DNA of 64,000 nucleotides from Bacillota bacterium (GTDB lineage: Bacteria; Bacillota; TC1). Made by a program: the position numbers and the translations under genes. The stretch is from positions 1 to 64,000 of the forward strand of contig JAQUGR010000004.1 of NCBI GenBank assembly GCA_028683955.1, given 5' to 3'. Numbering within the stretch: position 1 is the first letter of the stretch; the number at the start of each line of letters is the position of its first letter. This document shows, in pieces, positions 1 through 64,000 of the stretch. A model generated the notes under the pieces. That model saw only the letters and a list, made by a program, of their open reading frames with translations. It made no database searches and was not told the origin of the DNA.

Positions 1-55
1 CAACTTTTATTTTAAATTCACCCGAATATTTCTTATGTTCTATTTTCTTTGTCAT
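1..55 (-). CDS. IS3-type transposase OrfA, N-terminal fragment (runs off window)
   Basis: An ATG at 53-55 on the minus strand opens a frame that reads MTKKIEHKKYSGEFKIKV before the window ends. The KKYSxEFKxKV pattern is typical of the first residues of OrfA, the helix-turn-helix DNA-binding protein of IS3-family elements. The upstream GAAAGGGG could serve as ribosome binding site, and it overlaps the inner copy of an inverted repeat of the IS end (see findings). Only 18 codons are visible, so whether the transposase is intact cannot be judged. Confidence 0.65.
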   Translation of the reverse strand, partial: MTKKIEHKKYSGEFKIKV

Positions 56-60
56 AGAAA

Positions 61-124
61 AACTGCACCCCTTTCGTTATTTATGCGGTAATTATACCAC
101 ATGTCTAACTTTTGGGGTGCAGTT
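61..124 (-). repeat. Inverted repeat (11 bp) at IS end, possible anti-read-through hairpin
   Basis: AACTGCACCCC at 61-71 is the exact reverse complement of GGGGTGCAGTT at 114-124, with a 42-base loop. In a minus-strand transcript coming from mtnA the two arms can pair and cover the GAAAGGGG sequence that precedes the transposase ATG. A transcript started at the internal -10 (91-96) lacks the first arm. The arms are seen directly; the regulatory role is inferred by analogy with other IS elements. Confidence 0.6.
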
Positions 125-126
125 CA

Positions 127-1173
127 TTATTCAAAGTGTTTTTTTATATTCGCTCTATACGATGGTGTGATTATACCTTTTTCCGTAATTATTGCTGTAA
201 TATATTCATTTGGCGTTACATCAAATGCTGGATTATATACATCCACATCATCAGGTGCATATTGTCTGCCACCAATAAATGTGACTTCCTCTTTTGCTCT
301 TTCTTCAATTGGAATATCATCCCCACTATCTATACTCACATCAAAAGTACTAAGTGGAGCAGCCACATAAAAAGGAATTTTATGTTCTTTTGCTAATATA
401 GCAACACTGTAGGTACCAATTTTATTAGCCACATCTCCATTAGCCGTAATTCGGTCGGCACCAACTATTACTGCTCCTATATTTTTTTTGGCCATAACAA
501 ATCCAGCCATACTATCTGTAATTAGTGTTACTTCAATACCAGCCTTCATTAATTCCCAAGCTGTCAGTCTTGCCCCTTGTAATAATGGTCTAGTTTCATC
601 CGCATAAACATGTATATTTTTACCTCTATCATTTAGATAATAAATTGGTGATAATGCTGTGCCATATTTGGCTGTAGCAATACTCCCTGCATTACAATGA
701 GTGAGAACATTTTTCACATTTTCAAGCAATTTAGACCCAAATTCACCAATTTTATAACATGTTTGTTCATCTTCTTTTTGTATTAATTGAGCTTCTGATG
801 AAACAAACTCTAGAACCTCATTTGTAGTACTAAAAATATTAATATTTAGTTTATGAACTATTCTTTTTATTGCCCATTCTAAATTTACAGCTGTTGGCCT
901 GGAACTAATTAAATAATCACCTTTAATTTTTAATTCATTTAATAATTCTTTCACAGTCAGAGCCTTACTATTTCTAGAAACTACAAAAAGTCCATAAGCA
1001 CCAGCAATTCCAATTGCTGGTGCTCCACGAATTTTCAACTCTTTAATGCTATCATATACATCTTCAACTGTAACTAAATCAACATAAACTATTTCATTTG
1101 GCAGTTTTGTTTGATCAAGTATTGTAATAATCCCATTATTAAATTTTATTGGAGTAATGATATTATTATCCAT
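127..1173 (-). CDS. mtnA: S-methyl-5-thioribose-1-phosphate isomerase
   Basis: Cytosolic methionine-salvage enzyme converting 5-methylthioribose-1-phosphate into the ribulose-1-phosphate form. The 348-residue protein has full family length. It shows RGAPAIGIAGAYG near residue 49, the catalytic cysteine in THCNAGSIAT (C160) and the catalytic aspartate in GADRITANGD (D240). The ATG lies two bases behind the lpdA stop without a clear Shine-Dalgarno, so translation is probably coupled to lpdA. It is the last gene of the long ybeY-to-mtnA operon; an IS3-type element starts right after its TAA. No other mtn gene is in the window. Confidence 0.95.
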   Translation of the reverse strand: MDNNIITPIKFNNGIITILDQTKLPNEIVYVDLVTVEDVYDSIKELKIRGAPAIGIAGAYGLFVVSRNSKALTVKELLNELKIKGDYLISSRPTAVNLEWAIKRIVHKLNINIFSTTNEVLEFVSSEAQLIQKEDEQTCYKIGEFGSKLLENVKNVLTHCNAGSIATAKYGTALSPIYYLNDRGKNIHVYADETRPLLQGARLTAWELMKAGIEVTLITDSMAGFVMAKKNIGAVIVGADRITANGDVANKIGTYSVAILAKEHKIPFYVAAPLSTFDVSIDSGDDIPIEERAKEEVTFIGGRQYAPDDVDVYNPAFDVTPNEYITAIITEKGIITPSYRANIKKHFE

Positions 1174-1175
1174 AA

Positions 1176-2555
1176 TTAAATAGAGTGAATAGCAAGACCA
1201 TGAACAGCTTCAAAAGCTTCCATCATGCTTTCAGAAATAGTAGGATGAGCATGAATTGTTTTAGCTACATCTTCTACTGACAAACCTTTTCTAATTGCTA
1301 GAACAGCTTCAGCTATTAAATCAGTAGCATGAGGCCCCATAATTTGAACGCCAAGTATTTGGTCAGTATTAGCTTCAGCAATAACTTTAATAAAGCCATC
1401 TTTTTCTCCAATACATAATGCTTTGCCACAAGCTGTAAATGGAAATTTACCAATTTTAACTTCATACTTTTCTCTTGCTTCTTGTTCATTAAGACCAATA
1501 AAAGCAATTTCCGGGAATGTATATACTGCACTAGGAACAAATGTTACATCTGCATCCTCAGTTTTATTTTTCAAAATATTTTCTACAACTTGATTACCTT
1601 GAGCACTTGCTGCATGAGCTAATAAGACTTTACCATTAACATCTCCTATTGCATAAATATTATCAACATTTGTTTTCATAATACTGTCAGTAATGATTTC
1701 TCCTCTTTTACCTACTGCAACTCCAACATTCTCTAAGCCAATATTTTTGCTATTTAAAGATCTGCCAATACCAATTAATACTTTATCAGCTACTAATTCT
1801 TTGCCATTGTTTAATGACACAATCATACCCTCAGGTCCTTTAGTTACTTTTTCAACCATAACACTAGTATGTACACCAATTTTCTTTTTCTTTAGTAACA
1901 TTGTAAATCTTTTACTGATTTCTTGATCAACCATAGGTAAAACTCTATCCAGAGCCTCAACCATAGTCACATTTGTGCCTAAAGATGAGAATACACTTGC
2001 AAACTCACAACCAATAACACCAGCGCCTATTATCAGAAGTGAGCTTGGTTGTTCTTTAAGATTTAGTAATTCTGTACTAGTTAATACATTAATGCCATCA
2101 TAACCTAGAGATGCTATAGTAGCAGCTTCAGATCCTGTAGCTACAATAATATTTTTAGCTTCTATAATTTCTACTGATCCATCATTTTTTGTTACTTCAA
2201 TAGAATTAGTGTTCTTTATTACACCATTACCATTTATTACTGTAACTTTATGATAAGCCAACAATGATGCTACTCCTCCAGTTAATTGTTTAACAACTGA
2301 ATCTTTTCTTTCAATTATCTTTTCAAGGCTAACACTAACATTATCTGCAATAATTCCAAAATCTGCTGCCTCTTTCACTTTATTAAAAAGATCAGCACTT
2401 GCTAGCATAGCCTTTGTAGGTATACAACCTCTATTTAAACAAGTTCCACCTACTACATCTTTTTCTATAAGAGCAATATTGCCCCCAAGTTGCGCTCCTC
2501 TAATAGCCGCAACGTATCCCCCTGGGCCACCACCAATAATAACGATATCAAACAT
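1176..2555 (-). CDS. lpdA: Dihydrolipoyl dehydrogenase
   Basis: FAD-dependent pyridine nucleotide-disulfide oxidoreductase that reoxidises dihydrolipoyl groups of 2-oxoacid dehydrogenases or the glycine cleavage system. At 459 residues it has normal length. It shows the N-terminal FAD loop GGGPGGY, the redox disulfide in GGTCLNRGCIPTK (C39, C44), a second Rossmann loop GAGVIGCEFAS, and the C-terminal His-Glu pair in HAHPTISESMMEAF. The start has AGGAGG seven bases upstream. No E1, E2 or gcv genes are nearby, so its partner complex must be encoded elsewhere. It sits between the phosphoesterase gene and mtnA. Confidence 0.95.
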   Translation of the reverse strand: MFDIVIIGGGPGGYVAAIRGAQLGGNIALIEKDVVGGTCLNRGCIPTKAMLASADLFNKVKEAADFGIIADNVSVSLEKIIERKDSVVKQLTGGVASLLAYHKVTVINGNGVIKNTNSIEVTKNDGSVEIIEAKNIIVATGSEAATIASLGYDGINVLTSTELLNLKEQPSSLLIIGAGVIGCEFASVFSSLGTNVTMVEALDRVLPMVDQEISKRFTMLLKKKKIGVHTSVMVEKVTKGPEGMIVSLNNGKELVADKVLIGIGRSLNSKNIGLENVGVAVGKRGEIITDSIMKTNVDNIYAIGDVNGKVLLAHAASAQGNQVVENILKNKTEDADVTFVPSAVYTFPEIAFIGLNEQEAREKYEVKIGKFPFTACGKALCIGEKDGFIKVIAEANTDQILGVQIMGPHATDLIAEAVLAIRKGLSVEDVAKTIHAHPTISESMMEAFEAVHGLAIHSI

Positions 2556-2568
2556 TTAAAAACCTCCT

Positions 2569-3249
2569 CTATAGTAATTTTAATAGACTAAAATTTAAAT
2601 AATCACAGGATAAAAGGTTGTATTCAATATTCCCAATCTTCCCATCAATAAAAACTCTGTTGTCAAAACGATTGTGAATATGCCCGTAAACGCATCTTTC
2701 TACTCCGTATCGTTCCATTATATCAATAAATTTACTAATTGCACCATCTTTTCCTATAGGTGGATGATGTATAAGCACTACTTTTCTTTCAAATTTAGCA
2801 CTTTTTAAAGAATTTTCTAGCCTGATTAACTCCCTATTATAGATTTTTTCATCTTCTGGTGACAATTCACCATCTTCAGGAATCAACCAACCTCTAGAAC
2901 CACATATACTAATATTTTCATACTCAAATGAATCATTTTGAATGAAAAACATGTTATTAAGATTCAAACTTCTTAATTTACTAACACTCGACCACCAAAG
3001 ATCATGGTTACCCTTAATTAATACTTTTTTCCCAGGTAACTTGGCTATATACTCTAAATCAAAATAAGCATCCTCTAGTTTCATTGCCCAAGATACATCA
3101 CCAGGTATCAAAACTAAATCTTCATCACTTACTACTTCTCTCCAATTATCGGCTATTTTTTTGTGATGATCTATCCAATTATCTCCAAAAATATCCATCG
3201 GTTTATCCTGAGTTAACGATAAATGCAAATCTGATATACCAAAAATCAT
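2569..3249 (-). CDS. Metallophosphoesterase (calcineurin-like)
   Basis: A 226-residue protein of the calcineurin-like phosphoesterase superfamily. The metal-site motifs appear in order: D-x-H in ISDLHL near residue 7, GDVSW near residue 51, GNHDLWW near residue 80, HHPP near residue 160 and GHIHNR near residue 194. This length and motif set match the COG1768-type family of uncharacterised cytosolic phosphohydrolases; the substrate is unknown. It follows rnj by one base on the same strand and precedes lpdA by 13 bases, so it is co-transcribed with them. Confidence 0.85.
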   Translation of the reverse strand: MIFGISDLHLSLTQDKPMDIFGDNWIDHHKKIADNWREVVSDEDLVLIPGDVSWAMKLEDAYFDLEYIAKLPGKKVLIKGNHDLWWSSVSKLRSLNLNNMFFIQNDSFEYENISICGSRGWLIPEDGELSPEDEKIYNRELIRLENSLKSAKFERKVVLIHHPPIGKDGAISKFIDIMERYGVERCVYGHIHNRFDNRVFIDGKIGNIEYNLLSCDYLNFSLLKLL

Positions 3250-3250
3250 A

Positions 3251-4921
3251 TTATACCTCTACAATTACAGTGATAACCATTGGTTTTCTTTGAGTTTTCA
3301 AGTATACAAAAGTATCTAAATCATCTCTTAAACGACCTTTAATTGTTGACCAATCTTTAACTTTGTCTTTTTTTATCTTTTCAATTATTTTTTTAGCTTC
3401 TAAAGATATTTGTTCAATTAACTCTTCAGATTGCCTTACGTAAACAAAGCCTCTTGAGACTATATCTGGATCTCTAATAATCTGTCCTTGCTTACTCATT
3501 GTTAATACAACTATGATAATTCCATTTTCAGATAATATTTTTCTGTCTCTTAGCACTATATTACTAACATCTCCAACACCAAGGCCATCAATAAATACTA
3601 CACCAGATTTAACTTTACCTACTAAGCTACACTTATCCTCATTAAGCCCAATAACAACTCCATTTTCTGGAATCACTATGTTTTGTTTTGGAATACCCAT
3701 TTGTAAAGCTATATTTTTGTGGGCCATTAACATTCTATATTCCCCATGAACTGGAATAAAATATTTTGGTTTTAATAAACTCATCATTAATTTCAAGTCT
3801 TCTTCACTAGCATGTCCAGAAACATGAATATCAAAGGCTTTACCATAAACAACATTAGCCCCTAGTTTCATAAGATGATCTATTAGTTTTGAGATATATT
3901 TTTCATTTCCAGGAATAGCCATAGCTGAAATCATAACTGTATCATCAGGTGAAATTTCAATTTTATGATGAACTTTAGTAGCAATTCTAGATAAAGCACT
4001 CATTGGTTCCCCTTGACTACCTGTAGAAATTATACAAACTTTATCCTTCGGTAATTTTAATATTGCATTAATATCTACTAATTGGCCTTTAACAACCTTT
4101 AAATAACCAAGTTGTATTGCCACTGCAGTTATATTTTCCATGCTTCTTCCTAGTACAGCAACTTTTCTTCCAGCTTTTTTTGCTGCATCGAAAATTTGTT
4201 GTATTCTATGGACATTTGAGGCAAAGCTTGCAACTATAATTCTTGATTTTGTTTCCATAAAAATATCTTCAACATTTTTACCAACAGTTTTTTCAGATTT
4301 TGTATATCCTTTTTTTTCTGCATTTGTACTGTCTGCCATTAAAGCCAAGACACCTTTTTCTCCTAAAGCAGCAAGTGTATAAAAATCTGTTACTTGGCCG
4401 TCTATAGGTGTAAAATCGATTTTAAAATCACCAGTATGAACAATCGTTCCAATTGGTGTTTCAATAGCTAGTGCTACAGCATCAGGTATACTATGACTTA
4501 CTTTAATAAATGTAATTTTAAAAGGTCCAAGTTTAATTTCACCTCTTGGAATTACAACATTTAATTTTGGTTTAGTCAATAATTTTTTTTCTTTTAATTT
4601 TCTATTAATTAGACCTATTGTTAATCTAGTTCCGTATATAGGTACATTTAGGTCATCTATGATATAAGGTAGTGCACCAATGTGATCTTCATGTCCGTGA
4701 GTTATTAAAACTCCTCTAAGCTGGTGAATATTATCCTTTATAAAAGTTATGTCTGGTATTACAATATCAATACCTAGCATTTCATCTTCAGGCATAGTCA
4801 TTCCAGCATCAATAATGATCATTTGATGATTATATCTAATGGCTGTGAGGTTCTTTCCTACCTCTCCTAATCCACCTAAGGGTATTATTTCTACCATATT
4901 TGGTTTTTCAATTTTTCCCAT
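3251..4921 (-). CDS. rnj: Ribonuclease J
   Basis: Beta-CASP metallo-beta-lactamase RNase with endo- and 5'-to-3' exonuclease activity in mRNA decay and rRNA maturation. The 556 residues match the family. The zinc motif HGHEDH is at residues 75-80, followed by HTGDFKID, and the beta-CASP portion includes HVSGHASEEDL and PVHGEYRML. The C-terminal domain is present. A strong AAAGGAGGAG precedes the ATG. Gram-positives often have two paralogues (J1 and J2); this copy was not assigned to either. It is located after glyS in the operon. Confidence 0.95.
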   Translation of the reverse strand: MGKIEKPNMVEIIPLGGLGEVGKNLTAIRYNHQMIIIDAGMTMPEDEMLGIDIVIPDITFIKDNIHQLRGVLITHGHEDHIGALPYIIDDLNVPIYGTRLTIGLINRKLKEKKLLTKPKLNVVIPRGEIKLGPFKITFIKVSHSIPDAVALAIETPIGTIVHTGDFKIDFTPIDGQVTDFYTLAALGEKGVLALMADSTNAEKKGYTKSEKTVGKNVEDIFMETKSRIIVASFASNVHRIQQIFDAAKKAGRKVAVLGRSMENITAVAIQLGYLKVVKGQLVDINAILKLPKDKVCIISTGSQGEPMSALSRIATKVHHKIEISPDDTVMISAMAIPGNEKYISKLIDHLMKLGANVVYGKAFDIHVSGHASEEDLKLMMSLLKPKYFIPVHGEYRMLMAHKNIALQMGIPKQNIVIPENGVVIGLNEDKCSLVGKVKSGVVFIDGLGVGDVSNIVLRDRKILSENGIIIVVLTMSKQGQIIRDPDIVSRGFVYVRQSEELIEQISLEAKKIIEKIKKDKVKDWSTIKGRLRDDLDTFVYLKTQRKPMVITVIVEV

Positions 4922-4941
4922 AGGGTTTTCTCCTCCTTTAT

Positions 4942-6987
4942 TTAACTGACGATTTTGTTGGCTATAAATAGTTTTTCCCCTAATTTTTTAATGTTACTGA
5001 GAAGATTAATTCTATTATTTCTAATATTATCATCTTCAACCATAACCATTACATTTTCAAAAAATTCATCTAAAGGTTTTTTTAAAATCTCCAATTGTTT
5101 ATAGCAATTTAGATAATCCCTTTTAGCAAAATTCTCTTCAAAAATTGCAACTATATTATTAAGCTCATTGGCCAAATCAATTTCGTATTTATTTTCGAAT
5201 AAGTTCTTATCAAACTCATTTCCTTTATTATTTTTAACAATATTATTAATTCTTATAAGTAGTCCCACAACAATTGTAAAGTTACTGTCATTAGTATATG
5301 CTTTCAATGCATGTACCTTTTTATAAGTATCGAGAATATCATCAAAATTTAGTGCAAAAACACTATCAATTACATCAAATCTAAACTCTTCTTTTTCAAG
5401 TAAAGATTTAAATCTAACCTTGAAAAATTCCAGATATGTCTCAATGTCTAAATTATCTAGTTCGCTAGTTTGAGACTGACTAAAATTCAATAGATCCTGA
5501 ATGGATATTGAAATATTGTTTTCTAAAAGTGTTCTAATAATTCCAAGGGCCATTCTTCTTAAAGCATATGGATCCTGACTGCCAGTTGGTAAAAGACCTG
5601 CTTTAAAAATTGAAGTTATTGAATCAATTTTATCTGCTAACCCTACTATAATACCCTCATTTGTAACTGGAACCTCGTCACTAGCATTTATAGGCATATA
5701 GTGTTCTTTTATACTCATAGCTATGTTTTCGTCATACCCTTCAAGCAGGCTATAATAATAGCCCATAATTCCTTGTAATTCAGGAAACTCATATACCATA
5801 TGGCTAGCTAAATCCATTTTTGCTAAACTAGCAGCTACTAATACGTCTTTACTTCGATAATCTAGTTGCTCACCTAAGTATTGTGAAATATTAATAATAC
5901 GATCAATTTTATCTCCTATGGAACCAAGATCTTTTTGATAAATAACTTTATCTAACTTTTCTCTTAAATCTATTAAAGGGATTTTTTTATCTTCTTCAAA
6001 GAAAAATCTAGCATCGTCCAATCTAGCTTTTAATACCTTTTCATTTCCTAATATAACCTTATCTATGCTTTCTGAGTTACCACATCTCACACCTATGAAA
6101 TAAGGCTTTAGATGACCATTTTTATCTGTTATCGGGAAATATTTTTGATTTTTGACCATAGATGTTATAATTACTTCTTTTGGAAGTTCTAAATATTTAT
6201 GATTAAATGCTCCTACAAAAACAGTTGGAAATTCTACTAAATACAAAACTTCTTGTATTAAATCTTCAGGTATAACAACTTTAAAGTCTAACTCTTTCTC
6301 TTTTTGAGCTATTCCTTCTAATATTATATTTTTTCTTTTATCCTTATCTACAATAACAAAAGCATCTTCTAATTTATTTTCATACTCTTCAACTGATTCA
6401 ATTTCAATATCACCTTGATATAAGAATCTATGACCACTGCTTTTTCTATCAGCAATAATTCCACCATACTCTAATGGTAAAATTTCATTATTCCATAATG
6501 AAATCAAACTCCTTATTGGTCTTATAAATTGAATTTTGCTATCGCCCCATGACATAGGTTTTGCAAAACTAATATTACTTATGGCTTGTTTTATTATTTC
6601 CGGCAATACTTGTTTAACATTAACCCCTTTAATTACTTTGATTGAATAAACATATTCATCTGAATTGAACTTTTTAATAACAAGTTTATCGGGTGTTACT
6701 CCTTGACCTCGACAAAATCCTTCTAAAGCTTTAGTTGGTTCTCCATCTTTATAGGCGGCTTTTATACTTGGTCCTTTTGTTTCTAAAGTTATTGATTCAC
6801 CTTTTTGTGAAATTCCAATAATTTGAACAGCAATTCTTCTAGGTGTACCAAATGTCTTAAGTATCTCATAGTCAATCTTTTTTTCTGATAAAATAACTTT
6901 AATATTATTTTCTAATTGACATATTACATCATCAATTGTTCCAGCCGGCACTTCTTCAAGACCAATTTCTAATAAATAGTCTGCCAT
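4942..6987 (-). CDS. glyS: Glycine-tRNA ligase beta subunit
   Basis: Beta subunit of the bacterial alpha2-beta2 glycyl-tRNA synthetase, responsible for tRNA recognition. The 681 residues have family length, beginning MADYLLEIGLEEVPAG, the usual N-terminal signature. An HD-like region is recognisable near MDLASHMVYEFPELQG, and the C-terminal anticodon-binding region covers about the last 110 residues. The start is adjacent to the glyQ stop, so the two subunits are coupled. No T-box leader precedes the pair; expression would come from the operon promoter far upstream. Confidence 0.96.
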   Translation of the reverse strand: MADYLLEIGLEEVPAGTIDDVICQLENNIKVILSEKKIDYEILKTFGTPRRIAVQIIGISQKGESITLETKGPSIKAAYKDGEPTKALEGFCRGQGVTPDKLVIKKFNSDEYVYSIKVIKGVNVKQVLPEIIKQAISNISFAKPMSWGDSKIQFIRPIRSLISLWNNEILPLEYGGIIADRKSSGHRFLYQGDIEIESVEEYENKLEDAFVIVDKDKRKNIILEGIAQKEKELDFKVVIPEDLIQEVLYLVEFPTVFVGAFNHKYLELPKEVIITSMVKNQKYFPITDKNGHLKPYFIGVRCGNSESIDKVILGNEKVLKARLDDARFFFEEDKKIPLIDLREKLDKVIYQKDLGSIGDKIDRIINISQYLGEQLDYRSKDVLVAASLAKMDLASHMVYEFPELQGIMGYYYSLLEGYDENIAMSIKEHYMPINASDEVPVTNEGIIVGLADKIDSITSIFKAGLLPTGSQDPYALRRMALGIIRTLLENNISISIQDLLNFSQSQTSELDNLDIETYLEFFKVRFKSLLEKEEFRFDVIDSVFALNFDDILDTYKKVHALKAYTNDSNFTIVVGLLIRINNIVKNNKGNEFDKNLFENKYEIDLANELNNIVAIFEENFAKRDYLNCYKQLEILKKPLDEFFENVMVMVEDDNIRNNRINLLSNIKKLGEKLFIANKIVS

Positions 6988-7869
6988 CTATATACTCTCC
7001 TTTTTCAATAATGGAAAGCCAAGACTTTCTCTTTTTTCTAAATATGCCAAAGCACATTTTTTCGCTAAATTTCTAATTCTAGCAATATAATTTGTTCTTT
7101 CAGTTACACTGATAGCGCCTCTTGCATCTAAAAGATTAAATGCATGTGAGCATTTTAAAACATAATCATATGCTGGTAATTCAAGACCAGCCAACAAACA
7201 AATATCTGCTTCATTTTCATATATATTAAAAAGTTGTAATAGGTTTTCTTTATTAGATACTTCAAAATTATATGTTGAAAATTCAATTTCATTATTTAAA
7301 TATATGTCTCCATATTTAATGCCTTTAGTCCAATCAATATCATATACACTATCTTTTTCTTGGACATAAACAGCAATTCTTTCTAATCCATAAGTAATTT
7401 CTACAGATACAGGCTTACATTCAATACCACCACACTGTTGAAAATAAGTGAACTGGGATATTTCTTGGCCATCAAGCCATACTTCCCAACCAAGGCCCCA
7501 GGCTCCAAGTGTAGGTGATTCCCAATTGTCTTCAACAAATCTAATATCATGTTGTAAAGGATTAATCCCAAGTACTTCTAAACTTTCCAAATAAAGTTCT
7601 TGAATATTATTTGGACTCGGTTTAATAATGACTTGGTATTGAAAGTAATGTTGTAATCTATTTGGATTTTCTCCATAACGGCCATCTGTAGGTCTCCTAC
7701 AAGGTTCAATATAAGCTGAAGCAAATGGTTCTGGACCTATTGCTTTTAAAAATGTATTTGGATTCATGGTTCCTGCACCTTTTTCAATATCATAAGGCAT
7801 CTGTATAACACAACCTTTTTCTCCCCAATATTCGTTTAATTTCATAATCATATCTTGAAATGTAAGCAT
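6988..7869 (-). CDS. glyQ: Glycine-tRNA ligase alpha subunit
   Basis: Catalytic alpha subunit of the heterotetrameric glycyl-tRNA synthetase. At 293 residues it has normal length and opens [20 protein letters not shown]. The class II core is visible in [15 protein letters not shown] and in [20 protein letters not shown]. It is directly followed by glyS. Its start lies one base after the stop of the lipase/ADP-ribosylglycohydrolase fusion gene, an unusual upstream neighbour in an otherwise standard recO-glyQS order. Confidence 0.96.
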
Positions 7870-7870
7870 A

Positions 7871-9703
7871 TTAATGTTTCTTCATCCTTTCATCGAATAT
7901 ATTTCCTGCAATATTTAATAATTCTATTCTTATATCGATTTGTTCTCTATATTTAAAATCGATTGTTTTTAACCCTCTATAAAGACCAGTTAAACCACCA
8001 CACAATGATCCAATTTCTTGTGCATTTTCTATTTTTGCTAAAGTGTTAATTAAATCATCAAAATTTTCAGTAATATTAAATAATGCCAAACTATTTAATA
8101 ATGTTTCAACAACATAACTACTTCCTTTTATTTCATCAAGTTTCATATTTTTATACTGCCCATAATAAAGATGGCTACTAAAAATATCATGTAAAGCTTG
8201 TTTTTTTGATTGACCTTTAAGTAAATTATAGACTAACCAAGAATATAGCTGACAAGCCTCTTTAACTCTTGAATCAAAATGAGTCATGTTAGATTGTAAT
8301 CCAGCTAATGTTATAACAATATCTAATTCTTCATACATTAAGGCAATAGGCAAGCAACGTTTTAGAGAGCAACTTCCTGCAGTTTTATTATTTAGTATTT
8401 GATGTGCATTTTTAGCTCCAGTGGGAAAGCTACCAGTCTCGATTGCATTTTTAATTGCAATATTCGTAGTATTCCCAATATATTGTCTATCTAAAGCATG
8501 CCATTCAATTATTTCTTCTCCAATAGATATCAATGGGTCATCAGGTTCTTTAATCAAGCCTTTAGCCACTGCCATAGTTAATTTTGATGCATCAGTTAAG
8601 CCTATTTTTTTATTACCATAATAGTCTCCAATTCCTGTTCCAATTATGCCTCCACGGATCTTATCAAGTATAGTAACAGCTTCATTATATTTTTCAACTC
8701 TTTGAATCACTTTACCTCTGATACTCTTACGTATTATATGTGCAGAATCTTCAAACATATTTTTGGCATGATATTCCAAAGTTTGAACTTTAGATACAGT
8801 TAAAAATCTAATAGGTTCAACATTTATATGTTCTTTAGCATAATGAATTAATTCTAAATCTTTTAAATGCCCCATGTTTTCAATTATCAAATATTTACCA
8901 ATATGACCAAAATTCTCTATATTTTTAATAAATATATAAAGTATATTATTTAATAAGTCATCTTCATTAATTAAATTTATTACTCCATCAAGAAATTTTT
9001 GTGTTTCTACTTCATTTATTAAATGTTTGTATTCTTGATTCTTATTTAGCAAAAGATCTTCAATATATTCAATTCTTAAAGGTGCACTATTATATGTTAA
9101 GGCAGATACTTCAATATTATTTAAAAGTGCAAAATGATAAATTTCGCTATAAGCAACCACTGTAACCGCACCGCCAAGAGAATTTCCTGTTATAATAATT
9201 TCTTTAGGCATATTGCCATTGTTTTTTTGTTTATACTCTTCAATAATTCCGAGGATTCTTTGTCCAACAATTTTAAATTGTGTTGGTATTAAATTCCCTT
9301 TTGGTATTAAAAGTCTTGCATCATTGTCAATCCAGTCTTCAACACTTTTATCTGAGCCTGCAATGCCAATTATTAATACTTTATCTTTATAAAAAGATAT
9401 ACTTTCATAACCTGTTCTTTCATCTTCTGTAAAACAAAGATAATTCCATTTTTTCTTGTAAATATCTAAATATCCTTCATAACAACTATCCGCAAAATTC
9501 AAGGGAATTATATCTTTAGCTTTTTCAATAAAATTTTCTTTAGAAGTATTTTGAACACTAACTAAATCTTGCATAACTTCTTTTGAATAGGACAATAGTA
9601 ATATATCTGAAATAACATCAAGAAATTGGCCGTTTAACCGGTCATGCAATTTACTAATATCAGTTTTTTTCATTTTCCTTATATTTTTATCAAGTATCAA
9701 CAT
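7871..9703 (-). CDS. Fusion of lipase-like alpha/beta hydrolase and degenerate ADP-ribosylglycohydrolase domain
   Basis: This 610-residue protein has two recognisable parts. Residues about 70-290 look like a class 3 lipase/DUF2974-type hydrolase: an oxyanion-loop-like [13 protein letters not shown] and the nucleophile elbow GNSLGG with S175; an acid near 248 and H267 could complete a triad. Residues about 348-580 follow the ADP-ribosylglycohydrolase (DraG/ARH) pattern: [58 protein letters not shown] and a final [13 protein letters not shown]. The metal-binding TDDT is TDAS and the C-terminal DxD is N-A-Q, so hydrolysis is doubtful. No signal peptide or membrane segment is seen, hence cytosolic. 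It lies between recO and glyQ with two-base gaps and its own GAGG site. Substrate unknown. Confidence 0.75.
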
Positions 9704-10450
9704 TTAAACCTCAAAAGTCAACTTTTTTAGGTAATCAAAACCTGTAAACTTTTTATCTGTAATGTGTTCAATTAATTTTTCTAAAAAATAATCCAATTTT
9801 TCCAATAAAGCTTTCGTTACTTCAAATTCTTTTAATTGATCAAAACTATCAGTTTCAAGTATTTTATATATTTTAATTAAATCTGCTTCAATACAAAACC
9901 CTTCTTTAGTACAACTATCGCAAATTAGGTTTCCTTCTGAAAATTGATAAAAATAATTATCACTATTTATATTGCAAATATTACAAGCTACTAAATTTGG
10001 CTGATGTCCTAGATATAAGATACTTTTTATTAAAAAATATCTTAATAAAAATTTAGGATCTTTTGTATTACCTAATCTATTAAACGTCCAAATCAGTAAT
10101 TCAAACACTTCTTTTTGTGACATGTTATCAACTAAAACATCATTTAAAAAAACTGTCATTGTCATAGCTACGCTAGTTTTTAATAAATCTTTTCTAATAT
10201 TCATAAAGCCTTCAATTACTTGGCCTTGGTTTAGTACATAATATGCTTTACCCTTGCTTAATTGATATTCTCCATGAACTAATAAATCAGTTGATGATCT
10301 ATTTTTACTATTAAGCTTTCTAGCGCCTTTAGCCACAAAGGACAAACGTCCTCTATCTTTAGTAAATATAATAATAGATTTGTCAGAATCTCTATATTCA
10401 CGACTTAAAATAACAATCCCTTCAACAGAAAGTGTATTTCTTCCAGCCAC
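9704..10450 (-). CDS. recO: DNA repair protein RecO
   Basis: Recombination mediator that helps load RecA with RecR and anneals single strands. The 248 residues begin with an OB-fold (VEGIVILSREYRDSDKSIIIFTK), followed by a helical domain with a zinc finger near residues 154-180 (CNICN and CDSC). The start codon overlaps the last base of era, and the gene forms the classical ybeY-cdd-era-recO series. Length is normal and nothing is missing. Confidence 0.95.
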   Translation of the reverse strand: MAGRNTLSVEGIVILSREYRDSDKSIIIFTKDRGRLSFVAKGARKLNSKNRSSTDLLVHGEYQLSKGKAYYVLNQGQVIEGFMNIRKDLLKTSVAMTMTVFLNDVLVDNMSQKEVFELLIWTFNRLGNTKDPKFLLRYFLIKSILYLGHQPNLVACNICNINSDNYFYQFSEGNLICDSCTKEGFCIEADLIKIYKILETDSFDQLKEFEVTKALLEKLDYFLEKLIEHITDKKFTGFDYLKKLTFEV

Positions 10451-11346
10451 TATTTCTCCCTTTTATAACCGAAGTTTCTCATGTCAAAATCTTTTTTTCT
10501 CCAGCTATCTTTAACTTTGACTTGAATATTCAAGTACACTTTCATTCCCCACATTTTCTCAAGTTCAAGTCTAGATAATCGGCCGATTTTTTTTAACATA
10601 GAAGCACCCTTACCAATCATTATTCCTTTTTGAGATTTTCTTTCTACGTAAATAGAGGCATAAACATTAATCAATTCCCCTTCTTCTTCTATCAAGTCAA
10701 TTAATACTGCTGAAGAATGAGGAACCTCTTCTTCAGTTAATCTTAATATTTTTTCTCTGATAATTTCACTTACAAGAAAAGCTTCACTTACATTAGAAGT
10801 TTCTTCTGCTGGGAAATACATTGGGCCTTCTTCAATATTATTTAATATTTTGGATAATAATTCATCCAAATTTTGATTTTTTAAAGCTGATATAGGAATT
10901 ATATTTTCAACTTTAATTAATTGGTTATACTTTTCTATTATCGGCAAAACAGATTCTTTATTATCTAAATCAATTTTGTTAATTACTAAAATTATAGGCG
11001 TTTTAGTTTTAGACAACATTTCAATAATATATTCTTCACCTTTACCTATTTCCTTACTACTATCAACTATATATAAAATCAGATCAATATTTCTTAAATT
11101 CTTTTTGACCATATCCATCATATACTCACCAAGATTAGTCTTAGGCTTATGTATACCTGGTGTATCAATAAAAACTAACTGATATTCATCTTCTTTTGTT
11201 AATATTCCTAATACTTCATTTCTTGTTGTTTGTGGTTTATCAGACATAATCGCAATCTTCTTACCTATTAAAGTATTAAGCAATGTAGATTTACCTACAT
11301 TTGGTCTACCGATTATTGAAATAAAACCTGATTTAAAATTTTTCAT
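10450..11346 (-). CDS. era: GTPase Era
   Basis: Ras-like GTPase required for 30S subunit assembly, binding the 3' end of 16S rRNA. The 298-residue protein shows G1 GRPNVGKST at 13-21, G3 DTPG, G4 NKID, and a C-terminal KH domain around GMIGKGASMLKKIGRLSRLELE. Its stop overlaps the recO start and its own start follows the cdd stop directly, so it is translationally linked to both. Confidence 0.96.
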   Translation of the reverse strand: MKNFKSGFISIIGRPNVGKSTLLNTLIGKKIAIMSDKPQTTRNEVLGILTKEDEYQLVFIDTPGIHKPKTNLGEYMMDMVKKNLRNIDLILYIVDSSKEIGKGEEYIIEMLSKTKTPIILVINKIDLDNKESVLPIIEKYNQLIKVENIIPISALKNQNLDELLSKILNNIEEGPMYFPAEETSNVSEAFLVSEIIREKILRLTEEEVPHSSAVLIDLIEEEGELINVYASIYVERKSQKGIMIGKGASMLKKIGRLSRLELEKMWGMKVYLNIQVKVKDSWRKKDFDMRNFGYKREK

Positions 11347-11729
11347 TATAATTCAAACCCTTCAGGTAATAATTTTGAAATAGTAAAGCTTTTTTGATAA
11401 CCATCTGGACCATAAAAATCTATCGGTAAATTCTTATCAAATTCATATATTACTTGTCTACAAGCACCACAAGGAGATTTCACTAACTTACTATCTGTTA
11501 ATATAACCATTTTAACCCATTCTTTTTCACCGTTAATAATTGCATTAGCAATGGCATTTCTTTCTGCACAAACTGTTAATCCATAACTACTGTTTTCTAT
11601 ATTAACGCCAGTATAAATATTACCCTTTGTAGTAAGAATAGCTGCAGCTACACTAATTTTAGAATAAGGACTATATGCATTTTTCAATGCAATTTCCGCT
11701 GTTGATTTTAGTAATTGATCATTATTCAT
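11346..11729 (-). CDS. cdd: Cytidine deaminase
   Basis: Pyrimidine salvage enzyme deaminating cytidine and deoxycytidine to uridine and deoxyuridine. The 127 residues correspond to the short homotetrameric class. The zinc site is C54-A-E56 (TVCAERNAI) and PCGAC with C87 and C90. The start overlaps the ybeY stop by four bases (ATGA type). The usual diacylglycerol kinase gene often found between ybeY and cdd in Firmicutes is absent. Confidence 0.95.
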   Translation of the reverse strand: MNNDQLLKSTAEIALKNAYSPYSKISVAAAILTTKGNIYTGVNIENSSYGLTVCAERNAIANAIINGEKEWVKMVILTDSKLVKSPCGACRQVIYEFDKNLPIDFYGPDGYQKSFTISKLLPEGFEL

Positions 11730-12202
11730 CTGCCTATATCCAATTTCATCAATATTTGTTCTTCCATAATCCTCATATTCTTTTTGTCTTCTTCTTTTTC
11801 ATGGTCATAACCTAAAAGGTGTAATATCCCATGAACAAGCAAATAACTCATTTCTCTCAAAAAAGAATGTCCAAAATCTATACTTTGTTCTAATGCTTTT
11901 TCTCCTGATATTATTATGTCACCTAAAATAATTTCTTCAGTTTCATTAAAGAATAATGGTTCTTCACTTTCATCATTTTCTTCAAACAAAGGGAAACTAA
12001 GAACATCAGTATCACTGTCTACATTTCTATATTTTTTATTTAAGCTTCTGATTTCTTCGTTGTCTGTAATTAATACTGAAACTTCATAATTATCAACGCT
12101 GCCAGCCTCTGTCAGTGCTACAATACCTACTTGTTCTAGTTTTTCATAAAGGTCATCTTCAATTTTAACTTTATCTTGTTCATTTGCTATTACAATGTCC
12201 AT
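11726..12202 (-). CDS. ybeY: Endoribonuclease YbeY (rRNA maturation)
   Basis: Single-strand endoribonuclease for 16S rRNA 3' maturation and ribosome quality control. The 158 residues contain the zinc motif HGILHLLGYDHE with H124, H128 and H134, and the family segment DTDVLSFP. The ATG has GGAGG upstream. It is the first gene of the long minus-strand operon: a 391-base gene-free stretch with a good promoter lies upstream. phoH, its common upstream partner, is not in the window. Confidence 0.95.
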   Translation of the reverse strand: MDIVIANEQDKVKIEDDLYEKLEQVGIVALTEAGSVDNYEVSVLITDNEEIRSLNKKYRNVDSDTDVLSFPLFEENDESEEPLFFNETEEIILGDIIISGEKALEQSIDFGHSFLREMSYLLVHGILHLLGYDHEKEEDKKNMRIMEEQILMKLDIGR

Positions 12203-12593
12203 TAGATACCTCCATTTTTTATTTATTTTATTAATTTATTAATTAGAAAATTAAACTCAAATACCTTGTTACCTCTCTATTTAATAGCATATTTAACAAG
12301 TATATTTATATATCATTTTACTGATGTTGTCATGTGACTTCTTACTGTCAAAAATTTCATTCCAGGATTGACAGGCTTAAATAATTCTTAAATCAATAAT
12401 ATTTCATATTGCTAAGATAATTATTAAAAGAAAAGACCATTTACAACTGATTATTTATTTTATGACCTAAATTACTTTTATCGTAGTAACAAGCATCTTG
12501 TTTCTCTGATAATTTCATTTGATCCTTAATAATTTTAAATTTAATAGATTAAATATTTAAATCTTTTTTTATAGCTAAAAACATCATCTTTAA
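12203..12593. other. Gene-free stretch between ybeY and thiN
   Basis: This 391-base AT-rich region has no ORF with a ribosome binding site on either strand. It holds the promoter of the ybeY operon (12305-12333), an inverted repeat in the ybeY leader (CTTGTTA/TAACAAG, 12261-12302 area) and a small hairpin AACAAG-CAT-CTTGTT at 12488-12502. No terminator with a U tract is evident after thiN. A small RNA or decayed gene cannot be excluded. Confidence 0.5.
12305..12333 (-). promoter_or_regulatory. Sigma-A promoter of the ybeY-to-mtnA operon
   Basis: On the minus strand, ATGACA (12328-12333) is followed after 17 bases by TATAAA (12305-12310). The start of transcription would lie near 12298, giving a leader of about 95 bases before ybeY. 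It is the best-spaced hexamer pair seen in the gene-free stretch. Confidence 0.45.
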
Positions 12594-13229
12594 TTATATC
12601 ATACTAATGTCTTTTAGTCCTTGAATAATCAATATTTTACCATTTAAGAGCGAAACTTCAGCATTATCCTCAACTATTTTATTTCTTAAAGTTAATGTAT
12701 CCCCAAGTTCAACTTCAAATTTCCCATTATACTTCATTCCTTTCAGTATAATTAAAGATTTTTCTAAAGGTATAAATGATACAGTAGTACCAGTATTTTT
12801 ATTTATCTGTAAATTGCCAGGATTAATAATCCTAATGATTTCATTTTCATTTATTATCTTGGTATTATTATATTTTGAAAGAAGAAATATATTTCCTAGT
12901 ATATGGTCTGTTTCTAAAAAGAAACTAGGTGCACATATTAATAATTCTGAACAACCTCTTTTAAAGCCTTCTTCTACACTAGCTTCACCATCTGTCACAT
13001 CTTTTTCTGAAGCTAGTTTTATAATTTCAATGTTTTTATTTACAAAGAAATCTAAAACATCTTTATTTATAGAGTCAAAGTCTCCAATTATTAAATTTGG
13101 TAAAATATCATATTGATAAAGTATATCACACCCTCCATCAACACCAATTATATAATCATATTTTTCTATTAGTGATAATAATTTATTTTTCTTAATCGAA
13201 GTATAAGGTAATATAATTAGACCTTTCAT
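12594..13229 (-). CDS. thiN: Thiamine pyrophosphokinase
   Basis: Transfers pyrophosphate from ATP to thiamine to make thiamine diphosphate. The motifs are YIIGVDGGCDILY, PNLIIGDFDSI and SEKDVTDGEAS, all diagnostic of the TPK catalytic domain; a C-terminal beta-sandwich follows. I chose the ATG at 13227-13229 (211 residues, family length) because GGAGG stands just upstream; the longer frame runs through the rpsU terminator without a site. It lies 53 bases downstream of rpsU behind a terminator-like hairpin, so it depends on read-through or on a promoter not recognised here. Confidence 0.9.
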   Translation of the reverse strand: MKGLIILPYTSIKKNKLLSLIEKYDYIIGVDGGCDILYQYDILPNLIIGDFDSINKDVLDFFVNKNIEIIKLASEKDVTDGEASVEEGFKRGCSELLICAPSFFLETDHILGNIFLLSKYNNTKIINENEIIRIINPGNLQINKNTGTTVSFIPLEKSLIILKGMKYNGKFEVELGDTLTLRNKIVEDNAEVSLLNGKILIIQGLKDISMI

Positions 13230-13243
13230 GACAACCTCCATAT

Positions 13244-13273
13244 AAATAAATAGGTCTACCCTAAGGTAGACCC
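13244..13273 (-). terminator. Terminator after rpsU
   Basis: An 8-bp stem GGTCTACC (minus strand 13272-13265) pairs with GGTAGACC (13260-13253) around a 4-base loop, followed on the minus strand by TATTTATTT. The U tract is imperfect, so partial read-through into thiN is plausible. Confidence 0.55.
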
Positions 13274-13281
13274 AATACTTG

Positions 13282-13458
13282 CTATTTAAACTTACGTTTT
13301 CTTGCAGCTTCTGATTTTTTCTTTCTTTTAACACTAGGCTTTTCATAGTGTTCTCTCTTTCTTACTTCTGAAAGAACTCCTGATTTTTGACAAGACCTCT
13401 TAAATCTACGTAGCGCAGCATCAAGAGACTCAGTTTTTCCTACTTTAATTTCACTCAT
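13282..13458 (-). CDS. rpsU: 30S ribosomal protein S21
   Basis: Small basic ribosomal protein of the 30S platform, 58 residues, starting [20 protein letters not shown] and ending in a Lys/Arg-rich tail. The ATG at 13456-13458 is preceded by GGAGGGAGG; a start six codons further upstream would fall inside that site and is unlikely. The gene has its own consensus-like promoter and is followed by a hairpin terminator, consistent with a separate highly expressed unit between glnS and thiN. Confidence 0.95.
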
Positions 13459-13513
13459 ATTTATCCCTCCCTCCACCGTTACAGGATGGGTTTATTCTAA
13501 TACTACAATAAAT

Positions 13514-13542
13514 ATTATAGCTAATTTTTTGTCTTTAGTCAA
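13514..13542 (-). promoter_or_regulatory. Sigma-A promoter of rpsU
   Basis: On the minus strand, TTGACT (13537-13542) and TATAAT (13514-13519) are separated by 17 bases, in the gap behind the glnS stop. Transcription would start near 13507, about 50 bases before the rpsU ATG. Confidence 0.75.
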
Positions 13543-13567
13543 TAATATAGTGAGTTTTTTAATAATA

Positions 13568-15217
13568 TTATTTATTAAAGGAATCTTTTAAAGATACCAC
13601 TCTATTAAAAATCAATCTTTCATCAGTACTATCCTTATCTAAAGCGAAATAACCATTTCTTAAAAATTGACAGGCATTATCTACACTAGTATCTTTCAAA
13701 AAGGATTCAACATAGCCTTGACTAACAACTTTTGATTTAGGATTAATATTTTCTCTGAAATCGCCTTTTTCCGGATTTGCATCTACAAATAATCTATCAA
13801 ATAATCTAAACTCACATGGCAAGGCATGTTCAACTGAAATCCAATGTATTGTGCCTTTTACTTTTCTACCATCAGTAGACCAACCACCTTTTGTTGTTCC
13901 ATCATATGTGCAATAGACTTCGATAACTTCTCCGTTGTCATCCACTTTATAATCTTCACATTTAAGATAATATGCCCCTTTAAAACGCACTTCATTCCCT
14001 TTGAAAAGTCTTCTGTAGCCTTTTTGTGGGTTTAATGAAAAATCACTTTTTTCTATATATAACTCTTTAGTAAAAGGAATTTTCCTTTTGCCAAGTTCTA
14101 TTTGTTCTGGATTTACATCTACTTCTAACCAGTCTACATCATTTTCAAAATTTGTTACTATTACTTTCAAGGGTTCAACTACAGCCATACCTCTTACAGC
14201 TGTAAAATTGAGTTCTTCTCTTACTGCAGCTTCTAATTGAGATATATCTACCACACTATTACTTTTAGCTATACCAGCCTCAATTACAAATTTAATTATC
14301 GCATCCTTTGGATATCCACGTCTACGTAGTCCAGATATTGTTGGCATTCTTGGATCATCCCAACCGTCAACTAAACCTTCTTCTACTAATGCCAAAAGCT
14401 TTCTCTTACTCATTACTGTATAGTTTATATTTAATCTAGCAAATTCTCTTTGTTTAGGTTTTTGTTTAAATTCAAGTTTTTCAATAATAAAATCATATAA
14501 AGGCCTGTGATCTTCAAATTCTAAACTACAAAAAGAATTAGTTATATTTTCAAGAGCATCTTCAATTGGATGGGCATAATCATACATAGGATAAATATTC
14601 CAACCTTCACCTACATGATGATGATTTTTTTTTAATATTCTATATATAATAGGATCTCTCATATTAAGATTTGGTGATGCCATGTCAATTTTAAGTCTTA
14701 ATACCATGGAACCTTCATCATGCAAGCCATCTTTCATTTCCTTGAATAATTTAAGATTATCTTCTATTGTTCTATCTCTAAAGGGACTATTTTTGCCTGG
14801 TGAAGTTAAAGTTCCTCTGTATTCTCTCATTTCTTCAGGAGATAACTGACATACATAAGCTAATCCTGCACTAATTAAGTTTAATGCAAATTCATACATC
14901 TTACCAAAATATTCTGACGCATAAAATATATTTCCATCAACTTTAAAACCAAGCCATCTGATATCATTTTTTATAGCTTCCACATATTCCAAGTCTTCTT
15001 TAAGAGGATTTGTATCATCAAACCTTAAATTACACTTACCACCATACTTTTCAGCTAAGCCAAAGTTTACTGAAATAGCTTTCGCATGACCAATATGTAA
15101 ATAACCATTTGGTTCAGGTGGAAATCTAGTAATTATTTCGCTATAATTACCAGAATTTAAATCATCAGTAATAATATCATCTAAAAATCCAAAATTAACT
15201 TCTTTAAAATTCAGCAT
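13568..15217 (-). CDS. glnS: Glutamine-tRNA ligase
   Basis: Class I synthetase charging tRNA-Gln directly with glutamine. The 549-residue protein has the HIGH region PPEPNGYLHIGHAKAIS, the GlnRS-type segment RFDDTNPLKEDLEYVEAI, a KMSKS equivalent VMSKRKL, and two C-terminal beta-barrel anticodon domains. No YqeY-type extension is present. It is two bases behind gltX, so both are co-transcribed. GlnRS is uncommon in Firmicutes, which mostly use GluRS plus GatCAB; a dedicated GlnRS implies that GatCAB may be absent or needed only for tRNA-Asn. Confidence 0.94.
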   Translation of the reverse strand: MLNFKEVNFGFLDDIITDDLNSGNYSEIITRFPPEPNGYLHIGHAKAISVNFGLAEKYGGKCNLRFDDTNPLKEDLEYVEAIKNDIRWLGFKVDGNIFYASEYFGKMYEFALNLISAGLAYVCQLSPEEMREYRGTLTSPGKNSPFRDRTIEDNLKLFKEMKDGLHDEGSMVLRLKIDMASPNLNMRDPIIYRILKKNHHHVGEGWNIYPMYDYAHPIEDALENITNSFCSLEFEDHRPLYDFIIEKLEFKQKPKQREFARLNINYTVMSKRKLLALVEEGLVDGWDDPRMPTISGLRRRGYPKDAIIKFVIEAGIAKSNSVVDISQLEAAVREELNFTAVRGMAVVEPLKVIVTNFENDVDWLEVDVNPEQIELGKRKIPFTKELYIEKSDFSLNPQKGYRRLFKGNEVRFKGAYYLKCEDYKVDDNGEVIEVYCTYDGTTKGGWSTDGRKVKGTIHWISVEHALPCEFRLFDRLFVDANPEKGDFRENINPKSKVVSQGYVESFLKDTSVDNACQFLRNGYFALDKDSTDERLIFNRVVSLKDSFNK

Positions 15218-15219
15218 AT

Positions 15220-16659
15220 TTATTCACCCTTCATCAATTTAACAATAGCTTGATTTATTCTCTCTAAACTTTCTTCCTTACCTAAGATATCAATTAACTC
15301 AATAGCACCTCCAGGGGATTGTTCAGTACCAGTTAGGGCTACCCTTAAAGGCCAAAGTAATTGTCCATTTTTCAAGTTATTGTCACTTGCAAGTTTTATT
15401 AAAGTATCATGTAATATATCTTGAGTAAATTCAATATCTTCTATCTTTTCTAATTTATCAAATACTAACAATAAGCTATTTAGGGCAATTTCTTTATCTG
15501 TTTTCATTTTTTTATGGATATATAAATCTGTGGAATACTCTGAGACTTCCATGAATACTACTAAATGACTTTCCACTTCTGTAATTAAATCAATTCTCTT
15601 TTGTAAAAGTTTTGCGATCTTCATTACACTCATTTTTTCAGTTCCAAGAAAAGATATTATTGGCTTTTCAATCAACTTGGTAAAAACTTCTAGATCCATT
15701 TTTCTTATATATTCACCGTTCATCCATTTTAGTTTTGTTTTATCAAAAACTGAAGGTGATTTACTAATACCCTCAATTGTAAAATTTTCTTCTAATTCTT
15801 TTAATGTAAAAAATTCTCTTTCATCACCAGGGTTCCAGCCAAGTAGAGCTATAAAATTTAAAACAGCTTCAACCAAGTAACCTTCTTCTAATAAATCTTC
15901 AAAACTTTTATCACCAAGTCTTTTTGACAATTTTTGTCCATTTTCATTTAGAATTAAAGGTAAATGAACATATGTAGGAATTTCCCACCCGAAAGAGTTA
16001 TATAAAAGATTGTACTTTGGAGTTGATGATAAGTATTCACTACCTCTTACTACATGAGTAATGTTCATTAAATGATCATCAATTACATTAGCAAAATTAT
16101 ATGTTGGATAACCATCGGTTTTTAATAGCACCTGGTCTTCTAATTCTTTATTATCAACTTTTATTGTTCCATATACTACATCATCAAAACTAGTTTCCCC
16201 TGTTGTAGGCATCTTTTGTCTTATAACATATGACAAGCCATTTTTAAGATTTTCTTCTATTTCACCAAGGGACAAGTTTCTGCAATGATTATCATAATGT
16301 GCAAAATCCCCTGAATCTTCCTGACTCTTCCTCAAATCATCCAATCTTTCTTTAGTACAAAAGCAATAATAAGCTTTACCTTTTTTAACTAAATCTTCTG
16401 CATAAGGTTTATAAATATCCAATCTTTCACTTTGAAAATATGGACCTTCATCATATTTAATACCAACTAACTCTAATGTTTTATAAATAACGGCTAAAGA
16501 GTCTTCCACTAATCTTTCTTGATCAGTATCTTCAATTCTTAAAATAAATTTGCCAGCATTTTTTTTAGCAATTAAATATTCATATAATGCTGTACGTAAA
16601 TTGCCTATGTGCATATATCCTGTTGGGCTGGGTGCATATCTAGTTCTTACTTCTTTCAA
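15220..16659 (-). CDS. gltX: Glutamate-tRNA ligase
   Basis: Class I synthetase charging tRNA-Glu. The 479 residues include the HIGH equivalent YAPSPTGYMHIGNLRTAL at the N-terminus, IEDTDQERLVEDS, the KMSKS equivalent KLSKRLGDKS, and a helical C-terminal anticodon-binding domain. It follows the HIT gene by 12 bases. With glnS as its downstream partner, this GluRS is likely discriminating (tRNA-Glu only), which is an inference from context. Confidence 0.95.
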   Translation of the reverse strand: MKEVRTRYAPSPTGYMHIGNLRTALYEYLIAKKNAGKFILRIEDTDQERLVEDSLAVIYKTLELVGIKYDEGPYFQSERLDIYKPYAEDLVKKGKAYYCFCTKERLDDLRKSQEDSGDFAHYDNHCRNLSLGEIEENLKNGLSYVIRQKMPTTGETSFDDVVYGTIKVDNKELEDQVLLKTDGYPTYNFANVIDDHLMNITHVVRGSEYLSSTPKYNLLYNSFGWEIPTYVHLPLILNENGQKLSKRLGDKSFEDLLEEGYLVEAVLNFIALLGWNPGDEREFFTLKELEENFTIEGISKSPSVFDKTKLKWMNGEYIRKMDLEVFTKLIEKPIISFLGTEKMSVMKIAKLLQKRIDLITEVESHLVVFMEVSEYSTDLYIHKKMKTDKEIALNSLLLVFDKLEKIEDIEFTQDILHDTLIKLASDNNLKNGQLLWPLRVALTGTEQSPGGAIELIDILGKEESLERINQAIVKLMKGE

Positions 16660-16671
16660 TATTCTACTCCT

Positions 16672-17001
16672 TTAAATTAAATCTCCTAAGTCATTTCCAG
16701 CTAGTAAATGGAAATGAACGTGAAATATTATTTGTCCAGCATCTTTACCTTTGTTAGTTATTATTCTATAGCCAGTATCAGTAACTCCTAATTTATCACA
16801 TAAATTCCTGACAAATTCAGGGAACTTAGCAAGAATCTCTCCATCCATATCAGAAATATCCGCAAAATGTTTTTTAGGTATTATTAGCACATGAATTGGA
16901 GCTTTGGGATTAATATCCTTAAACGCCATGAAATAATCATTTTCCATTATAATTTCAGTTGGTATTTCTTTATTGATAAATTTACAAAATAAACAATCCA
17001 T
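16672..17001 (-). CDS. HIT family protein (histidine triad nucleotide-binding)
   Basis: A 109-residue protein of the HINT branch of the histidine-triad superfamily, which hydrolyses nucleoside phosphoramidates and related AMP conjugates. The triad is visible in QIIFHVHFHLLAG near residue 93, and the N-terminal CLFCKF resembles the zinc-binding start of many HINT proteins. Its start shares one base with the mtaB stop. The physiological substrate is unknown. Confidence 0.92.
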   Translation of the reverse strand: MDCLFCKFINKEIPTEIIMENDYFMAFKDINPKAPIHVLIIPKKHFADISDMDGEILAKFPEFVRNLCDKLGVTDTGYRIITNKGKDAGQIIFHVHFHLLAGNDLGDLI

Positions 17002-18275
17002 TATAGTAAGCCTCCAATCAAAACTTTTTTGTTAACTGATAGTATTTTTACCTTTACTATTGTATTTTCTATAATCTTTTCACCTTTAGTATCAATTAAT
17101 ACTTTTAAATAGTTATCACTATATCCTTCAGTGATATTATCTCTATTTTTTTCTACTAAAACATTCATTTGTTTTCCAATCATTTTAAATAAGAAATTAG
17201 AATGAAGTTCATCTCTTAACTCGGCCATTTCTTTAGCTCTAATTTTTTTAACATTATCTTCTACTTGATTGGAAAAATTTGCTGCTCTCGTACCTTTTCT
17301 TTTAGAATATTTAAAGATATGAAGATTATCTAAACCGATATCTCTTATAAAATCTTTTGATTCTTGGTGATTTTCTTGGCTTTCTCCTGGAAAACCAACC
17401 ATTATATCAGTCGTAACAGATAATATTGAACCTTTAATTTTTCTTAGTTTTTTAATAACATTTTCATATAGCAAAGTATCATACTTACGATTCATATTTT
17501 TTAGTATCGTTTCAGAACCACTTTGTAAGGCTAAGTGAATATGTGGCATAAATCTATCATCTTTAAATAATTCAATGAATTCTGAACTTATTTCATTAGG
17601 ATCCAATGAACCAAATCTTATTCTTTCAATTTTTGTAGTATAAAGAATTTTTTTCATTAATTCTGTTATAGAGGAATTAATATCTTTGCCATAGGCTCCA
17701 GCATGAATTCCAGTTAAGATTATTTCTTTATACCCTTTATATGATAACATATTTATCTCTTCAATTATATTTTCCAACGGTCTGCTTTTTATGGGTCCTC
17801 TAGCTATTGGAATTATACAATAGCTACAAAAGCTTTCACAACCTTCTTGAATTTTAAGAAAAGCTCTTGTTGTTTCGGGTGTGGCAATTTTCAAATCTTC
17901 AAATTTTTGATTTTTTTCAAGTTCAATTACATGAGCTTTTTCTTTACCTAAAAGCTCTAGAATTTTATTTCTATCTCTCATCCCTAAAACAAAATCAACT
18001 TCAGGCATACCTAAAAGAATGCCAGGCTCAGTTTGTGCATAACAACCTGTTACTATAACTTTACCAAAAGGATTTAGCTTTTTAGCTTTTCTTATCATTT
18101 GTCTACTTTTACTATCTGCATGGCTTGTTACAGTACAGGTATGTATCAGATATATGTCTGCTTTTGAATTAAAATCAACTATTTGAAATCCATTTTCTTT
18201 GAAATATTCTAGAAAACTTTCACCTTCACTTTGGTTAACTCTACAACCAAGTATATATATAGCTGCTGTTTTCAT
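17001..18275 (-). CDS. mtaB: tRNA (N6-threonylcarbamoyladenosine-37 C2)-methylthiotransferase MtaB
   Basis: Radical SAM enzyme adding a methylthio group to t6A37 in ANN-decoding tRNAs. The 424 residues have the N-terminal UPF0004 cluster cysteines C11, C47 and C78, the radical SAM triad C146-C150-C153 (GCESFCSYC), and a C-terminal TRAM-like domain. Length and motif order fit MtaB rather than MiaB or RimO. It is sandwiched between prmA and the HIT gene with nearly no spacing. Confidence 0.92.
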   Translation of the reverse strand: MKTAAIYILGCRVNQSEGESFLEYFKENGFQIVDFNSKADIYLIHTCTVTSHADSKSRQMIRKAKKLNPFGKVIVTGCYAQTEPGILLGMPEVDFVLGMRDRNKILELLGKEKAHVIELEKNQKFEDLKIATPETTRAFLKIQEGCESFCSYCIIPIARGPIKSRPLENIIEEINMLSYKGYKEIILTGIHAGAYGKDINSSITELMKKILYTTKIERIRFGSLDPNEISSEFIELFKDDRFMPHIHLALQSGSETILKNMNRKYDTLLYENVIKKLRKIKGSILSVTTDIMVGFPGESQENHQESKDFIRDIGLDNLHIFKYSKRKGTRAANFSNQVEDNVKKIRAKEMAELRDELHSNFLFKMIGKQMNVLVEKNRDNITEGYSDNYLKVLIDTKGEKIIENTIVKVKILSVNKKVLIGGLL

Positions 18276-18278
18276 ATT

Positions 18279-19169
18279 TTACTCCTTGATGAATTTGGCT
18301 GTTATCCAACCATCTTCTTCTATTACATTTTCTAATTTAAGTCCTTTAGCTAATATTTTTTCTTTAACTCCAGCCCATTTACTATCAATTATTCCTGAAA
18401 CTAAGAATATTCCACCATTAATTAAATTATCTTCAAGATATTCGGTTAATTTTTTAATTACATCAGCAACTATATTGGCAATAATTACATCAAATTTAAT
18501 ATCTATATCATCTAATAAGTTATTTACTTTAAAATCTATATTATTGTACTCAATTAAATTATCTTTGGAAACTTTAATAGCGTCAACATCATTATCTAAA
18601 ACTAAAATATCTTTTGCCCCCAGTAATATTGCACCAATTGATAAAATACCTGATCCAGCTCCAACATCGACTACTTTTTTGTTTGCAAAATCAATATTTT
18701 CCATTAACAAGAGTACATTTTTAGTTGTAGGATGGCTTCCTGTTCCAAAAGCGATACTTGGATCAATTTTTATTATTAATTCACCTTCTTTAGATTCATA
18801 ATCTAACCAAGCTGGAACTATAACAAATTTATTGCCAAGTTTTGTTATATTAAAATATTTTTGATAAGCTAATAGCCATTTTTTCTCATCTTCAACACCT
18901 TTTATATGGTAATCGCCTAATATTTTATCTATTTCTGTTTTATTTTTGAAATAATCTAATTCTTGTATATATGCATTAATTGTTGTTTCACTAATATTAT
19001 TTTCAATATCAATATAATCACCATTAACTTGAGCCAACTCTTTTTTGGTCCATGGTGTTTTTATTTCTACTCCTTCAACTCCAAAATCATAAAGTTTATC
19101 AATAACTACTTCATGCGCATCTTTGTTAAAGTTATCAAATTTTTTAATTAAAATAAGATATTTTTCCAT
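18279..19169 (-). CDS. prmA: Ribosomal protein L11 methyltransferase
   Basis: SAM-dependent methyltransferase that trimethylates ribosomal protein L11. The 296 residues have the usual N-terminal substrate-recognition domain and the Rossmann domain with DPSIAFGTGSHPTT and VDVGAGSGILSIGA, followed by the catalytic-loop motif IIANIVADVI. AAGGAAT precedes the ATG. It is preceded by a terminator hairpin of the purB unit and starts the prmA-mtaB-HIT-gltX-glnS run. Confidence 0.94.
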   Translation of the reverse strand: MEKYLILIKKFDNFNKDAHEVVIDKLYDFGVEGVEIKTPWTKKELAQVNGDYIDIENNISETTINAYIQELDYFKNKTEIDKILGDYHIKGVEDEKKWLLAYQKYFNITKLGNKFVIVPAWLDYESKEGELIIKIDPSIAFGTGSHPTTKNVLLLMENIDFANKKVVDVGAGSGILSIGAILLGAKDILVLDNDVDAIKVSKDNLIEYNNIDFKVNNLLDDIDIKFDVIIANIVADVIKKLTEYLEDNLINGGIFLVSGIIDSKWAGVKEKILAKGLKLENVIEEDGWITAKFIKE

Positions 19170-19204
19170 ATTATTCCTTTATCTACTAATTTAAAATAGT
19201 CTTT

Positions 19205-19234
19205 TAAAAGAAAACCTAGGATAACCTAGGTTTT
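19205..19234 (-). terminator. Terminator after the purB unit
   Basis: The hairpin AAAACCTAGG-ATAA-CCTAGGTTTT (19211-19234) is a perfect stem. On the minus strand it is followed by a TTTTCTTTT run. It begins inside the stop codon of the preceding gene and separates purB plus its neighbour from prmA. Confidence 0.75.
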
Positions 19235-19694
19235 ACCTTTTATTTACAGTTAACTCTTGTGTAGTATTATATTTTTCATCTGTTATTATCAATTTACCTA
19301 TTAAACCGGAAGGAACATTAAAAACGATAGTGCCTGAAATTGTTCCATTTGGTGCAACTTCTCCATATAATATTGCATCAGTTAAACTATTAGGACTATT
19401 TTCTATAATTGTACCATTTTCATCTTCAAAACTAAAATAATACATATTATAAAGTCTTTTTACTGAGTCATAATTTTGACCAAAGACTTTAATAACTAAC
19501 CATTCATTATCACTACTAGTAGTAATATCACCTGGTAGGTTTTTCATTCTTTCAATCGAAACAAGTTTGTAGACAATTTCTGCTGGGTTTTCTACTGGTG
19601 TTAAAGTCTCTTTACTTTTCATAAAGCTTTTAACTCCAAAGAATATACCAATCCCAACTGCAACTATAAATAAAAATATTATGATTTTTTTCAT
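19233..19694 (-). CDS. Small membrane-anchored extracytoplasmic protein, unknown function
   Basis: A protein of 153 residues not recognised by family. It begins MKKIIIFLFIVAVGIGIFFG, a single hydrophobic segment preceded by lysines that would serve as signal anchor; there is no lipobox cysteine. The rest is a beta-rich domain of about 110 residues (VSIERMKNLPGDITTSSDNEW, GTISGTIVFNVPSG), reminiscent of DUF4352/immunoglobulin-like extracytoplasmic domains. I chose the ATG at 19692-19694, which has GAAGGGTG upstream, over a TTG five codons earlier. It follows purB closely and ends at a terminator. Confidence 0.7.
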   Translation of the reverse strand: MKKIIIFLFIVAVGIGIFFGVKSFMKSKETLTPVENPAEIVYKLVSIERMKNLPGDITTSSDNEWLVIKVFGQNYDSVKRLYNMYYFSFEDENGTIIENSPNSLTDAILYGEVAPNGTISGTIVFNVPSGLIGKLIITDEKYNTTQELTVNKR

Positions 19695-19709
19695 TTCTTC
19701 ACCCTTCAA

Positions 19710-21005
19710 TTACATTAAACCCATTCTTTTATATATTTTATCTACATTTCTTAAATAAAACTCAGGATTAAAAAGTTCGTCAAGTTCTTCTTTAGTCATA
19801 ATTTCAGAAACTTGTGAATCAGCGGCTAATAAATCTTTATAAGAAACTTTCTCTTTATATGATTTCATCGCCAATGGTTGAATTATATCATAGGCCTTTT
19901 CTCTAGCCCAGCCTTTATTAATTAAGGCTAACATAACTCTTTGTGAATAGATTAAACCATTGGTTTTATTTATATTAGCCATCATATTGTCTTCAAAAAT
20001 CAAAATATTAGTTAGAATGTTATTAAACCTGTTTAATGCATAATCAAGTAAAATTGTTGAATCGGGCATTATTATTCTTTCAGGGGCAGAATGTGATATA
20101 TCTCTTTCATGCCATAGAGGGATGTTTTCAAAAGCTGTTAACATATATCCTCTAATTACTCTAGCACATCCTGTTATATTTTCTGATCCTATAGGATTTT
20201 TCTTATGGGGCATTGCACTTGAACCTTTTTGACCTTCACTAAAATATTCACTTAATTCTTGAACTTCAGTTCTTTGCCAATGTCTAACTTCTACTGCCAT
20301 TTTTTCTAGACTTGAAGCAATAATTGCTAGGGTTGAAAGGTAAAAGGCATGACGATCTCTTTGAAGCACCTGAGTGCTGATTTTAGCATAATCAATACCT
20401 AAATGTTCACAAACATATTCTTCTATTTCTACTCTACCATGTGCAAAATTACCAACTGCTCCTGAAATTTTACCTACTTCAATTTGTTTCCTAGCCAATT
20501 CAAAACGATCTAGATTCCTATTCATTTCTTCATACCAAAGAGCAAATTTCAATCCTAAAGCAGTAGGTTCTCCATGAATCCCATGTGTTCTTCCAATTAT
20601 AGGAATATTCTTATAAGCAATTGCTTTATCTTTAAGCGTTTCTTTAATCTTGATTATATCCTCAAACAAGATATTATTTGCTTGTTTAAATAAATAACCA
20701 TATGCTGTATCGCAAACATCAGTTGAAGTAAGCCCATAGTGAACCCATTTTTTTTCATCTCCAAGACTTTCACTCACCGCTCTAGTAAAAGCAACAACAT
20801 CGTGTTTGGTAGATTCTTCTATTTCTAATATTCTTTCAACAGTAAAACTAGCATTTTTTCTTATTTTAGCAGCATCCTCTTTGGGGATTAAACCATATTC
20901 AGCATAAGCTTCAGTTGTTAATATTTCAACTTCAAGCCAAGCCTTATATTTATTTTCTTCCGTCCAAACTGATTTCATTTCTTTTCTAGAATAACGATCA
21001 ATCAT
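19710..21005 (-). CDS. purB: Adenylosuccinate lyase
   Basis: Fumarase-superfamily lyase acting twice in purine synthesis: SAICAR to AICAR, and adenylosuccinate to AMP. The 431 residues carry the signature [16 protein letters not shown] and the THGIHGEPT histidine segment. AAGGAG is placed before the ATG. It has its own probable promoter (21107-21135) and a leader of about 95 bases with notable hairpins. No other pur genes are in the window. Confidence 0.96.
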
Positions 21006-21024
21006 TTTATACTCCTTAAAAGCA

Positions 21025-21062
21025 AATTACCACCCAATTTAATAATGAGTGGCAATTAAATT
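21025..21062 (-). promoter_or_regulatory. Alternative hairpins in the purB leader
   Basis: In the minus-strand RNA, an 11-bp stem (AATTGCCACTC with GGGTGGTAATT, two G-U pairs, 21025-21057) is followed by TTTGCTTTT and ends eight bases before the purB AAGGAG. A second stem, AATTTAAT with ATTAAATT (21036-21062), uses overlapping bases and excludes the first. This could be an attenuator, or the first stem may simply terminate read-through from dnaJ. Confidence 0.45.
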
Positions 21063-21075
21063 GTTACTACTAAAT

Positions 21076-21095
21076 ATCATCTTATTTAAGATGAT
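21076..21095. repeat. 20-bp perfect palindrome upstream of purB
   Basis: ATCATCTTA-TT-TAAGATGAT is a perfect 9-bp inverted repeat with a 2-base centre. It lies 12 bases downstream of the candidate -10 of purB, at about +5 to +24. It could be an operator; a terminator is less likely because no U tract follows on the minus strand. Confidence 0.55.
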
Positions 21096-21106
21096 TATCC
21101 AATAGA

Positions 21107-21135
21107 ATTATATCATAATAGCTAGTATTTGAAAA
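21107..21135 (-). promoter_or_regulatory. Candidate purB promoter
   Basis: On the minus strand, TTTTCA (21130-21135) is followed after 17 bases by a perfect TATAAT (21107-21112), just behind the dnaJ stop codon. The -35 matches consensus at only four positions. Confidence 0.45.
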
Positions 21136-21138
21136 CAC

Positions 21139-22275
21139 TTACTCTCCTGAAAAGAAATCTCTAATTTTTTCAAAAAAAACTTTTTTTTCTCTTCTTGGTT
21201 TATAAGATAGCGGTGAATTACTTAATGAATATTTCAAGGCTTCCATCTGTTCTTTTTGTTCTTTTGATAGATGGGTTGGCACAACTACTTTAACGTATAT
21301 ATAATGATCACCAAAGCCATTAGTTTTTAACTTTTGAATACCTTTATCTTTTATTCTAAAAGTAGATCCAAATTGAGTTCCTTCAGGTATTTCTAACTTC
21401 TCTTTCCCATGAATTGTATTAATTTCAATAGTATCACCTAATGCAGCTTGAATAATATTGATTTTTGCCTCACTATATACATCGTTGCCTTCACGTTTGA
21501 AGTCTTTATGTGGAGCAATATTTACTAATACATATAAATCACCATAAGATCCTCCATTTCTACCTGCATCACCTTCATCTGGAATTCTGATTTTAGCTCC
21601 TTCAAAAACACCTGCTGGTATGTTTAAATGAATTTTTCGATCTTTTTTAACTCTACCATGACCATGACATGTTTGACATGGATCTTTAATTATCGTCCCT
21701 GTACCATTACAATGAGGACATGATCTTACTGATTGGAAAAATCCCATAGATGACATTACTTGGCCAGTCCCCTTACAAGTAGGACAAGTTTCTTTGCTTG
21801 TTCCTTTTTTAGCTCCACTGCCTCCGCATGTATCACAAAGATCTTCACGTCTAATTACTATATCTTTTTCCACACCAAAAGCTGCTTCCATAAATGAAAT
21901 AGTAAAACGATAAGTTAAATCATCACCTTTTATTGGTCCATTATATTTCTTTCTACTTCTAGAGCCACCGAAAATATTATCAAAAATATCTCCAAATCCT
22001 CCAAAGTTCATATCTTCAAAACCACTGTATCCACCTTGATTAAAACCACCTGCATTAAAATCTTGATGACCATATTGATCATATTGACTTCTTTTATTGG
22101 CATCACTCAACACATCATAAGCTTCTTGAACTTCTTTGAATTTTTCAGTAGAATCATGTTCTTGATTCTTATCTGGGTGGTACTTCATGGACATTTTTCT
22201 ATAGGCCTTTTTTATTTCAGCTTCTGTGGCATTTTTTTCAACGCCTAAAACTTCATAAAAGTCTTTCTTACTCAA
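21139..22275 (-). CDS. dnaJ: Chaperone protein DnaJ
   Basis: Type I Hsp40 co-chaperone that stimulates DnaK ATPase. The 378 residues comprise the J domain with HPD (MKYHPDKNQ), a Gly/Phe-rich linker (about 75-110), four zinc-finger CxxCxGxG repeats (about 143-205), and the C-terminal substrate domains. The start is a TTG with GGAGG seven bases upstream. It is last in hrcA-grpE-dnaK-dnaJ and is separated from dnaK by a strong hairpin that may lower its expression. Confidence 0.95.
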
Positions 22276-22304
22276 TTAAATACCTCCAATAAACTATTTC
22301 AAGA

Positions 22305-22334
22305 CATACATCACCTCTAGAGAGGTGATGTATG
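22305..22334 (-). terminator. Intercistronic hairpin between dnaK and dnaJ
   Basis: CATACATCACCTCT and AGAGGTGATGTATG form a perfect 14-bp inverted repeat with a 2-base centre (4-base loop if the last pair opens). The minus-strand sequence that follows, TCTTGAAATAG, is not a real U tract. It probably stabilises the dnaK message or attenuates dnaJ rather than ending transcription. Confidence 0.65.
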
Positions 22335-22358
22335 CAACTTTAATAATTTTAATTTATC

Positions 22359-24185
22359 TTATTTGTCTTTGTCTTCAGCAGTAAAGTCAGCATCAACTAC
22401 ATCATCACCTTGACTTTGTCCTGTTGCTTCCTCAGCACCTTGTTGTTCGCTTGCAGCTTGTTGATAAATCTTAGCTCCAATTTCTTCTAGTACTTTTTGT
22501 ATATTTTCAGTTTCAGTTTTAATTAATTCAACATCATCTTTACTTACTGCTTCTTCTAGTACTTTTTTAGCTGTTTCAAATTTTTGTTTATCTTCATCAG
22601 CTATTTTATCAGGATTGTCTTTTATTAATTTGTCTCCTTGATAAATGGTTGAATCTGCAGTATTTTTTGCTTCGATTGATTCTTTTTTCTTTCTGTCTTC
22701 TTCAGCATACATTTCTGCATCTTTTGCCATTTTATCAATTTCTTCATCTGACAAACCAGTGCTACCGGTGATAGTAATTTTTTGTTCTTTTCCTGTACCT
22801 TTATCTTTAGCGGAAACATTTAAAATACCATTTGCATCAATATCAAAGCTCACTTCGATTTGAGGAATTCCTCTTGGTGCTGGTGCTATACCATCAAGCA
22901 TAAATCTACCAATACTCTTATTATCTGCTGCCATTTGTCTTTCACCTTGAACAATGTTAATGTCAACACTTGGTTGATTATCAGCCGCAGTCGAAAATAC
23001 TTGACTCTTAGATGTTGGTATTGTAGTATTTCTTTCAATAATTCTAGTTGCAATTCCACCTAAAGTTTCAATTCCAAGTGATAATGGTGTTACATCTAAT
23101 AATAGAATGTCATGAACTTCTCCAGTTAATACACCACCTTGAATTGCAGCTCCTAAAGCAACGCACTCATCTGGGTTAACTCCTTTAAAAGGATCTTTTC
23201 CAAGTTTCTTTTTAATTGCATCTTGTACAGCTGGGATTCTAGTTGAACCACCTACAAGAATAACTTTATCAATTTGGCTGGCATTTAAGCCTGCATCTTT
23301 TAATGCTGTGTCAGTTGGACCCATTGTTTTAGCAACCAAATCTGCAGTTAATTCGTCGAATTTAGCTCTTGATAATGTTATGTCAAGATGTTGAGGTCCA
23401 CCTTCATTAGCTGTGATAAATGGTAGGTTAATATTTGAATTGGTTACTGTTGATAATTCGCATTTTGCCTTCTCAGCAGCTTCTTTTAATCTTTGCATTG
23501 CCATTTTGTCATTTTTCAAATCAATACCATGAGATTTTTTAAATTCACCAACTAAATATTCAATAACTCTGTCATCAAAGTCATCTCCACCTAATTTATT
23601 GTTACCACTTGTAGCTTTAACCTCAAATACTCCATCTCCTAATTCAAGAACGGATACATCAAATGTTCCACCACCTAAGTCATATACTAAAATAGTATGA
23701 TCATGACCTTTATCTAAACCGTATGAAAGTGCTGCAGCCGTTGGCTCATTAATAATTCTTAGAACATTTAGTCCTGCAATTGCTCCAGCATCTTTTGTTG
23801 CTTGTCTTTGGCTATCTGAGAAGTATGCTGGTACAGTTATTACTGCATCTTTAACTTCTTGTCCTAAAAATGCTTCAGCATCTTTTTTTAATTTTTGTAA
23901 GATTAATGCTGATATTTGTTGAGGGTTATAGTCTGTATTCTCAATCTTAATTTTAAAATCTGTTCCCATATGTCTTTTAACAGATGCTACTGTATGATCC
24001 GGATTAGTTATTGCTTGTCTTTTAGCAACCTGTCCCACTAATCTTTCTCCGTCCTTCGTGAAAGCTACAACTGATGGAGTTGTTCTATTACCTTCTGCAT
24101 TAGCAATTACTACAGCTTCTCCACCTTCCATAACTGCTACACATGAATTTGTTGTTCCTAAATCAATACCTATTACTTTTCCCAT
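22359..24185 (-). CDS. dnaK: Chaperone protein DnaK
   Basis: Hsp70 chaperone. The 608 residues begin [22 protein letters not shown] and contain [20 protein letters not shown], the substrate-binding domain with SLGIETLGG, and a C-terminal lid ending in an acidic tail ([11 protein letters not shown]). Length is normal for a Gram-positive DnaK. It lies 17 bases downstream of grpE and is under CIRCE/HrcA control through the operon promoter. Confidence 0.97.
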
Positions 24186-24202
24186 TAAATTTTCCTCCTA
24201 AT

Positions 24203-24715
24203 TTATCCTTTAATACCTATTTTAACCATAGTTGGTCTTATTACTTTTTTATTTAACATATATCCCTTTTGAAATTCTGCAATTACTTTATTGACTAACT
24301 CTTCATCATCTACTGCTTCATTCATAACTCCTTGATGGTAACCGGGATCAAAGTTTTTACCCTCAGCTTCTATTTTTTCCAAACCATTAGCTTTTAAAAT
24401 TTCAACGAATTGCTTATGTATCATTTCTACACCGTTAAAGTATTTTTCGCTCGATACATCATCAGGTTTAACTGCTAATGCTCTTTCTAAGTTATCAATA
24501 ACACCTAGTAGTGGAACAATAATTGCTTGAGCTCCATATTTTGCCATATCCTCTAATTCTGTCTTAGATCTTTTTTTGTAATTTTCAAATTCAGCCTGGA
24601 TTCTCATCAGTTTATCTGTTAATTCATTAATTTCTGTAGCTTGTTTATCCGATTTTTTTATTTTAGGTTTTTTTACTACCTTTTCTTCAAGCTTTTCTTC
24701 CAACTTTTCTTCCAA
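24203..24715 (-). CDS. grpE: Nucleotide exchange factor GrpE
   Basis: Cofactor releasing ADP from DnaK. The 170 residues start with a charged LEEK repeat and a long coiled coil (about 25-60: ELTDKLMRIQAEFENYKKR), then the beta domain ending KKVIRPTMVKIG. The start is a TTG with AAAGGAGG upstream. The first 36 bases are three 12-base repeats, each beginning with a leucine codon, so the exact start is less certain than the rest. Confidence 0.94.
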   Translation of the reverse strand: MEEKLEEKLEEKVVKKPKIKKSDKQATEINELTDKLMRIQAEFENYKKRSKTELEDMAKYGAQAIIVPLLGVIDNLERALAVKPDDVSSEKYFNGVEMIHKQFVEILKANGLEKIEAEGKNFDPGYHQGVMNEAVDDEELVNKVIAEFQKGYMLNKKVIRPTMVKIGIKG

Positions 24716-24717
24716 TT

Positions 24718-25725
24718 CTATTCCTCCTTTTGTTTGAATAACGATTCTAATAAAGTGATGTTCTTCTCATAAAACATTCTAGTTGGCCCAATTATGCCAA
24801 TTTTACCTTGAATACCATCACAAAACAAACAATTGGTTGCAATTACTGTGAAGTCACTTAGTCCTTCCAATCCTATTTCATCACCAATTTTTATATCAAT
24901 TTCGCCTTTTTCTTGGCCTAATATATTATCAAATATTCTAGTTAATTGTCCTTGGTCTTCTAAAGTATTTATAAAACTTTCTATTTTTTTCACTTCATTA
25001 AATTCTGGAAATTTAAATATATTCTTAACACCTTCAACTATTACATCTACATTGTTTTCCTCATATAAAGCATTTACTACAAGCTTAAATATTTCTTCTA
25101 CTAACAAAGGATTACTAGGAAATATATTTATAATTTCTTGTTTTAATTCTTGTGTAATCTCATCTATATTTTTATCAATTAAATAGTAGTTTAAAATATC
25201 TGTTAATTTTTTCAGTTCATCTTCGCTTATCCGTTCTAAAAATGATAGTACATAATCCTTAACTTTTTGTGAACTTAAAACTAAAACCAATAACGCTTTA
25301 TCTTCTAACAAGCCCACTAACTTTAGATGGTGGATTTTATCTTCACCTTGTTTTTCTTCAGTAATGATTACAGTATAATTGCTTAATCCTGCTAATAAAA
25401 TAGCTATTTCTTTTAAATAGTTATGTATATTTTTAATATTGCTAGTATTAATGTCTAAGATATTATATTCATCTGCAATCCTGTCATTATCCATTAAGAA
25501 ATCAACATAATATCTATAGCCAGAAGCTGCAGGTATTCTACCGCTAGAAATATGAGGTTGTTTAATATAACCTAACGATTCTAATGCAGCCATTTCATTT
25601 CTAATAGTCGCAGAACTAACGTTCAAACCATATCTATTAACAATAGTTTTTGAACTCACCGGTTCTGCTCCAAAAATATATTCTTTTATTATAGCTTTCA
25701 GAATTTGTTCTTTCCTCGAATCCAT
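24718..25725 (-). CDS. hrcA: Heat-inducible transcription repressor HrcA
   Basis: Repressor of class I heat-shock genes that binds CIRCE. The 335 residues have a winged helix at the N-terminus (SSKTIVNRYGLNVSSATIRNEMAALESLGYI) and a GAF-like core. Its promoter and the CIRCE operator are directly upstream, so it represses its own operon. The order hrcA-grpE-dnaK-dnaJ is the standard Firmicutes arrangement. Confidence 0.96.
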   Translation of the reverse strand: MDSRKEQILKAIIKEYIFGAEPVSSKTIVNRYGLNVSSATIRNEMAALESLGYIKQPHISSGRIPAASGYRYYVDFLMDNDRIADEYNILDINTSNIKNIHNYLKEIAILLAGLSNYTVIITEEKQGEDKIHHLKLVGLLEDKALLVLVLSSQKVKDYVLSFLERISEDELKKLTDILNYYLIDKNIDEITQELKQEIINIFPSNPLLVEEIFKLVVNALYEENNVDVIVEGVKNIFKFPEFNEVKKIESFINTLEDQGQLTRIFDNILGQEKGEIDIKIGDEIGLEGLSDFTVIATNCLFCDGIQGKIGIIGPTRMFYEKNITLLESLFKQKEE

Positions 25726-25737
25726 TAAATCACCTCT

Positions 25738-25764
25738 TTAGCACTTCAAGTCTCCGAGTGCCAA
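25738..25764 (-). promoter_or_regulatory. CIRCE operator (HrcA binding site)
   Basis: TTAGCACTT, nine spacer bases, GAGTGCCAA: the known consensus is TTAGCACTC-N9-GAGTGCTAA, so 16 of 18 arm positions match. It sits between the promoter -10 and the hrcA ATG, over the expected transcription start. Confidence 0.9.
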
Positions 25765-25768
25765 ATTA

Positions 25769-25797
25769 AGAATAACATTTGAGATTTTCTTTGTCAA
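25769..25797 (-). promoter_or_regulatory. Sigma-A promoter of the heat-shock operon
   Basis: On the minus strand, a perfect TTGACA (25792-25797) is followed after 17 bases by TATTCT (25769-25774), with the CIRCE element starting five bases downstream. Confidence 0.8.
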
Positions 25798-25865
25798 CCA
25801 TATTTTCATATAAATAGTAAACTATCTCGAAATATCATGTTTTATTAATTTACTATCAAATAATA

Positions 25866-25903
25866 ATGACTATATAAAGTTCTGAAGAACTTTATATAGT
25901 CAT
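25866..25903 (-). terminator. Terminator after the GGDEF/HD-GYP gene
   Basis: A perfect 17-bp stem, ATGACTATATAAAGTTC and its complement, surrounds the loop TGAA. On the minus strand ATTATTATTTG follows. It closes the ICMT-GH3-HD-GYP transcript ahead of the hrcA promoter. Confidence 0.7.
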
Positions 25904-25932
25904 ATCTTTATTATTCATTTACGATAACTAAT

Positions 25933-28455
25933 TTAATGTGTGTCAGTAAAACTAGTATTTTTGTATTCACGTTTTATCATATCGGTGAAAACATTGACTA
26001 ACATTGGATCAAACTGTTTTCCAGCTTCATCTTCTAAAATTTTCAAAGTTTCTTCGACCGATATTTCAGCCTTGTAACAACGGGATGATATCATAGCATC
26101 AAATGAATCTGCAATACATAAAATCCTGGCGGTTAAAGGAATATCTTCTCCAGCAATCCTCCTTGGGTAACCTTTTCCATCATATCTTTCATGATGTCCC
26201 AGTACGGCAGGGATTACATAATCAAGAGATGGCAAGTGTTTAATAATGTCTGTAGACGCCTCTACATGCCCTTTCATGATTTCAAATTCTTCACTATTTA
26301 ATCTTCCTGTTTTATTTAAGACACTTTCAGGTATACTTATTTTCCCAATATCATGTAGTAATGCTGCTTGTCTAATATGTTCAACTGTTACATGATTCAG
26401 TTTAAGTTCTTTTGCTAAATTTACTGCATATTTTGCTACATTATCAGAATGATTAAAGGTGTAATGATCTTTCGCATCAATGGCAGCAGTAAGTGATAGT
26501 ATAGTAGATTTATAGTCATCATAAATCTGTGAATAATCTACTTCTTCTTCAAATTTATCTGAAGTTATATATGTATCAAATACTCTTATGGCATTTTTAC
26601 CTTTACGTTTAACTTGGAAAACTGCTTGGTCAGCATTATCAATTAATTCTTTTACTGATTTCGCGCCATAAGGAGCCACACTAATCCCAGCACTTATTGT
26701 AAGTCTTTTCAGACGTTCTCCTGTCATACTTGTGGTAATTTCACTTATTTGATCTCTAATTGACTCTGTAAGTCTTTTAGCAATAAAGACATCATAATTA
26801 GGTAAGAGTATTGCAAATTCTTTACCACTATATCTAGCTATATAACCTTGCTCACCAATACTTGCTTTGATAGTTTCAGCTACTCTTCTCAGTGTTTCAT
26901 CTGCTTGTTTCACCCCATAAAGTTGATTATATAATTTAAAGTCATCTATATTAATAATTACAAGGGCCAATGAGCCTTTACTACAATTCTCAAAGATTTC
27001 TGAAAATAATTCAAAGAAATATTTTCGATTTAATACTCCGGTCAAATCATCTGTTCTAGCTTCTAAAAATGCTTTTTCATATGTATGAGCATTATTAATA
27101 GCGATAGATGCCACTGAACAAATTGATTCTATTATATTAAAATCAGATGATTTCAGCTTATTTTTTCTTCCAAAATCTGAGAACATTACTATACCAAACA
27201 ACTTTTCATTTTCTTTTAATCCTATACAATATTTAGCGGATAAACGACTAAGTTGGTACTTTTCTGCATCCCAAAAACTTTTATAAGCTATTGTATGTTC
27301 GAATTCATCTAAATATAAAATTTCATCGTTTTCTCTTAACCAACTAATTATTGGATTATCTTTTTTGAGAACATAGGACAAATCAGCTAGAGACTGATCA
27401 CTATAAATTAATTTAAAATCTTCAGAATTAAATTCGTTTAAACCTATCACAATCTTCTTTATGCCTGTTGCTAGTCCAATAGTTTCAACTGTATTATGCA
27501 TAATATCATTTAACTTTAAGGTTTTAGAAACTTCTGTTGAGAAATTTCTAAGTATATCGTTTCTTTCTTCCTCATCTCTAATAAATATCGTAGATATCAA
27601 TTTTTTCCATAAATAATATAGTAATGAAACTACAGTTATATAACTTAATAAATATATTGGTAATTGAAAGTTTCCAATATCACTAAGTTTTAAAATGATA
27701 TATTCTGCATATGGTAATATAAAATAGAATATTGGAAATCCTGAAACAACGCAGAATAAATATCCAACACTCTTAGATGCCATAAATTTAAGTTTAAACA
27801 ATTGTTTTCTTATTAGAGCATACATCAAAAAACCTGCGTTTAATACGCCTGCCACGATATCAATAGGGAAACCAGAAAATATTGGCAACATTAAAGCTAA
27901 ATTACCAGCAAATAAAATAATTATTCCAACAGTAATTGGTTTAACTTGTTTCTTAAATTTGACATTTCCGCTTTGTGCTTTTATAAGTAACCAAATAACA
28001 TGGCAAAATACAATTCCTGTTATACCGAATAAAATCGCAACAGCAGGATTTATATTGGTGTAAACCATTTTTGTTATTCCGTTCTCTACAATTGGCATAG
28101 GCCAATGCAATAATACCCCTTTGGGAATATTGATAACAAAACAAGAAAATAATAAGACAAAGTACAATCTAGAAAAGGTTCTTAATTTCTGTTCTGTAAA
28201 GGAAGATATGAAATTGAAATAACTGTAAACTATAAGCATTAAACCGCCTAAAGATACATGGTACCAAAAAACATAACTTGGCCAGAATTGTAGACGCATT
28301 AATAAGGAGCCGCCAGTCCAAAATATCATGGCAACTAAAATCAATTGAAAAGATTTCACAGTTTTATTTCTCTCGGCATTGATGAATATCATGAATAAAA
28401 ATACATAACATAGCAATGCAAAACTAGATATATATGCAAAAATGCCTTGATCCAT
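25933..28455 (-). CDS. Membrane sensor with GGDEF-like and HD-GYP domains (c-di-GMP phosphodiesterase)
   Basis: An 840-residue protein. The N-terminus has about seven membrane helices (residues 5-220) followed by two more (about 230-285), a GAF-like region (about 300-460), a GGDEF domain (466-628) and an HD-GYP domain (650-840). In the GGDEF domain the active site reads RYSGKEF (541-547) and the usual GHxxGD is GVKQAD, so cyclase activity is unlikely. The HD-GYP part is canonical: HDIGK at 701, HHE at 754 and GYP at 762, which predicts c-di-GMP hydrolysis. I chose the ATG eight bases after AGGGGG rather than the GTG three codons upstream. It overlaps or abuts the GH3 stop and ends at a terminator. 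Confidence 0.88.
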   Translation of the reverse strand: MDQGIFAYISSFALLCYVFLFMIFINAERNKTVKSFQLILVAMIFWTGGSLLMRLQFWPSYVFWYHVSLGGLMLIVYSYFNFISSFTEQKLRTFSRLYFVLLFSCFVINIPKGVLLHWPMPIVENGITKMVYTNINPAVAILFGITGIVFCHVIWLLIKAQSGNVKFKKQVKPITVGIIILFAGNLALMLPIFSGFPIDIVAGVLNAGFLMYALIRKQLFKLKFMASKSVGYLFCVVSGFPIFYFILPYAEYIILKLSDIGNFQLPIYLLSYITVVSLLYYLWKKLISTIFIRDEEERNDILRNFSTEVSKTLKLNDIMHNTVETIGLATGIKKIVIGLNEFNSEDFKLIYSDQSLADLSYVLKKDNPIISWLRENDEILYLDEFEHTIAYKSFWDAEKYQLSRLSAKYCIGLKENEKLFGIVMFSDFGRKNKLKSSDFNIIESICSVASIAINNAHTYEKAFLEARTDDLTGVLNRKYFFELFSEIFENCSKGSLALVIINIDDFKLYNQLYGVKQADETLRRVAETIKASIGEQGYIARYSGKEFAILLPNYDVFIAKRLTESIRDQISEITTSMTGERLKRLTISAGISVAPYGAKSVKELIDNADQAVFQVKRKGKNAIRVFDTYITSDKFEEEVDYSQIYDDYKSTILSLTAAIDAKDHYTFNHSDNVAKYAVNLAKELKLNHVTVEHIRQAALLHDIGKISIPESVLNKTGRLNSEEFEIMKGHVEASTDIIKHLPSLDYVIPAVLGHHERYDGKGYPRRIAGEDIPLTARILCIADSFDAMISSRCYKAEISVEETLKILEDEAGKQFDPMLVNVFTDMIKREYKNTSFTDTH

Positions 28456-28460
28456 AAAGC

Positions 28461-30080
28461 TCACCCCCTATAAGTCAAATCAATGGATTGAAAATTTATT
28501 AATTCTCTTAATTCAGACGAATGCGGATTCATTTTAGCAATCGGTCTGTGATTGAGTTTTTCAAAAGTCTCAAATGTACCACACCTTAATAATGTCACTT
28601 TCAGTGGATCCATTCCAAGTATTTTTTTAAGATCTCTATAGTCTTGATCTATATATTTAAAATAAGTAGATAAAATATTTTTTACAATTTCAGTATTAAC
28701 AGCACTTTCAACAAATTTTTCTTTATCTATTTCGATATATAGATGCATAAATGGTTTATTTTCTTCGTTAAATTCTTTAAATGCAGTCCACCCTATAACT
28801 GGTAATTTTGATAGTTGTATTGCATCTTTAATACCATTTTCAGAAATACGTGTGAATCCTGCAATATCAATAATTGTTGGGACTCTATCAATATATTCAA
28901 ATCTTGGAATTTTAGTTTCATCTTCCTGATTAGTTAGACCTACACATCTAAATATATCTCCAACTCTATATCTAGCAAATGCTCCACCTTTTAACAATGT
29001 TAAAACAAGTTCATACTTTTCACCAGGTATTACCTCATTCATAAGGTAAGTTTTTGGTTGATAGGCAGGATTATTTTTAAGTTTAAGCATATCGCCTTCA
29101 TGAAGGAATTCATAAAAACAGGTGTTAGGAAAAAAATATACTCCTTTTCGAGTCCAGGTTTCTGTCCCCATTAAAGAAGGCTCTGTTCCACCAAATAGTT
29201 CCATTGGTCGTATACCCCAAAGTTTTTCCAATTCATCCTTATAACAACTACTATCGGTTCCTGCTATCATAAACCCTTTTAATTTAAATAGATCCTTTGG
29301 CATAAGTGGTCTTTTTTCTTTCTTAGTAATATGTCTAGCTTTTAATATACGAAAGATCATTTTAGGATGACATTTTAATAAGGATTTAAGTCCACTACTA
29401 CTTCCTGCTGACATTTGAGAAAGACTTTTGCTTATAGCATAAACTACACTACCAAGGCCAAAGAAGTATTCAACTCCACTTTTCATGGCAAGTTTAAAAC
29501 CTAATTTATTACGCTCAGAAAAAGTCATTCCTACAGCATCTTTTACTTTTGGCAAAAATTGTAAATCAATTTCTTCTGAAAGCGTTAAAGGCAGCAATCC
29601 TGTCACATAAGGTAATGGAGCTAACCCATATAAGAATCTGTCAGTATGTTCTACATCAAACTTGCCTTTTTCGGTACTAGTTGATAGTAAGAGACAGGCT
29701 GTAGCATTTTGTCTGTAGACATCTAGCATACTTCTTGTATAAGGTGCTACTTTTATTGGATGTTTTCCGCCTTCCCAAGTTGTCTGTATCCATATAATAG
29801 GATTTCCAGGTAATAGGTCTGCTCTTTTCTGTAATAACACGTCGGCATAATCATCATAGGTAGTTAAAGGTACCATGTTTCTGAAATCGTCAATCGTCTT
29901 AGGACTTTTCCCTTTTAGTATTCCTTTACCAAGCGGACTTTTGCACCATAAGTCAATCTGTTCTTCCATTAAACGGTTTTGTATTTCCATATATGATTCA
30001 ATACTTAAATCTAGAAAACCACAATAAGACTGCCATATTTTATCATATTGTTTTTCTTCTAGCATTTCTTTTAAATTCAT
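28461..30080 (-). CDS. GH3-family adenylating enzyme (auxin-responsive GH3-like)
   Basis: A 539-residue member of the GH3 branch of the ANL adenylating superfamily. These enzymes activate carboxylates with ATP and, where known in plants and a few bacteria, join them to amino acids. Recognised are the second motif ELFGGTEPSLMG and the third ARYRVGDIFRCVG. The first ATP-binding motif is unusual: TTWEGGKHPIKVAPYT instead of the Ser/Thr/Gly-rich loop, so nucleotide use is uncertain. I chose the ATG behind AAGGTGG over a GTG three codons upstream. It lies between an ICMT-like methyltransferase and a c-di-GMP protein. Substrate unknown. Confidence 0.78.
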   Translation of the reverse strand: MNLKEMLEEKQYDKIWQSYCGFLDLSIESYMEIQNRLMEEQIDLWCKSPLGKGILKGKSPKTIDDFRNMVPLTTYDDYADVLLQKRADLLPGNPIIWIQTTWEGGKHPIKVAPYTRSMLDVYRQNATACLLLSTSTEKGKFDVEHTDRFLYGLAPLPYVTGLLPLTLSEEIDLQFLPKVKDAVGMTFSERNKLGFKLAMKSGVEYFFGLGSVVYAISKSLSQMSAGSSSGLKSLLKCHPKMIFRILKARHITKKEKRPLMPKDLFKLKGFMIAGTDSSCYKDELEKLWGIRPMELFGGTEPSLMGTETWTRKGVYFFPNTCFYEFLHEGDMLKLKNNPAYQPKTYLMNEVIPGEKYELVLTLLKGGAFARYRVGDIFRCVGLTNQEDETKIPRFEYIDRVPTIIDIAGFTRISENGIKDAIQLSKLPVIGWTAFKEFNEENKPFMHLYIEIDKEKFVESAVNTEIVKNILSTYFKYIDQDYRDLKKILGMDPLKVTLLRCGTFETFEKLNHRPIAKMNPHSSELRELINFQSIDLTYRG

Positions 30081-30090
30081 AATTACCACC

Positions 30091-30639
30091 TTATATATTT
30101 TTAATGCTTGAATTAATGCTTTTTATCGTCGGTATTAAAAATGGTGTGGACTGACGATATGTTTCATAGTCTACAAAGGTTCTTGGAAACGTCCACATCT
30201 CTTGAAATATTATATAGGTTATATTTAATAAGCTCCAAATAAAATAAGTACTAATAGCTATTATTGTTGGTTCAAGTATTGTGAGTCCAATGAAAAAAAT
30301 GATGTAAAATAGAACTCCTGGGTGTCTTGACATTGCATAAACACCTCTATTATATACTTTCCTTATTTCTTCAACTTTAATGTAATTTTCTTCAAAAGGC
30401 AGTGCAAAAAATAGGGAGTATATTAAAAAAACTAAGCCAAAAAGGCTAATCACAATCCCAAAACCTGATATTATCAGATTAGATAGATTGCTATAAAATA
30501 TTCCAATAGTTGCACTAATTTGTAGTATAATGCCTAAAACAAAGGTCAATTTAAGGACCCTATGTATTTTTTTTATTTCATTTACATCATATATAAGAAA
30601 AAGCAAATAACTTATAGCGCCAATAATACAATAATTCAT
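30091..30639 (-). CDS. Membrane methyltransferase of the isoprenylcysteine carboxyl methyltransferase/PEMT type
   Basis: A 182-residue protein with about five membrane helices. The C-terminal half has the SAM-site pattern of this superfamily: RGVYAMSRHPGVLFY, then a conserved glutamate (QEMWTFPRTF) and YETYRQSTPFLIP. Bacterial homologues methylate lipids or unknown small molecules; the substrate cannot be read from sequence. Its ATG has AATGGAG upstream and a TATAAT promoter in the gap before it. It leads the transcript into GH3 and the HD-GYP gene. Confidence 0.75.
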   Translation of the reverse strand: MNYCIIGAISYLLFLIYDVNEIKKIHRVLKLTFVLGIILQISATIGIFYSNLSNLIISGFGIVISLFGLVFLIYSLFFALPFEENYIKVEEIRKVYNRGVYAMSRHPGVLFYIIFFIGLTILEPTIIAISTYFIWSLLNITYIIFQEMWTFPRTFVDYETYRQSTPFLIPTIKSINSSIKNI

Positions 30640-30943
30640 TATAAAAACTCCATTATAATAGGATTAATCTTAATTATACCTTATTTAAATTACAATGCAA
30701 ACAATTTCTTACAAACAACTTTATTCAATAAAATTATTCTATTCCTTACTTATTTATATATTAGTAGGAAAAAGAATAACTACGCAAATATAACTGCCAT
30801 ATATAACATAGTACTCCAATATTATAAGGTTTTCAATACTATAACTAATACTTTTCGAAAACCTAATTATATAAGTATTATAACTATTTATTAAAGCTTA
30901 TTATTAAATAATGATTTTAAAATATAGTACCTTAAAACTTTGC
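30640..30943. other. Intergenic stretch with promoter and long inverted repeat
   Basis: These 304 bases hold no credible gene. A plus-strand frame through it has no ribosome binding site and Ile/Asn/Tyr-rich composition. It contains the methyltransferase promoter (30673-30701) and the inverted repeat AGGTTTTC (30827-30834) / GAAAACCT (30857-30864) with a 22-base loop, which may end the diguanylate cyclase transcript. Confidence 0.5.
30673..30701 (-). promoter_or_regulatory. Promoter of the ICMT-GH3-HD-GYP unit
   Basis: On the minus strand, TTTGCA (30696-30701) and a perfect TATAAT (30673-30678) are 17 bases apart, about 35 bases ahead of the methyltransferase ATG. Confidence 0.5.
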
Positions 30944-32092
30944 TCATTTTTTTTGGTACGATGAGATTTTTTCATCATCATAAATATATATAGTATTTTT
31001 TTCAGACTTTGCTTTATACAATGCTGCATCAGCGTTTTTCAATAATTGGGTTGCTGAAATATTATTAGTATATTGTGCTATCCCAAAACTCGCTGTTAAT
31101 TTTAAAGATGTACCATCAATAATATCAATTTCCTCAAATTCTCTTTGTATTTTTTCACATTTTTGAATTATAGCTTCTAAATTTTGATTTTTAAACAAGA
31201 TACAAAATTCATCTCCCCCAAAACGGAAAGGATTTGCATTATTTTTATTCCTTTTAAGTATCTCACCAAATTTGGCTAGAATTATATCTCCATTATGATG
31301 TCCTAATGTATCATTCAACATTTTAAAATCATCTAAATCTATCATACCTAAATAATAACTTTCACTAGATTCATCTTCTTCCATTTTTTTAAAGGCATCA
31401 CGCAAAGCAGTCTTATTATTAATACCCGTCAGCTCATCCTTTCGTAATCTATGTCTTAATTCATATCTGTCTAATTCTTTTTGTATACTAACTGCATTTT
31501 TCGATCTTTCAAATCGAATAACAACTAAAGTTATTGCATAAAAAACTAACATTATAATAACAGAGATACTAAAATTTGCTAATTCAATATTACTTGACAA
31601 AATATTTAACTTATCAGGATCCCAAGTTATGAAAAATTCCGAAATAACATATAAGAACAAGCTAAAGAAAGTTGTTATAGTTGTTAACCAATAATTACCA
31701 TAAACTATAGTAAACAATATAGGTATAATAAAAATCATCCCAACAAAACTAAAAATACCATGTACAGAAAAAAGAACAAAGCAGATTCCTGCAAAAAGTA
31801 ATGATATTATATGCATTTTAAAATTTTGATTTAATCGAGGTGAATTTGTAACATTATATCCAATTATAATGAATAAAGAATTAAGAATAAATGGAGCTAT
31901 GAGATATTTTAAAATATAGAGAAATATTGTAATATGTATCTCCCCCATGATATAAAGTATGTAGCCCATAATAAATTCAATAACTAAGGAAAAAATTACC
32001 AACCACATTGATGTTTTTAAATGCAATCTTAACCAGTCAAAATCTATTCTTTTATATTCATTTTTAATCTCAATTATATTTAAATTATCCAT
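30944..32092 (-). CDS. Membrane-bound diguanylate cyclase
   Basis: A 382-residue protein with about six membrane helices (residues 28-195) followed by a GGDEF domain (about 215-378). The catalytic motif GGDEF is at 292-296, with IDLDDFKMLNDTLGHHNGD intact, so it should make c-di-GMP from GTP. The inhibitory I-site position reads KNNA instead of RxxD, so no product inhibition is expected there. AAGGAG precedes the ATG. It is transcribed away from the ATP-grasp gene and toward the methyltransferase-GH3-HD-GYP unit. Confidence 0.9.
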   Translation of the reverse strand: MDNLNIIEIKNEYKRIDFDWLRLHLKTSMWLVIFSLVIEFIMGYILYIMGEIHITIFLYILKYLIAPFILNSLFIIIGYNVTNSPRLNQNFKMHIISLLFAGICFVLFSVHGIFSFVGMIFIIPILFTIVYGNYWLTTITTFFSLFLYVISEFFITWDPDKLNILSSNIELANFSISVIIMLVFYAITLVVIRFERSKNAVSIQKELDRYELRHRLRKDELTGINNKTALRDAFKKMEEDESSESYYLGMIDLDDFKMLNDTLGHHNGDIILAKFGEILKRNKNNANPFRFGGDEFCILFKNQNLEAIIQKCEKIQREFEEIDIIDGTSLKLTASFGIAQYTNNISATQLLKNADAALYKAKSEKNTIYIYDDEKISSYQKK

Positions 32093-32243
32093 GACAACTT
32101 ACTCCTTCTTTAATAATACTAAACATCTGATTTTTATTAAAACTTATTATCAATAATGCTTTACTTGATTTTCTATATTTATTGTATCTTAAAATAGTGT
32201 GCAACATTATCATTTTACCTTTTATTATATATACTTACAAGCA

Positions 32244-32258
32244 CTTGGATATTCCAAG
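32244..32258. repeat. Palindrome in the divergent promoter region
   Basis: CTTGGA-TAT-TCCAAG is a perfect 6-bp inverted repeat. On the minus strand it covers the -35 position of a TATAAT at 32224-32229 that could drive the diguanylate cyclase. It lies upstream of the candidate plus-strand promoter. It has the shape of a small operator. Confidence 0.4.
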
Positions 32259-32275
32259 CTATTTATTATGGGTAC

Positions 32276-32304
32276 TTGTTATTTTATTTTAAGCATTATA
32301 TTAT
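32276..32304 (+). promoter_or_regulatory. Candidate promoter of the ATP-grasp gene
   Basis: TTGTTA (32276-32281), 17 bases, TATTAT (32299-32304), about 57 bases before the ATG. The surroundings are very AT-rich, so confidence is limited. Confidence 0.35.
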
Positions 32305-32360
32305 TTATATAATCGAATAAAATAATTTTCAACTTATATAAATTGAGAAAGGACATAATA

Positions 32361-33518
32361 ATGATTATATTAGATAAACCCTATGTTTCTAAAGAAATAA
32401 AAGAGTATTTAGAACAAAGCCAAATCCCAGTCCTAAAAAATGATACATCAATAACTGAAGGAATTGGATATAATATTAATTTAAAAGAAAAAGATGAATT
32501 CATTTCTAACTTAAAAAATATTAAAAGACTATATACCCTCTCTGAAAACTCCATAGAATGGATCTATCAAAATATACCTGATAAAGAACTAATAAAGAAT
32601 ATTAATATAATGAAAGACAAAGTAAAATTCAGAGACTATCTAAAGGACCTTTATCCAGATTTTTTATATAAAGAAGTTAAACTTGAAGAGTTAATTAATA
32701 TCGAATTCACTAAATTGCCACTTCCCTTTGTAATTAAACCATCAGTAGGCTTCTTTAGCGTTGGTGTTTATGTTATCACAAATCTCTATGATTGGACTAG
32801 TGCAATAACAGAAATACTTAAGAACATCGAAGAATGGAAAAAATTATACCCTACACAAGTTATAGACAATTCCACCTATATTTTAGAAGAATTTATTTCA
32901 GGTGATGAATACGCAATAGATGCATTTTATGATGATTGTGGTAATGCAACAATACTTAATATAATGAAACATGATTTTTATTCAAGTTCAGATGTTAGTG
33001 ACAGACTATATTATACTAGTAAAGATATTATAGAAAAACAACTTAATAAACTAACTGAATTTCTTAATAAAGTTAATAAAAAAATTAATGCTAAAAATTT
33101 CCCCTTTCATGCAGAAGTAAGAATTGATAAAAGTAAAATTGTTCCTATTGAATTTAATCCAATGAGATTTGCTGGCTGGTGTTGTACAGATTTAACTTAT
33201 TTCGCCTTTGGTTTTAAGACTTATGATTATTACTTTAATAATATCAAGCCTGATTGGAAAGAATTACTTAAAAAGAAAGAAAATAAGATATATAGTTTGA
33301 TAGTTCTTGATAAATATAAGGATTATAAAAAAGGAGATACTTTAAATTATAATTTATTATCTGAATACTTCAAAAAAATTCTTTGTTTAAGAAAACTTGA
33401 TCCTGTAACTAATCCAGTATTTGGCTTTATCTTTACGGAAACTAATGCTGAAAACATTAGAGAATTAGAAAATATTGTAAACTCTGATTTGAAAGAATTC
33501 TCCATTATAGATAGGTAA
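32361..33518 (+). CDS. ATP-grasp domain protein, substrate unknown
   Basis: A 385-residue protein with an ATP-grasp core. The nucleotide-binding strand is LPLPFVIKPSVGFFSVGV, followed by YILEEFISGDEYAIDAF and the metal-binding ExN in VPIEFNPMRFAGWC; upstream is a short N-terminal domain and downstream a C-terminal region of about 110 residues. Family members ligate a carboxylate to an amine or thiol using ATP. I chose the ATG behind AAAGGA over a TTG six codons earlier. It stands alone on the plus strand, divergent from a diguanylate cyclase, with a terminator behind, so no pathway context is available. Confidence 0.75.
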   Translation: MIILDKPYVSKEIKEYLEQSQIPVLKNDTSITEGIGYNINLKEKDEFISNLKNIKRLYTLSENSIEWIYQNIPDKELIKNINIMKDKVKFRDYLKDLYPDFLYKEVKLEELINIEFTKLPLPFVIKPSVGFFSVGVYVITNLYDWTSAITEILKNIEEWKKLYPTQVIDNSTYILEEFISGDEYAIDAFYDDCGNATILNIMKHDFYSSSDVSDRLYYTSKDIIEKQLNKLTEFLNKVNKKINAKNFPFHAEVRIDKSKIVPIEFNPMRFAGWCCTDLTYFAFGFKTYDYYFNNIKPDWKELLKKKENKIYSLIVLDKYKDYKKGDTLNYNLLSEYFKKILCLRKLDPVTNPVFGFIFTETNAENIRELENIVNSDLKEFSIIDR

Positions 33519-33545
33519 TACTCTATTGTTGAACAATTTAATATT

Positions 33546-33581
33546 AAAAAAGATAGCAAATTTTAAATCTACTATCTTTTT
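33546..33581. terminator. Bidirectional terminator between ATP-grasp gene and the his unit
   Basis: AAAAAGATAG (33547-33556) pairs with CTATCTTTTT (33572-33581) over a 15-base loop, with a T run on the plus side and A run on the other. It sits between convergent genes and can serve both strands. Confidence 0.65.
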
Positions 33582-33621
33582 ACATACCAACACCATACTT
33601 GTATATTTTTATTTTGACAAA

Positions 33622-33870
33622 TTATTTGTACAATTTATTCACTTTAGATAAAAGATACGCTACAGCTAAAACTACTAAAATAATAACTATTGCCGGAGTA
33701 AGCCATACTAAAGAAGTTAACAATAACTTTAACACCCAATAAACACCATACCCAAGTATGCCAATTATTACAGTAACCAAAGCGCCATGGATAATCATTC
33801 CCCATATACCTCTAACATTACTACTAATAATTTCACCTATTTGCTCATTAATACGAAAGATAAAATCCAT
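33622..33870 (-). CDS. Small membrane protein, unknown function
   Basis: An 82-residue protein with two hydrophobic segments (about residues 23-45 and 50-72). It is not recognised by family. AGGAGGG stands ahead of the ATG and it follows hisIE by 21 bases on the same strand, so it is probably the last gene of the his transcript. The N-terminal MDFIFRINEQIGEIISS is amphipathic. No functional statement can be made. Confidence 0.65.
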   Translation of the reverse strand: MDFIFRINEQIGEIISSNVRGIWGMIIHGALVTVIIGILGYGVYWVLKLLLTSLVWLTPAIVIILVVLAVAYLLSKVNKLYK

Positions 33871-33891
33871 TATTAACCCTCCTATATATAT

Positions 33892-34557
33892 TTACTTGTA
33901 TCTATTAGCCAATTCAGCCTCTATATCTGAAATATTAACATTTTTTTCTCTAAATAGCACTAATAAATGATAAATTAAATCGCTAGCTTCATAAATCAAT
34001 TCCTCATTGCCCTCATTTTTTGCTGCAATAATAACCTCAGCAGCTTCTTCACCAACTTTTTTAAGAATCTTATCAATACCTTTTTCAAAAAGATATGTTG
34101 TATAAGCTCCATCAGGCCTTTTTTTAAATCTATCATCAATAACATTTTCCAATAGACCTAATCTTTTACCTAATGAAATACCATTACCATTAATACTATT
34201 TTCAATTTTGATCTTTGATCCATCATCTAAAAGTGATTTTAAGTCATAATGAAAACAACTCTTATCCCCTTCATGACAGGCAGCACCAATTTGGTTTACT
34301 TTAATAAGAAGTGTATCTGCATCACAATCATAACTCATAGAATCAATTTTTTGAAAATGTCCACTAGTTTCACCCTTGTGCCACAATTCATTCCTACTAC
34401 GAGAAAAATATACAGTTTCACCAAGCTCTATTGATTTTTTAAGTGATTCTCTATTCATATAGGCTAACATTAATACCTCTTCTGTAATTGCATCTTGAGT
34501 AATAACCGGAATTAACCCATCCTTATTCCAATTTAATTGATCATTAAAATCTACCAT
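33892..34557 (-). CDS. hisIE: Bifunctional phosphoribosyl-AMP cyclohydrolase/phosphoribosyl-ATP pyrophosphohydrolase
   Basis: Carries out steps two and three of histidine synthesis. In the 221 residues the HisI part (about 1-115) has [23 protein letters not shown] and the zinc residues in [11 protein letters not shown]; the HisE part (about 130-221) has [14 protein letters not shown] and DLIYHLLVL. The fused form is common in Firmicutes. The start overlaps the hisF stop by seven bases. It is the last biosynthetic gene of the operon. Confidence 0.95.
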
Positions 34558-35309
34558 CTTATATCTACTCCTTTATTTATCAAATATTGCTTTGCTTCTT
34601 TAATAGAATATGTTCCATAATGAAAAATAGAAGCAGCCAAGGCAGCCTGAGCTTTACCCTCAACTAAACCATCATACAAGTGTTCAAGATTACCTACACC
34701 CCCAGAAGCAATAACCGGTATTGAAACAGCTTCACTTATAAGCCTTGTCAATTCCAAATCATAACCATCTTTAGTACCATCTCTATCCATACTTGTTAAT
34801 AGTATTTCCCCAGCACCACACTTTTCAGCCTCTTTAGCCCAAGAAATAACTTCTAAACCAGTATTAATTCTACCACCATTAATATAAGCCTCATAAATAC
34901 CCTTTTCACTTTTTTTAGCATCAATTGCTACCACAATACATTGTGAACCAAAAATTTTAGCTCCTTGAGTTATAAGGTCCTTGTTCAAAATCGCTGGGGT
35001 ATTAATAGAAACTTTATCAGCTCCAGCTCTTAGGATATTTCTCATATCATCAATAGTCTTAATACCACCACCTACGGTAAAAGGAATAAAAACCTGTTTA
35101 GCAGTTTGTCTCACAACCTCAATCATAGTATCACGTTTTTCATGAGATGCAGTAATATCGAGAAAGACTAATTCATCAGCACCCTCTTGATCATAAAACT
35201 TTGCCATTTCTACAGGATCACCTGCATCAATAATATCAACAAAGTTAATACCCTTAACTACTCTACCTTCTTTTACATCCAGGCAAGGTATAATTCTTTT
35301 TTTCAGCAT
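34551..35309 (-). CDS. hisF: Imidazole glycerol phosphate synthase subunit HisF
   Basis: Cyclase half of IGP synthase, a (beta/alpha)8 barrel that uses ammonia from HisH to form IGP and AICAR. The 252 residues start [20 protein letters not shown] with catalytic D11, and show the phosphate sites [12 protein letters not shown] and VIASGGVGN plus [15 protein letters not shown]. It follows hisA by six bases and overlaps hisIE. Confidence 0.97.
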
Positions 35310-35315
35310 ATACTC

Positions 35316-36038
35316 CTACCTTCCTATAAGCTTTAAAGCTTCAACTAAATCTATTTTATTCTCATACAAAGCTTTGCCTAATATTACTTCATCAACACCA
35401 AATACTTCAAGTTTCATAACCTCTTTTAAATCTTTCAAAGAGGACATACCACCAGAAGCAGTAACTTTAAGACCAGAATCTCTTGCAAGAGCCGCAGTTT
35501 CTACTAGATTTGGACCATTTAAAGTTCCATCTCTATTTATATCAGTATAAATTATACGTTCAATGCCAAGTTCCTTCATATCTAAAGCTAAAGTTATAGC
35601 CTTTATTTTTGTGTCATTTAACCAACCTTTAGTTTTTACAATGCCGTCCTGAGCATCGATGCCAACAACAATTCTGTTTCCATATACAGCCGCTGCACAT
35701 GCTACTAAGGCCATATTTTCTACCGCTGCTGTACCAAGGATAATTCTTTTTACACCAAGATCAAGATACATCTTTATAGTATCCATATTTCTTATGCCAC
35801 CACCTAATTCCAAAGGTATATCTAAGTTTTTAACTAATTTCTTTATAACTTCAAGATTCTTAGGATTTCCAGCTTCAGCCCCATCTAAATCAACAAGATG
35901 AATTATTTCTGCACCAAGAGCTTGCCATTTCTTACCAATTTCTACTGGATCACCATATACTGTAACTTTATTATAGTCACCTTTATATAATCTAATACAT
36001 TCTCCATTTAACATATCAATTGCAGGTACTAAGACCAT
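35316..36038 (-). CDS. hisA: ProFAR isomerase HisA
   Basis: (Beta/alpha)8-barrel isomerase converting ProFAR to PRFAR, step four. The 240 residues begin MVLVPAIDMLNGECIRLYKG with catalytic D8, and show LGGGIRNMDTIK and the second catalytic aspartate in YTDINRDGTLNGPN. The start overlaps the hisH stop by ten bases. Confidence 0.96.
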   Translation of the reverse strand: MVLVPAIDMLNGECIRLYKGDYNKVTVYGDPVEIGKKWQALGAEIIHLVDLDGAEAGNPKNLEVIKKLVKNLDIPLELGGGIRNMDTIKMYLDLGVKRIILGTAAVENMALVACAAAVYGNRIVVGIDAQDGIVKTKGWLNDTKIKAITLALDMKELGIERIIYTDINRDGTLNGPNLVETAALARDSGLKVTASGGMSSLKDLKEVMKLEVFGVDEVILGKALYENKIDLVEALKLIGR

Positions 36039-36643
36039 TGTGACACCAACTTTCCAAAGTTTTGAATTAAAACCATTCCTTTATGAGAACTTTTTTCAGG
36101 ATGAAATTGAACTCCAAAAATATTGTTTTTACTTACAACAGCAACAATATCCTGTCCATAATTACAGGTTGCACTAATAATACTTTTATCTACAGGATGA
36201 GCTTGATAGCTATGAACAAAGTAGAAATTATCCCCATCAACAATTCCATCTAAAATAGGAGATGGGTTTATAATTTTTAAATCATTCCAGCCGATATGAG
36301 GTATTTTAAAAGTAGTAGTTAATCTCTCTACTCTACCTTCTAATAATCCCAAGCCTTTAGATTCACCATCCTCTTCACCTACTTCAAACAAGAGATGAAG
36401 GCCAAGACAAATACCCAATAAAGGTTTACCTGATTTTACCACTTCTTCAATAATTGGTATTAAACCCCGATTTTCTAAATCTTTCATTCCATCTTTAAAT
36501 GCTCCAACACCAGGTAATATTAGTCCATCGCATTTTCTTAACAACTCATGATCATCAGTAGTTATATTTTTAAATCCACCTTTTTCAAGAGCAGTCTCCA
36601 CACTACTTATATTACCCCTGCCATAATCTATAATCCCAATCAT
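36029..36643 (-). CDS. hisH: Imidazole glycerol phosphate synthase subunit HisH
   Basis: Class I glutamine amidotransferase providing ammonia to HisF. The 204 residues contain the oxyanion segment PGVGAFKDGM, the nucleophile in LLGICLGLHLLFE and the His-Glu pair in GVQFHPEKSSHKG. It shares a base with the hisB stop and overlaps hisA, as expected for coupled translation with the partner enzymes. Confidence 0.96.
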   Translation of the reverse strand: MIGIIDYGRGNISSVETALEKGGFKNITTDDHELLRKCDGLILPGVGAFKDGMKDLENRGLIPIIEEVVKSGKPLLGICLGLHLLFEVGEEDGESKGLGLLEGRVERLTTTFKIPHIGWNDLKIINPSPILDGIVDGDNFYFVHSYQAHPVDKSIISATCNYGQDIVAVVSKNNIFGVQFHPEKSSHKGMVLIQNFGKLVSQWS

Positions 36644-37227
36644 TATATACTCCCCTTAGTAGAAGGTATACCATTTCTCATATCAACCTTCACAGCTTGT
36701 TTTAAGGCCCTAGCCAAGGCTTTAAAAACGCCTTCAATAATGTGGTGAGTATTTTTACCAGATAATTGCTTAACATGCAAATTCATACCAGAAGACATAG
36801 TAAAGGCTCTTAAAAACTCTTCAATTAACTCTGTTTCAAAATTACCAATTATTTCATAAGGTAATTCAACATCAAAAACTAGAAAAGGTCTTCCCCCTAA
36901 ATCAAGTGCTAACATTATTAGAACTTCATCCATTGGCAAAATAATACTACCATATCTTTCTATGCCTTTTTTATCACCAAGTGCTTCTTTTAAAGTTTCC
37001 CCTAAAACTATTCCAAAATCTTCTACTGTATGATGAGCATCTACTTGCAAATCACCTTCAACATTCATTTTTAAAGACATATTACTGTGTTTAATAAACA
37101 AATCAAGCATATGATCAAAAAAACCTATACCTGTATTACCTTGACAAACACCCTCTCCATCTATAGATAATTCTAATGAAATTTTAGTTTCCTTAGTAAA
37201 TCTCTCTTTTTTTGCTATTCTATTCAT
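36643..37227 (-). CDS. hisB: Imidazoleglycerol-phosphate dehydratase
   Basis: Dehydrates IGP to imidazole acetol phosphate, step six. The 194 residues correspond to the dehydratase alone, with the metal motifs DAHHTVEDFGI and the later HIIEGVFKALARA. No phosphatase domain is fused, so histidinol-phosphate phosphatase must be a separate protein outside the window. The start overlaps the hisD stop. Confidence 0.96.
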   Translation of the reverse strand: MNRIAKKERFTKETKISLELSIDGEGVCQGNTGIGFFDHMLDLFIKHSNMSLKMNVEGDLQVDAHHTVEDFGIVLGETLKEALGDKKGIERYGSIILPMDEVLIMLALDLGGRPFLVFDVELPYEIIGNFETELIEEFLRAFTMSSGMNLHVKQLSGKNTHHIIEGVFKALARALKQAVKVDMRNGIPSTKGSI

Positions 37228-38509
37228 CTTTTAACCTCACTGTTATTGAATTTTTATGAGCGGTAAAGCCCTCAACTGTTGCCAGCTTTTCAATATATTT
37301 CCCCTTTTTTAGAATTGCTTCTTTAGTATATGAAATTACACTAGTTTTCTTTAAATATGTATGAGTATTTAAAGGAGAATAGAATCTACTTGTACCATTG
37401 GTTGGCAAAACATGGTTTGGTCCGGCAAAATAGTCTCCAATTGGTTCAGGTGTGTAGTAGCCCATAAATATTGCCCCAGCGTTTTTAATGCTTTCGAGCC
37501 AAGGAAATGGATCTTCTATAGCAAGTTCTAAATGTTCAGGTCCATATTCATTAGCAAAGTTAATGGCTTCTTGAATATTATCAGCTATAATTATAGCCCC
37601 ATTATTTTCAATAGATGCTTTAGCAATTTCTTCTCTATTTAATAGTTTCAACTGTTTTTCTAACTCAACTTCAATAGCATCAGCTTGTTTGTTTGAAAAA
37701 GTAACTAATATGGATGATGCCAATTTGTCATGTTCTCCTTGTGACAAAAGATCAGCTGCAATAAAAACTGGATTTGCCTTATCATCGGCAATTACCAAGA
37801 TTTCACTCGGCCCTGCCAACATATCAATATCAACTGTACCATAAACTATTTTCTTAGCTAAAGTAACGAAAATATTACCTGGTCCAACTATTTTATCAAC
37901 TTTTTTTAAAGAACCGGCTCCATAGGCAAGTGCTCCAATACCTTGTGCACCACCAACCTTATATATATTGGTAACACCTGAAAGCCTTGCAGCAGCAAGA
38001 GTATATGGGTTCATTTTTCCATCTTTACCTGGTGGTGAGATCATTATTATATCATTAACACCTGCCACTTTAGCTGGAACAGCCGTCATAACAACTGATG
38101 AAGGATAAGCAGCAGTACCTCCAGGTACATATAAGCCAACTCTTTCAATTGGTCTAATCAATTGGCCTAAAATAATTCCATCTTCTGATTCTTCTAAAGT
38201 AGTTGATAGCATTTGTTTTTTATGAAATTTTTCAACATTAATTATTGCTAAATTAATTGCTTCAATAAAATCAGAATCTACATAGTCCATTGCTTCTGCT
38301 ATTTCATTTTCAGAAACTCTAAATTCATTTTCCGCCAAGTCTATTCCATCAAATTTTGCTGTATATTTTCTAACAGCTTCATAGCCATTATTTTTAATAT
38401 CGTCTAATATTGATTGAACTTTATCAAATAATTCTTTAGTTCCAAGTGACTTATTATCTTTTAACAAACCATCAATAGAAGTTTTATCATTATAATAAAT
38501 TCTTTTCAT
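37220..38509 (-). CDS. hisD: Histidinol dehydrogenase
   Basis: Zinc enzyme oxidising histidinol to histidine in two NAD-dependent steps. The 429 residues show YVPGGTAAYPSSVVM, the signature DMLAGPSEILVIAD and GPNHVLPTNGTSRF. Length is normal. It overlaps hisB by eight bases and shares one base with hisG. Confidence 0.97.
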   Translation of the reverse strand: MKRIYYNDKTSIDGLLKDNKSLGTKELFDKVQSILDDIKNNGYEAVRKYTAKFDGIDLAENEFRVSENEIAEAMDYVDSDFIEAINLAIINVEKFHKKQMLSTTLEESEDGIILGQLIRPIERVGLYVPGGTAAYPSSVVMTAVPAKVAGVNDIIMISPPGKDGKMNPYTLAAARLSGVTNIYKVGGAQGIGALAYGAGSLKKVDKIVGPGNIFVTLAKKIVYGTVDIDMLAGPSEILVIADDKANPVFIAADLLSQGEHDKLASSILVTFSNKQADAIEVELEKQLKLLNREEIAKASIENNGAIIIADNIQEAINFANEYGPEHLELAIEDPFPWLESIKNAGAIFMGYYTPEPIGDYFAGPNHVLPTNGTSRFYSPLNTHTYLKKTSVISYTKEAILKKGKYIEKLATVEGFTAHKNSITVRLKDE

Positions 38510-39171
38510 TAATTACCTCTTTTATTGATTATTTTTTTTATATCTTCTGTTAATTTAAACAACTGTTCATTTTTAACTCTATAACTAACTCTATTAGCTA
38601 TAAGTCTAGCCGATGCTTGAAATATCTCCTTAACTTCTACAAGTCCATTTTCTCTTAAAGTAGTTCCTGTTGAAACAATATCAACTATCATATCTGCCAA
38701 GCCTATTGTAGCAGCCAGTTCAACATTTCCATGAAGTTTTATCAACTCCATTTGCAAACCTTCCCCAGCAAAAAACTCCTCGGCAACATTGATAAATTTT
38801 GTTGCAACTCTTTTATGATTAAATTGATACAAAGGAAATGGTGAACCAAATTTATAAGCTAAAACCTTTGGTACCGCAACTGAAAAATGGCACTTGCCAA
38901 AGCCTAAATCTAAAAGTTCGAATACATCTCTTTTTTCTTCTTCAATAGTATCTTTACCTACTATTCCAATATCAGCTATACCATGCTCTACAAAAATTGG
39001 CACATCAGTAGGTTTACAAATTAAATATCTAACATCATTAACTTCAAATTGCAAAATTCTAGATTCTACCTCTACCCCATCAATTGGTAGGCCTGTTTCT
39101 TTTAATAGTTCAAGTGCTTCTTCACCTAGTCTACCTTTAGGTAAAGCAATTACTAACTTATTATTTTTCAC
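38509..39171 (-). CDS. hisG: ATP phosphoribosyltransferase, short form
   Basis: First and committed step of histidine synthesis. At 220 residues this is the short HisG that lacks the C-terminal regulatory domain and needs HisZ. Visible motifs are ALPKGRLGEEALELL, ADIGIVGKDTIEE and the PRPP loop DIVSTGTTLRENGL. It overlaps hisZ by eleven bases, which fits a HisG/HisZ complex. Confidence 0.96.
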   Translation of the reverse strand: MKNNKLVIALPKGRLGEEALELLKETGLPIDGVEVESRILQFEVNDVRYLICKPTDVPIFVEHGIADIGIVGKDTIEEEKRDVFELLDLGFGKCHFSVAVPKVLAYKFGSPFPLYQFNHKRVATKFINVAEEFFAGEGLQMELIKLHGNVELAATIGLADMIVDIVSTGTTLRENGLVEVKEIFQASARLIANRVSYRVKNEQLFKLTEDIKKIINKRGN

Positions 39172-40252
39172 TTTTGTTATCCTCCAGATTAATTTCTACT
39201 ATACTACCATTTTGATGAGCAAATCTTGCTTCTCTAAATCTTTCAATATAGTTAGAGTTATCTATTTTTCCTTCTGATTTTGGAAGATCGATTTTACAAT
39301 TCATTGATTTCATATATAAATCAACATCAATTGCAAAACCAACTGCTGGTTTTGATTTAAAATACTCTTCTATAAGATTATCATAACGACCACCTCTTAG
39401 AATAGGAATCCCTATTCCATTACCATATCCTTCAAACAAAAGACCTGTATAATAGGAAAAATCCGCTAATATTCCAAAGTCAAAAAACACCCTATCCTTA
39501 TATCCAATATCTTCTAATATTTTGTATATAACCTCAAGTCTATTTATTGCCTTTTTGAATTTTACATCATTTGAAAAATTTTTAACAAGTTCTATGTACT
39601 CCATTCCACCATTTCTAGCAGCTAAAATCATTACTTTTTCTTTAATGTTTTCTGGAAGAATATTTTCAATGGTCACAATATCTTTATTTATCATTGATTC
39701 CAAAACTATTTCCCTTATATCAGCATCTTCAATTAGTTCATTTAATAAACCAATGGTAATATCCATATGACCAATACCTAGTGAGTAACCTTTTATTTCA
39801 TTGCTTTCTAATGACTCTAAGGCCATTAGAATTACTTCACAATCACTTATAATTGAATCAGCCCCTATTAATTCAGTTCCGACTTGAGTTTTTTGTCTTC
39901 TATTGCCTGATTTTAAACTATTTTGAGAAAAGACTTCTCCTGCATAAGCTAGTCTTAATGGATAAGTTACATGATCTCTAAAATGTGTTGCAACAACTCT
40001 TGCAACTGGTGCAGTTATTTCAGGTCTTAATATTAATAAGTCCCCACTTTTATCTAGAAGAGAAAAGAATTTTTGATCATAGACATTATTTTTTTTAACT
40101 ATGTCCCATTTTTCTAGCATCGGTGTCTTTATTTCATTATAACCCCATAAAGTAAAAAGATTTAAAAGTTTATTAACAATACTCCTTTGTATAAAAGCCT
40201 CTTCTTGTAAATAATCTTTTGTTCCTTCGGGAATTAGTAGTTTTCTTTTCAT
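39161..40252 (-). CDS. hisZ: ATP phosphoribosyltransferase regulatory subunit HisZ
   Basis: HisRS-like paralogue without aminoacylation activity that forms an octamer with short HisG and provides histidine feedback. The 363 residues open PEGTKDYLQEEAFIQRSIV and include the class II motif 2 region RLAYAGEVFSQN; the anticodon domain of true HisRS is missing. It is the first gene of the his operon, 20 bases behind a palindromic operator and a consensus promoter. Confidence 0.95.
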   Translation of the reverse strand: MKRKLLIPEGTKDYLQEEAFIQRSIVNKLLNLFTLWGYNEIKTPMLEKWDIVKKNNVYDQKFFSLLDKSGDLLILRPEITAPVARVVATHFRDHVTYPLRLAYAGEVFSQNSLKSGNRRQKTQVGTELIGADSIISDCEVILMALESLESNEIKGYSLGIGHMDITIGLLNELIEDADIREIVLESMINKDIVTIENILPENIKEKVMILAARNGGMEYIELVKNFSNDVKFKKAINRLEVIYKILEDIGYKDRVFFDFGILADFSYYTGLLFEGYGNGIGIPILRGGRYDNLIEEYFKSKPAVGFAIDVDLYMKSMNCKIDLPKSEGKIDNSNYIERFREARFAHQNGSIVEINLEDNKSEK

Positions 40253-40272
40253 TATACTTCTCTTTTCTTTAT

Positions 40273-40292
40273 TAATTTAGTTTACTAAAGTA
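40273..40292 (-). promoter_or_regulatory. Candidate HisR/YerC operator before hisZ
   Basis: A 20-bp imperfect palindrome, TAATTTAGTT-TACTAAAGTA, with eight of ten symmetric pairs. Its core TTTAGT-TT-ACTAAA resembles the TrpR operator core ACTAGT-TA-ACTAGT. It abuts the -10 of the his promoter and covers the expected start site, a repressor position. The cognate protein would be the TrpR-family product of the gene immediately upstream. Confidence 0.65.
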
Positions 40293-40321
40293 ATTATACA
40301 ATTGATATTAATCCTTGTCAA
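40293..40321 (-). promoter_or_regulatory. Consensus sigma-A promoter of the his operon
   Basis: On the minus strand, a perfect TTGACA (40316-40321) and a perfect TATAAT (40293-40298) are 17 bases apart. The -35 lies in the last codons of the upstream regulator gene. Confidence 0.85.
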
Positions 40322-40613
40322 TTAATTTTTTATTAATTCTTTTTAATGCCATTGCATAACCTTCTCCATAATCAAGACATTTTTTCACCCTGCTTATTGT
40401 AGTAGAACTTGCACCTGTCTCTTTCATGATGTCATTATATTTATTTTTTTCATATAACATTTGCACAACTTGCCACCTTTGGGCAAGAGATTTAAGTTCA
40501 TCAACAGTACATAAATCTTCAAAAAAAGCATGAAACTCTTCATCATTATTTAAAGATAACATGGCTTGATAAAGATCTTCTAAATCCTTTTCTGCTACTT
40601 TTTGTTTATACAT
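40308..40613 (-). CDS. yerC: TrpR-family regulator of the YerC/HisR type
   Basis: A 101-residue all-helical protein of the TrpR superfamily: FFEDLCTVDELKSLAQRWQVVQML followed by a helix-turn-helix, YNDIMKETGASSTTISRVKKCL. YerC-type TrpR relatives have been described in Firmicutes as HisR, repressors of histidine genes. Here the gene directly precedes hisZ and a palindromic operator overlaps the his start site, which supports that role. I chose the ATG behind AAAGGAG, six codons inside the longest frame. Confidence 0.88.
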   Translation of the reverse strand: MYKQKVAEKDLEDLYQAMLSLNNDEEFHAFFEDLCTVDELKSLAQRWQVVQMLYEKNKYNDIMKETGASSTTISRVKKCLDYGEGYAMALKRINKKLIDKD

Positions 40614-40639
40614 TGCTGACTCCTTTCTCAATTCTAAAT

Positions 40640-40936
40640 TTATTCTTTATTATTATTAATCTTAAACCACTTTTTTAGTTTTATTACAATTGGATGTTCA
40701 GTTGGAACAATCCAGTGTTCTATTTCAAATTTTATTTTTTCTTTGGGATATTTTTTATGAACAGTATATTTAATTAGAGAAAATAGATTCTCTCTTGATC
40801 TTTTACTATTTTTCCGACCTTTAATTTTAAGTTTTATATAGTTATCGCTAATTTCTAATATTTCATAATCACCACCATCTGTAACTATGATTTTTTTAAA
40901 ATCTTCTAATAAATCTATTATTTTTTCCTTTTCCAT
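40640..40936 (-). CDS. Small protein resembling a NifU C-terminal domain without its cysteines
   Basis: A 98-residue protein. Residues about 5-70 follow the spacing of the NifU/NFU C-terminal domain: VTDGGDYEILEI, then IKLKIKG, a loop, a helix beginning NLFSLIKY and a proline at HKKYPKE. In real NFU domains the loop carries CxxC for an Fe-S cluster; here it is GRKNSKRSREN with no cysteine at all. It therefore cannot bind a cluster this way. It is located between rlmH and the TrpR-family gene on the same strand, nine bases after rlmH. The family assignment is pattern-based and moderate. Confidence 0.55.
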   Translation of the reverse strand: MEKEKIIDLLEDFKKIIVTDGGDYEILEISDNYIKLKIKGRKNSKRSRENLFSLIKYTVHKKYPKEKIKFEIEHWIVPTEHPIVIKLKKWFKINNNKE

Positions 40937-40945
40937 TTTATCTCC

Positions 40946-41395
40946 TTATTTATGGTATTGTTCCTTTTTTATAATTTTAACACTTCTATAAATTTGTTCA
41001 ATCAGGATAAGTTTCATTAATTGATGAGGAAACGTTAATTTTGAAAATGATAATTTTAAATCAGATCTGTCTAAGACACTTTTATCTAAGCCATTAGACC
41101 CACCTATTATAAAATTTATACATGAATTTTTATAAGTAAATGTATTCTCAATATAAGTAGCCAATTCTACAGAATTGAGTTGTTTACCCTCAATCGCCAT
41201 CGCTATAACAAAGTCATCATTTTTGATTCTCTTTAAAATACTAAGGCCTTCTTCTGCAATATTATCCCTAGAAGACTCCTGAATTTCAATAAAATCTACT
41301 TTTCCATATTTACTAAGTCTTTTTTGGTATTCTGAAACACCTTTTTTAAGGTAGTCCTCTTTCAATGTTCCTATGGAGATTATTTTAAAATACAC
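40946..41395 (-). CDS. rlmH: 23S rRNA pseudouridine-1915 N3-methyltransferase
   Basis: SPOUT methyltransferase that methylates pseudouridine 1915 on assembled 70S ribosomes. The 149 residues include ISIGTLKEDYLKKGVSEY, the knot with NFIIGGSNGLD, and the C-terminal LTFPHQLMKLILIEQIYRS with YHK at the end. Length is slightly shorter than the usual about 159 residues but all core motifs are present. It follows the M20 peptidase gene directly. Confidence 0.95.
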   Translation of the reverse strand: MYFKIISIGTLKEDYLKKGVSEYQKRLSKYGKVDFIEIQESSRDNIAEEGLSILKRIKNDDFVIAMAIEGKQLNSVELATYIENTFTYKNSCINFIIGGSNGLDKSVLDRSDLKLSFSKLTFPHQLMKLILIEQIYRSVKIIKKEQYHK

Positions 41396-42556
41396 TTAAC
41401 TGCACATCTCCTTTATAAAATCCATATATACTAACACTGCTTTTTCCATCGAATAAATATCTATATATTCAACAGCTGCATGAGCTTGGGCTATATCTCC
41501 TGGTCCAAAAACTACCGTAGGTATCCCTGCTACTCTTAAATGAGCACCATCGGTCCAATAATTCACACCATTTATAAAGCTATCCAGGCCTTGTCTTTTA
41601 CATGAATCTAATAATTTAACTACTACTGGATCATCCACATTTGTCTCCATTGGTATTCTATTTTCAGTTTCTTTTAAAACCTCAATTTCTAGATCATTTA
41701 ATTCATATGGCAGAGATTTCCATAAATCAACTATTTCCTCTATAATTTGACTTTCCTGTTCTCCAGGAATATATCTTCTATTCAGGCTAAATTTACACTT
41801 ATCTGGTACAATATTGTTTTGAATTCCACCTTCAATCATCCCAACATTTAAAGTTGCCTTACCACATAAATGATGACTTCTTTTATCAAGTTCAGGAAGT
41901 AATTCATTTTTTATAAGTGATATTAAATCAACTGCCTTATAAATCGCATTATCTCCAAGTGCTGGATTACTACTATGTGCAGCTTTGCCTTTTATTCTAA
42001 CTTCCATTGACATAGTCCCTTTATGAGCTGCTGCAATATTTAACGAAGTTGCTTCTCCAACAATAGCCATATCTGCAAATTTACCTTTACTGCGAAGAGC
42101 AAAGGCCCCATCACTGTTTGTAGGGCATTCTTCACCAACAGTTCCTATTAATTTAATACTTCCCTTAGGTTTAAAACTCTGTCTTTTTAATAGAATCATG
42201 GCATATAGCATACAAGCTAATCCACCTTTCATATCTACAGAACCTCTACCCCAGAATTTGTTATCTTCTACATATCCATTAAATGGTTCAATGGTCATCC
42301 CTTCAGATGAAACAGTGTCCATATGTCCACATAAAACTATATTTTGACCTTGTTCACTTCCTATAAAAGTTATATAAGCATTACTTCTTCCTGGAGTAAT
42401 CTCTTCATATTCGACATTCAAGCCTTCTTTTTTGGCAATTTCGCCTAATTTTTCAGCTACTTGCAGTTCTCCACCAATATTTAGGTAGTGACTTTGTATA
42501 TCTACAAGATCTTTTAAAATATTTAATAATTCTTCTAATTCAAATTGTGCATTCAT
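41396..42556 (-). CDS. M20 family metallopeptidase (ArgE/DapE-type deacylase)
   Basis: A 386-residue di-zinc amidohydrolase. Recognisable are LCGHMDTVSSEGM, the bridging region GRGSVDMKGGLACML, the catalytic GEECPT with general-base Glu, and the dimerisation-domain start HKGTMSMEVRIKGKAAHSS. The family includes ArgE, DapE and carboxypeptidase G2-like enzymes; the sequence alone does not fix the substrate. It leads the unit running through rlmH to the his genes and has GGAGG before its ATG. Confidence 0.88.
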   Translation of the reverse strand: MNAQFELEELLNILKDLVDIQSHYLNIGGELQVAEKLGEIAKKEGLNVEYEEITPGRSNAYITFIGSEQGQNIVLCGHMDTVSSEGMTIEPFNGYVEDNKFWGRGSVDMKGGLACMLYAMILLKRQSFKPKGSIKLIGTVGEECPTNSDGAFALRSKGKFADMAIVGEATSLNIAAAHKGTMSMEVRIKGKAAHSSNPALGDNAIYKAVDLISLIKNELLPELDKRSHHLCGKATLNVGMIEGGIQNNIVPDKCKFSLNRRYIPGEQESQIIEEIVDLWKSLPYELNDLEIEVLKETENRIPMETNVDDPVVVKLLDSCKRQGLDSFINGVNYWTDGAHLRVAGIPTVVFGPGDIAQAHAAVEYIDIYSMEKAVLVYMDFIKEMCS

Positions 42557-42578
42557 ATTAAACCTCCAATACTTTTAT

Positions 42579-42587
42579 ATTATATCA
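42579..42587 (-). promoter_or_regulatory. Extended -10 promoter of the M20-rlmH unit
   Basis: On the minus strand, TGA-TATAAT is a TGn extended -10 with a perfect hexamer (42579-42584). No clear -35 is visible at 17 bases. It lies about 22 bases before the M20 peptidase ATG. Confidence 0.5.
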
Positions 42588-42613
42588 AATTTGTCCTATT
42601 ATTACTTTAAAAT

Positions 42614-42646
42614 ATAAAAAAAGGAGCTCCTATTCAGGAACTCCTT
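42614..42646 (-). terminator. Rho-independent terminator after the PLP enzyme gene
   Basis: On the minus strand AAGGAGTTCCT-GAAT-AGGAGCTCCTT forms an 11-bp stem (one G-U pair) and is followed by a run of T. It lies 18 bases past the stop of the PLP enzyme. Confidence 0.85.
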
Positions 42647-42663
42647 AATATTAGAAATTTAAA

Positions 42664-44151
42664 CTATTTTAACAAACCTGTTTTTTCGTTGAACTGTTCA
42701 ACTAATTTGTCAATTTCAGGACCCATTTTGTGTAATTTGCCCCAATAATTGTCATAATCATACCATTGAGCATATAAATCTGCTATTGGGTATTCTTGTT
42801 GTTCAATCCAAGTATAATATTTCAAGTTATGAACTCTTTTTCTTGTTTGGTAAGTTAACTCTTCAACATGATCTAAATCATTTGTCAAGATAGATACAGC
42901 ATGGTCTACAGCAGCTTCTTGTGTAGTGTATTCAGCACCATTTCTAGCTTCTTTCATTTCAGCTAGACGTGATTGATACATATCAGCAGAGTCAGTTAAT
43001 ACTGTTAAGATACAATCATCTTCAGTTAACTCATAATATTTTGCAAATTTATGAGCCATAATGATATTTGCAGCTCCAGAAACACCAATCCAAGTTAATT
43101 TATCAAGAACATCTTGTTTAACTCCAATTGATTTTAAGTATTCTTGACCAACTGGTTCATTTACTAATCTGAAAAGTGCTAAAGCATCTTCATCATCAAT
43201 AGCCATTAACATGTCAGAATTTTTTACGTTATGAATCCATGGCACATGCTTATCGCCTATTCCTTCGATATAGTGGTCTCCGAAACCATTTTGAGTCAGA
43301 GTAGGACATTGTGTTGCTTCTCCAACTGCTAATTTAACGCCATCATAATTGTCTTTAATATAGTCTCCAGATCCTAATGTTCCAGCAGAACCGGAAGTTA
43401 GACAAACTCCAGCTATTCTTGATGTTTCAGTTTTATTAGCTAAATACATTTTTTCCATTGCACTACCTGTAACTTCATAGTGCCATAAGTTATTTCCTAG
43501 TTCTCCGAATTGATTAAAGATGACAACTTTGTCTCCTCTTTCTCTTCTCAATTTCCAAGTTTCGTCATAAATTTCTTTAACGTTACTTTCACAACCATAA
43601 GTAGCAATAACTTCACTAGCTACGTTGTTCAACCAGTTAAATCTTTCTTCTGACATATTTTCAGGAAGAATAGCAATTGATCTACATCCTAAAAGATGTG
43701 AATTAAATGCTCCACCTCTGCAGTAGTTTCCTGTTGAAGGCCAAACTGCATCATGATATGTAGGATCGAATTGTCCAGTTACTAATCTAGGAACTAAACA
43801 TGCATAAGATGCTCCCACTTTGTGAGCTCCGATTGGAAAAAATTTTCCTGACATTGCAAAAATTCTTGCTTTAACTCCAGAAATCTCAGAAGGTATTTCA
43901 ATGTAGTTAGGAAGTTCATTATATAAACCACCTTTTTCTTTTGGTTGATTATACCAAGAAATTCTGAAAAGGTTTAGTGGATTCAAATCTTGAAGTCCAA
44001 CATCCTTTAATTGTTCCTTGATATGTTCAGGAATCAAGTCAGGGTTTTTCATTTGAGCCATGGTAGGAATAATTATATTCTGTTCCTTGGCACGTTGCAC
44101 AGTTTTTTCTAATTGTGCTTCATTGATTGTTAAGTCAATAAGTGTTCTCAT
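42664..44151 (-). CDS. PLP-dependent enzyme, fold type II (cysteine synthase/tryptophan synthase beta-like)
   Basis: A 495-residue fold-type II PLP protein. The Schiff-base lysine is probably in PIGAHKVGASYACL and the phosphate-binding loop in TSGSAGTLGSGDYI; PSTGNYCRGGAFNSHLLG resembles the asparagine loop that recognises the substrate carboxylate. It is longer than cysteine synthases (about 310) and has a C-terminal extension with WIEQQEYPIADLYAQWYDYD. I chose the ATG behind AGGAGGA, ten codons inside the longest frame. It is monocistronic, ends at a strong terminator and is divergent from a Crp/Fnr regulator, which may control it. Substrate unknown. Confidence 0.8.
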   Translation of the reverse strand: MRTLIDLTINEAQLEKTVQRAKEQNIIIPTMAQMKNPDLIPEHIKEQLKDVGLQDLNPLNLFRISWYNQPKEKGGLYNELPNYIEIPSEISGVKARIFAMSGKFFPIGAHKVGASYACLVPRLVTGQFDPTYHDAVWPSTGNYCRGGAFNSHLLGCRSIAILPENMSEERFNWLNNVASEVIATYGCESNVKEIYDETWKLRRERGDKVVIFNQFGELGNNLWHYEVTGSAMEKMYLANKTETSRIAGVCLTSGSAGTLGSGDYIKDNYDGVKLAVGEATQCPTLTQNGFGDHYIEGIGDKHVPWIHNVKNSDMLMAIDDEDALALFRLVNEPVGQEYLKSIGVKQDVLDKLTWIGVSGAANIIMAHKFAKYYELTEDDCILTVLTDSADMYQSRLAEMKEARNGAEYTTQEAAVDHAVSILTNDLDHVEELTYQTRKRVHNLKYYTWIEQQEYPIADLYAQWYDYDNYWGKLHKMGPEIDKLVEQFNEKTGLLK

Positions 44152-44318
44152 TAGTATCCTCCTAATAATTATTATAAACATTAAAAGTCACAGAAAAGCC
44201 TTTTTGCCTTTCTTGACGCATCTATTATTCTACTACAAAACTATTAAATAATCTACATCAAAATCAAATAATTCAATATTTTCCCATGTAATCATTTACA
44301 AAAGAGTTAATATTTTAC

Positions 44319-44347
44319 TTGATGAATGTTTTAAGGTAATTTATACT
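44319..44347 (+). promoter_or_regulatory. Promoter of the Crp/Fnr regulator gene
   Basis: TTGATG (44319-44324), 17 bases, TATACT (44342-44347). The start would be near 44354, leaving a leader of about 24 bases that contains GGAGG. Confidence 0.65.
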
Positions 44348-44377
44348 ATAAGAAGATGAATAAATGGAGGTGTAAAA

Positions 44378-45031
44378 TTGATTATTCCATATCAAAGCGA
44401 ATTATTTAAAAACATAAAAAGACATAAGGTTGATAAGATGATGCTTGAACTTGAAGCAATATTAAAAGTATATAATAAGAATGAAATAATATTTAAGGGT
44501 GATGAATATATTGATAGTCTGGGAATAATCTTATCAGGCAAAGTACTTATAGCAAAAGAAACATCCAATGGTAATAAAACTTTGATTGCTTATCTAGATG
44601 AAAATAATATGATTGGTGAGGTTATGGCTATTTCGAAAAACAAGATAACTAACTTGGTAGTTTCTGTACATGATAAAACTGAAATTATGTTTATTCCAAT
44701 TAGTAATATTTATAAATTTGAGGATTTGAAAAATAATTTAATTGAGCTATTGGCAAAGAAAGCATTTTATTTAAACAAACGAGTTTATTATCTACAACTA
44801 AAATCTATTAGAGGAAAATTGAGCAGATACTTGTTAGATTTATTAGAAAGTAATGAATGTTCAACTTTTTCAATTCCATTCAATCGTCAAAAAATGTCTG
44901 AGTATCTAAATGTATCTAGACCATCTTTATCAAGGGAACTAGGCTACTTTAAAAAAATTGGTATAATTGACTATTATAAAGAAACTATAAAAGTTATTAA
45001 AATACATGAATTAGAAAAATTTCAAGAATAA
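44378..45031 (+). CDS. Crp/Fnr family transcriptional regulator
   Basis: A 217-residue regulator with an N-terminal cyclic-nucleotide-type beta-barrel (about 15-125: GILSGKVLIAKETSNGNKTLIAYLDENNMIGEV) and a C-terminal winged helix (about 150-217) whose recognition helix lies in MSEYLNVSRPSLSRELGYF. No cluster-binding cysteines of the Fnr type are present, so it is not an Fe-S oxygen sensor; the ligand is unknown. Translation starts at TTG with GGAGG seven bases upstream. It is divergent from the PLP enzyme gene. Confidence 0.88.
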   Translation: MIIPYQSELFKNIKRHKVDKMMLELEAILKVYNKNEIIFKGDEYIDSLGIILSGKVLIAKETSNGNKTLIAYLDENNMIGEVMAISKNKITNLVVSVHDKTEIMFIPISNIYKFEDLKNNLIELLAKKAFYLNKRVYYLQLKSIRGKLSRYLLDLLESNECSTFSIPFNRQKMSEYLNVSRPSLSRELGYFKKIGIIDYYKETIKVIKIHELEKFQE

Positions 45032-45057
45032 AAAAACCCTGCTTAACAGGGTTTTTC
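45031..45057. terminator. Bidirectional terminator
   Basis: AAAAACCCTG-CTTAA-CAGGGTTTTT sits exactly between the stops of the convergent Crp/Fnr and DUF1858 genes, with A and T runs giving a U tract on both transcripts. Confidence 0.9.
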
Positions 45058-45267
45058 TTATTTGTTTTTTTCTTCTTCTACAGCTGTTCTTAAATCTTCT
45101 AACATAACCTGAAGATCTATACCATGAACTATGCAAGCTTCTTCTAATGTTTCTGCTTGTGCAGATGGACACCCTATACAGCCTAATTGATAAGCAAATA
45201 ATACTGGTACTACTTCAGGATAATCTCTTACTAATTCTCCTATAGTCATATCTTTATTAATTTCCAT
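45058..45267 (-). CDS. DUF1858 domain protein
   Basis: A 69-residue protein with the DUF1858 pattern: MTIGELVRDYPEVVPVLFAYQLGCIGCPSA. The CxxC pair and following proline resemble a redox or metal-binding site; such proteins occur alone or fused to hybrid-cluster-type proteins in anaerobes. I chose the ATG behind AAGGGAGTG, 13 codons inside the longest frame. It stands alone, divergent from the ABC-2-like gene. Function unknown. Confidence 0.85.
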   Translation of the reverse strand: MEINKDMTIGELVRDYPEVVPVLFAYQLGCIGCPSAQAETLEEACIVHGIDLQVMLEDLRTAVEEEKNK

Positions 45268-45348
45268 AATACACTCCCTTTCATTTGTCTTTTTATATAA
45301 TAACATAAATCTGAATATTATTGACGAAAAATTATGAACTATCTTTAG

Positions 45349-45377
45349 TTGTTAATATAGTGTCAATTTTATATAAT
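45349..45377 (+). promoter_or_regulatory. Promoter of the ABC-2-like membrane protein gene
   Basis: TTGTTA (45349-45354), 17 bases, perfect TATAAT (45372-45377). An 11-bp inverted repeat brackets the -10 (see repeat entry), suggesting control by a DNA-binding protein. Confidence 0.7.
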
Positions 45378-45391
45378 GAATATATTAACAA
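45349..45391. repeat. Perfect 11-bp inverted repeat bracketing a -10 box
   Basis: TTGTTAATATA (45349-45359) and TATATTAACAA (45381-45391) are perfect reverse complements 21 bases apart. The left arm covers the -35 and the right arm lies just past the start site. Confidence 0.7.
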
Positions 45392-45403
45392 AAAGGAGAT
45401 ATT

Positions 45404-46024
45404 ATGATGAAAATTAACGAAAAATTAAAACAGTACTTAATTAATGATTTTCAAGCAATTTTTAACAAAAGAATGTTAATTTTATTTGGAGCACTATTTG
45501 CAATTTATGCAATATCTGATATGGGAGCAGTATTTTTTCTAATACCTTTATCTTTTGCCCTCATACCCTTTAGAAGAGATGATTATCAAAATATCACTTT
45601 AAAGCAAAAAAATATCTATATGGTTAGAGCTAGATACTTGTTCACTTTAGCCTTATTGCTAGTGGTACTCATTATAAGTATTTTTACTTCAAATGTTGCA
45701 TCTATGTTTTCAGCATCAAATATAGATTTGATTTCAATCTATTCTATCATTTTGATGATAATAATATTCTTAACTATTTCTGGAATATTACTACCAATAT
45801 TTTATAAACTTGGTTTTAGGAAAGGACAATATTTACTTTATCTAGTAGTAATCCTTTTTGCTATCATTAATCTTTACCAAGCTAGAATTCCATTTATTGC
45901 TGCAATACAGGATTTCAACAAGTCCAGCCCATATCTAGCAACATTAATTGGAATTGGCTTTAGTGGTATTATCTACATAGTTTCATATATAATATCTATT
46001 AAAATCATACAAACAAACAAGTAG
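45404..46024 (+). CDS. Six-helix membrane protein, ABC-2 permease-like
   Basis: A 206-residue protein with about six membrane helices and a basic N-terminus (MKINEKLKQYLINDFQAIF) typical of ABC-2 type transporter membrane subunits that begin with a short amphipathic stretch. The segment PLSFALIPFRRDDYQNITL also fits that group. No ATPase gene is adjacent, so it would need a partner encoded elsewhere, or it acts alone. AAAGGAG precedes the ATG pair. It is a single-gene unit between its own promoter and a terminator. Confidence 0.6.
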   Translation: MMKINEKLKQYLINDFQAIFNKRMLILFGALFAIYAISDMGAVFFLIPLSFALIPFRRDDYQNITLKQKNIYMVRARYLFTLALLLVVLIISIFTSNVASMFSASNIDLISIYSIILMIIIFLTISGILLPIFYKLGFRKGQYLLYLVVILFAIINLYQARIPFIAAIQDFNKSSPYLATLIGIGFSGIIYIVSYIISIKIIQTNK

Positions 46025-46030
46025 CTAAAT

Positions 46031-46063
46031 AAAAAGAGGTAGAATTTATTCTACCTCTTTTTA
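46031..46063. terminator. Bidirectional terminator
   Basis: AAAAAGAGGTAGAA-TTTA-TTCTACCTCTTTTT is a perfect 14-bp stem between convergent genes (ABC-2-like on plus, TraB on minus). Confidence 0.9.
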
Positions 46064-46092
46064 TTTACACTTAATCTAGATAATTCTTACCT

Positions 46093-47268
46093 CTAAAATA
46101 AATTCAAGAAACTAGAAAATATACTTTTCAAACCAATTATATTACCAACAGCACTACCAAATGATGCTAGAAAAAATATTAGAAAAATTCGAAGCAAATT
46201 GTTTTTTCTCCAGTTTTTCCAAATAAAGATATCATCTCCCAAAGCGCTAAAATCTTTAACTTGTGGCTTACGTAATCTTGCTTCTACTATAGCTCCAATC
46301 AAACCTGAAGACAGTACTGGTGAAGCAGCTCCAATTGGAGAACCAATCATAGTAGCTAATATAGAAAGTGGATGAGCACCTGCTATTAGAGCCCCAATCC
46401 CTCCTAAACTACTAGTTAATATAAGCCATCTAATAATATTAGTAGCACCCTCCACAGGGCTTTTATTTATAGTAAAGGCTAATACTAGTAAAACTAATAT
46501 TAATAATGCCAATGCTATTAAATGTCCATATTTCTTTTTATTAGGAATTGTTGATATTTCTTTCATCATCTCTTTTGTTACATCTTCTGCCAAGAGATGG
46601 GCATATACACCTTCTAAATGAGCTGCACCTAAAACAACTAGTATTTTATCCCCACTTAGTCTTCCAATCCTATAGGCCATATAACTATCTCTTTCATCTA
46701 ACATATACTTTTTGACATTAGGAAAGTTCAAGCCTAATTCATTTACTGTATCTAAAATCATACTACTATCCTTAAGTTCTTCAATAGTAGTTTCATTAAT
46801 TTCTTCCCCTTCATCTTTACTAAATAAATAAGTTAGTACACTTGAAGCAGCACTTATCTTATCAATAAAGCCTAATTGTCGGGTTACTCTCTTTAATGTA
46901 ACATCAATAGGTCTATCGACTAAAACTAATCTAGATCCAATAGTTTCTGCTTCATCGATTGCCGCAATCATTTCAGCTCCAGGTCTTATACCTAATTTAT
47001 CTCCTATTTTTTTCTGATAAGCAGATAATAATAAATTAGTCATAACAAATAAAGCTTGACCTTTTTTTAAAACTGCACCAATATCCAAATTTTCATATTT
47101 ATTATCATTATTTAAATTATCAAATCTTCCTTGACACAATTCTATTGCTACAACATCAGGTTGTAATTCAGTAATTGCATCAGTAACTTCAGCCGCACTT
47201 GCTTTAGAAACATGTGCAGTACCTAATAAAATTATTTCTTTATTGTCCTTAATTAATTTTTTAATCAT
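46093..47268 (-). CDS. TraB/PrgY family membrane protein
   Basis: A 391-residue TraB-family protein. The N-terminal domain (about 1-240) has ILLGTAHVSKASAAEV, VAIELCQGRFDNL and VLGAAHLEGVYAHL, the motifs that link this family to Tiki/EreA-type putative metal-dependent hydrolases. The C-terminal 140 residues hold about four membrane helices. Enterococcal TraB/PrgY lowers pheromone activity, but most homologues are chromosomal and uncharacterised. It is the last gene of the unit that begins at 59184. Confidence 0.88.
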   Translation of the reverse strand: MIKKLIKDNKEIILLGTAHVSKASAAEVTDAITELQPDVVAIELCQGRFDNLNNDNKYENLDIGAVLKKGQALFVMTNLLLSAYQKKIGDKLGIRPGAEMIAAIDEAETIGSRLVLVDRPIDVTLKRVTRQLGFIDKISAASSVLTYLFSKDEGEEINETTIEELKDSSMILDTVNELGLNFPNVKKYMLDERDSYMAYRIGRLSGDKILVVLGAAHLEGVYAHLLAEDVTKEMMKEISTIPNKKKYGHLIALALLILVLLVLAFTINKSPVEGATNIIRWLILTSSLGGIGALIAGAHPLSILATMIGSPIGAASPVLSSGLIGAIVEARLRKPQVKDFSALGDDIFIWKNWRKNNLLRIFLIFFLASFGSAVGNIIGLKSIFSSFLNLF

Positions 47269-47277
47269 AAATTTCTC

Positions 47278-48903
47278 CTAATCAATAATCCTTAGTTTAT
47301 CAAATACTTTTATAACTATCGTAGATAGTTTTGGTATTGCTAAGGCTTCATTCCTACTAATACCTCTAGTTAATACTAAAACAAATATATAAACGATAAA
47401 TGCTATAATAACACTAATTAAAATTGCAATCAACTGACTAAATGTATATCCTATTAATCCTGATAATAAACCAAAAAAGATATTGTAAATTAAAAGTGCT
47501 GTTGCACCTGTTATCAAGCCACTTAAAGCAACTCTAGGGAACCAGTATAACCAGTCAGATTTAAGTTCAATATTTCTTTTAATAAATATATAGTTAACTA
47601 TGAAGGCTATTATATATGTTAAGGTATAAGCTATTGGTGCTGCTAAAATATTTAAAGAATCAACTGATAAAAGGAAAGTTAATACTATTACATTAACCAG
47701 CAATCCTGTTCCTAAACTAATTATTGGAATAAATGTTTTACCCATTCCTTGAAGTATACCGGTGGTATTGTGATATAACCCTATAAATAAAACCATTATA
47801 AAACTAAATTGCATAATTTGATAGGCATCACCTGCATGGAAGATCAAATCTAAGATAGGTTTTCCTAAGAACAATAACCCAAATCCAGCAGGAACACTGA
47901 TAAAGTTAACCATTTTTATTGATAACTTAACTTTTCTAGCTAAATCAGCTTTATCATTTCTACCAATAGCAGCGGCTATTGCAGGAACAAGACTTATTGC
48001 AAAAGCTGACGATGTGGAAACAATTAGATTTACTAAAGCTAAAACAGCGCCACTAAATGAACCATATAACCTATCTGATGCCGCCATACTAAAACCAGAA
48101 GAAAATAGTCTGGTGGGTATAATAATACCTTGTATTACATCTAAAAATGTTGGTAATAGTGCTGATAAAGTTACTGGCAAAGCAAATAAAATTATTCTTT
48201 TCAGTATTTTAAGGTTATCAATATTACTCCTATTGTCTAATAATAAAACTTCATTTTTTTTCTTAAAAAATATTAAAAGTACAATTAAACCTAATATTGC
48301 ACCTACAAATGGTCCAAATGCTACTCCATTAATAATTCTTAAGGAAGCATTTCCAGTAGCATTATTCAAAATAAATATTGTAATCCCAACCGAAAAGACA
48401 ACTCTGGCTATTTGTTCAAAAACTTGTGATAATCCGGTAGGTAGCATTTGTTGTTTACCTTGAAAGTATCCTCTTAAAGCAGACATTACCGTAACTATAA
48501 ATAAGGCAGGGGCCATGGCTTGTAATACATAAGTTGTTCTCGGATCAAAAAATATTTTATCTGCAATAACTGGTGCAAAAACAAAAAGACTAATTGATAA
48601 AATTAATCCAATAAATACTAATAACTTTACAGAGTAGGTAAATATGCGATTTGCAACATCTACCCTACCAGCTGCTCTTTCTTCTGCCATTAATTTTGAT
48701 ATAGCTATTGGAATACCAGCAGCAGAAATTGCCAGAAGCATAGCATAGAAGTTTATACCTTTCATATAGATTCCCACACCACCTGAACCAACAGATTGAT
48801 ATAAGAATGCTTGATAAAATGCTCCTAAAAATTTACTTATAATTGCAGCAGCAGATAATATAAATGCATTTTTTATTAATGAGCTTTCTTTATTGTTAGG
48901 CAA
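47278..48903 (-). CDS. Oligosaccharide flippase of the SpoVB/YtgP type
   Basis: A 541-residue polytopic protein of the MOP superfamily with about 14 membrane helices. The N-terminus SLIKNAFILSAAAIISKFLGAFY and AISAAGIPIAISKLMAEERA are typical of the SpoVB/YtgP/MurJ-like group implicated in lipid-linked peptidoglycan precursor export. Whether it is a sporulation SpoVB or a vegetative lipid II flippase cannot be told. It overlaps the preceding MATE gene by eight bases. Confidence 0.85.
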   Translation of the reverse strand: MPNNKESSLIKNAFILSAAAIISKFLGAFYQAFLYQSVGSGGVGIYMKGINFYAMLLAISAAGIPIAISKLMAEERAAGRVDVANRIFTYSVKLLVFIGLILSISLFVFAPVIADKIFFDPRTTYVLQAMAPALFIVTVMSALRGYFQGKQQMLPTGLSQVFEQIARVVFSVGITIFILNNATGNASLRIINGVAFGPFVGAILGLIVLLIFFKKKNEVLLLDNRSNIDNLKILKRIILFALPVTLSALLPTFLDVIQGIIIPTRLFSSGFSMAASDRLYGSFSGAVLALVNLIVSTSSAFAISLVPAIAAAIGRNDKADLARKVKLSIKMVNFISVPAGFGLLFLGKPILDLIFHAGDAYQIMQFSFIMVLFIGLYHNTTGILQGMGKTFIPIISLGTGLLVNVIVLTFLLSVDSLNILAAPIAYTLTYIIAFIVNYIFIKRNIELKSDWLYWFPRVALSGLITGATALLIYNIFFGLLSGLIGYTFSQLIAILISVIIAFIVYIFVLVLTRGISRNEALAIPKLSTIVIKVFDKLRIID

Positions 48904-50251
48904 TTTGTTTCTCCCATCTTTTCTTAATTCTTCTTAAACCATTTATAATAACTAAATAACTAATAATTCCTGTTAAACAATCAGCTAAAGGAAAACTTAT
49001 CCAAACACCCTTTAAACCAAAATAAAAAGAAAAGATTAACAAAAATGGTATAGTTAAGAATAATTGTCTTAATACTGCAAGAAATAAGGCTGTGATTGGA
49101 TTGTTAAATGATTGAAACGCCGAAGAGCCTACTAACTGAATCCCAACTAATGGCATCCCAACCATAACAAAGAACATTCCATATTTTGCCATTGCAACAA
49201 AACTATCATCTTTAGTAAATAAGTTAATTATTTGATTGTTAAATATCATAACCATTATAAAAGCAAATAGTGACATCATAAATGCTATAAGCATACCTTT
49301 ATTCAATATTTCTTTAACTCTTTTGAAATTTTTCATGCCATAGTTATAAGCTAATAAAGGTTGTAATCCATGGAGTAATCCAAAGATTGGTAAAAATAAA
49401 AATGTATTGATTTTTAAAATAATACCAATTGCATTTAAGGCTACTACCCCTCCATATGCTAGAAATAGATTATTGCATATAATTGCACCTACACTATTTA
49501 AAGCTTGTCTCATAAAAGCAGAAAAGCCCAATAAGTTCATCTTTTTATAATATAACCATTTAAACTTAACTTTCTTGAAATCTAATTCAAAAGGCAATTT
49601 TTTCACTTTATAATAATATAATGCTACTAAGAAAGCTAAAAACTGACCAAATGAATTAGCTAATCCAGCACCGAAAATTCCCATATCAAAAATTACAATA
49701 AAAATTGGTGTGAAAATAACATTGGTAATAATACTAGTTAACATTATACTAGAAGCTTTTTTTGCTTCACCTACAGTTCTTAACAAATTATTTGCCAAGA
49801 ATATAGTTGGAGCAAAAATCCACCCAATTAAAATCGCAAAATAATATATTTTAGTGTCAGCCAAAAGTACACCTTTACCCCCAACTAAACTAATTATAAA
49901 ATCTGAAAAAACTGTACCAAATAGAATAATCCCCAAAGTAAGAATTAAAGCAGAAATAATACCTGTAAAAGCAATATTGTCAATTACCCTGTGCCTTTTA
50001 CTGCCAAGCTTTACTGAAACCATAGCTGCTGTGCCCAAGGTTGCCATTGTTCCTAGTGCTACAAAAACCATTTCTATAGGCAAAGTTATAGCGGTTACTG
50101 CAAGTGCGTTGCCACCAATTAAATTCCCTAAATACATACCATTTACTATATTATTAGAAGCATTTACTAACATCGCTATAATAGACGGATATGAAAGCAT
50201 CATTATTAATTTATATATGTTTCCTTTACTAAAATCAATAGCAGTTTTCAT
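48896..50251 (-). CDS. MATE family efflux transporter
   Basis: A 451-residue transporter with 12 predicted helices in two halves of six, starting AIDFSKGNIYKLIMMLSYPSIIAML. Family motifs are VALGTMATLGTAAMVSVKLGSK and the second-half RQLFLTIPFLLIFSF. Members export cationic drugs or metabolites by Na+ or H+ antiport. It shares a base with the rmuC stop and overlaps the flippase gene, so the two MOP-superfamily genes are translated together. Confidence 0.88.
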   Translation of the reverse strand: MKTAIDFSKGNIYKLIMMLSYPSIIAMLVNASNNIVNGMYLGNLIGGNALAVTAITLPIEMVFVALGTMATLGTAAMVSVKLGSKRHRVIDNIAFTGIISALILTLGIILFGTVFSDFIISLVGGKGVLLADTKIYYFAILIGWIFAPTIFLANNLLRTVGEAKKASSIMLTSIITNVIFTPIFIVIFDMGIFGAGLANSFGQFLAFLVALYYYKVKKLPFELDFKKVKFKWLYYKKMNLLGFSAFMRQALNSVGAIICNNLFLAYGGVVALNAIGIILKINTFLFLPIFGLLHGLQPLLAYNYGMKNFKRVKEILNKGMLIAFMMSLFAFIMVMIFNNQIINLFTKDDSFVAMAKYGMFFVMVGMPLVGIQLVGSSAFQSFNNPITALFLAVLRQLFLTIPFLLIFSFYFGLKGVWISFPLADCLTGIISYLVIINGLRRIKKRWEKQIA

Positions 50252-51507
50252 TAATTCTTGCTCCTTAATTCTTTAGTAACTACTTCAATACTATTTAATT
50301 CACATATATCCTTATCACTTGATATACCTAATTCTTTAAATTTCCTTGTTGTAGGTAGAACTCTTGATTCAAAAGCTCCAACCGCTTTATTATATGAATC
50401 TACAGATTTATCAATCCCTTTTTTAATATTATCAAGATGTTCAGCTAGAACTGACATTCTATCGTATAACTCTTTTCCAAGACTACTTATAAGTTTAGCA
50501 TTAACTGCTAAAGTTTCTTGATTCCATCCATAGGCAATTGCTTTTAAAAGTGCAATTAATGTTGTTGGTGTAGCAATAATTACATTTTTACTAGCACCTA
50601 ATTCAATTAGTTGTGGTTCAGCTTCTAAAGCGGCACCATAAAGTGCTTCATTTGGTAAAAACAATACGACAAACTCAGGACTTTCTGGAAATTGATCCCA
50701 ATATGCTTTACTACTAAGTTTACCAATATGGTCTTTAACTTGTCTGCCGTGTTCTAATAAATATTTATGTTTATTAACTTCTTCTGTTGCTTCAATTAAA
50801 TTCAAATATGCATCTAATGGAGTCTTAGCATCAATGACTATAGTTTTATCACCAGGTAATTTAATTAACATATCTGGTCTTAATTTACCACAATCAGTGT
50901 CAGTTGATGCCTGTTCTACAAAATCAACATAATTTATCATTCCTGCCATTTCAACAACTCTCTTTAATTGTATTTCTCCCCATCTACCTCTAGTTTGTGG
51001 AGCTCTTAATGCTTTAACTAGATTAGCAGTTTCTAGTTGTAATTTTGTTTGATCTTCTTTTAAGAACTTAAATTGTTCTTTTACTTCAGTGAATGTTTTT
51101 TGATATTCTTTTTCAATAACATCCATCTTAACTTTAACTTCCCCTAAAATTTCTTTCATTGGATTAACTAAATTTTTAAAAGAATCTTCTTTTTTTTCAA
51201 GTTCATTTTTATTTTCTATACTGGTTTTTGCGAATTCAGATTTTGCTAAATCCAAAAAATTTTCTTGATTTTCTTTTAATAGTTTATATGAAATAGATCT
51301 GAAGGATTCAGTTAAAGCTTCTTCACTTTTTCTAAGGTGTTTTTCTTTTTCTTCAGCTAGTCGTCTTTCTCCATCAAGCAATATCTGTGATTTTTCTATT
51401 TCAGATTTTAAAAATCTATTTTTTTCATTTAATTTTCTTACTTTTAAAAGATATATAGTATAGCCACCTAATATTATTCCAAAAATGGCAAATAGTAATT
51501 CTTTCAT
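50251..51507 (-). CDS. rmuC: DNA recombination protein RmuC
   Basis: A 418-residue RmuC homologue: an N-terminal membrane anchor (MKELLFAIFGIILGGYTIYLL), a coiled coil (about 25-150), and a nuclease-like core with RGRWGEIQLKRVVEMAG, RPDMLIKLPGDKTIVIDAKTPLDAY and FVVLFLPNEALY, the D-x-D/E-A-K pattern of the restriction-endonuclease fold. RmuC limits DNA inversions and rearrangements. I chose the ATG behind GGAGG at 51505-51507, one base after the addA stop. It joins addB and addA in a repair cluster. Confidence 0.93.
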   Translation of the reverse strand: MKELLFAIFGIILGGYTIYLLKVRKLNEKNRFLKSEIEKSQILLDGERRLAEEKEKHLRKSEEALTESFRSISYKLLKENQENFLDLAKSEFAKTSIENKNELEKKEDSFKNLVNPMKEILGEVKVKMDVIEKEYQKTFTEVKEQFKFLKEDQTKLQLETANLVKALRAPQTRGRWGEIQLKRVVEMAGMINYVDFVEQASTDTDCGKLRPDMLIKLPGDKTIVIDAKTPLDAYLNLIEATEEVNKHKYLLEHGRQVKDHIGKLSSKAYWDQFPESPEFVVLFLPNEALYGAALEAEPQLIELGASKNVIIATPTTLIALLKAIAYGWNQETLAVNAKLISSLGKELYDRMSVLAEHLDNIKKGIDKSVDSYNKAVGAFESRVLPTTRKFKELGISSDKDICELNSIEVVTKELRSKN

Positions 51508-51508
51508 A

Positions 51509-54500
51509 TTATCCTCCAAAGTCAATTTTTATAAATTCTTTTATATTACTAAAATATAAGTATGCTTCAGCAACTTGAACACCTTTAATATTTTCTAGTG
51601 CCATTTTGTAAAGTTCTAATTGTTTTTTATATTCATCTAGTTTTATAGATATTTTTAATTTATCTACATGGTCGGTTTTATAATCTATCAAGATATATTT
51701 AGAATTTTCCATAAAATACAAATCAATTATACCTTGAACTAATATTTTATCCTCACCTACATAATCGTTACTTATTAGAGAAGGATTAACCATTAAATTA
51801 AATGGTTTCTCTTTTTCAAAATATAATGATTTAGTAATTCTATTAAATATATTGCTGTTGAAAAATCCGAAAATCCCTCCAATATCAATCGTTTCTAATT
51901 CTTTGTGTGAAATAACTCCGTTATCTATCAAAGACATAATTTCTTTATTTAAACTTTCAATAGAATTAATTTTATTGAAATTTACTAATTCCATAATGAG
52001 ATGGAAGAGTATACCTTTTTCAGCACTTGATACTTCATTATTTTGTAAAAAGTCAGGTTTGATTTTAAGACTACTTTTCAACAGGTCTCTTGTTAAAGCT
52101 TTTTCAATAGAATTAATTTTTAAAAAATCAGTAGCAGATAATTTTCTAGGTATTTGTACTAACAACCTATCCTTAAATTCTTCATCAACTAATTTATTAT
52201 CTATGTTTAATACTTTTTCAAGTTTATAACCATCATCGTTAATAATAACACTTTCTTTTAAAACTTCAAACTTACTTATGGCTGATTTTTCATTAAATAT
52301 TATAGGTAAGATAAGGTCATACATTGATTTAGCTTTTATTATACTATCAAAATTAAAGGATTTATATTTATCATACTTTTTGACAGAGCCTACAAGAAAT
52401 AAATTATTCTTAGCTCTGGTCATTGCTACATATAAGAGGTTTAGCTTATCTTCTAAGTTTTCATAACTTAACGCTTTATTTATTATTTCATAATTCAATG
52501 TTTTAATTTTATTTTTATCATTTGGAGTAAATATCTTTGTGCCTATTCCAAGTTTCTGGTGAAAATTAATCTGTTTAATCCCAGTATTTTTCCATACATC
52601 ACCAAGTTTAACAAGAAATACATTTTCATATTCCAATCCTTTACTTTTATGTATAGTTTGAATTTTTACAACATCATCTTCTTCTGAAGTCAAACTAGAA
52701 CTTGGTAAACTAATATCATTTTTTTCAATGTGTTTAAAGTATTTTAAAAATCCACTTAAATGGCTATTATTTGTTTTTTCAAAATCAGAAATAAGTCTTA
52801 ATAATTCTTTAATATTAAGACTTTCAATTTCATAATCGCTTTTTCTGAATAAAGTGAAATAATATTTTGATTCTAATAATAATAAAATAGTATAATCAGT
52901 TAAATTATGTTCATTTAATTTTATTTTTAGTTCAGCAATATTTTCAAGAAATGATTTAATTTTAATCTTGATTTCTGATAATCCTTCATCTAAACCTAAG
53001 TAATTATTTAATGAATTGATTAATAATTCACCTCTTTTTTTATATTTCCTGATAATTCCTAGTTCTTCTAACGTAAAATTGTATATCGGACTTTTTAAAA
53101 CATTTATCAACGCCAAATCATTATTGATATTGTTGATAATATCAAGATAATCTATAATAAAACCTACGCTTAAAGACTTTATAAAACCTGTATCAACTTC
53201 TCCATACAATGGAATTCCATATTTATCAAAAATTTCTTTAAATGGATCAACAATATATTTTACGGAATTTGCTAAAATCGTGAAATCTTTATATGAACAT
53301 TCATTATTATCAACCATATGACGTATTTTATTAGCACATATTTCAGCCTCTTTACGTACTTTATCTCTTAAGTGAGTATTTTCTAAACTCTCTTCATAAT
53401 CTTCTTCTTCATCCAAATATGTATCATCATTTAAATCTATTATATGTGTTTGAATTTTAATATCGTTTTTTAAATCTGATCCATGAACCAATTGTGCATC
53501 TTCTTTATATTTTACAGGTGAAATATACCCATCCATAAGGTGATTAAATAGACTATTTACACCATTAACTACACTATGACTAGATCTAAAATTTTTATTG
53601 AGGGTTAATGCTTCACTATTTAGCTCTTTTGTGTAAACATTTAGTTTACCTTGAAAGATACTTGAATCTGCTAATCTAAATCTATAAATACTCTGTTTTA
53701 AATCACCAACATAAAACATATTATTTTCTCTAGCAATAAGATTGAAAATCCGTTCTTGCACACCATTTGTATCTTGGTATTCATCAATACAAATATATTG
53801 ATAATATTGTCTATATATCTCATTATATTCTGCTCTCTCTAATAAATTTAATGCAAAATGTTCAATGTCATTATAATCAAAAAGATTTATTTTTCTTTTT
53901 TCTATTATAAGTTCCTTATTAAATCTTGATACTAAATCTATTAAATATAAATTATCCTCTTTAATAACTGCCTGTTCCTCTAACTTTGATTTCAAATCTA
54001 TTGTTAATTCTTTAATTTTATCTTTTATATTATTTCTTGTTTCCTTAAAATTAATATGTTCTTCTCTTTGATTATTTTTTTTCACAATAGAAAGTCTTTT
54101 AAAATTGATACTACAATTTAGAAAAGCTGATAGACCTTCTTTCTCTAATTTATATAACATAGTCTGCCATTGTTCTAAATCATCTTCATAAGTTTGAGTA
54201 TATTCATCTGCTCCAGCTGCAATATATACCCCTTCTAAATCAAAATAATTAGTAATATTCTTCGTCTCTCTACCAATAATTATATTTTTATAATATTGAC
54301 CTACAGGAGATTTTTCGAATTCCTCTACATTATCAATATAGGATGAGATGGACGACTGTAACCATTGGAATGGATCTGGGTTACTCTGGCTAAAATCATA
54401 TACATCTATAATTGATTTCCTTAATTCTTCATCACTTTCAAGTTTTCCATATGTTTCTACCAAATTTATAAAATGTGAATTTCTATGTTTATATTCTTCT

Positions 54501-54925
54501 TCAAATATTCTATCAAGTACTTCTGCTTTTAATTCTATATTTTTTTTATCATCAATTATTTGAAACTTTAAATCTAAATCAAATTCATTAAAATGATTTT
54601 TCAATACTTGTAAGCAAAACGAGTCAATTGTTTTAATATCTGATGCATCCAGAAGATTCCTCTGCTTTTTCAAGTTTAAATCCTCAGGGTTATTTTCTAT
54701 TTCATAATCAAGTTTTTTTTGCAATTTTTCTTTCATTTCAGATGCAGCTTTTCTTGTGAAAGTAATCATTAAAATATTACTTATATCAGTTTTACCTTCT
54801 TTAATAATTTGAAAAATGCGTTCAATAAGTACTGCAGTTTTTCCTGAACCTGCAGCAGCCGAAATTATTAAATTCTTGTTCCTAGTTTCAATTGCAAATT
54901 TTTGAGAATCAGTCCAGTTTTGCAT
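51509..54925 (-). CDS. addA: Helicase-nuclease subunit AddA
   Basis: UvrD-like helicase plus RecB-type nuclease of the AddAB double-strand-break repair complex. The 1138 residues have the Walker A SAAAGSGKTAVL (about 22-33), CIDEYQDTN, the late helicase motif LLYVAMTRAKNNL, and the PDDEXK nuclease GIIDLYFMENSKYILIDYKTD (split: D in GIID, then DYKTD) near the C-terminus. Its start overlaps the addB end by 17 bases. Length is slightly below the B. subtilis protein. Confidence 0.95.
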   Translation of the reverse strand: MQNWTDSQKFAIETRNKNLIISAAAGSGKTAVLIERIFQIIKEGKTDISNILMITFTRKAASEMKEKLQKKLDYEIENNPEDLNLKKQRNLLDASDIKTIDSFCLQVLKNHFNEFDLDLKFQIIDDKKNIELKAEVLDRIFEEEYKHRNSHFINLVETYGKLESDEELRKSIIDVYDFSQSNPDPFQWLQSSISSYIDNVEEFEKSPVGQYYKNIIIGRETKNITNYFDLEGVYIAAGADEYTQTYEDDLEQWQTMLYKLEKEGLSAFLNCSINFKRLSIVKKNNQREEHINFKETRNNIKDKIKELTIDLKSKLEEQAVIKEDNLYLIDLVSRFNKELIIEKRKINLFDYNDIEHFALNLLERAEYNEIYRQYYQYICIDEYQDTNGVQERIFNLIARENNMFYVGDLKQSIYRFRLADSSIFQGKLNVYTKELNSEALTLNKNFRSSHSVVNGVNSLFNHLMDGYISPVKYKEDAQLVHGSDLKNDIKIQTHIIDLNDDTYLDEEEDYEESLENTHLRDKVRKEAEICANKIRHMVDNNECSYKDFTILANSVKYIVDPFKEIFDKYGIPLYGEVDTGFIKSLSVGFIIDYLDIINNINNDLALINVLKSPIYNFTLEELGIIRKYKKRGELLINSLNNYLGLDEGLSEIKIKIKSFLENIAELKIKLNEHNLTDYTILLLLESKYYFTLFRKSDYEIESLNIKELLRLISDFEKTNNSHLSGFLKYFKHIEKNDISLPSSSLTSEEDDVVKIQTIHKSKGLEYENVFLVKLGDVWKNTGIKQINFHQKLGIGTKIFTPNDKNKIKTLNYEIINKALSYENLEDKLNLLYVAMTRAKNNLFLVGSVKKYDKYKSFNFDSIIKAKSMYDLILPIIFNEKSAISKFEVLKESVIINDDGYKLEKVLNIDNKLVDEEFKDRLLVQIPRKLSATDFLKINSIEKALTRDLLKSSLKIKPDFLQNNEVSSAEKGILFHLIMELVNFNKINSIESLNKEIMSLIDNGVISHKELETIDIGGIFGFFNSNIFNRITKSLYFEKEKPFNLMVNPSLISNDYVGEDKILVQGIIDLYFMENSKYILIDYKTDHVDKLKISIKLDEYKKQLELYKMALENIKGVQVAEAYLYFSNIKEFIKIDFGG

Positions 54926-57900
54926 ATTTCTTATTTAACTCCTCAATAAAGTTATTTTTCCCATATTTACCATTCTCTAAAACTCTATTTTTATTTTTAT
55001 TCTTACAAATTTTTAAATATTTACAGTATTTACACCCTTTTTCGTCATTCTTATAATAATAAGGGTTAACTTTAAAATTACCATTGATTATATTTTTAGC
55101 ATGATCTTTGATTTTATCTTCAGTAAATCTCTTTATCAAATCAAATTCCAAGTTGTTTATTATACTACTTTCTTTAAAATCATTTGGTAAAGAAAATTCC
55201 TGTTTTTCATCCTTTATAATTAGGCCAGTTAGTCTGTTTTTTTTGTACTCATCAATTAATTGGCTATATATTACTCCAGATGGTTGATACTTTTCACTTG
55301 ATAATGCATTAAGATAAACAAACAATTGGAACATAATTCCATCTCTAACTTTTCTATAATCGATTTTTTTTCCTCTAAGTTTATAATCAATAACTCTTAA
55401 ATAATCCTTATTTATTGTATTAAGTATATCCACCCTGTCTACTTTACCTATTAAAAATATACTTTCTTTAGAATCTAAAAATAGTCTATATTCAGGAAAT
55501 GTTTTTTCTGGACCAAATTCAACTTCATAATAACTGGGCTTAAATTCTGAATTAATAATATCATTTCTTAAAGTATCAACTAATTTAATGCCTTCTTCTT
55601 TAATTTTATTTAATCTATAAGTAAATTGATAATTATCAAATTTTAAAAAGTTATTTTCTAAGTACTCTTTTTCAAAATGTTCTTCAATAATATTTTTAGG
55701 ATTTTCTTTTTTTTCAAGATACCAATTCTTTTCACCAATTTTTTCTAGTACGTGGTGGTATATATTACCAATATCCATCGGCTTTAATTCATACTCTAAA
55801 TCTTCATTAGGATTAATACAGTATTTTATAAAAAAACTATAAGGACATTTTCCATACTCTTCTAATTTGCTGATAGTAAAGAAGGGTTCTTTACTATCAA
55901 ACAGAATTTTCTTGACTATATCACTATCTATTTCGCCCTCAATTGTTTCATTTTTATTATATTGATATAAAGTATTTAGGAAATCTCCAAAATTAGAAAA
56001 GATATTTTTATACATTTTTTCTGAAATCTTAATCTCTTTTTTATTTTCTAGTTTTAAAAAATTCAATAAACTAATATTTTTCGAATAAAAGTATGAATCA
56101 TCACTTAAAGCAGATTCTTGAGTTTTTGAAAGGTTAAAAACTTTTTTAATTACTCTTATTATATAAGCCGGTTTTAATCCTTCTCCTTTACTATCACTAA
56201 GACTATAGGTTATTATAAGATTTTTACTAGCCATAGATAAAGTAAAGTATAACTCCATATTCCTATTTAATTGTTTTGAAAGGTCATCTTTCTTCCAATT
56301 TAAAACCTTTTCTAAAATTATTGTTTCATCAAGAGGGAATAATGCCTCATGCGAAATTTTTTCTGGTAAATAACCTTCATTTGCACCTATTACAAAAACT
56401 ATTTTTGCAGATTCCTTAAAAGCATCTTGACTGTTTATTACCATAACTTCATTATTATTTACTGGAAGTATACTAATAAATTCTCTTTCTAGACTATTTT
56501 TAAATAATTGTAGTAATTCATTATTACTAATTGTATTTTCACCTAAGAAACTAACTAGTTGATCAAGTATTTCCAACAAGGTATTCCAAAACTGTGTATT
56601 AATATAAACATTCTTGAAATTTTCATTTTCTTTGTAAATTTCAATATTGGCAGAAAGTTTTTCATATATTTTAAAGTAAGAAATAATTTTATATATACTA
56701 ATTATCTTTTCTCTTACTGTTGTACCATTTACTGTTTCCCTAATAAATTTAATTATATTGTAAACTTTTTCTCTTATTGTCTCGATTTCAGGATTATCGC
56801 TAAAAACTTTAGTCCACTTATAATAATTAATGCCATTTTCATTAGCATATTTTTCTAATTTTTCGATTTCATCAATTTCGAAGTCCAAATAATTAGTTTT
56901 TAGTAATACTATTACATCCTCTGTTCTAATATCATCTAATAGTTGGATAATAGAAATTATAGCTCTTGCTATAGGATGATTGTGTATGTATAATTTTTCA
57001 TCAATAAATAATGGTACTTCATATAGTTTTCTATATAATTTAAAATAGTTCCTATAATCATCTATATTATTACATACTATTTTTATATCACGGTAACTAA
57101 TCCCTTGATCTGATAATCTAATTATACTTTCAAAAATGTTTTTTACTTCTTCATCTATATTATTAAAACTTAAAATGGTCAAATCCTTAGTACTTTCAGG
57201 ATATTTCACCATTTTATTATTGCTAATAATATTTTCTAAATGTTCTAGTTCTTTTGATTCAAAAAACTGATAATTTAATATTGTATTTTTAATATTAATA
57301 TTTTTCGCTTTAGTAAAATCATGTAAGTTTTTATATATATTTTGACCAAGTTGGTTAAATTCCGGATTATTAATATCAATATTGAGGCCTATAGTAAAAG
57401 TTTTAGCTGATATTATTAATTCTTTAATTATTTTCAATTGTTGATTTGAAAAGGTAAAAAAATCATCAATAAATACATGTGCTTTGTTAATACTATCTGA
57501 TGCACTAATAGCTTCAATTAATTTTAAATTAAAATTGATTTCATCAATATAACCGTCTTCTAAATATTCTTGATATTTATTGTTAATCATTTCTATCTCT
57601 TTTAATTTACTTTTTAAATCCTTATTTTCTATATTTTCATAATGATGAATAGGACTAAGGTCCACATCTCTCATATCACTTATTACTTTATTTATTTCTT
57701 CTAATGTACTTGCTTTAGCTTTTCTAAAGAATTTTAGTTCTGAATCAAGATCATTTATTGCCTTGTTAAGTATTAATAGTTGTCCTTGTTCATTTAAAAA
57801 TATTTTTGTTCTTAAATCTGAATTTTTAAGTAATAAATTTCCAAGTTTTTTAAAACTTATTACTTGAATATCTAATAACCCTTTATAATTTAAACTTGAA

Positions 57901-58046
57901 ATTAATTTATTTTCTGTTTCCAGGGTTATTTGTTCAGGTACTAAAAAATAGCATATCTCCTTTGAGTCAATATGCTTTTTTAATATTTTGCTCATATATA
58001 GGCTTTTGCCACTTTTTCTATTACCTAAAACAAATTCTACATTCAT
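54909..58046 (-). CDS. addB: Helicase-like nuclease subunit AddB
   Basis: Second subunit of AddAB. The 1045 residues have a Walker-A-like GNRKSGKSLYMSKIL at the N-terminus, the RecB nuclease motif KVDRVDIL with VIDYKLRGKK (about residue 890), and the Fe-S cysteines: KCPYSFFIKYC around residue 725 and GCKYCKYLKIC near the C-terminus. This four-cysteine clamp is known to stabilise the AddB nuclease domain. It is 10 bases behind the HTH-SLOG gene. Confidence 0.93.
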   Translation of the reverse strand: MNVEFVLGNRKSGKSLYMSKILKKHIDSKEICYFLVPEQITLETENKLISSLNYKGLLDIQVISFKKLGNLLLKNSDLRTKIFLNEQGQLLILNKAINDLDSELKFFRKAKASTLEEINKVISDMRDVDLSPIHHYENIENKDLKSKLKEIEMINNKYQEYLEDGYIDEINFNLKLIEAISASDSINKAHVFIDDFFTFSNQQLKIIKELIISAKTFTIGLNIDINNPEFNQLGQNIYKNLHDFTKAKNINIKNTILNYQFFESKELEHLENIISNNKMVKYPESTKDLTILSFNNIDEEVKNIFESIIRLSDQGISYRDIKIVCNNIDDYRNYFKLYRKLYEVPLFIDEKLYIHNHPIARAIISIIQLLDDIRTEDVIVLLKTNYLDFEIDEIEKLEKYANENGINYYKWTKVFSDNPEIETIREKVYNIIKFIRETVNGTTVREKIISIYKIISYFKIYEKLSANIEIYKENENFKNVYINTQFWNTLLEILDQLVSFLGENTISNNELLQLFKNSLEREFISILPVNNNEVMVINSQDAFKESAKIVFVIGANEGYLPEKISHEALFPLDETIILEKVLNWKKDDLSKQLNRNMELYFTLSMASKNLIITYSLSDSKGEGLKPAYIIRVIKKVFNLSKTQESALSDDSYFYSKNISLLNFLKLENKKEIKISEKMYKNIFSNFGDFLNTLYQYNKNETIEGEIDSDIVKKILFDSKEPFFTISKLEEYGKCPYSFFIKYCINPNEDLEYELKPMDIGNIYHHVLEKIGEKNWYLEKKENPKNIIEEHFEKEYLENNFLKFDNYQFTYRLNKIKEEGIKLVDTLRNDIINSEFKPSYYEVEFGPEKTFPEYRLFLDSKESIFLIGKVDRVDILNTINKDYLRVIDYKLRGKKIDYRKVRDGIMFQLFVYLNALSSEKYQPSGVIYSQLIDEYKKNRLTGLIIKDEKQEFSLPNDFKESSIINNLEFDLIKRFTEDKIKDHAKNIINGNFKVNPYYYKNDEKGCKYCKYLKICKNKNKNRVLENGKYGKNNFIEELNKKYAKLD

Positions 58047-58056
58047 CTAAAACCTA

Positions 58057-59184
58057 CTAACTTAAGACAATTTTTATTTGTCTTATAAAATCATCATAGT
58101 CTCTATATAAAATAATGCCTTTCTTATTAATATATTTCTCTAACCACTTATTATTAGAGTCAATTTTATAAGGATAAGGCATAAAAATTACTCTCCCTTG
58201 TTTTAATGAATATTCTATCTGCTTATAATTGCCTTCTTGATATTTCTTATCTACCACAACAGTAAATTGAGATATTCCACTTAAAGTAATAGCTCTTATA
58301 GGAAACTGCCATCTTTTTCCTGGTGATGAAGGACAGTATTGGGATATAACCAGACCATCTCTGGCCATATCTTTTTGTAATTGTTCATTTTCTTTTGGAT
58401 AAGCCTTATTAAGCGGTGTTCCGAGTACACCAATAGATGGCATTCTATTATTAACAACTGTATTTAAAACAACTGTATCAATTCCTTTAGCCAGGCCTGA
58501 TGCTATTATATATCCCTTTTCCGCTAAAAATTTTGTTATTTTATATGCTAAATCTTGTTCTTCAAATATTGGTTCTTTAGAACCTATAATTGAAACTATT
58601 GGTTTATTTAACAACTCTCTGTGCCCTCTTAAAAAGAGGAAAGGAGGAGGTCCTTCTATGCGTTTTAACTCAAAAGGATAATATTCATCATTAATGCCAA
58701 TAATATGATCAGTTGCTAAAAGCTTTTCAAATCCCCTTAAAACACTTTCATATCGAGATAAGAACTCCTCGTTAGTAACACCTAAATATCCAGCAACCAA
58801 ATCCATCTTATAAAATAAAGGCTTGTTAAAATCAACTTTTTCCTTTAATTCATTATAAGCTGGAGCTGTTTTTTTATAAGCATAATTAAAATAGCTTTGT
58901 ATGGCGAAATAATTTATAGCTTCCTGAATTGAATCCTTATTGTTTTTTAACAATTCAACATTTCTAGGTGCTTGTATTTCTTTGCCTATACTATTACCAC
59001 TATAACGTCTTTCTTCTAAATCTCTTTTCAAAAATAGTGTTCCTGATGGGTTCATTTTAACAGGAATAATGTCACCTTTGTGCACTAACTTATTAAGCCT
59101 TTGTACACTAATTCCTAGAAATTCTGCAGCTTCTTTTGCAAACATTATTTCTTCGGCAATTATACTTTTTAATTTATCATCCAT
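58057..59184 (-). CDS. DprA/SLOG-like protein with N-terminal helix-turn-helix
   Basis: A 375-residue protein. Residues 10-60 form a MerR/excisionase-like helix-turn-helix (FAKEAAEFLGISVQRLNKLVHKGD, then LFLKRDLEERR). Residues about 165-340 are a DprA-type Rossmann domain: YPFELKRIEGPPPFLFLRG, IIGSKEP, ASGLAKGID (228-236), GVLGTPLNKAYPKEN. The single-strand-DNA residues of genuine DprA are altered: FPxRNR is FPIRAI and SGSLxTA is EGNYKQI. The C-terminal winged helix of DprA is absent. So it is not a standard competence DprA; a DNA- or nucleotide-sensing role is possible. I chose the ATG behind GGAGG. It leads the addB-addA-rmuC unit with its own promoter. Confidence 0.75.
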   Translation of the reverse strand: MDDKLKSIIAEEIMFAKEAAEFLGISVQRLNKLVHKGDIIPVKMNPSGTLFLKRDLEERRYSGNSIGKEIQAPRNVELLKNNKDSIQEAINYFAIQSYFNYAYKKTAPAYNELKEKVDFNKPLFYKMDLVAGYLGVTNEEFLSRYESVLRGFEKLLATDHIIGINDEYYPFELKRIEGPPPFLFLRGHRELLNKPIVSIIGSKEPIFEEQDLAYKITKFLAEKGYIIASGLAKGIDTVVLNTVVNNRMPSIGVLGTPLNKAYPKENEQLQKDMARDGLVISQYCPSSPGKRWQFPIRAITLSGISQFTVVVDKKYQEGNYKQIEYSLKQGRVIFMPYPYKIDSNNKWLEKYINKKGIILYRDYDDFIRQIKIVLS

Positions 59185-59212
59185 AATAACCTCCAAAATG
59201 ACCTTTAACACT

Positions 59213-59241
59213 ATTTTATATCAATGGTTTAAAAACTTCAA
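59213..59241 (-). promoter_or_regulatory. Promoter of the HTH-SLOG/addBA unit
   Basis: On the minus strand, TTGAAG (59236-59241) and TAAAAT (59213-59218) are 17 bases apart, in the short gap behind smpB. Confidence 0.55.
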
Positions 59242-59249
59242 TAACTTGA

Positions 59250-59708
59250 TTACATACTATGTCTATTATCTTTCATTGCTCTCTCAATTTGTCTTTGAGC
59301 TTCTTTTTTTGCTAATGTATCTCTTTTATCATAAAGTTTTTTACCTTTAACTAATGCGATTTCAACTTTAACTTTACCATTATCATTTATATAAAAAGAT
59401 ATTGGCACTAAAGTTAAGCCTTCTTCTTTTATTTTACCTATTAGTCTCATGATTTCCTTTTTATGCATTAAGATTTTTCTACTTCTTAATGGATCATGAT
59501 TATGTATATTGCCTTCTTCAAAGGGACTGATATGTACTCCATCAAGAAATAGTTCACCGTTTCTAATAGTACCAAAGCTATCTTTTAGATTTAATCTTCT
59601 TTTCCTAAGAGACTTCATTTCAGTTCCTGTTAGTACAATTCCTGCTTCAAATTTTTCAATAATAAAATAATCATGATAAGCTTTTCTATTTTCAGCGAGT
59701 TTAATCAA
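59250..59708 (-). CDS. smpB: SsrA-binding protein SmpB
   Basis: Binds tmRNA and delivers it to stalled ribosomes for trans-translation. The protein of about 152 residues reads [20 protein letters not shown], then [18 protein letters not shown], and ends in a basic tail with [14 protein letters not shown] favour the TTG at 59706-59708, eight bases after AGGAAGG; a GTG at 59717 would have its site too close. Either start overlaps the rnr end. The ssrA gene is not in the short space that follows. Confidence 0.94.
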
Positions 59709-61827
59709 CAGTATCACCTTCCTCTAGATTGAAGTCTAAATGACCTAATAATATATCAGCTTTTACAAGTTTAACCTGTATTTGATCACCTATTTTAAAC
59801 CTAACTTTATTACCACCATCTCTAACAACCATTTCCTTTTCGAAAAATGTATGATAACCCTTTAATGAATTAAATGGTAAAAATCCTTCAGTTAAATTTT
59901 CCAACTCAATAAAAAGACCACTATTTATCATACCTGATACTTTACCTTTAAATATTTCTCCCACAAAGGACTTCATATACTCAACGCTTTTAATTTTATC
60001 AACTTCTCTTTCAGCACTTTCAGCTATTATTTCTCTTTCACTTGACTGGACTGCTGACTGATAAGCTTTTAAATTAATTTTTGATTTTTCATTTTCACTA
60101 GGTAAATTATCTTTCATGTATCTTTTTAAAATTCTATGAACTTCTAGGTCTGGATATCTTCTAATTGGTGAAGTAAAATGACAATAATATACAACCCAAA
60201 GTCCAAAGTGACCTATTGGTTTAATATCATACCTTGCATGACTCATAGATCTTAAAAGTAAATTCATTAACATATCTTTCATAGGATGATTTTCTAGTTT
60301 TTCAATTACTTCCTGGTACTGTTTTGAATATATTTTCCCATTACTATCTAGTTTTAATTTAAAGCCAAATGGGGCAGCAACTGTATTAAAATTATTAATG
60401 CCTTCAAGTGGCGGTTCTTCATGAACTCTATAAATACATGGTGCAGTTAACCAAAATAAATGTTCTGCAACTGTCTCATTTGCTAGTAGCATAAATTCTT
60501 CAATAATCGATTCAGCTTGATTTCTAACTCTTTTAGCTAATTCTATCGCTTTCCCCTTTTCATCTACAAAAATTTTTAATTCTGGGAAATCAAAGAATAT
60601 CGCTCCTCTGCTAGCTCTCATTTTTGTTAATATATCTGCCAAATCAGCCATTAAATCGAAGAAGGAAAATAAATCAGAGTATTCTTTAATTTCTTCAATA
60701 TTAGTATCAGCTTGATTTCGCTTAAGAATCTTAGTTACTTTGGTATAGGTCATCCTACTATTAACTTTTATTACAGAAGGAAAAATTTCGTAACTTACAA
60801 CTTTGCCTTTTCCATCAATTTCCATCATTGCTGTCATTGCTAATCTATCTTTATCTTGTTGTAAACTGCATATGCCATTAGATAAATCAACCGGTAACAT
60901 TGGCAGTACCCTATCTGGGAAGTATATGCTTGTAGCTCGTTTATAGGCTTCCTGGTCTATTGTATCTTTAACACTCACATAATGGCTTACATCAGCAATA
61001 TGAACTCCTAACCTATAACCTGATTCTGTTTTTTCAATAGATACCGCATCATCAAAATCTCTTGCATCTTCTCCATCAATAGTTACCATTAACAAGTCTC
61101 TTAAATCTCGTCTTGATGTAATTTCATCACTACTTACTTCATGTGCTGCATTAGTAGCTGCTTCCAAAACTTCTTTTGGGAATTCCTTTGGAAGATTGTA
61201 TTTTATCATTACTTCTTCAATTGCCATGTCTGCTTCATCTAAATCACTTGCAAAACCAATGATATCAACTAGTCCAAAGTTATTATTATCAGGATAACTA
61301 ACTATTTTACAAAAAACTCTTGCACCTTTAGATAGTTCAACGCTTTGGGCTCTATACTTACCAAATATTTTATTATCTATTGGAATTATAGTTATTTCCC
61401 CTTTATAAAATGTTGCTTCACCCACAAAACTCTTAGTGCCTCTACTAATTATTCTTTCCACTTTAGCTTCTTTATTTTTACCACCTGTTTTTGCAACTAA
61501 CTTAGCTAAAACAATATCATTATTTTGAGCATCTTTAAGACTATTATGAGGTATGAAAAATTCTGCTTTGGTTGCAGTTTCTTGAAAAAACCCAAAACCT
61601 TTTTCATTAGTACTAATTTTTCCTAGCATAATGCCTTTATCTTTTATTGATATAAATCTACCTTTCTTAGTAGTGTAAACTAACCCAGATGCAATTAATG
61701 ATTCTAAGACTGTTTCAAATATAGGTTTATCTTCATTTGAGATATCCCATTTATCTACCATTTCAGCAAAATTCATAGGCTTATAATCACTACTATTTAT
61801 TTTTTCTAATATATATTCTTTATCCAT
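59701..61827 (-). CDS. rnr: Ribonuclease R
   Basis: Processive 3'-to-5' exoribonuclease that unwinds structured RNA and takes part in trans-translation decay. The 708 residues have N-terminal OB/CSD domains, the RNB catalytic segment [19 protein letters not shown] with its aspartate cluster, [16 protein letters not shown], and a C-terminal S1 domain (about 625-700). It overlaps smpB, its functional partner. AAAAAGGAG follows directly on the terminator U tract after secG. Confidence 0.96.
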
Positions 61828-61841
61828 AAGTTCTCCTTTTT

Positions 61842-61874
61842 AAAAAAAGCTATTGCAAGGCAATAGCTTTTTTA
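61842..61874 (-). terminator. Strong terminator after secG
   Basis: AAAAAAGCTATTGC-AAG-GCAATAGCTTTTTT is a perfect stem with a T7 run on the minus strand. It ends the gpmI-eno-secG unit, ten bases before the rnr ribosome binding site, so rnr needs read-through or a promoter within. Confidence 0.85.
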
Positions 61875-61884
61875 TATCATTTAA

Positions 61885-62106
61885 TTAACTAATTATGGCT
61901 AATACTAAGGTTAATATTATAAATAACACTGATAAAACTATTGTTATATTTTTTAAAAGTTCCTCGGTCTTATTTTTACCATATCGATTATCTCCTAAAG
62001 CTGGAGCCTCACCTTGAAATCCATCTGTTTTACTTGGCTGTACTAATACCACTCCAATCAATAAAACTGAAATCACACCTATTACTATAGATAGAAATAT
62101 TTCCAT
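61885..62106 (-). CDS. secG: Protein translocase subunit SecG
   Basis: Small integral subunit of the SecYEG channel. The 73 residues have two membrane helices (about 3-24 and 52-72) around the conserved VVLVQPSKTDGFQGEAPALGD (split: LVQPSK then GF). AGGAGG precedes the ATG. Its position between eno and rnr is the usual Firmicutes arrangement. Confidence 0.94.
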   Translation of the reverse strand: MEIFLSIVIGVISVLLIGVVLVQPSKTDGFQGEAPALGDNRYGKNKTEELLKNITIVLSVLFIILTLVLAIIS

Positions 62107-62116
62107 ATTATGCCTC

Positions 62117-63415
<1,299 letters not shown>

Positions 63416-63431
63416 TTATTTCCTCCTTAAA

Positions 63432-64000
63432 TTAATTCTTTATAATTGAAATACCAGTCATTTCTTTTGGCACTTCTAAATCTAACAATTTTAATATTGT
63501 AGGGCTTATATCCCTCAATGCTAATTTCTTATCTTTCCTTAATTCATATTTATTGTTGCTAATAACAATGAACGGTACAGGGTTAGTAGTATGAGCTGTG
63601 TGTGATTCTTCTAGTTTTTTATTATACATTTGCTCACAATTGCCATGATCTGCGGTAACTAATAGAACTCCATCATTATTTTTCACTGCAGTTTCAAGCA
63701 TACCTAAACATTTATCAACAGCTTCAACAGCTAAAATCGCTGCTTTTAATTTACCGGTATGTCCAACCATGTCTCCATTTGCAAAATTAACTATTATCAC
63801 TTCATGTTTTTTTGCTTCTATTACTTCTAAAACTTTCTCTGTGACCTCAAAAATACTCATTTCTGGTTTTAAATCATAGGTAGCTACTTTTGGAGATGGT
63901 ACAAGAATTCTATCTTCAAATTTATTTGCTTCCTCAACACCACCATTAAAAAAGAATGTTACATGTGCATATTTTTCTGTTTCAGCTATTCTAACTTGTT
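63432..64000 (-). CDS. gpmI: 2,3-bisphosphoglycerate-independent phosphoglycerate mutase, C-terminal part
   Basis: Manganese-dependent alkaline-phosphatase-superfamily mutase converting 3- to 2-phosphoglycerate. The frame is open to the window edge, so the 5' part is missing; about 189 residues are visible. They include [45 protein letters not shown] and [11 protein letters not shown] with metal ligands Asp-His. An internal Met near 63860 is not the true start because homology continues upstream of it. Confidence 0.95.

Follow-up and report, generated by a model that had tools for sequence, protein, structure and literature searches.

A fusion gene between recO and glyQ

The window, by which we mean the whole 64,000-nucleotide stretch of DNA that was analysed, contains a housekeeping block with ybeY, cdd, era, recO, glyQ, glyS and the genes for RNase J and a calcineurin-like phosphoesterase, and this block encloses, between recO and glyQ, a gene encoding a protein of two domains (Table 1). 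The N-terminal half is probably a lipase-like (Lipase_3/Mbeg1-like) serine hydrolase and putatively active, as judged from its motifs, while the C-terminal half belongs to the ADP-ribosyl hydrolase (ARH) family. The glyQ orthologues at matching places of related genomes are 72-95% identical. Elsewhere in the window, glnS and gltX are neighbours (13568-16659), and the genome encodes both GlnRS and GluRS, a combination that is unusual among Clostridia-like bacteria.

Table 1. Genes and features at the recO-glyQ locus (window coordinates; residue numbers refer to the fusion protein).
Feature	Position	Strand	Basis
Whole gene: lipase-like serine hydrolase (putative) and pseudo-ARH fusion, 610 aa, ATG start	7871..9703	minus	Open reading frame; fusion at the matching site in 5/5 genomes of the genus
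recO, directly upstream, 0 bp gap	9704..10450	minus	TIGR00613
glyQ (glycyl-tRNA synthetase alpha chain), directly downstream, one base between	6988..7869	minus	Sequence
Lipase-like alpha/beta hydrolase domain (probable), residues 1-300	8804..9703	minus	Pfam Lipase_3 and PGAP1 below cut-off; weak DUF2974/Mbeg1-like match; predicted strands
GNSLGG nucleophile elbow (173-178) with putative Ser175	9170..9187	minus	Invariant 5/5; GHSLGG in the decayed sister-genus copy; between predicted strand and helix
Asp249, putative catalytic acid	8957..8959	minus	Invariant 5/5; kept in the sister-genus copy (NNGDLLNN), neighbouring D248 not
His292, putative catalytic histidine	8828..8830	minus	Invariant 5/5; kept in the sister-genus copy (EEHIDL), H287 not
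Long predicted helix, residues 303-363, bridging both domains into ARH helix 1	8615..8797	minus	AlphaFold2 model; 303-321 low confidence
Pseudo-ARH domain (PF03747 fold), residues 343-608	7880..8677	minus	Pfam; model; Foldseek
Site of the ~28-residue deletion (residues 364-369), Glu-flap removed	8597..8614	minus	Alignment with 55 + 27 other ARHs
TDAS (370-373) in place of the metal motif TDDT; D371 retained but not D372	8585..8596	minus	Five-genome comparison
Tyr408 at the DraG Asp97 position	8480..8482	minus	Alignment; D97N structure 2woe fixes the position
GSCSLKR (443-449) in place of GNGxLMR; Lys448 replaces Met in 5/5	8357..8377	minus	Alignment
QSNMTHFD (470-477), retained TH pocket motif	8273..8296	minus	100% invariant in five genomes
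ENAQE (559-563) in place of the metal motif GDxDT; Glu563 replaces Thr in 5/5	8015..8029	minus	Alignment

The N-terminal half resembles a lipase

The Lipase_3 profile scored 19 bits against a cut-off of 22, and both Lipase_3 and PGAP1 matched below threshold in all five sampled genomes of the genus. A weak match to plasmid-encoded DUF2974/Mbeg1-like proteins extended over the elbow region (E 1e-3). In the structural model, strands were predicted at residues 87-94, 99-106, 109-116, 168-173 and 198-203, and the elbow, which is invariant in the five genomes, is placed between the strand 168-173 and a helix at 178-194. The core of this half (87-116 and 140-240) was modelled fairly confidently. The region 244-321, which harbors Asp249 and His292, was of low confidence, and the apparently intact triad S175/D249/H292 is for this reason assigned purely by conservation.

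The ARH domain retains its fold but has lost the metal site

PF03747 (ADP_ribosyl_GH) matched residues 356-581 with an E-value of 3.6e-23 and 83.1 bits against a cut-off of 26.2. As had been proposed in the first-pass annotation, the structure was predicted and superposed on known ARHs. AlphaFold2 was run on an alignment of 60 rows (five proteins of the genus and 55 other ARHs from viral contigs) and gave an all-helical ARH fold with a pLDDT of 91-98 across residues 341-600, the input consisting mostly of canonical ARHs and thereby biasing the model toward this fold; an earlier model from five rows (pLDDT 57) was used solely as showing an ARH match. Foldseek searches with the ARH model returned Tri1, DraG, a Thermus ARH-like protein and ARH3, and the superposition on DraG (2woc) reached a TM-score of 0.77 by target with an rmsd of 2.9.

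The first-pass annotation had reported that TDDT is replaced by TDAS and GDxDT by ENAQE, and that the segments GIGDYYG, GSCSLKR, MTHFDSR and YVVETL remain. All of these were found as described, and the motif comparisons were correct. In contrast, the claim that the domain aligns without gaps was wrong, as the stretch from GIGDYYG to TDAS is shorter by about 28 residues, with 6 residues in the window protein and 34 in L053, the stand-alone ARH closest to it. The deletion removes the Glu-flap glutamate, which is 98% conserved in the other alignment rows. Also beyond what had been noted before, the equivalent of DraG Asp97 is a tyrosine, or an asparagine in one member of the genus (in this column the D97N structure 2woe reads N where 2woc reads D), and the counterpart of GNGxLMR has changed to GSCSLKR, with GNCSLKR in most relatives and GNASLKR in the remainder.

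Three acidic residues absent from the window protein, namely the latter Asp of TDDT and the two of GDxDT, were conserved in 100% of the 55 other ARHs in the 60-row alignment, where the figure for TDDT is biased because the rows had been collected by patterns including TDDT or GNG-LMR. A second set, comprising 27 ARHs from Bacillota genomes retrieved with the fusion-family or the PF03747 profile and thus free of this bias, had TDDT in 25 of 27 proteins and DxDT in 25 of the 26 complete ones, one being truncated before the second motif.

A search for homologues with the same altered motifs, likewise proposed earlier, demonstrated that the loss of the ligands recurs throughout the genus. Among T370, D371, D372, D560, D562, T563 and the Glu-flap, D371 alone is retained in all five genomes, in which the first metal motif reads TDAS, TDAT, TDAT, TDGT and GDAS, respectively. 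The GD motif is kept in three of the five members (60-row alignment). The acidic residues said to hold the metals have, hence, been replaced as claimed and the binuclear metal site is lost in every member, D371 being the exception. Like Asp371, the residues Lys448, Arg449, His475 and Glu563 do not vary among the five genomes. An assembly or sequencing error, or mere chance, was ruled out, since five separate genomes agree on the same pattern. Metal ligands at shifted positions were rejected by the alignment: residue 559 varies (E in the window protein, K in one member and D in another), and the invariant E563 is considered below as part of an alternative. By profile match and fold, the protein is a member of the ARH family by descent, and its motifs lack the features of a catalytic ARH, namely the TDDT/GDxDT ligands, the Glu-flap and Asp97. 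The protein has neither metal site nor Glu-flap left, which strongly indicates that ADP-ribosyl hydrolysis by the family mechanism is absent.

Both halves are under purifying selection

For the closest pair of genomes (G000-G003), the N-terminal half had a dN/dS of 0.145/0.90 and the ARH half one of 0.158/0.96, i.e., about 0.16 each, as determined by a simple method (NG86) at saturated or near-saturated synonymous sites; the other pairs were more saturated. Both domains are under equal purifying selection. Across the genus the fusion proteins were 74, 73, 65 and 44% identical, which is close to the 82, 77, 71 and 53% of GlyS and slightly below the identities of RecO.

Within the ARH domain, 16 of the 21 positions in the pocket segments (408-413, 443-449 and 470-477; TH, GNCSLKR, IGKTT) were invariant, as were 3 of 20 in the metal segments and 64 of 222 in the remainder. 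The difference between pocket and remainder (Fisher p 3e-5) is of descriptive value, as the segments were chosen post hoc once the alignment had been seen. Over the whole protein, conservation peaked at two stretches, QSNMTHFD of the ARH pocket and GNSLGGAV around the hydrolase elbow.

Distribution and a decayed copy in a sister genus

A fusion protein of 610-613 aa is encoded between recO and glyQ in all five sampled genomes of the genus, and the public contig records with the fusion are metagenome-assembled genomes labelled Bacillota or Fusobacteria bacterium. In the neighbouring family the fusion is absent: recO and glyQ are adjacent in G006 and G008, and in G009 they are separated by an open reading frame which by inspection of its sequence is dihydrofolate-reductase-like. 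Among 398 genomes of the phylum, the N-terminal domain was not found outside the family of the genus (f1). A search of assembled-genome contigs produced matches from the same genus alone; its patterns were drawn from the N-terminal half, so that remote fusions could be missed. Plasmids gave ARH-only matches and no fusion. An origin as a defence system or from a phage was rejected, as the protein had no PADLOC match and no IMG/VR viral or phage record contained the fusion. The distribution is, therefore, narrow and comprises one genus and one decayed copy.

This copy occupies the recO-glyQ site of a sister-genus genome, G005 (L039 4041-6915; G005:C1 about 826.0-828.9 kb), and consists of fragments in several frames with stop codons. 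As the surrounding recO, era, cdd, ybeY, glyQ and glyS are each intact in one frame, the fragmentation reflects decay of the gene and not poor sequence. The copy clusters with the fusion family (support 96/94). Its hydrolase fragments include GHSLGG, NNGDLLNN and EEHIDL, and its ARH fragments read GDSYG, SDDT, SAGNGSLMRTLP, THFD and GGDRDT, the canonical set, with GNGSLMR as the third ARH motif. The ancestral fusion would accordingly have possessed the full motif set. The simplest history compatible with these motifs would start from an ancestor with a complete ARH and a lipase-like domain; the protein would then have been retained in the genus without its metal site, and the gene would have been lost in the sister lineage. 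The length of the flap loop falls from 34 residues in L053 to 16 in the decayed copy and 6 in the window protein, which suggests that the loop began to shorten before the acidic residues were lost.

Other ARH and macro-domain genes

The genome with the fusion also encodes a canonical stand-alone ARH with TDDT and GGDSDT (L001 1411-2226, minus strand; G000:C1 about 43.9-44.7 kb), directly upstream of an aldehyde-dehydrogenase-like gene, and each member of the genus has one such ARH. A 341-aa macro-domain protein (L160 1447-2472; G000:C12 about 71.8-72.8 kb) has a C-terminal extension of ~165 residues without a Pfam match, and its gene adjoins an open reading frame resembling a von Willebrand-type protein. 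Neither the stand-alone ARH nor the macro-domain protein, both present in most members of the genus, occurs in the sister-genus genome; this loss together with that of the fusion is a single case and suggestive only. Degenerate motifs occur in two further stand-alone ARHs, TEDT/GNEALMR/GGNANT in L068 (5-967) and TDET/DNGAILN in L071 (1462-2355, minus strand), which by these motifs are possible further pseudo-ARHs in Bacillota.

A probable role for the pseudo-ARH domain

We consider it fairly probable that the pseudo-ARH domain has been reused as a binding or regulatory module for the attached hydrolase. The computed support consists of the fold family, the ligand loss in five species, the purifying selection on both halves, the conservation of the pocket and an ancestral-type copy with canonical motifs. 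The gene product would be a two-domain cytoplasmic protein, the hydrolase half of which may cut an ester or a lipid by means of Ser175. The ancestor of the ARH half would have been a DraG/Tri1-type ADP-ribosyl hydrolase that depended on metal; now that the metal site and the Glu-flap are lost, the family mechanism for cleaving ADP-ribosyl bonds would no longer operate. The old substrate pocket, presumably remodelled with Lys448, Glu563 and the conserved TH motif at its centre, would most likely bind either a nucleotide or a protein, with or without a modification; conservation and architecture suggest that such binding may place or switch the hydrolase through the long connecting helix.

The first-pass annotation had suggested selection for binding rather than hydrolysis and a possible ADP-ribose reader. 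The former stands insofar as the absent metal site, the purifying selection and the conserved pocket segments fit binding or regulation without metal-dependent hydrolysis; the term reader, in turn, is an incomplete description because the N-terminal hydrolase domain had been overlooked. A reader would bind ADP-ribose or an ADP-ribosylated macromolecule uncleaved and recruit or switch the hydrolase half. Such a role would be in line with the hyperconserved pocket segments and TH motif, and the invariant Lys448 could replace the charge of the lost metals. ADP-ribose chemistry is present in the genus, where all five members have the canonical stand-alone ARH and four of five the macro-domain protein, and the ARH3 single-ligand mutants D77A and D314A have been crystallised with ADP-ribose and Mg (7l9h, 7l9i). 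However, in characterised ARHs both metal ions are required to place ADP-ribose correctly (PMC7050489), and the window protein has lost its Glu-flap and almost every ligand; moreover, docking of ADP failed for ADPRHL1, which shows the same Asp pattern (PMC7390403). Four families of ADP-ribosyl writers were searched in the genus, where DarT, Sir2 and KptA had no match and TIR_2 occurred below the cut-off in one genome. Given the need for both metals in known ARHs and the missing writers among the families tested, the reader was kept as a possible, though doubtful, alternative. It is unlikely, in our view, that the protein is a ligand-gated lipase on one polypeptide, in which the dead ARH domain would sense a signal of the ADP-ribose type, be it free, attached to protein or a derivative, and would switch on the lipase; if true, this would be a new sensor-effector architecture with an eraser of ADP-ribosylation turned sensor.

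The ARH half might, alternatively, still be an enzyme with altered chemistry, operating with one metal on Asp371/Glu563 or metal-free via His475, Lys448 and Glu563. The invariance of these residues and of Arg449 in all five genomes, and the change of Thr563 to Glu at a metal-motif position in every member, would be consistent with such an activity. However, the positions of the catalytic Asp97 (DraG) and the Glu-flap are lost as well, and the metal segments drift unlike a working active site, which renders this decidedly unlikely. The possibility that the ARH half is decaying and persists because the N-terminal hydrolase fused to it is needed is highly improbable, since, in spite of the lost metal motifs and the decay of the entire gene in the sister genus, selection on it is as strong as on the N-terminal half, it is neither lost nor truncated in any member, and long segments are invariant at 42-74% overall identity. 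The favored reading, i.e., a dead ARH domain reused for binding or control, raises the question, which can be taken to the bench, of what its pocket binds and whether the pocket controls the partner domain.

Comparison with known systems

A limited search of the open-access literature found no description of a lipase-like domain fused to a pseudo-ARH, and the searches made for the fusion found no Lipase_3/Mbeg1-like member fused to an ARH domain. With the Lipase_3/Mbeg1-like (DUF2974) hydrolases the N-terminal half has the GxSLGG elbow in common, the similarity being remote and below the Pfam cut-off. Some Mbeg1-like proteins are antibacterial effectors that are injected by Xanthomonas (PMC6536674).

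By sequence, the closest ARH domains are those of the stand-alone Bacillota proteins L053-L055 (E about 1e-56 for L053) and of gp234 from Bacillus phage G (34% identity). The stand-alone ARHs are single-domain proteins of ~300 aa, and L053-L055 have canonical metal motifs. The activity of DraG is well established. DraG and Tri1, both ADP-ribosylarginine hydrolases (2woc, 6drh), are the nearest solved structures by sequence and fold and have the TH motif and the general pocket positions in common with the window protein, but they keep TDDT, GDxDT and, in DraG, Asp97, all of which are lost in the latter.

To our knowledge, the well-documented pseudo-ARHs are vertebrate proteins (ADPRHL1), and the role of their cleft is unsolved. 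A bacterial pseudo-ARH with an ADPRHL1-like loss of Asp residues, a fused hydrolase that can be measured and a decayed relative with ancestral motifs would, thus, represent a simple bench system. ADPRHL1 (ARH2) is a cardiac protein with no reported activity which has lost three of the four metal Asp and kept the first, equivalent to Asp55 (PMC7390403, PMC9738213); its old cleft is essential for function, despite the unsuccessful docking (PMC7390403). The window protein is similar in its ARH fold and in having lost three of four Asp and kept the same one, the first of the N-terminal pair. It differs from the vertebrate heart protein, which has no hydrolase fusion, in being bacterial, in its lipase-like fusion and in the deletion of the Glu-flap loop. 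The window protein is a pseudo-ARH of the ADPRHL1 type by similarity of kind and not by shared descent within ADPRHL1, and the Asp residues were evidently lost independently in the two. As in the case reported for ADPRHL1, a former enzyme domain looks to have taken on a new task in binding or control.

What the first reader, a model, noticed from the sequence alone, without database searches (positions are those of the whole stretch)
58057..59184. HTH-SLOG protein, not a true DprA, leading the addB-addA-rmuC unit
The DprA Rossmann core is kept (SGLAKGID) but the DNA-contact motifs are changed (FPIRAI, EGNYKQI), the DprA C-terminal domain is missing and an excisionase-like HTH is added. SLOG domains are known to sense nucleotide-type ligands in conflict systems. 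Its place before the break-repair nuclease raises the possibility of a damage or phage sensor linked to AddAB.
Basis: partly seen in the sequence, partly recalled or inferred. Interest (0 to 1): 0.6.

Follow-up and report, generated by a model that had tools for sequence, protein, structure and literature searches.

The report
Orphaned phage DprA-type protein beside AddAB
A DNA-binding protein that phages normally carry paired with a phosphoribosyltransferase (a suspected toxin) appears to have been kept by a small bacterial lineage without its partner, placed directly in front of the genes of the AddAB DNA-break repair machine, and conserved as strictly as a housekeeping gene.

Summary
Window 58057-59184 (minus strand, 375 aa) encodes excisionase-type HTH + helical linker + DprA/SLOG core. 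It opens the addB-addA-rmuC unit, behind rnr-smpB, in the family's genomes. It is not the genome's DprA: a syntenic dprA lies 42 kb away, and trees reject joining the two. Its true kin are HTH-DprA proteins of mobile elements (PHROG 38708, function unknown), e.g. gp32 of temperate Geobacillus phage phiOH2, mostly followed by a phosphoribosyltransferase-zinc-ribbon gene: a DprA-PRTase module, a kind known as a toxin-antitoxin/anti-phage system. The window's family has the DprA half only; no PRTase partner was found. After one long branch (R203K, H240L, N298A/G, S317E at invariant DprA sites) it froze: pN/pS 0.05-0.11, like smpB, against 0.22-0.37 for addB and dprA. In one relative dprA and comEC are both broken while this gene is intact, so it does not serve transformation. 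Best reading: a domesticated, orphaned phage antitoxin-type DprA serving AddAB-linked recombination, as DNA-binding partner and/or regulator. Origin well supported; mechanism inferred. The phage-sensor idea is unsupported here.

The parts
58057..59184 (-). HTH-DprA(SLOG) protein, 375 aa
   Evidence: whole length matches PHROG 38708, residues 3-366, E 4e-79
59011..59136 (-). HTH_17 / excisionase-type helix-turn-helix (residues 17-58); most conserved domain (78% between genera against 60% for the core)
58711..58947 (-). helical middle domain (residues 80-158), the signature used to find close relatives; modelled as helices at pLDDT above 90
58123..58707 (-). DprA/SLOG Rossmann core (residues 160-354); model matches DprA 3uqz (Z 27.6), H. 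pylori DprA 4ljk (27.2) and ShosA 8zva (26.2)
59213..59241 (-). candidate promoter TTGAAG-17-TAAAAT in the smpB-HTHdprA gap; same layout in relatives of both genera, but single matches of this strength are at chance level in the region
54909..58046 (-). addB, starting 10 bp after the HTH-dprA gene
51509..54925 (-). addA, overlapping the end of addB
50251..51525 (-). rmuC
59250..59717 (-). smpB, upstream neighbour
59701..61827 (-). rnr (RNase R), upstream of smpB (named from sequence)

Best explanation
The gene is the orphaned, domesticated DprA half of a mobile HTH-DprA + phosphoribosyltransferase module. Shown by computation: its nearest relatives are phage/prophage and scattered chromosomal HTH-DprA proteins, most followed by a PRTase-zinc-ribbon gene; no PRTase partner was found in this family; the DprA half is fixed between smpB and addB, remodelled around the DprA pocket, then frozen under very strong purifying selection; it is not tied to transformation. 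Inferred: in the ancestral module the HTH bound the module's own promoter and the DprA part bound DNA and countered the PRTase toxin, as described for ShosA, which is reported to bind DNA and promote homologous recombination. In this lineage that DNA-binding, recombination-promoting half was kept and placed under common expression with AddAB-RmuC, where it most likely acts as a DNA-binding accessory factor of AddAB/RecA break repair and, through its conserved HTH, may also tune expression of the unit.
For: Tree: the family's proteins fall inside the DprA-PRTase clade (100/99), within the HTH-bearing module group (98/94); AU test rejects joining them to canonical DprA (p 0.0002) and to the family's own dprA (p 0.003). 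Phage phiOH2 gp32-gp31, provirus L107 and G081 carry HTH-DprA directly followed by PRTase-zinc ribbon. No counterpart of that PRTase in G000 and only weak partial hits in 4 of the 10 genomes of the class. pN/pS 0.046-0.11 in the genus against smpB 0.064-0.13, dprA 0.27-0.37, addB 0.22-0.35. Position between smpB and addB is the same in both genera, though addB itself has fallen to 38% identity. Basic ssDNA positions kept in the genus. comEC and canonical dprA broken in G001 with this gene intact. ShosA reported to bind DNA and promote recombination (PMC12593503).
Against: No direct evidence of any interaction with AddAB, RecA or DNA. R203K and the changed S317/N298 could mean loss of ssDNA binding. 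Shared operon position may be historical. Strict ShosA proteins (E. coli, PfAC02a) do not group with this clade, so transfer of ShosA biochemistry is by analogy. G001 is a decaying genome, so one intact gene there says little by itself (60 of 70 orthologues intact).
Confidence: 0.5

Rival explanations
1. Transcription regulator: the HTH binds the promoter in the smpB-addB gap, the SLOG core has become a ligand or dimerisation module, and the protein sets the level of addB-addA-rmuC (autoregulation inherited from the phage module).
For: HTH is the most conserved domain; all three HTH-bearing modules carry a TTGAT-N4-ATCAA-like dyad 54-61 bp upstream of the start (two exact, one with 2 mismatches), the HTH-less relatives do not; candidate promoter in the gap; Gordonia phage Vasanti carries an annotated HTH gene just before its dprA-PRTase pair.
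Against: The dyad is not at the family's own promoter (3 of 10 positions wrong, chance level), and of the exact dyads sampled in the family's genomes all but one lie inside genes. The motif was found after looking, and the 2-mismatch case is not significant alone.
Confidence: 0.28
2. SLOG-type sensor of a nucleotide-like or damage signal linked to AddAB defence.
For: SLOG fold, with Thoeris ThsA SLOG among lower structural matches; conflict-system ancestry.
Against: No effector partner found, slow evolution; the SGS motif of the DprA pocket is lost.
Confidence: 0.1
3. Solitary antidote: a kept antitoxin that protects the host from PRTase toxins of incoming prophages or plasmids.
For: Ancestral partner is a PRTase; such modules are carried by phages and plasmids.
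Against: The pocket is remodelled, and an antidote to diverse toxins would not be expected to be nearly frozen or tied to addAB.
Confidence: 0.07
4. It is simply a divergent DprA serving natural transformation.
For: DprA core; fold as DprA.
Against: Separate syntenic dprA; tree; score below the DprA equivalog cut-off, 125 against 191 bits; comEC and dprA lost together in G001 while this stays.
Confidence: 0.03

Closest known systems
PHROG 38708 (HTH-DprA of temperate phages; Geobacillus phage phiOH2 gp32), function unknown
   Same: Full-length architecture (HTH, helical middle, DprA core), 38% identity over 97% of the length
   Different: Phage genes are followed by a PRTase gene (gp31) and keep the DprA signature residues; the window gene stands alone before addB and has lost R203, H240, N298, S317
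DprA-PRTase anti-phage / toxin-antitoxin systems (P2-hotspot DprA-PRTase of PMC9122126; ShosTA; RqlHI/PsyrTA)
   Same: DprA-like component; same deep clade as phage Mana, Gordonia phage and plasmid DprA-PRTase pairs
   Different: No PRTase; E. coli ShosA and PfAC02a ShosA lie outside this clade; extreme conservation; fixed core-genome position
Canonical DprA (Smf), the RecA loader of transformation
   Same: Rossmann core, overall fold, most basic ssDNA positions
   Different: HTH instead of SAM domain, several invariant residues changed, separate clade, independent of competence genes
AddAB (RexAB) operon
   Same: Transcribed in the same direction, 10 bp before addB
   Different: I know of no DprA-like or HTH-SLOG gene as a member of this operon elsewhere (own knowledge; the relatives searched here show none)

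Membership tests
Canonical DprA | PF02481 core and DprA fold | tested here: met
Canonical DprA | Score above the NCBIfam dprA equivalog cut-off (TIGR00732) | tested here: not met
   125.1 against 191.15 bits
Canonical DprA | Invariant residues GxR arginine, RN asparagine, SGS serine, GID..H histidine | tested here: not met
   K203, A/G298, E317, L/M240 in all five sequences
Canonical DprA | Groups with canonical DprA in a tree | tested here: not met
   AU p = 0.0002
Canonical DprA | ssDNA binding and RecA loading in transformation | not testable with these tools
   indirect only: unlinked to comEC/dprA decay in G001
DprA-PRTase module (ShosTA-like) | Groups with DprA of DprA-PRTase pairs | tested here: met
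   100/97 and 100/99 support
DprA-PRTase module (ShosTA-like) | PRTase gene adjacent or in the genome | tested here: not met
   addB follows after 10 bp; no match in G000
DprA-PRTase module (ShosTA-like) | Toxin neutralisation / anti-phage activity | not testable with these tools
   -
ShosA in the strict sense | Groups with E. coli or PfAC02a ShosA | tested here: inconclusive
   both lie elsewhere, but 9vzo has a very long branch; PADLOC ShosA models match every DprA tried, so they do not decide
HTH-DprA, PHROG 38708 | Full-length profile match including the HTH | tested here: met
   residues 3-366, E 4e-79
SLOG ligand sensors (e.g. ThsA) | Nucleotide-ligand binding | not testable with these tools
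   fold similarity only, Z 11

The most novel reading that the evidence does not exclude
A phage antitoxin-type HTH-DprA lost its toxin, changed its pocket, and became a core component or dedicated regulator of AddAB-dependent break repair in a small lineage of uncultured Bacillota: a direct evolutionary bridge from a phage toxin-antitoxin/defence module to host recombination machinery.
Probability: 0.4. Interest if true: 0.75.

Novelty: new variant of a known kind. Interest (0 to 1): 0.55.

Why it matters
DprA-like proteins of phage DprA-PRTase systems have been proposed to act through DNA binding and recombination, but how is open. An orphan that survives only as a partner of the AddAB operon, with a defined set of lineage-specific changes and housekeeping-level constraint, is a natural experiment that separates the DprA function from toxin control, and it would show a defence antitoxin turned into a repair factor. 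It also warns that 'DprA' annotation next to addAB is not evidence of competence.

Tried and rejected
(1) PADLOC ShosA hits as proof of ShosTA: rejected, the models match every DprA tried, canonical ones included. (2) Shared operator motif in the window's family: the module dyad TTGATN4ATCAA is not at its promoter; of the 31 regions fetched around exact dyads in family genomes, only one has the dyad between genes. The single window hit, 55626-55639 inside addB, is as expected by chance. (3) Rfam scan of the window: nothing. (4) Searching genome contigs with the single protein gave only three genus members, already known as G-handles. (5) Whether G001's broken dprA/comEC are sequencing noise: 10 of 70 orthologues are broken, including his, pur and met biosynthesis genes, which fits gene decay better than random error, but assembly error is not fully excluded. 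(6) Phylum-wide search with the middle-domain profile (398 genomes): outside the family only G016 and G146 carried strong matches (G081, found earlier, fell below the completeness filter), so relatives are rare and scattered. (8) The recent primary ShosTA paper was not found in the library; its content is taken from a review.

Full report
Observation. The gene at 58057-59184 is real, on the minus strand, 375 aa from the ATG at 59184. It consists of an HTH_17 domain (17-58), a helical middle part (80-158) and a DprA core (160-354). Direction and spacing make it the first gene of HTHdprA-addB-addA-rmuC (10 bp to addB; addB-addA overlap), behind rnr-smpB with a 65-bp gap. The quoted motifs are present. 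The missing C-terminal domain is true but not special, since the genome's canonical DprA lacks it too.

A genuine dprA exists. The genome (1.59 Mb, 15 contigs) holds two PF02481 genes; the other, at C5:101.5 kb, lies beside ychF, and in relatives dprA lies between ychF and topA. It keeps GSR, FPRRNR and SGSLIT.

Conservation. All six genomes of the family have the HTH-dprA gene; it lies between smpB and addB in all where the contig allows it to be seen (in G003 the gene is split over two contig ends, one joined to smpB and the other to addB). The sister family f2 keeps rnr-smpB but with other genes behind it and no HTH-dprA there. Identity to the window protein is 95, 92, 89, 75 (partial) and 58%, against 76, 64, 71, 44 (partial) and 38% (partial) for addB. 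Within the genus pN/pS is 0.046-0.11 for HTH-dprA, 0.064-0.13 for smpB, 0.22-0.35 for addB and 0.27-0.37 for canonical dprA (synonymous sites are near saturation and the more distant G003 is left out, so read this as a ranking). The HTH is the best conserved domain between the two genera: 78%, core 60%, middle 46%.

Independence from transformation. In G001, the other genus, canonical dprA is broken by several frameshifts and comEC is in pieces with four stops, while HTH-dprA, addB and addA are intact. A control over 400 kb each of G001 and G002 found 60 orthologues intact and 10 broken, so the genome is decaying; loss of both competence genes is expected under loss of transformation, and the HTH-dprA gene did not follow.

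Relatives. Sequence searches found a small set of distant relatives: G081 (41%), Geobacillus phage phiOH2 (38%) and a provirus L107 (38%), all full length with the HTH, and G016 and G146 without it. The full length matches PHROG 38708, unknown function, and the HTH matches a phage excisionase family. In G081, G146, phiOH2 and L107 the next gene encodes a PRTase with a C4 zinc ribbon and an N-terminal part that aligns to the HAD domain of plasmid homologues. phiOH2 carries the pair between its ArpU activator and terminase genes. Plasmids and phages carry further DprA + PRTase or DprA + HAD-PRTase pairs. Such pairs are described as toxin-antitoxin and anti-phage systems (PMC9122126, PMC11878078, PMC4670107).

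Tree. On 181 core columns the family's proteins sit inside the DprA-PRTase clade (100/97; 100/99 when long branches are removed and more phage pairs are added) and inside the group of HTH-bearing modules (98/94), apart from canonical DprA; joining them to canonical DprA is rejected (p 0.0002), joining them to the family's own dprA is rejected (p 0.003); whether they nest within or beside the modules is not settled (p 0.19). E. coli ShosA and PfAC02a ShosA lie elsewhere, so 'ShosTA' is an analogy here, not a membership. Since the outgroups in the clade also have PRTase, loss of the partner is the simplest history. The PRTase of G081 has no counterpart in G000 and only weak partial hits in 4 of 10 genomes of the class.

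Remodelling. The stem of the family is long (about 1.0 changes per site) and the crown short. At positions invariant in all 27 canonical and 8 module sequences, the family has R203K, H240L/M, N298A/G, A313K/V and S317E; G209E and L320Y are at nearly invariant positions. Yet the three residues reported as crucial for ssDNA binding in H. pylori DprA map to K203, R291 and R297, so a DNA-binding surface is plausible. The predicted structure (pLDDT 84, pTM 0.76; HTH part low, 40-73) matches DprA and ShosA over residues 80-375.

Regulation. All three HTH-bearing modules have a TTGAT-N4-ATCAA-like dyad 54-61 bp before the start (two exact, one with two mismatches); the two HTH-less ones do not. This suggests that the HTH is the module's autoregulator. 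The family's own gap has a promoter-like TTGAAG-17-TAAAAT in relatives of both genera (not above chance as a single match) but no such dyad, and dyads elsewhere in the family's genomes are almost all inside genes.

Mechanism. Shown: ancestry, orphan state, fixation before addB, strong constraint, independence from competence. Inferred: the protein contributes DNA binding to AddAB/RecA repair and may adjust the unit's expression. A review reports that ShosA binds DNA and likely promotes homologous recombination against its toxin's DNA damage (PMC12593503); keeping that half next to AddAB fits. The sensor idea lacks an effector and a defence-like evolutionary rate.

Verdict. A new variant of a known kind: a domesticated orphan of a phage DprA-PRTase module inside the AddAB unit of a small, uncultured Bacillota lineage (record titles of near relatives).

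Noticed in passing
L060:8370-9338 (genome G005): A third DprA-like gene in one relative lies in a defence island with type I restriction genes and, further on, a large ATPase with a PHP-like N-terminus; a DprA + HAD-PRTase pair also lies beside a TrlF ATPase on a Sinorhizobium plasmid (L070).
   Followed up: partly
L062:7157-8245 (genome G008) and L025-L027: The sister family f2 carries a very divergent second DprA-like protein (IGMHEP instead of GSR) near recA-recX; it forms a separate, long-branched clade.
   Followed up: partly
L014/L059, L199 (genome G001): G001 shows widespread gene decay: purH, hisD, hisF, metA, trmFO, comEC and dprA look broken (about 14% of tested orthologues; names from sequence).
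   Followed up: partly
L301:1446-3433 (Gordonia phage Vasanti): Genes 31-30-29 are annotated HTH, DprA-like and phosphoribosyltransferase: an unfused form of the HTH-DprA-PRTase layout (the HTH gene has no Pfam hit).
   Followed up: partly
L055:7830-7925 (upstream of the HTH-dprA gene of G081): A perfect 13-bp inverted repeat (CATAACACTTGAT-4-ATCAAGTGTTATG) precedes the HTH-dprA gene of G081, a likely operator.
   Followed up: partly
L070, L071, L072 (plasmids): 'HAD-IA family hydrolase' annotations next to dprA are HAD-PRTase-zinc-ribbon proteins, probably an under-annotated toxin type; PfAC02a ShosT has the same layout.
   Followed up: partly
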